Source of the DNA: Reyranella sp.
GTDB taxonomy: Bacteria > Pseudomonadota > Alphaproteobacteria > Reyranellales > Reyranellaceae
Assembly: GCA_004296815.1 (NCBI GenBank)
Contig: SCVT01000718.1
Location: 1-15,064, forward strand
Direction of reading: 5' to 3'
DNA: 15,064 nucleotides
In this document: positions 1-15,064 of the stretch, one piece after another
Layout of the letters: every line of letters starts with the position of its first letter
How positions within the stretch are numbered: the stretch's first letter is position 1
Program-made: the position numbers and the translations under genes
The notes under the pieces: model-generated
Told to the model about the DNA's origin: nothing
The model's input: only the letters and a program-made list of their open reading frames with translations
The model's database searches: none

Positions 1-39
1 GACCACGGCCAGCGCCAATAGAACAAGACGACCCCAAAC
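1..39. repeat. Left arm of a 39-bp perfect inverted repeat
   Basis: Bases 1-39 are the exact reverse complement of 127-165, with 87 bases between the arms. Both arms encode the same signal-peptide residues (VWGRLVLLALAVV) of two divergent genes. The arm may extend beyond the left edge of the window. Confidence 0.95.
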
Positions 40-45
40 AGCCAT
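1..45 (-). CDS. Start of an exported protein, truncated by the window edge
   Basis: Only the first 15 codons are visible. They read MAVWGRLVLLALAVV, an n-region with one Arg followed by a hydrophobic stretch, as expected for a secretion or lipoprotein signal peptide. The ATG at 45 is preceded on the minus strand by a GGGGGA tract 3-4 bases upstream, a convincing ribosome binding site. From codon 3 the nucleotides are identical to the start of the plus-strand exported protein beginning near 148, so this is probably a divergent paralogue of that protein. The rest lies outside the window, so its function cannot be read here. Confidence 0.6.
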   Translation of the reverse strand, partial: MAVWGRLVLLALAVV

Positions 46-61
46 GAATCCCCCGGCCTGA

Positions 62-76
62 TCCCGAATTTCGGGA
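62..76. promoter_or_regulatory. 15-bp palindrome between divergent genes (possible operator)
   Basis: TCCCGAATTTCGGGA is a perfect palindrome with 7-bp arms around one central base. It lies between the divergent starts at 45 and about 148. Its position fits an operator for one or both genes, but no known regulator box was recognised. A short transcript hairpin is the alternative. Confidence 0.35.
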
Positions 77-126
77 CCATTCTACCTCAGGGCAACCTAA
101 CGATCACTTGTCGCGTCAGCAATGCA

Positions 127-165
127 GTTTGGGGTCGTCTTGTTCTATTGGCGCTGGCCGTGGTC
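127..165. repeat. Right arm of a 39-bp perfect inverted repeat
   Basis: Exact reverse complement of 1-39. It covers the signal-peptide codons of the plus-strand exported protein. Just upstream, ATGCAG replaces the ATGGCTG of the left copy, so the right copy is one base shorter between ATG and GTT. Confidence 0.95.
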
Positions 166-759
166 GGCGTCGCGGTCGCGTGCAGCAACCACCCGCGGCA
201 GGTGCAGTCGACGGCGCTGATCAAGAAGGCCTATTGGGGCCTGCCGCAGACCGGCGCGGCCGCCGACGTTACCAGCATGGTGACCTGCCCCGGCGGCTAT
301 CCCTGCGACGTGTTCGCCAACGGCCCGATCTACAACGACAACCGCCAGGACCTGAACAAGAAGCTGGCGGTGATCTGGACCTGCCAGCCGCAGAACTTCG
401 TGCTGGCCGAGGTCGTGCCGCCGACCTTCAAGGTGCGCATGGCCTGCGTGGGCGGCACACCCGTCGTGCCGCGCCGCATCGACATCCTCGAGGCCTCGTG
501 GGGCGGTCCCGGCTCCAGCGTCGACGTCACGCAACAGGTCCGCGACATCTGCGGCGCCGGGTCGACGCGCTGCCAGGTGCCGGCCATGGCCTACATCTTC
601 GGCAACCAGGAACGCCTCACCAAGACGCTGCGCATCCGCTACACCTGCAACGGCGTGACGACGCCGGCGCGCCAGGCGACGGAGAACAGCATCGCCGACC
701 TGCGCTGCGAGGTTCCGGCCGATCACGGCCAGTATCACGGCGAGCCGGTCGGGCGCTGA
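148..759 (+). CDS. Putative secreted lipoprotein with two SUEL-like repeats
   Basis: About 203 aa counted from a TTG at 148. The hydrophobic start ends in VAVAC (Cys12), a relaxed lipobox, so the mature protein is probably a lipoprotein or periplasmic. Two internal repeats cover residues 22-79 and 111-167. Each reads roughly A-x-W-G, D-V-T-x-x-V, Cys, Cys, FG or YN, K-x-L-x-x-x-Y/W-T-C. Cysteine spacing is similar: C47, C53, C79 and C135, C142, C167. This layout resembles rhamnose-binding (SUEL, Gal_Lectin) lectin domains, so carbohydrate binding is a possibility, not a demonstrated role. The start is doubtful: no ATG or GTG lies in frame upstream, and the ATG at 122 that matches the left paralogue's start is out of frame by one base. 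It may be a 5'-damaged copy. Confidence 0.6.
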   Translation: MALAVVGVAVACSNHPRQVQSTALIKKAYWGLPQTGAAADVTSMVTCPGGYPCDVFANGPIYNDNRQDLNKKLAVIWTCQPQNFVLAEVVPPTFKVRMACVGGTPVVPRRIDILEASWGGPGSSVDVTQQVRDICGAGSTRCQVPAMAYIFGNQERLTKTLRIRYTCNGVTTPARQATENSIADLRCEVPADHGQYHGEPVGR

Positions 760-766
760 CGCTCTT

Positions 767-1132
767 CTAGCGTCTCGGGAGATTCTGCGGCGGCGGGCTG
801 CGGCGGCACTCGCCGTGCAGCAGGCCGCCGTAATTGGCGCCGAGCGGCGTCATCGACAGCGCGCCGTCGTTCCTGTTGTAGGTCATCGCGAAGTTCGGGA
901 AGCGCGCGCGGATCGACTGGAAGTTGATCGCGACGTTGGTGCCGTCGACGAGATCCGAGCCGTCCCAGGTGGCGGCGGTGTTGCGGATGTCGTCGAACAT
1001 GATGTTGAAGTTGATCGTCTTGCCGCCGCGATCGGCGACCTTGCAGGCGAGCCAGCGCACCTCGGCCCGGGCCGGCAGGGCGATGGCGGCAAGCGAAGCC
1101 GCCGCCATCGTGATCAGCGCCGCACGACGCAT
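767..1132 (-). CDS. Small exported protein of unknown function
   Basis: 121 aa. The N-terminus MRRAALITMAAASLAAIAL followed by PARA is a clear Sec signal peptide with probable cleavage after ARA, leaving a mature protein of about 98 aa beginning EVRW. The mature part has two cysteines (in LACKV and HGECRR) near its two ends, suggesting one disulfide in the periplasm. A pattern YNRNDGALS followed by a Gly-rich stretch and a final Cys is reminiscent of small uncharacterised alphaproteobacterial exported proteins. The start at 1132 lies 11 bp past the SDR stop, so it probably shares that transcript. Its stop is 7 bp from the stop of the convergent lipoprotein gene. Function is not recognised. 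Confidence 0.75.
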   Translation of the reverse strand: MRRAALITMAAASLAAIALPARAEVRWLACKVADRGGKTINFNIMFDDIRNTAATWDGSDLVDGTNVAINFQSIRARFPNFAMTYNRNDGALSMTPLGANYGGLLHGECRRSPPPQNLPRR

Positions 1133-1143
1133 CGGGGGCCGTC

Positions 1144-1905
1144 TTACTTCGGCGCCATGCGGATCGCGCCGTCGAGGCGGATCGTCTCGCCGTTCAGCAT
1201 GTGGTTCTCCACGATGCTCATGGCGAGCTGGGCGTATTCCTTCGGATCGCCGAGGCGCGAGGGGAACGGCACCTGCGCACCGAGGCTCTTCTGCGCCTCG
1301 GGCGAGAGGCCCATCATCATCGGCGTGAGGAAGAGGCCGGGCGCGATGGTGCAGACGCGGATGCCCATGCTCGCGAGGTCGCGCGCGATGGGGAGCGTCA
1401 TGCCGACCACGCCGCCCTTCGAGGCCGAGTAGGCCGCCTGGCCGATCTGGCCGTCGAACGCCGCGACGGACGCGGTGTTGATGATGACGCCGCGCTCGCC
1501 GTCGTCCATCGGCTCGGCCTGGCTCATCGCCCACGAGGCGAGCCGGATCACGTTGAACGTGCCGATCAGGTTGACCTGGATCACCTGGGCGAACATGCCG
1601 AGATCGTGCGGGCCGTTCTTGGAGATGGTGCGGGCAGCGCGGCCGATGCCGGCGCAGTTCACCGCGACCCTCGGGGCGCCGAGCTTCTCGACGACCGTCT
1701 TCACCGAGGCCTCGGCGTTGGCCGCGTCGGCGACATTCGTCTTCACGTAGAGGCCGCCGATCTCCTTGGCCTTCTTCTCCCCCAGCTCGTCCTGCAGGTC
1801 GAAGATCGCGACCTTGGCGCCCGCCGCCGCCAGCGCCGACGCCGTGGCGCCGCCCAACCCAGATGCGCCGCCCGTGACGATGACAGCCTGTCCCTTGACG
1901 TTCAT
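1144..1905 (-). CDS. SDR-family 3-hydroxyacyl-CoA dehydrogenase-like oxidoreductase
   Basis: 253 aa, a typical length for classical short-chain dehydrogenases. Visible motifs are the dinucleotide-binding TGGASGLG at 11-18, an acidic Asp36 after the second strand (NAD rather than NADP preference), NCAG at 83-86, Asn112, Ser146 and the catalytic YSASK with Tyr159 and Lys163. The overall sequence, including [10 protein letters not shown], resembles type II 3-hydroxyacyl-CoA dehydrogenase (17-beta-HSD10-like), which oxidises 3-hydroxyacyl-CoAs in fatty acid or branched-chain amino acid breakdown. The exact substrate is inferred. It heads a two-gene minus-strand unit with the small exported protein and is divergent from the YkvA-like gene, 77 bp away. 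The nearby acyl-CoA synthetase fits a lipid-oxidation context. Confidence 0.9.
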
Positions 1906-1982
1906 TCCAGTCCTCCGTGTTGGGCGCTTTTAGCACGACCGACCCCCTTGCCAAGCCGGCCGGAAGGACCACTTTTTGCCCC

Positions 1983-2327
1983 ATGAGCAACGCCACAGAA
2001 CTTGTCCGGAACGAAGCCACGGTCCGCCGCGGCTTCTGGGAGAAGGCCCGCAAGTCGCTGGGCCGCGTGCCGTTCACCGAGGACGCGGTGGCGGCCTTCC
2101 ACTGCGCCACCGACAGCGCCACGCCGCTGCCGATCCGCGCCACCCTGTTCGGGGCGCTGGCCTATTTCGTGATCCCGCTCGACGTGGTGCCCGACCTGCT
2201 GCTGGGGCTGGGCTTCACCGACGACGCGGCCGTGCTGGTCGCCGCCTTCACCGCGGCGCGGATGCACATCACCGAGGCGCACCGCGAGAAGGCGCGCGCA
2301 TGGCTGCTCAAGGAGCAGGCGGCTTAG
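1983..2327 (+). CDS. YkvA / DUF1232 family small membrane protein
   Basis: 114 aa from the ATG at 1983. The core, PIRATLFGALAYFVIPLD followed by VVPDLLLGLGFTDDAAVL, is the DUF1232 (YkvA-like) signature: a hydrophobic helix, the conserved P-x-D-x-x-P-D turn and a second hydrophobic helix with the DD pair. A charged C-terminal helix follows (residues about 90-114). The biochemical role of the family is not established; an inner-membrane location is likely. The gene is divergent from the SDR. Its last 20 bp overlap the end of the convergent EamA transporter gene, leaving no room for a terminator between them. Confidence 0.85.
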   Translation: MSNATELVRNEATVRRGFWEKARKSLGRVPFTEDAVAAFHCATDSATPLPIRATLFGALAYFVIPLDVVPDLLLGLGFTDDAAVLVAAFTAARMHITEAHREKARAWLLKEQAA

Positions 2328-3222
2328 CGGCCTCCGCGGCCTTGCGCTCCTTGGCGAGCACGTGCTCGCGGTGGGCGATGTAGAGCGCCGAGGCGATGAC
2401 GATCGCCGCCCCCACATAGGTCCAGACCACCGGCATCTCGGCGAAGACCAGCCAGCCCATGAAGACGGCGAACGGCAGGCGCACATACTCGAACGGCGCC
2501 ACCGCCGACATCTCGCCCGACTTGAAGGCCTGCACCCAGAAATACTGGCCGACCGTGGCGGTGAGCGCGATGCCCAGCGCCAGCACCCAGCCCCAGAGAT
2601 CGGGCCACTTCCACACCCACAGCGCGGGCGGGAAGAGGAGAAGGGTCGAGAAGATCGCGAACTGGGTCAGGATCATCAGCGGCGATTCGGAATCGGAGAG
2701 GCGCTTCACCAGCAGGATGGAGATCGCCACGGTCGCGGCGTTGGCGAGCGCCACCAGCGCGCCGAGCTGCAGGCTGCCCTCGCCCGGCCGCACCATGACG
2801 AGCACGCCGGCGAAGCCCACCGCCGTCGCCGTCCAGCGCCGCCAGCGCACCTTCTCCTTGGCCAGCACGACCGCCACCAGCACCGAGAAGAGCGGCTGGG
2901 AGAAGGCGATCGCGGTCGCGTCGGCGAGCGGCAGCATGGAAACGGCGTAGAAGCCCAGCACCATCGAGGTGGTGCCCATGAAGGTGCGCCAGAAGTGGCC
3001 CTTGATGCGCTTGGAGTGCCAGGGGATCACCTGGCCGTTCAGCATCAGCGGCACCAGCAGGGCGAGCCCGATGACGGCGCGGAAGAAGGCGGTCTGCACG
3101 CTCTCGATCTGCTCCGAGAGCAGGCGGATCATCACGCCGGTCGAGGTGAAGATGAAGCCGCCGCTCACCAGCCACAGCGCACCCTGCACGTTGGGCGGGA
3201 GGCGCCGCAGCCAGTCGCGCAT
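2308..3222 (-). CDS. EamA-family (DMT superfamily) transporter
   Basis: 304 aa with about ten hydrophobic segments in two halves, the usual plan of EamA/RhaT drug-metabolite transporters in the inner membrane. The first half contains the typical FFRAVIGLALLVPL and LADATAIAFSQPLFSVLVA helices. The second contains PFEYVRLPFAVFMGWLVF followed by AEMP. The tail is basic and Ala-rich (KERKAAEAAKPPAP), consistent with a cytoplasmic C-terminus. The substrate cannot be predicted; family members export amino acids or metabolites. Its ATG at 3222 overlaps the stop of the acyl-CoA synthetase (ATGA), implying translational coupling. It is the last gene of the minus-strand run from LolA. Confidence 0.9.
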   Translation of the reverse strand: MRDWLRRLPPNVQGALWLVSGGFIFTSTGVMIRLLSEQIESVQTAFFRAVIGLALLVPLMLNGQVIPWHSKRIKGHFWRTFMGTTSMVLGFYAVSMLPLADATAIAFSQPLFSVLVAVVLAKEKVRWRRWTATAVGFAGVLVMVRPGEGSLQLGALVALANAATVAISILLVKRLSDSESPLMILTQFAIFSTLLLFPPALWVWKWPDLWGWVLALGIALTATVGQYFWVQAFKSGEMSAVAPFEYVRLPFAVFMGWLVFAEMPVVWTYVGAAIVIASALYIAHREHVLAKERKAAEAAKPPAP

Positions 3223-4757
3223 CAGATCTTCCGGTCGTGATTGGCCCAGTAGGGCTCGCGCAGCGTCTTCTTCAGGACCTTGCCGACGGGGCTGCGCGGC
3301 AGCGCGTCGATGAAGTCGACCGACTTCGGCGCCTTCACGCCACCCAGCTTGTCCTTGGCGAGCTGGATCAGCTCTTCCTCGCTCGCCTTGGCCCCGGGCT
3401 TCAGCTCGACGACGGCTTTCACCGCCTCGCCCCACTTCTCGTCGGGCACGCCGATCACGGCGCAGTCCTGCACGGCGGGATGGCCCCACAGGATCTGCTC
3501 GACCTCGCTGGGGAACACGTTGAATCCGCCGGAGATGATCATGTCCTTCTTGCGATCGACGATGTAGACGAAGCCGTCCTCGTCGATGACGCCGATGTCG
3601 CCGGTATGGTGCCAGCCGAAGGTCGAGGCTTCCTCGGTTGCCGCCGCGTTGTTGTAGTAGCCCTTCATCACGAGGCCGCCGCGCACCACGATCTCGCCGC
3701 GCTCGCCGCGGGGCAGCAGCCGGCCCTCGTCGTCCATCACCTCGAGCCGCATCAGCGGCGTGGCCTTGCCGCAGCTCGCCAGCCGATGGCGCTTGTTGGT
3801 CTCCAGCGCCGCCACATGGTCGGCGGGCGAGAAGAAGGTGCAGATCATGCAGGCCTCGGCCTGGCCGTAGGTCTGGGTCAGCACGGGCCCGAACACTTCG
3901 ACCGCTTCTACGAGCTTGTCGACCGACATCGGCGCCGATGCGTAGACCAGGTGCTGCAGCGACGAGTAGTCGTATTTCTTCACGTCCGGGTGCGCGAGCA
4001 GCATGTAGATCAGGGTCGGCGGCATGTAGATGTGTGTGACCCTGTGCTTCTCGATCGCCGCCAGGATGCCGCCGGGGTCGGCCGTGCCCATGAAGATGTT
4101 GGTGGCGCCGTAGGACAGAAGCGGGAACGAGCAGACGCCGGCCGCGTGCGTCATCGGCGCGACCATGAGATGAACCGGCGGCGACTTCACAGGCATGCAC
4201 GCCCAGAAGATCGAGTTCATCGTCTCGATGTTGCGGTTGGTGATCTGCACGCCCTTGGGCCGGCCGGTCGTGCCGCCCGAGCTCGCGAGGAAGGCCACAT
4301 CGTCGGGCGCGTCGCCGAGGTCGGGCGCGGTCTCGCCCTGCGCCGCCAGCCAGGCCTCGAACGAGGCCGTGTCGATGCAGATGAACTCGCGGATCTTCGG
4401 ACAGGCCTCGCGGATCCTCGGCAGGTAGCCCTCGAAGCTCGAATGGTAGAACAGCACCTCCACGTCGGTGTTGTTCAGGATGTAGAGATTCTCCTCGAGC
4501 GCATTGCGCGCATTGACCGGCGCCCAGGTGACGCCGGCACGCACGATGCCCAGCAGGCAGGCATAGGCCGCGGCATGGTTGGGGCTGTAGACGGCGGCCT
4601 TGGAGCCGCGGCCGAGCTTGGCCGCCAGCAGCCCGTTGGCCACGCGATGGGTCTGCGCCTGCACCTCGCGATAGCTCCAGCCCCGCGTGCCGTCATGCAG
4701 GCAGTGCCGCTCGGGAAACAGATCGGCACCGCGGTCGAAGTAGTCGATCAGCCTCAT
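3222..4757 (-). CDS. AMP-dependent acyl-CoA synthetase (fatty-acid CoA ligase family)
   Basis: 511 aa, a normal length for class I adenylate-forming enzymes. It has the AMP-binding P-loop SSGGTTGRPKG at 159-169, the adenine motif YGQAE at 297-301, HTGD at 384-387, the hinge region DRKKDMIISGG at 401-411, and the catalytic lysine in PVGKVLKK (Lys493). The enzyme would activate a carboxylic acid as acyl-AMP and transfer it to coenzyme A in the cytoplasm. The exact acid is unknown; the sequence resembles long- and medium-chain fatty-acid or aromatic CoA ligases. Its start lies 10 bp after the GNAT stop and its stop overlaps the EamA start, so the three genes are probably one operon. The SDR nearby may act in the same pathway. 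Confidence 0.92.
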   Translation of the reverse strand: MRLIDYFDRGADLFPERHCLHDGTRGWSYREVQAQTHRVANGLLAAKLGRGSKAAVYSPNHAAAYACLLGIVRAGVTWAPVNARNALEENLYILNNTDVEVLFYHSSFEGYLPRIREACPKIREFICIDTASFEAWLAAQGETAPDLGDAPDDVAFLASSGGTTGRPKGVQITNRNIETMNSIFWACMPVKSPPVHLMVAPMTHAAGVCSFPLLSYGATNIFMGTADPGGILAAIEKHRVTHIYMPPTLIYMLLAHPDVKKYDYSSLQHLVYASAPMSVDKLVEAVEVFGPVLTQTYGQAEACMICTFFSPADHVAALETNKRHRLASCGKATPLMRLEVMDDEGRLLPRGERGEIVVRGGLVMKGYYNNAAATEEASTFGWHHTGDIGVIDEDGFVYIVDRKKDMIISGGFNVFPSEVEQILWGHPAVQDCAVIGVPDEKWGEAVKAVVELKPGAKASEEELIQLAKDKLGGVKAPKSVDFIDALPRSPVGKVLKKTLREPYWANHDRKI

Positions 4758-4767
4758 CGGGGGAGCC

Positions 4768-5295
4768 TCATGCCGGCAGGTCCCTGTCGCCGGTGCCGAG
4801 CGGCCGTTGCATCAGGACGCTGTCGAGCCAGCGGCCGAACTTGAAGCCGACGCTGCGGATCGTGCCGATCATCTCGAAACCGCAGCTCTCGTGGAGCTTG
4901 ATCGAGGCCGTGTGCGCGCTGTCGCCGATCACCGCGATCATCTGGCGGCGGCCGGCCTTGGTGCAGAGATCGATCAGCGGCACGAGCAGCGCCTTGCCGA
5001 CGCCCTGGCCGCGCGTCTCGTGGTCGATGTAGATCGAGTTCTCGACCGAGAAGCGATAGGCGGGCCGCGGCCGGTAGAGGCCGGCATAGGCATAGCCGAG
5101 GACCCTGCCGTCCTTCTCGGCCACGAGGTACGGCAGGTCGAGGTCGAGCACCGCGGCGCGGCGCTTCCTCATCTCGGCCACGTCGGGCGGATCGACCTCG
5201 AACGAGGCCGTGCCGTGCAGCACGTGATGGCCGTAGATCTCCGCGCAACGCGCCACATCGGCCTCGGTCGAGGCCCTGACGATCAATTCGCTCAC
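4768..5295 (-). CDS. GNAT N-acetyltransferase, phosphinothricin acetyltransferase-like
   Basis: 175 aa from a GTG at 5295. This start gives MSELIVRASTEADVARCAEIY, the usual N-terminus of the Pat/Bar/MnaT (YncA) branch; a TTG at 5319 would add eight residues. The chain has the acetyl-CoA-binding region IYIDHETRGQGVGKALL (R/Q-x-x-G-x-G/A pattern), a family-typical IGDSAHTASIKLHESCGF and a C-terminal GFKFGRWLDSVLMQRPL. Family members acetylate the amino group of phosphinothricin, methionine sulfoximine or similar small amines; which one is not known here. It sits 44 bp after LolA and 10 bp before the acyl-CoA synthetase on the same strand, a probable operon without an obvious functional link. 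Confidence 0.88.
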   Translation of the reverse strand: MSELIVRASTEADVARCAEIYGHHVLHGTASFEVDPPDVAEMRKRRAAVLDLDLPYLVAEKDGRVLGYAYAGLYRPRPAYRFSVENSIYIDHETRGQGVGKALLVPLIDLCTKAGRRQMIAVIGDSAHTASIKLHESCGFEMIGTIRSVGFKFGRWLDSVLMQRPLGTGDRDLPA

Positions 5296-5339
5296 CTGAC
5301 TTAGCTTCCCCGCCGTCAATTCAGGCGAGGACTATAGCG

Positions 5340-5993
5340 TCAGTTGGCGCCGCGACGAATCATGCCGGCGTCGGGACCGTCGTACTTGAAGAGGGAGTCG
5401 GCGAGCTGGAGGCCGGTCTGCAGGCCGTTCAGCGAAACGTCGACCCTCTGGTTGCGGTTGTCGATGATCGACCAGCCGCGCAGCACCATCGGGTTCTCGG
5501 AGAGGCGCACGATGACCTTGCCCTCCTGCGGCTTCTTGGCCTGGCTCATGGTGAGCTGCAGCATGCCGTCGGCGCGCTCGACCTTCTCGACCGCGAGGTC
5601 GCCGCCGTGCAGGACCAGCGGCTCACGCACCAGGAACGAGGCGGCGGTCCAGCCGATCGGCCACTGGCCGAAATCGCGGTTGGGGATGTCCCACATCGTG
5701 ACCTGGCTGCCGTCGGCCACGATCTTGAGCTGCGAGGGCGGGTCGTATTCGAAGCGCATGCGGCCGGGACGGCGCACCGAGAGCGTGCCATGCGCCGGCG
5801 TGCCGTTCGGGTTCGACTGCACGAAGCGGGCCTGCATGGTGCGGATGCCGTTGAAATAGCGCTCGACCTCGGCGACCTGCGGGTTCGCCTGCTGGGCTGC
5901 ATTCTGGGCGAACGCCGGGCCGGTTGCGGCGAAACCGGTCGCGGCAAGGGTGCCGAAACCGAGGAGAACGGAACGCCGGGACGGAGTGTTCAT
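5340..5993 (-). CDS. LolA-family outer-membrane lipoprotein carrier protein
   Basis: 217 aa from the ATG at 5993. The mature region (ARFVQSNPNGTPAHGTLSV, then RPGRMRFEYDPPSQLKIVAD, then GQWPIGWTAASFLV) follows the LolA beta-sheet pattern, with the conserved R-P-G-R-M/F-R-x-x-Y signature. LolA carries lipoproteins across the periplasm from LolCDE to the outer membrane receptor. The signal peptide has PSRRSVLLGFG, a twin-arginine-like SRRxxLL motif, followed by a hydrophobic stretch and AFA|Q, so Tat export is possible although LolA is usually Sec-dependent. Upstream in-frame starts (to 6053) would add an unlikely extension before the signal. It heads the minus-strand run toward GNAT and is divergent from the flavin monooxygenase, 117 bp away. 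Confidence 0.85.
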   Translation of the reverse strand: MNTPSRRSVLLGFGTLAATGFAATGPAFAQNAAQQANPQVAEVERYFNGIRTMQARFVQSNPNGTPAHGTLSVRRPGRMRFEYDPPSQLKIVADGSQVTMWDIPNRDFGQWPIGWTAASFLVREPLVLHGGDLAVEKVERADGMLQLTMSQAKKPQEGKVIVRLSENPMVLRGWSIIDNRNQRVDVSLNGLQTGLQLADSLFKYDGPDAGMIRRGAN

Positions 5994-6030
5994 GGTGCGA
6001 AGGTGACCATCGAATACGGCGGAATCAAGC

Positions 6031-6046
6031 ATGGCTGCGGTCTTCC
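6031..6046. repeat. 16-bp direct repeat, copy 1
   Basis: ATGGCTGCGGTCTTCC, identical to 6123-6138 in the same orientation. This copy begins a short open frame of eight codons (MAAVFPIM, stop at 6055-6057) upstream of the flavin monooxygenase. Confidence 0.9.
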
Positions 6047-6096
6047 CAATCATGTGAACAGCCGTTTACCATGGGCCAGAGCCAGCGGGCGAACGG

Positions 6097-6103
6097 CAGG
6101 AGA
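6097..6103 (+). promoter_or_regulatory. Ribosome binding site of the flavin monooxygenase
   Basis: CAGGAGA about eight bases before the ATG at 6111. It decides the start among many upstream in-frame codons. Confidence 0.7.
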
Positions 6104-6110
6104 TAACGCA

Positions 6111-7238
6111 ATGCATGTGGGAATGGCTGCGGTCTTCCAGAACACCGGCCGGGCGCTCAGCGACCGCCAGATCTACCTGAACGAGACGGCGCTCGCCGAC
6201 ATGGCCGAGCCGCTGGGCTTCGAATCGATCTGGTCGGTCGAGCACCATTTCACCGACTACACGATGTGCCCCGACGTCGTGCAGTTCCTCTCCTACATGG
6301 CGGGCCGCACCAAGACCGTGCGGCTGGGCTCGATGGTGGTGGTGCTGCCGTGGCACGACCCGATGCGGGTCGCCGAGCAGATCTCCATGCTCGACCATCT
6401 CTCGGGCGGCCGCATGATCCTCGGTCTCGGCCGCGGCGCGGGCAAGGTCGAGTTCGACGGCTTCCGCCTCGACATGGGCGACAGCCGCGAGCTGTTCGTG
6501 GAGTACGGCGAGGCGCTGCTGAAGGGCCTCGAGACCGGCGTGATGGAATACAGCGGCAAGCACTACAGGCAGCCGCGCGCCGAGATCCGCCCCGCCCCGT
6601 TCAAGTCGTTCCGCGGCCGCACCTATGCCGCGGCCGTCAGCCCCGAGAGCGCGCGCATCATGGCGCGGCTGGGCGTCGGGCTCCTCATCATCCCGCAGAA
6701 GCCGTGGCGCGAGGTCGAGAAGGAACTGACCGAGTACAACCAGCTCTATCGCGAGATCAACGGCACCGACGCGCCGCAGCCGATCTCGGCCGGCTGGACC
6801 TTCGTCGACGAGAGCGCCGAGCGGGCGCGCGAGATGGCGATGCAGTATATCGGCGGCTACTACCGCACGGTGCTCGACCACTACCAGTTCGCCGGCGCGC
6901 ACATGAAGAACCAGAAGGGCTACGAGTACTACGCCAAGATGAACGAGAAGCTCGCGGTCTACGGCGACCAGAAGGCGATCGAGTTCTTCGCCGACCTGCA
7001 GGTCTACGGCACGCCCGAGCAGGTCTACGGCAAGATCATGAAGATCCACGAGCAGACGAAGAACTCGGGCTATGTCGGCGTCTTCTCCTATGCCGGCATG
7101 CCACACGAGGAAGCGGCGCGGAACATGCGCATGTTCGCGAGCACCGTGATGCCGGAGCTGAAGAAGTTCGACGCGGGTGCGGCGATCGACCGGTCGCAGC
7201 CCCTGCCCGACCTGCGCTACGCCGCCGCCGCGGAGTAG
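6111..7238 (+). CDS. Luciferase-like (LLM class) flavin-dependent monooxygenase
   Basis: 375 aa starting at 6111, where an AGGAGA site and the first-strand motif MHVGMAAVF agree. The LLM fold is indicated by LGFESIWSVEHHF (residues about 35-47), the strand RLGSMVVVLPWHDP, and the family signature EQISMLDHLSGGRMILGLGRG near 88-108. Such enzymes use reduced FMN and oxygen to oxidise small molecules such as alkanes, aromatics, sulfonates or long-chain aldehydes. The substrate is unknown; a separate flavin reductase would be needed and none is seen. The gene is divergent from LolA and is followed 37 bp later by the membrane/spermidine-synthase fusion. No defect is visible. Confidence 0.9.
   Translation: MHVGMAAVFQNTGRALSDRQIYLNETALADMAEPLGFESIWSVEHHFTDYTMCPDVVQFLSYMAGRTKTVRLGSMVVVLPWHDPMRVAEQISMLDHLSGGRMILGLGRGAGKVEFDGFRLDMGDSRELFVEYGEALLKGLETGVMEYSGKHYRQPRAEIRPAPFKSFRGRTYAAAVSPESARIMARLGVGLLIIPQKPWREVEKELTEYNQLYREINGTDAPQPISAGWTFVDESAERAREMAMQYIGGYYRTVLDHYQFAGAHMKNQKGYEYYAKMNEKLAVYGDQKAIEFFADLQVYGTPEQVYGKIMKIHEQTKNSGYVGVFSYAGMPHEEAARNMRMFASTVMPELKKFDAGAAIDRSQPLPDLRYAAAAE
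6123..6138. repeat. 16-bp direct repeat, copy 2
   Basis: Identical to 6031-6046. This copy lies inside the monooxygenase gene and encodes its residues 5-9 (MAAVF), the first beta strand. Confidence 0.9.
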
Positions 7239-7275
7239 TGGCGGACTGGCGCGCGCCGGTCCAGGATTCACGGCA

Positions 7276-9255
7276 ATGGCGCTTCCAGGCCTCGCCGTCC
7301 TTCTCTCCGCCTTCCTGCTGTTCCTGGTCCAGCCGCTGATCGGGCGGCTGGTGCTGCCGTGGTTCGGCGGCAGCGCCGCGGTGTGGACGGCGTGCCTCGT
7401 CTTCTTCCAGACCGGACTCGTGCTGGGCTACGGCTACGCCGCGCTCTCGATCCGCCTGCTCTCACCCGCAAACCAGCGCCGCCTGCATGTGACGCTGCTG
7501 GGGCTGAGCCTGCTCGCCTTGCCGCTGCTGCCCGATGCGGCGTGGAAGCCGGCCGACGGCGACGACGCGCTGCTGCGTCTCGCGGGACTGCTGTTTGCGA
7601 CGGCCGGTGCGCCCTACCTGCTGCTGGCCGCGACCGGGCCGCTCGTGCAGTCGTGGCTCGTGGCGACGGGGCGCACGCCGTGGCGGCTGTTCGCCGTCTC
7701 CAACGCGGCATCGATCGCTGCGCTCGCCGCCTACCCGGTCGCGATCGAGCCGTGGTTCACGCTGCACCTGCAGGCGATGCTGTGGAGCGCGTTCTATCTT
7801 CTCGCCGCGCTGCTGGTGGCGCTGCTGGCGTGGCGGACGCGCGACGCCGTTCCCCTGCCCCAGGCCGCGGCCGCGCCGCCGACGGCAGCACAGGTCGCGA
7901 CCTGGATGCTGCTGGCCGCAATTCCCACGGCGCTTCTCGTGGCGATCACCGAGTATCTGACGCGCGACGTGGCGCCGGTGCCGCTGCTGTGGATCCCGCC
8001 GCTGGCGCTCTACCTGCTGAGCTTCGTCGTGTGGTTCGACGGCCGCCTGCCCTTCCACCGTCTGCCGTGGATGGTGCTGGCCGCCGCCGCGGTGCTGGCG
8101 ATGAGCCGCGCCATGACCCTGACCCGCTTCACCTTCGAGCCGCTGGTCCTGGTGCCGCTGTTCGCCGGCGGCCTGTTCGTGGTCTGCCTCTACTGCCATG
8201 GCGAGTTGGCGCGCCGCCGCCCCGACCCGCGCCGCCTCGGCGCCTTCTACTTCAGCCTGGCGCTGGGCGGTGCGATCGGCGGGCTCGCGGTCGCCATCGC
8301 GGCACCGCTGGTCCTGTCGCGGCATTTCGACGTCGCGATCCTGCTGGCGGCGACGGCGCTGCCGCTGGCGATCGGCGCGATGTCGCTCGAGCGGCCGGTG
8401 GCCAAGGGCATCGGCGTCGCCTGCGCGCTCGCGGCGCTGGCCGGCGGCACCTACGGCGTGACCCGCATTTACGTGCTCGACGGCGACCGGCTGGTCTCGG
8501 TGCAGCGCAACTTCTACGGCACGCTCAAGGTGGAGGAGGAAGGGATCGGCACGCCCGACCATCGCCGCGAGCTGATGCACGGCGCCGTCCTGCACGGCGC
8601 GCAGTACGTGACGCCCGAGCGGCGGCGCGAGACGACGGAGTACTACCGCACCGAATCAGCGATCGGCCGCGCCGTCGCCACCCTGCCCGACCGGCCGCGC
8701 CGCATCGCCGTGGTCGGGCTGGGGCCGGGCACCGTCGCCGCCTATGGCCGCGCGGGCGACCTCATCGTGTTCTACGAGATCGACCCCGCCATCATCGCCG
8801 TGGCGAAGCGCGACTTCAGCTTCCTCGCCGACTCGGCCGCCGAGATCGAGATCGTGCCGGGCGACGCGCGCCTCAGCCTGGAGCGCGAGGCGTCGCGCCG
8901 CTACGACCTGCTGGTGCTCGACGCCTTCGCCGGCAACGCGCCGCCGCTCCATCTCCTGACTGTCGAGGCGTTCGGCCTCTACGTCCGCCACATGGTGGCC
9001 GAGGGCGTGATCGCCGTGCAGGTCTCCAGCAAGTTCCTCGAGCTCGATGCCCTGGTGGCCGCCGCGGCGCAGGCACAGGGCTGGATCGGCGAACTGGCGA
9101 CCGACGGCATCATCAGCACCTGGATCGTCGCGGCCCGCGAGCGCGAGCGCCTCGCCCGGTCGCCGCTCGTCGAGGTGCTGACCCCGGTCGACACCGCGGG
9201 CGTGCGCCCGTGGAGCGACGACTTCATCGACCTGATGCGCGCGCTGCCGCGCTAG
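7276..9255 (+). CDS. Integral membrane protein fused to a spermidine-synthase-like domain
   Basis: 659 aa from the ATG at 7276. The first roughly 400 residues contain about ten or more hydrophobic helices, beginning LPGLAVLLSAFLLFLVQPLI and including FGGSAAVWTACLVFFQTGL, typical of the fused permease-like/spermidine synthase proteins. After a linker with RNFYGTLKVEEE, a Rossmann methyltransferase-like domain starts near residue 478 (IAVVGLGPGTVAAYG), with an acidic FYEIDP loop, PGDARLSLE near 527 and LDAFAGNAPPLHLLTVEAF near 547. These correspond to spermidine synthase nucleotide-binding and active-site regions. Whether this type makes polyamines is not established. It ends tail to tail with the nucleotidyltransferase gene, the stops sharing CTAG. 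Confidence 0.88.
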   Translation: MALPGLAVLLSAFLLFLVQPLIGRLVLPWFGGSAAVWTACLVFFQTGLVLGYGYAALSIRLLSPANQRRLHVTLLGLSLLALPLLPDAAWKPADGDDALLRLAGLLFATAGAPYLLLAATGPLVQSWLVATGRTPWRLFAVSNAASIAALAAYPVAIEPWFTLHLQAMLWSAFYLLAALLVALLAWRTRDAVPLPQAAAAPPTAAQVATWMLLAAIPTALLVAITEYLTRDVAPVPLLWIPPLALYLLSFVVWFDGRLPFHRLPWMVLAAAAVLAMSRAMTLTRFTFEPLVLVPLFAGGLFVVCLYCHGELARRRPDPRRLGAFYFSLALGGAIGGLAVAIAAPLVLSRHFDVAILLAATALPLAIGAMSLERPVAKGIGVACALAALAGGTYGVTRIYVLDGDRLVSVQRNFYGTLKVEEEGIGTPDHRRELMHGAVLHGAQYVTPERRRETTEYYRTESAIGRAVATLPDRPRRIAVVGLGPGTVAAYGRAGDLIVFYEIDPAIIAVAKRDFSFLADSAAEIEIVPGDARLSLEREASRRYDLLVLDAFAGNAPPLHLLTVEAFGLYVRHMVAEGVIAVQVSSKFLELDALVAAAAQAQGWIGELATDGIISTWIVAARERERLARSPLVEVLTPVDTAGVRPWSDDFIDLMRALPR

Positions 9256-10460
9256 CGCCCGATGCCGAGCGCCTTGAGGCCGAGGCGGAAGGGCCGCGTC
9301 ACGCGGTAGAGCGGCCAGAGGACCGGCGGCAACGGCATCGCATTGTGGTCGCTCACGGTCGGCGCCAGGCCGATCGCCACGCTGGCCACCGCGCGCCGCC
9401 ACCGGCTGTCGCACAGGTCGAGGTCGGCGAGGTTTTGCCGCCTGTCCTGGCCTTGCGGTTCGCGAAGATCGGCGATGAGCACCGATGCCAGTGCATCGAC
9501 ACGGGAGCTCGCCTTCGCCAGCGGGCCGAGCGCCTCCGGCACGGCGACGCCCAGCAGCCGCTCGGCCATGACGCAGGCCAGCAACACGCTGTCGCCGCAG
9601 TCCTGCGCCCGCGCACGACGATGGACCCCCAACCAGTCGAGGTCGCGCTGCCGGTCGACCAGCAGGGCGAAGTCGCAGACCCAGCCCAGGCTGCGCCAGC
9701 CTTCCTTGGTGCCGTGGCCCGCGAGCAGCAGCGCGAGCGCCGCACCGCCGATCGTGGCGACGCGGCGGGGACCGATCGCCACCTGCTCGACGCTCGACCA
9801 GATCTCGTCGACCGACAGGGGGAACGGCACGTGCCGGGCGGTGAAGGCCCAATGCAGGTCGACCGTGGCCTGGTCGGCATGGACCAGCGCGTACTGGCGC
9901 TGGTGCGCGAGGAACGCCTTGCGGAAGCGCCGGTCGCCCTGGGTGCTGCGGTAGCCGAAGCCCTCGAGCACGTCTTCGGCCGTATCGACGTCGGACGGCC
10001 GCACGATGAGATCGATGTCGTTGTACTCGCGCGCCGTGAGGTCGCGATGGAGAGCCGCCGCGAGCGCCGCCCCCTTGAACACGGCCACCGGCAGGCCGCG
10101 CGCCGCGAGAGCTGCGGTCACGCGACCGAGCTGCTCGGCGGCGGCCAGGCAGAAGGCGCCGTGCACGCGCATGAAGTTCTCGAGATCGTTGCGCAGGGCG
10201 GGAGGAACCCGGTCCCAGCCCAGGGCCGATAGGCTGCGCACCAGCTGCGGCCGGACCGAATGGTCCGACGCCACGCTCAGAAGCTGGTCGACATCGAGAC
10301 CGGCGCGGAGGGCGCGGTCGAGTTCAGTGATGTCGGGCTGCGGCCTCGCCGCAAGGCACAAGGCGTCGAACGCGGAGAGAGCAGCCGATCCCGCTCTCGA
10401 CACTACCGCGCCATGAGTCGTCTCAGCGGGTCCGGCGCGGCTGCTTGCCCTTGCCGCCAT
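9252..10460 (-). CDS. Nucleotidyltransferase-family protein of the lasso cluster
   Basis: 402 aa if started at the ATG at 10460; a GTG at 10403 (383 aa) would avoid overlap with the precursor gene. No clear ribosome binding site separates the two. Residues about 118-150 hold LAARGLPVAVFKGAALAAAL then EYNDIDLIV, the K-G and D-x-D (Asp148, Asp150) elements of the NTP_transf_5 type polymerase-beta-like fold, with VDLHW near 200 and HGTKEGWRSLGW near 249 also family-typical. Related proteins occur in some lasso peptide clusters, notably the paeninodin type beside an HPr-kinase-like enzyme. Their role is not settled, and no kinase is seen here. Placement directly after and overlapping the precursor suggests it acts on the peptide, by inference. 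Confidence 0.85.
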   Translation of the reverse strand: MAARASSRAGPAETTHGAVVSRAGSAALSAFDALCLAARPQPDITELDRALRAGLDVDQLLSVASDHSVRPQLVRSLSALGWDRVPPALRNDLENFMRVHGAFCLAAAEQLGRVTAALAARGLPVAVFKGAALAAALHRDLTAREYNDIDLIVRPSDVDTAEDVLEGFGYRSTQGDRRFRKAFLAHQRQYALVHADQATVDLHWAFTARHVPFPLSVDEIWSSVEQVAIGPRRVATIGGAALALLLAGHGTKEGWRSLGWVCDFALLVDRQRDLDWLGVHRRARAQDCGDSVLLACVMAERLLGVAVPEALGPLAKASSRVDALASVLIADLREPQGQDRRQNLADLDLCDSRWRRAVASVAIGLAPTVSDHNAMPLPPVLWPLYRVTRPFRLGLKALGIGR

Positions 10461-10587
10461 CGGAGTTGCCCGACGAGCCGACGGACATCGTGATGTCGCG
10501 CAGGGTGCCCCAGGTCACGAGCGCCGGCGGCGCGTAGGGCTTCTTGACCGGCGACATCTCACGGCTGTCGAGGGGCTGAGCATCCAT
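10423..10587 (-). CDS. Lasso peptide precursor (A protein)
   Basis: 54 aa. The start at 10587 (MDAQPLDSRE) is preceded by AAGAGG about ten bases upstream; ATGs at 10614, 10608 and 10557 are possible alternatives. The leader has Tyr18, Pro21, Leu23, Gly27 and Thr33, an exact YxxPxLxxxGxxxxxT lasso-leader match recognised by the B1 protein. The family rule (Thr at the penultimate leader position) puts cleavage after Met34. The 20-residue core then begins SVGSSGNSD and ends QPRRTR. Its only acidic residue is Asp9, in the allowed 7-9 window, predicting a Ser1-Asp9 macrolactam and an 11-residue tail with five Lys/Arg and no aromatic residue. Product and activity are unknown. Neighbours B1, C and B2 are the maturation enzymes. 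Confidence 0.88.
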   Translation of the reverse strand: MDAQPLDSREMSPVKKPYAPPALVTWGTLRDITMSVGSSGNSDGGKGKQPRRTR

Positions 10588-10660
10588 ATCCGAGGTGCCT
10601 CTTTGCATTCTCACTACGATTACTTACCACACAGGCCGCATGTTGCCACGGGCCGGCAGC

Positions 10661-10688
10661 ATTATTATTTGCACTCAAGGTGCGACAA
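10661..10688 (-). promoter_or_regulatory. Candidate internal promoter for the precursor gene
   Basis: On the minus strand TTGTCG (10688-10683) and AATAAT (10666-10661) are separated by 16 bases and resemble sigma-70 -35 and -10 boxes, matching 4/6 and 5/6. They lie in an unusually AT-rich patch within the 101-bp gap between B1 and the precursor. Extra transcription of the precursor relative to its enzymes would be expected. This is a pattern match only. Confidence 0.4.
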
Positions 10689-10973
10689 TTAGCCGTGGAT
10701 CGAGGTTTCGATCAGGCCGGCATCCAGCATGCCGCCCAGGAACTTCAGCACATCCTGGCGGCAGACGTCGGGGGTGACGTCGAAGTTGGCCGTCACATCA
10801 TCGCAGATCTCGGCGACGGAATGCGGCGTCTCGAGGAAGTCCCAGATATGGGCGCCGACGCCCTGCAGCCCGAAGTACAGCGCCTTCTCGACGTTCAGCA
10901 CGGCGACTTCCTCGTTGAGGACGCACGACACCTGGCTGGACGATTTGCGAACGACGGTCGACGGCTCGAGCAT
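10689..10973 (-). CDS. Lasso B1 protein: PqqD-like RiPP recognition element
   Basis: 94 aa, the size of stand-alone PqqD-like proteins. The pattern VSCVLNEEVAVLNVEKALYF, then GLQGVGAHIWDFLETPHSV, then DVLKFLGGMLDAGLI is the PqqD/RRE winged-helix arrangement: an N-terminal beta hairpin followed by helices. It should bind the precursor leader around Tyr18-Gly27 and deliver it to the B2 protease. In lasso systems it is called B1 (or B, when fused to the protease). The ATG at 10973 lies 20 bp after the cyclase stop, so it is co-transcribed; the precursor follows after 101 bp. Two Cys residues at 17 and 57 have no assigned role. PqqD of PQQ synthesis is excluded by the absence of other pqq genes. 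Confidence 0.88.
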   Translation of the reverse strand: MLEPSTVVRKSSSQVSCVLNEEVAVLNVEKALYFGLQGVGAHIWDFLETPHSVAEICDDVTANFDVTPDVCRQDVLKFLGGMLDAGLIETSIHG

Positions 10974-10993
10974 GGCGGCATTTTCTAACGGCG

Positions 10994-12676
10994 TCAGGGA
11001 TGGCGCGCCAGCCAGTAATCCAGCGCGTGGACGGCGAGCAGGCCGGGCAACAGCCGGCCGGCCGAGGCCGCCTCCGGCAGCTTGGCGGCATCGACGAATT
11101 CGGCGAGCCGCGGGTCGCGCGCCAGCGGCGGCAGGCCGTGGGTCGCGACGGGCGAGGCGAAGGACGAGGCCGCGAGCGGCGCCTTCTTCCGCTCGAGGAT
11201 CTCGCGCGGCAGCCGCCCGCGCATCGCCTCGCGCAGCAGGCGCTTGCGGCGGGCCCACGGCACCGGCGGCACGGCGAGCAGGAACCCGAGCACGCGCAGG
11301 TCGAGGTAGGGATGGCGCCACAGCAGCGGGGCCCGCGCCTCGTCGTCGTCGAAGCCTGCGAAGAGTGCGGGCCAGATCGCCGAGGTGAACGACGCCATGG
11401 CGCGTGGATGCCAGGGATGCGCAGGCTCCTCGTCGGGCCGAGACGGCGCGACGCCGCGCACGAGCCACGGCGGCTCGGGATCGTCGGGCATGTCCGGCAC
11501 GCCGCGCCCGGTATAGCGGCGCAGCGTCTCGCCCCAATCGTTCTTCGAGGCAACGTAGCCGAACGCGGCGCCGGCCAGCCGCCGCCAATCGCCGCGACGG
11601 AGCAACCAGGAGAGATAGGCGTCGCGCTCGAAGACCAGCGCGTTGTCCGGCCCCTCGCCGAAGAACCAGACCGGCGCGAGGGCGGCCTGCGCGCGGCTCA
11701 TGCGCCGCTCGGGCTCGGCCGCAAGGGCACCGACATGGGGCTCGGCACTGTCGATCCTCCGCGTCCGCCACTCGGGATCGTAGGCCGCGTCATCGAGCGC
11801 GGTGTGCACGATCTCGATGCCGAGATGGCGCGCCGCGAGCGTGCTGTAGCGCTTCTCCTCGTCCGCCATCAGCCGCTCGAAATGCGTGCATTCGGCCACG
11901 ACGCGCGCGGGATCGCCGGTCGCGGCCACGGTGCAGGCGGCGAGCGTCGTCGAATCGAGGCCGCCGCTCATCGAGATGCCGACACGGCCCGGCGGCAGGC
12001 GGTCGCGGATGGCCGATGTCATGAGATCGAGGAAGCGTTCGCCATAGGCGGCGGCGTTCGGCAGGTGCAGCGGCTCGCCGAGTTCGAGCCGCCAGTAGCG
12101 CCGCGATGTCATGTGCACGGCATCCGCCTCGAGCAGGTGCGCCGGGGCCAGCCGCTTCGCGCCCTGCCAGACCGTGCTCTCGAAATCGCGGGCATGGCCC
12201 AGCGTCAGGAAGTCGGCGATCCAGCGCGGATCGAGCGCCCGGTCGCCCTGCCGTTGAGCGGCGATCCAGTCGAGGGAATCGGAGACCAGCAGCGTGCCGT
12301 CGGCTTCGGCATGAAACAGCGCGCGCACGCCCAAGCGATCGCGCACCGCCAGCAGGCGGCGCCGCTTCCCGTCCCACAGCACGAAGGCGAAGTCGCCGGC
12401 GAGCCGGTCGATGAAACCGTCGCCGACTTTCTCGTAGGCCTGAAGGCAGGACACGCCGTCGGATGACGATGCATCGCGCGCGTCGAGGCGCAGACGACCG
12501 GCGATCCAGAAAGGGCCCAGGGACTCGACACCGCGCCAGTCGCCCGCGACGGCATCGGTCGATCGCACGAACGCCAGCTCGGGCGCGTCCGCGGGACCGT
12601 CGACGATGAGTCCCGCCCCGCCGAGCGCGCGCCGGTCGACCGGCCGGCCGTTCCTGTTGAAGACCGCCGCGAACAA
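10994..12676 (-). CDS. Lasso cyclase (C protein), asparagine synthetase-like
   Basis: 560 aa. The N-terminal glutaminase-like half lacks the catalytic Cys of true asparagine synthetases (it begins FAAVFNRNG), so ammonia production from glutamine is not expected. The synthetase half has the ATP pyrophosphatase loop SGGLDS at 237-242, DEEKRYSTLA near 272-281, GEGPDNAL at 340-347 and HPYLDLR at 455-461, all usual for lasso cyclases. It would adenylate the Asp9 side chain of the core and close the amide with the freed N-terminus. The start is a TTG at 12676, two bases after the B2 stop, and is the only start in frame near the B2 gene, so C is probably coupled to B2. It precedes B1 by 20 bp. Confidence 0.9.
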   Translation of the reverse strand: MFAAVFNRNGRPVDRRALGGAGLIVDGPADAPELAFVRSTDAVAGDWRGVESLGPFWIAGRLRLDARDASSSDGVSCLQAYEKVGDGFIDRLAGDFAFVLWDGKRRRLLAVRDRLGVRALFHAEADGTLLVSDSLDWIAAQRQGDRALDPRWIADFLTLGHARDFESTVWQGAKRLAPAHLLEADAVHMTSRRYWRLELGEPLHLPNAAAYGERFLDLMTSAIRDRLPPGRVGISMSGGLDSTTLAACTVAATGDPARVVAECTHFERLMADEEKRYSTLAARHLGIEIVHTALDDAAYDPEWRTRRIDSAEPHVGALAAEPERRMSRAQAALAPVWFFGEGPDNALVFERDAYLSWLLRRGDWRRLAGAAFGYVASKNDWGETLRRYTGRGVPDMPDDPEPPWLVRGVAPSRPDEEPAHPWHPRAMASFTSAIWPALFAGFDDDEARAPLLWRHPYLDLRVLGFLLAVPPVPWARRKRLLREAMRGRLPREILERKKAPLAASSFASPVATHGLPPLARDPRLAEFVDAAKLPEAASAGRLLPGLLAVHALDYWLARHP

Positions 12677-12678
12677 GC

Positions 12679-13092
12679 TCAGCCCGGACCGGCGCGCCAG
12701 GCCACGAGCCGCGTGTAGTCCTCGTGCTCCTCCTCGCCGACCAGGATCTCTCCTTCATGTGTCAGCCAGGCATGGGCCGCGAAATCGCCGCCGGTGCGGG
12801 CGACGCCGATATGCAGCTCCGAATCGTGGCCTTCGGCCGAGAGCAGGTGCTGCAGTGCCAGCGCCGCAGCGAGGCAGCTCGTGCCCGGCAGGCGGCGCCG
12901 GGCGATGCGCACGGCCCAGGCCAGGCGATCGGCCGCCGTCCCGCCGGTGCCGCGTCGGCCTGCCCAGGCGCGCAGCCGCTCGACGGACACGAGGCGCAGG
13001 CCGAGGCGGACGGCCGCGACTGTTGCCATGGCGCGCAGCAACAGCCGCCGGTCGGTGCCGGGCATGGCGATGAAGGTCGCGACAGGGTTCAT
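12679..13092 (-). CDS. Lasso B2 protein: transglutaminase-like leader peptidase
   Basis: 137 aa, the size of stand-alone B2 proteases. The cysteine-protease elements are visible: PGTSCLAAALALQHLL with nucleophile Cys73, and AAHAWL with His107. The third triad residue is not clear; Glu120 lies near its expected position. An N-terminal amphipathic region (RRLLLRAMATVAAVRLGLRL) is usual in this family. It should cut the precursor after Met34 when the leader is held by B1. The ATG at 13092 has AGAGGG just upstream. It is the first gene of the minus-strand run B2-C-B1-A-nucleotidyltransferase and is divergent from the PhyH-like gene, 43 bp away. Confidence 0.88.
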   Translation of the reverse strand: MNPVATFIAMPGTDRRLLLRAMATVAAVRLGLRLVSVERLRAWAGRRGTGGTAADRLAWAVRIARRRLPGTSCLAAALALQHLLSAEGHDSELHIGVARTGGDFAAHAWLTHEGEILVGEEEHEDYTRLVAWRAGPG

Positions 13093-13135
13093 GGCCCTCT
13101 ATCATAGCGCCGCGACGGCCCATGGTGCATCGGCA

Positions 13136-13861
13136 ATGAGAATCGACTGCGGCGAGGTCGCCGACGAGCGGATACGTGCGGCCTACGGGCATCTGATGAA
13201 GGACGGCTACGTGGTCCTGGACCGTGTGATCGCGCCAGCCGCGCTCGGGCCACTGCAGGCTGCCCTGGAAGGCATGCCACCGGGAACGTCCGTGGCGAGC
13301 CGTCGGCATGTCCTGCCGCTCGACCTTGCCGGCGCCGCCGCCGAGCCGTCGATCTACGCCAACCCGGCGATCGTCGCGCTGGCGCGCGAGGCGCTGGACA
13401 CGAACGCCGTCCTGCTCGGCCTCTCCGCCGACACGGCGCTGCCCGGTGCCGGACCGCAGCATGTCGATCGCGACGGCCGGCCGCTGTTCGACGCCGCGGT
13501 CTCGGCGCTGCTGCCGGCGCACGCGGTCGTCGCGGTGCTGCCGCTCGACGGCGCGTCGGAGGTCGCGGTATGGCCGGGCAGCCATCGCTGGAAGACGCGC
13601 GACGAGAACGCGGCCCCCGAGCTGGCCGAGCTGGCGCCGGGCGCCTGCCTCGTGCGCGACGCCAGGCTGCTCAGCAGCGACGCCGGCAATCGCTCCGGCG
13701 CGCGCCGCACCGTACTGCGCGCGGTCTATGCGCGGCGGTGGTTCCGCGACGCGCTGCAGGGGCTGCAGCGCCCGACATCACGGCCGGCGCTCCGAGAAGG
13801 TTTCCTGGCGGGCGTCGCACCGAAAGACCTCGGCCTGTTCGCCCACCTGAAGGCGCCATGA
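13136..13861 (+). CDS. Phytanoyl-CoA dioxygenase (PhyH)-like protein with altered iron site
   Basis: 241 aa from the ATG at 13136; an in-frame ATG at 13091 would overlap the B2 start. The fold is recognisable: an N-terminal DGYVVLDRVI, then GPQHVDRDGRPLF (108-118), EVAVWPGSHRWK (142-152) and NRSGARRTVLRAVYARRW near 185-202. PhyH enzymes hydroxylate with Fe(II), oxygen and 2-oxoglutarate. The iron ligands look damaged. Related proteins usually have QxxHxD, but here it is Q-H-V-D-R-D, leaving HxD two residues early (His109, Asp111). The distal His expected five residues before Asn185 is Ser180. It may be inactive or have a shifted site. A weak GCGACA-N15-TATCAT promoter (13079-13105) precedes it. 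It overlaps the next gene by ATGA. Confidence 0.75.
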   Translation: MRIDCGEVADERIRAAYGHLMKDGYVVLDRVIAPAALGPLQAALEGMPPGTSVASRRHVLPLDLAGAAAEPSIYANPAIVALAREALDTNAVLLGLSADTALPGAGPQHVDRDGRPLFDAAVSALLPAHAVVAVLPLDGASEVAVWPGSHRWKTRDENAAPELAELAPGACLVRDARLLSSDAGNRSGARRTVLRAVYARRWFRDALQGLQRPTSRPALREGFLAGVAPKDLGLFAHLKAP

Positions 13862-14322
13862 AGAAGTTCATCATCCTCGACGACGTGTTCGACGAAGCGA
13901 CGGTGGCGGCGATCGCCGCCTTCGACTACGGCGAGGGCGAGCAGTGGTACGAGCCGGGCAGCAATCCGGTGCACGAGAAGATCCTCGACCTCTGCGCCCA
14001 GCATTTCGACCTGAGCGCGATCGCGGGCTACGAGATGTGGCGCAACGACACCAACCCCGGCTGGCACGTCGACAAGGACGAGCTGATGTTCGAGGCGCAG
14101 AAGGAATACGCCTTTCCCCAGTGCAGCGCGGTCTACTACGCGCATGTCGGCCAGATGGCGGGCGGCGAGTTCTTCACCGACGACCTGCGCTACTTCCCGC
14201 GCGCCAACCGGCTGGTGATGTTCTCGCCCGGCCTGTTCCACGGCGTCTCGGCCTATGCCGGCGAGCGCTTCGCCGTCAGCATCAATCCTTGGAATCGTAG
14301 GGTCAGGTCACCGCGAACTTGA
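13858..14322 (+). CDS. 2OG-Fe(II) oxygenase, prolyl-hydroxylase-like fold
   Basis: 154 aa. It starts MKKFIILDDVFDEATVAAIA, the usual opening of small P4H-type oxygenases. The iron-binding triad is intact: GWHVD with His70 and Asp72, and GLFHGV with His128. Arg137 in GERFAVSINPW would bind the 2-oxoglutarate carboxylate. It would hydroxylate or otherwise oxidise a peptide or small molecule in the cytoplasm. Its ATG overlaps the PhyH-like stop (ATGA), so the two proteins are made together, possibly as partners. The 3' end overlaps the convergent third oxygenase by 20 bp. A role in modifying the lasso peptide (for example its Pro, Lys, Asn or Asp) is inferred from position only. Confidence 0.85.
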   Translation: MKKFIILDDVFDEATVAAIAAFDYGEGEQWYEPGSNPVHEKILDLCAQHFDLSAIAGYEMWRNDTNPGWHVDKDELMFEAQKEYAFPQCSAVYYAHVGQMAGGEFFTDDLRYFPRANRLVMFSPGLFHGVSAYAGERFAVSINPWNRRVRSPRT

Positions 14323-14860
14323 AGGCGACCGAGGTGCGCGCACCGAAGCTGGTGCGCGCCGGCACGCCGCCACGATGCAGGATCCCGCCCTCGAACACCG
14401 CGAGGCGGCCGGGCAGCGGCGCCACGGCGTGGCGTGGCTCGCCCGCCTGGTCGTAGAAGATCGTCTCGCCCTGCCAGTCCTTCTCCCAGTCGGGATTGGC
14501 GAAGTAGAGCGCGGTGACGCCGGGCACGATGTCGTGATGCGGGTTCTGGTGGTCGCCGAACAGGTGGGCGTTGGCGTGCACGCGCTCGAGCTTCAGGGTC
14601 GTTCCGGCGAACAGCTCGGCGGTCTTGGCGACGACGCTGTCGTGCCAGCTCCGGAGCAGCGGGTTGGCGGCGAAGAACTCCGGTGCGAACTCCGACTTCC
14701 AGTGACGGATGCGCTCGGTCGCCTCGGTATCGTAGTCCGACAGGCTGAACGACTGGCGCGACAGGATCTCGTGCAGCACGCGCACGAAGTCGGGCTTGAA
14801 GAGACCATCGACCACGAACAGGCGCTGCTCGCCCAGCGGCCGGGACTCGACGCTGCTCAT
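14303..14860 (-). CDS. 2OG-Fe(II) oxygenase, second type
   Basis: 185 aa. The core has NPHHDIVPGVTALYFANPDW with His108 and Asp110, then GETIFYDQAGEPRHAVAPLP, GRLAVFEGGILHRGG with His162, and Arg175 in GARTSVAFKF: the complete HxD...H...R set of 2OG-Fe(II) oxygenases (2OG-FeII_Oxy_3-like). The substrate is unknown. It is not a close copy of the 13858 oxygenase. Its ATG overlaps the stop of the upstream gene running off the right edge (ATGA), so it belongs to another minus-strand operon. Its 3' end overlaps the plus-strand oxygenase by 20 bp. It may serve the lasso locus or the unknown upstream gene. Confidence 0.85.
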   Translation of the reverse strand: MSSVESRPLGEQRLFVVDGLFKPDFVRVLHEILSRQSFSLSDYDTEATERIRHWKSEFAPEFFAANPLLRSWHDSVVAKTAELFAGTTLKLERVHANAHLFGDHQNPHHDIVPGVTALYFANPDWEKDWQGETIFYDQAGEPRHAVAPLPGRLAVFEGGILHRGGVPARTSFGARTSVAFKFAVT

Positions 14861-15064
14861 GCCAGCACCTTGGCGATCTCGTCGTCGACGCGGCCCAGCA
14901 GCTCGTGGCGTCGCGGATAGGCAAGGGCGTGGACGGGCACGGTCTCGGCCACCTGCCCTGCGAACCGCATCTGGCGGGCGAGGCGATCGGGCGCGTGGTA
15001 GCGGATGTTCATCGCCGAGGAGAGGAGCGCGCGCGCGAGCGCCGTGCCGGCAAGACGCGTCGAG
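14857..15064 (-). CDS. C-terminal part of an unrecognised protein
   Basis: The visible 68 codons (5' end beyond the right edge) read through to a TGA at 14857-14859. The segment includes ALARALLSSAMNIRYHAPDR, then RQMRFAGQVAETVPVHALAY and a basic-acidic end RVDDEIAKVLA. It is probably helical and cytoplasmic, with no membrane segment or known motif seen. The stop overlaps the start of the 2OG-Fe(II) oxygenase, so the two are likely functionally linked. No family was recognised. Confidence 0.7.
   Translation of the reverse strand, partial: STRLAGTALARALLSSAMNIRYHAPDRLARQMRFAGQVAETVPVHALAYPRRHELLGRVDDEIAKVLA

Follow-up and report, generated by a model that had tools for sequence, protein, structure and literature searches.

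Gene layout of the locus

The stretch of DNA analysed here (the window; 15,064 nt, contig SCVT01000718.1 of assembly GCA_004296815.1, Reyranella sp.) contains a genuine lasso peptide gene cluster. The precursor gene A and the genes for B1, C and B2 are all on the minus strand, the last three side by side, and profile matches of these adjacent genes confirmed the proposal of an earlier note that a lasso-type cluster, with the precursor sitting with B1, B2 and C, occupies 9252..13092. A nucleotidyltransferase gene (N, 9252-10460) also lies inside that range and was not mentioned there, and the system reaches the contig end, with a kinase fragment (K, 14857-15063) and three oxygenase-like genes in between.

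9252..10460, minus strand: N, PF14907 nucleotidyltransferase (PF14907, 170.7 bits; G and DxD motifs)
10423..10587, minus strand: precursor A, 54 aa (homologues, several of 54 aa with the same start Met; motif statistics)
10587-10486, minus strand: predicted leader, 34 aa; its positions -17 to -1 are YAPPALVTWGTLRDITM
10485-10426, minus strand: predicted core, 20 aa, SVGSSGNSDGGKGKQPRRTR
10425-10423, minus strand: precursor stop codon
10689..10973, minus strand: B1, leader-recognition protein, RRE/PqqD-type (PF05402, 63.4 bits)
10994..12676, minus strand: C, lasso cyclase, asparagine-synthetase-like (PF00733; intact ATP motif; tree)
12679..13092, minus strand: B2, leader peptidase (NF033537, 85.8 bits; conserved Cys/His)
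13136..13861, plus strand: PhyH-like protein, divergent from B2 (similarity to the protein of locus L037 that matches PF05721; association of the family with the cyclase)
13861..14322, plus strand: 2OG-Fe(II) oxygenase-like protein, HxD...H (PF13640, 23.4 bits, below the cut-off of 27)
14303..14860, minus strand: second 2OG-Fe(II) oxygenase, FlmC-like, adjoining K (PF13640, 29.2 bits, cut-off 27)
14857..15063, minus strand: K, HPr-kinase-like, C-terminal 68 aa (translation; tblastn match of a relative's K; cut by the contig end)

B1 scored well over the PF05402 cut-off of 23.4, and reached 62.5 bits with the lasso-specific PqqD model NF033536, under its cut-off of 80. Likewise, C exceeded the cut-off of Asn_synthase PF00733 (65.5 bits), fell under that of the lasso model NF033535 (140.9 bits against 525) and carries the ATP motif SGGLDST intact. 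B2 gave a Transglut_core3 match and passed the cut-off of 33 of the lasso B2 model, with its aligned Cys, His and Trp residues kept in 37/37 genus copies. B2 was found at 37 of 52 genus loci and not found at 14 of the 51 other genus loci searched, 6 of these being short or cut stretches; eight cyclase loci show no B2 nearby. A search of the window's own genome at E <= 1e-120 found no counterpart of the ABC exporter that many relatives carry.

The precursor and its family of cores

The precursor reading frame encodes 54 residues from an ATG, the open frame extending upstream to a GTG at 10614. Its translation bears out the YxxPxLxxxGxxxxxT leader described previously (Tyr18, Pro21, Leu23, Gly27 and Thr33), followed by M34 and by S35 as core residue 1, with Thr at position -2. 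Reading of the frame and the family alignment also upheld the core boundaries, its length of 20 residues and its single acidic residue, Asp at position 9. Gly-Gly follows directly after this Asp, and the core holds five Lys/Arg and no aromatic residue. The predicted product has an 11-residue basic tail, a net charge of about +4 and, unmodified, a monoisotopic mass of 2012.03 Da.

A protein search with the precursor returned 20 homologous precursors, and across a sample of 65 genus genomes (43 cyclase-bearing, 22 cyclase-less) the precursor profile matched 42 of the former and 2 of the latter; hence the gene is not a chance open reading frame. The nearest precursor model, NF033528 lasso_cyano, showed a weak likeness over leader and ring (19.6 bits, under the curated cut-off of 33). 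A PDB sequence search with one relative's precursor gave no match, and the letters of the window core had no match in the literature text searched. A single precursor was found in the genome to which the window belongs, the assembly being 89% complete.

Family statistics were derived from 62 distinct cores. Gly at position 1 occurs in none of them, Ala or Thr often standing there, and Thr at -2 is found in 61/62. A tail Thr amid mostly basic residues is present in every core (62/62; shuffle mean 18.7, maximum 29), and aromatic-free tails are frequent. Since Gly1 is absent, Asp9 occurs in 54/62 and the basic Thr tail is universal, the apparently odd traits of the window product are the norm of its family. 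The earlier view that Ser1 is uncommon, and that Gly-Gly, a Lys/Arg tail and a missing aromatic plug mark an unusual product, was therefore not borne out; Ser1 is moreover listed, in the available part of PMC12427821, for caulonodins IV, V and VII, streptomonomycin, lariocidin and moomysin. The ring had been called effectively fixed as Ser1-Asp9. This is the most likely ring, but it is not quite fixed, because in 8/62 related cores the Thr(-2) rule puts Asp at position 10 instead. Overall, the cluster, the core and the likely ring of the earlier note stand and the label "unusual" does not; the kinase, the nucleotidyltransferase, the oxygenase-like genes and the relatives' dispersed precursors had been overlooked.

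The absence of an aromatic residue from the window core, as from many related tails, would fit a branched-cyclic product whose tail, for want of a bulky plug, either never passes through the ring or slips out of it again. We consider this unlikely, given that B2 and C are of lasso type, that a Trp, Tyr or Phe closes some of the related cores and that Arg and Lys might themselves serve as plugs.

The core also resembles those of the ribosome-targeting peptides lariocidin and triculamin in its Ser1, its ring-closing Asp followed by Gly and its tail rich in Gly, Lys and Arg. At the ring end and tail these read DGKFGR and DGIRGK, respectively, in the parts seen of PMC12427821 and PMC13192320; DGGKGK of the window fits the same pattern, DGxxG[KR], which occurs in 20/62 family cores. 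However, the cyclase tree places the window's enzyme in a group restricted to the genus (support 100) and separate from the lariocidin-type cyclases, the ring would be of 9 rather than 8 residues, and the YxxPxLxxxG leader differs from the short leader of those peptides. The accessory genes differ too, the lariocidin cluster having an acetyltransferase, a peptidase and a transporter where kinase, nucleotidyltransferase and oxygenase-like genes are found here. Kinship, which the likeness of the cores had prompted us to consider, was rejected on the cyclase tree, the leader and the ring size, and a product of the lariocidin/triculamin type is very improbable.

Candidate tailoring genes

The window holds the last 68 residues of K, recognised by translation and by a tblastn match between the end of the window and the K protein of a relative. 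This reference K scored below curated profile cut-offs (for example Pfam, 28.7 against 33.3), and the Walker A motif GxSGxGKS is present in all 39 copies from relatives that cover it. K was detected in 39/43 cyclase-bearing and 0/22 cyclase-less genus genomes, some copies being cut, and N in 42/43 and 3/22, respectively. The G and DxD motifs of N are present in 42/42 copies. Its predicted structure (pLDDT 90.3, residues 1-24 below 50) has a domain fold that resembles ANT(2'')-Ia, MenT1 and FKRP in the model, and the true start may lie downstream of 10460; a PDB sequence search with N gave no match. Relatives of PF14907 occur also among glycosyltransferase genes.

Both 2OG-Fe(II) oxygenase-like proteins retain their putative metal ligands, H69/D71 and H127 in 9/9 copies of the 13861..14322 protein and H108/D110 and H162 in 8/8 copies of the 14303..14860 protein, the latter with 101 bits against NF052475 (under the cut-off of 240). 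The PhyH-like protein gave no match in a Pfam profile search. We rejected it as a hydroxylase, since its HVD is not a metal-binding HxD and the alignment places Asp and Ser at the two metal-binding His of its relatives; it is unlikely to function as an Fe(II) oxygenase.

Comparable gene sets are known elsewhere. The bsf cluster of Bradymonas sediminis, as given in the part of PMC10368454 available, shares A, B1, B2, C, K and N and a YxxPxL leader at -17 to -12, but has Gly1, Asp8, Ile(-2) and a transporter, whereas the Reyranella system has Ser1, Asp9, Thr(-2), the conserved tail Thr and the oxygenase-like genes. Pseudomycoidin (psm) and paeninodin, in the portions of their sources consulted, have Ala at position 1, Asp at 9 and an HPr-type kinase, psm also an N gene; in these peptides the phosphate sits on a C-terminal Ser, and the tails as printed are acid-rich, whereas Reyranella combines a basic tail with a conserved hydroxyl on the penultimate residue, a Thr. 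The Reyranella N, a PF14907 protein, can be likened to PsmN and BsfN by the descriptions of their gene sets in the excerpts available. A search of plasmids for the pseudomycoidin core gave no match.

The tail Thr19 is the likely modification site, judging from the conservation of the cores, and is the sole Ser/Thr past position 1 in 6/62 of them. This choice is not forced, because the characterised kinase BsfK phosphorylates ring Ser3 (PMC10368454, in the part seen) and a ring Ser/Thr is present in 51/62 cores.

The K, N and oxygenase-like genes could instead be functionally unrelated neighbours, for example of surface polysaccharide, next to an unmodified lasso peptide. Because synteny is kept across the island, the association of K and N with the cyclase could have arisen simply from the genes being gained and lost together; the glycosyltransferase context of PF14907 relatives points the same way, as do the opposite orientation of two oxygenase-like genes and the missing metal ligands of one. 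Against this, K follows the cyclase (39/43 genomes with it, 0/22 lacking it), the tail Thr is invariant and K and N genes are lasso tailoring genes elsewhere, according to the parts of the literature available, and we regard unrelated functions as improbable.

We favour, with good but not full confidence, a RiPP locus at which B1, B2 and C make a Ser1-Asp9 product that is modified by K and N, maybe also by oxygenases, and whose machinery probably serves remote precursors too. B1 would bind the YxxPxL leader, B2 would cut after Thr-Met and C would join Ser1 to Asp9, giving a 9-residue macrolactam with the 11-residue tail. K would then phosphorylate a hydroxyl, most likely that of Thr19, N would add a nucleotide or sugar-phosphate group to the phosphorylated hydroxyl, and the 2OG oxygenases, one or both, may add hydroxyl groups. 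The peptide is probably secreted, serving as a bioactive compound or as a signal.

Dispersed precursors in related genomes

Among 93 genus precursor genes, 18 lie far from any detected cyclase (strict orphans) with their leaders intact. In the single-contig genome G021 the remote precursors are 2.7 and 2.8 Mb from the cyclase, and G021, G035 and G037 have no precursor between B1 and the nucleotidyltransferase gene and two to four elsewhere per genome. Ten ortholog pairs of dispersed copies gave a pooled dN/dS of 0.17 (0.06 in the tail), indicating at the sequence level that these copies are under purifying selection. Their distinct cores have Thr(-2) in 40/40 and Asp9 in 36/36.

Orphans might be unprocessed remnants of duplications, there being no enzyme genes near them and one precursor copy in the cluster of locus L061 having a degenerate leader. 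The low dN/dS, the invariant Thr(-2) and Asp9 and the three genomes whose precursors all lie elsewhere argue against decay, and we give the remnant explanation little weight. Taken together, the intact remote precursors, their dN/dS and the eight cyclase loci showing no nearby B2 suggest a dispersed precursor library on which the lasso machinery acts in trans. TGGG repeats were dropped as a common upstream motif (6/43 dispersed precursors, against means of 4.5 for base-shuffled sequence and 1.5 for random positions), and an upstream 8-mer count was confounded by orthologous sequence.

In the prochlorosins, which are lanthipeptides, one enzyme set serves many precursors located away from the enzymes. 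The parallel is one of analogy only; the chemistry differs, and in the present case the dispersal is shown at the sequence level, in relatives of the window. In the literature searched, with most subscription papers outside reach, no title or abstract start concerned dispersed lasso precursors, and the one paper naming both "Reyranella" and "lasso peptide" describes, in its available part, no Reyranella lasso peptide.

We lean slightly towards a naturally occurring combinatorial library of lasso peptides: trans-acting machinery would serve genome-dispersed precursors that have the leader and the basic Thr tail in common, the constant tail providing a handle for the K/N pair while the ring diversifies. 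The products would share the leader and basic, Thr-bearing tail of their precursors and differ in their rings. The window's sister species would then have lost the precursor between B1 and N and kept only remote ones, and some loci would borrow B2.

Lasso mining restricted to B/C neighbourhoods would overlook such dispersed precursors. Moreover, the tail Thr in every core offers a clean substrate family for what PF14907 enzymes add, a point left open in the part of a review available. If one machinery does serve all precursors, the genus would hold a naturally promiscuous lasso system, of use in engineering and a test case for why tails are kept constant while rings vary.

The locus and its precursor family

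The window is one contig (C644) of a 4.64 Mb assembly (770 contigs, 89.5% complete). Read downward from 15063, its lasso genes are:

minus strand: end of the HPr-kinase-like gene
minus strand: 2OG oxygenase gene
plus strand: two oxygenase-like genes, between the 2OG oxygenase gene and B2
minus strand: B2
minus strand: C, the cyclase
minus strand: B1
minus strand: precursor
minus strand: PF14907 nucleotidyltransferase (NTase)

An MFS/spermidine-synthase fusion (NF037959; 7177-9255, plus strand) adjoins the NTase, with the same placement in few relatives only (loci L033, L038 and L071).

The precursor has 54 residues, counted from an ATG common to several close homologues, and the rule of Thr two residues before the cleavage site, T(-2), gives the core SVGSSGNSDGGKGKQPRRTR, with Asp9 as sole acidic residue. 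Re-reading it confirmed the coordinates, residues and counts of the earlier note, which had also regarded the core as unusual. This second judgement does not hold, since the statistics of 62 distinct related cores show position 1 and the basic tail to follow the family rule. The cores comprise 20 homologues from a search with the window precursor and 44 precursors (the window's included) read from 37 of the 58 fetched loci L031-L088; the 44 were chosen for a leader-like pattern and for Gly or Trp directly after Asp, so that Asp-Gly is partly built into the set, with position 1 and the tail as unselected features. Position 1 is Ala in 22 cores, Thr in 17, Ser in 15, Lys in 3, Phe in 2, Asn in 2, His in 1 and Gly in none, and Ser1, previously taken as uncommon, also appears in a table of described lasso peptides (PMC12427821). 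When the 20 homologues and the window were aligned, the invariant core columns were G3, G6 and D9 in the ring and G10, G11, K12, T19 and R20 in the tail. The window carries a lasso locus that is ordinary in kind, its core having been correctly read.

Thr precedes the cleavage site at -2 in 61/62 cores. The other (L061:6236-6412, a cluster precursor with Ala at -2) has a degenerate leader without Gly at -8 and is perhaps decaying; its genome, G003, has further precursors. At L036:4572, L037:13113, L046:7769 and L054:12364 a second precursor copy is separated from the cyclase gene by some 4 kb, with a PF10119-type methyltransferase gene nearby.

Asp occupies position 9 in 54 cores and position 10 in eight. 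The latter, all of the TGRGG-tail class with Asp as tenth residue counted from T-x (e.g. TIWTSKGNRD), come under the T(-2) rule from precursors between B1 and NTase (L034, L035, L041, L045, L048, L051 and L085), and either form a natural ten-residue ring or are cleaved one residue later. A ten-residue ring is mentioned, in a review passage, for an analogue made in vitro; among cores of dispersed loci Asp is at 9 in 36/36. A candidate precursor adjoining a sister-group cyclase (L120:6661, minus strand; core SAPANGPTWD) has Asp at 10 too.

The window core resembles lariocidin (SKKSKPGDGKFGRGVKRG) and triculamin in its Ser1, its Asp-Gly and its basic tail, and DGxxG[KR] occurs in 20/62 family cores. 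The leader of lariocidin precursors is short and lacks YxxPxLxxxG (6/6), unlike that of the window family. In a cyclase tree built by a quick method from 56 sequences (22 chosen genus loci and the window, six lariocidin-type and 27 others), all 23 genus cyclases formed one group (support 100) adjoining two other alphaproteobacterial cyclases (99), with the lariocidin-type cyclases placed elsewhere, some flagged by the tool as long branches. The tree and the different leader led us to reject kinship with lariocidin; the action may nonetheless be similar.

Tailoring genes and a candidate modification site

The earlier note overlooked the tailoring gene set at this locus. By matches to the window cyclase, cyclases were assigned to 43 of 65 genus genomes, 41 above 300 bits (a cut of our choosing) and two as contig-cut fragments (G017 and G055); at E <= 0.001 the number rose to 59, where the additional hits were weak and fell on other asparagine-synthetase-like proteins. 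The NTase was found in 42/43 cyclase-bearing versus 3/22 cyclase-less genomes, the kinase in 39/43 versus 0/22, the PhyH family in 33/43 versus 1/22 and the ABC transporter (E <= 1e-120) in 23/43 versus 3/22, associations whose Fisher values overstate independence because ancestry is shared and the island can be lost whole. The kinase copy of genome G000 is cut, so this genome was scored kinase-less; its PhyH match is the divergent copy. The three cyclase-less genomes with an NTase (G016, G020 and G050) are those retaining the transporter, and hence look like decayed or fragmented islands.

B2 was present by tblastn in 37/52 genus loci, and a B2 profile added one (L069, cut). By both methods 14 further loci, all with a C match, yielded no B2: six short or cut stretches (L083-L088) and eight of 12-18 kb (L072-L076, L079, L080 and L082). 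B2 lies at another locus of the same genome in G014, G028, G034 and G042; in G005, G027 and G036 the sole match, at 34-36% identity, is weak and its contig has no C (L064-L066). At these cyclase loci B2 would be either too divergent or working in trans.

Catalytic motifs are well kept: the NTase G and DxD in 42/42 copies, the kinase GxSGxGKS in 39/39 covered copies (42 aligned), the aligned B2 Cys and His in 37/37, HxD and the distal His each in 29/30 of the PhyH family, and both together in 9/9 and 8/8 copies of two small 2OG proteins. In the window PhyH-like protein (13136-13861, plus strand) and its sister copies at L031, L033 and L038, the alignment places Asp at the first metal His and Ser at the distal one, for which reason the window protein is unlikely to be a working Fe(II) oxygenase; the L033 copy has Asn in the neighbourhood of the distal-His motif. 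The window protein may be a pseudo-enzyme that this clade has retained next to B2. In sister genomes the standard PhyH copy is located past the kinase, outside the window contig. Given the lost metal ligands, we hold the overall reading of the window with slightly lowered, reasonably good confidence.

A precursor homologue and some of the NTase homologues carry the name Reyranella sp., the genus name adopted here; other NTase homologues are named from Rhodospirillales, "bacterium" and Enhydrobacter aerosaccus. Locus L138, on a Thalassobaculum plasmid, groups a nucleotidyltransferase, an ABC transporter, a PqqD protein and lasso B2, and is a relative of the window gene set in a named organism. 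Locus L139 (Crinalium epipsammum plasmid) has two nucleotidyltransferase genes, an HPr kinase and glycosyltransferases; over the stretch that was fetched, no lasso gene is annotated.

The AlphaFold2 model of the window NTase (pLDDT 90.3) gave as best solved structures in Foldseek ANT(2'')-Ia (E 1.2e-4) and MenT1, with FKRP lower down (E 1.7e-3); query TM-scores of 0.33 or less confine the similarity to the nucleotidyltransferase domain. ANT enzymes adenylylate hydroxyls, in keeping with the ANT structure titles, and FKRP entry titles name CMP, CDP-ribitol and a sugar acceptor. Both likenesses would fit transfer onto Thr or phospho-Thr, leaving the transferred group unspecified. In the pseudomycoidin cluster, a review passage states, PsmN adds hexose to phosphorylated Ser. 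The Bradymonas bsf cluster has the same A, B1, B2, C, D, K and N set, and according to PMC10368454 its kinase BsfK acts on ring Ser3, which cautions against assuming the tail as the site. In the present family, ring Ser/Thr (positions 2 to Asp) occur in 51/62 cores and are absent from 11, whereas tail Thr is absent from none. This dispensability of ring hydroxyls makes Thr19 the candidate site for kinase/NTase modification. Tail Thr is the sole Ser/Thr beyond position 1 in 6/62 cores, always as residue 19, and with its allowed flanking residues, a pattern composed after the sequences had been inspected, it occurs in 62/62 cores, against an average of 18.7 over 200 shuffles, the highest of which gave 29.

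Dispersed precursors in the genus

A precursor profile built from 21 sequences gave 93 matches in 44/65 genomes (42/43 cyclase-bearing, 2/22 cyclase-less), with more than one in 24 genomes; only one was found in the window's own genome, as assembled to 89.5% completeness. Fifty matches have a cyclase no more than 12 kb away and 18, in 11 genomes, are strict orphans (either >12 kb from such a cyclase on the same contig, or on a contig lacking one and no closer than 10 kb to either contig end); 25, on short contigs or near edges, were classed neither way. The single-contig genome G021 has its only strong cyclase match at 15.8 kb and precursors at 7.0 kb, 2.69 Mb and 2.85 Mb. The B1-NTase interval of G021, G035 and G037 contained no precursor.

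Around possible orphans, 37 loci (L143-L179, 3.8-8 kb) showed no B1, B2, C, NTase or kinase (tblastn, E <= 1e-6) apart from L176, L177 and L179, themselves pieces of clusters. Ten flanking proteins scanned at three orphan loci were transporters, a channel, AsnC regulators or of no family, with no lasso-type protein among them. Orphans L144:3392 (G035) and L149:3549 (G021) occupy one shared AsnC/AzlC site in two species, but differ in ring and tail sequence. At L159, L160 and L173, three tandem dispersed precursors are kept in three species, enzyme genes being absent from the fetched stretch.

The Y..P.L...G.....T leader is intact in 18/18 strict orphans and T(-2) in 40/40 precursors of orphan loci (two dropped beforehand). 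All 36 distinct cores of these loci have Asp at 9 and a Thr after it; both sets take in edge-contig and two cluster-linked copies. Locus L159 recurs in six of ten ortholog pairs, and in most pairs one member comes from a short or edge contig; the ten gave a pooled dN/dS of 0.17 (leader 0.23, ring 0.33, tail 0.06). Furthermore, the residue before the conserved leader Gly (Trp or not) agrees with that of the cluster precursors in 25/25 testable dispersed copies, edge copies included, from 14 genomes, a match that could alternatively come from common descent.

For the organisation of precursors at the level of the genus, a literature search, judged by titles and abstract starts, gave no precedent. 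From their sequences the dispersed precursors look functional, and the intact leaders, the conserved T(-2) and Asp9, the low dN/dS and the matching leader residue together support their processing in trans by the cluster enzymes.
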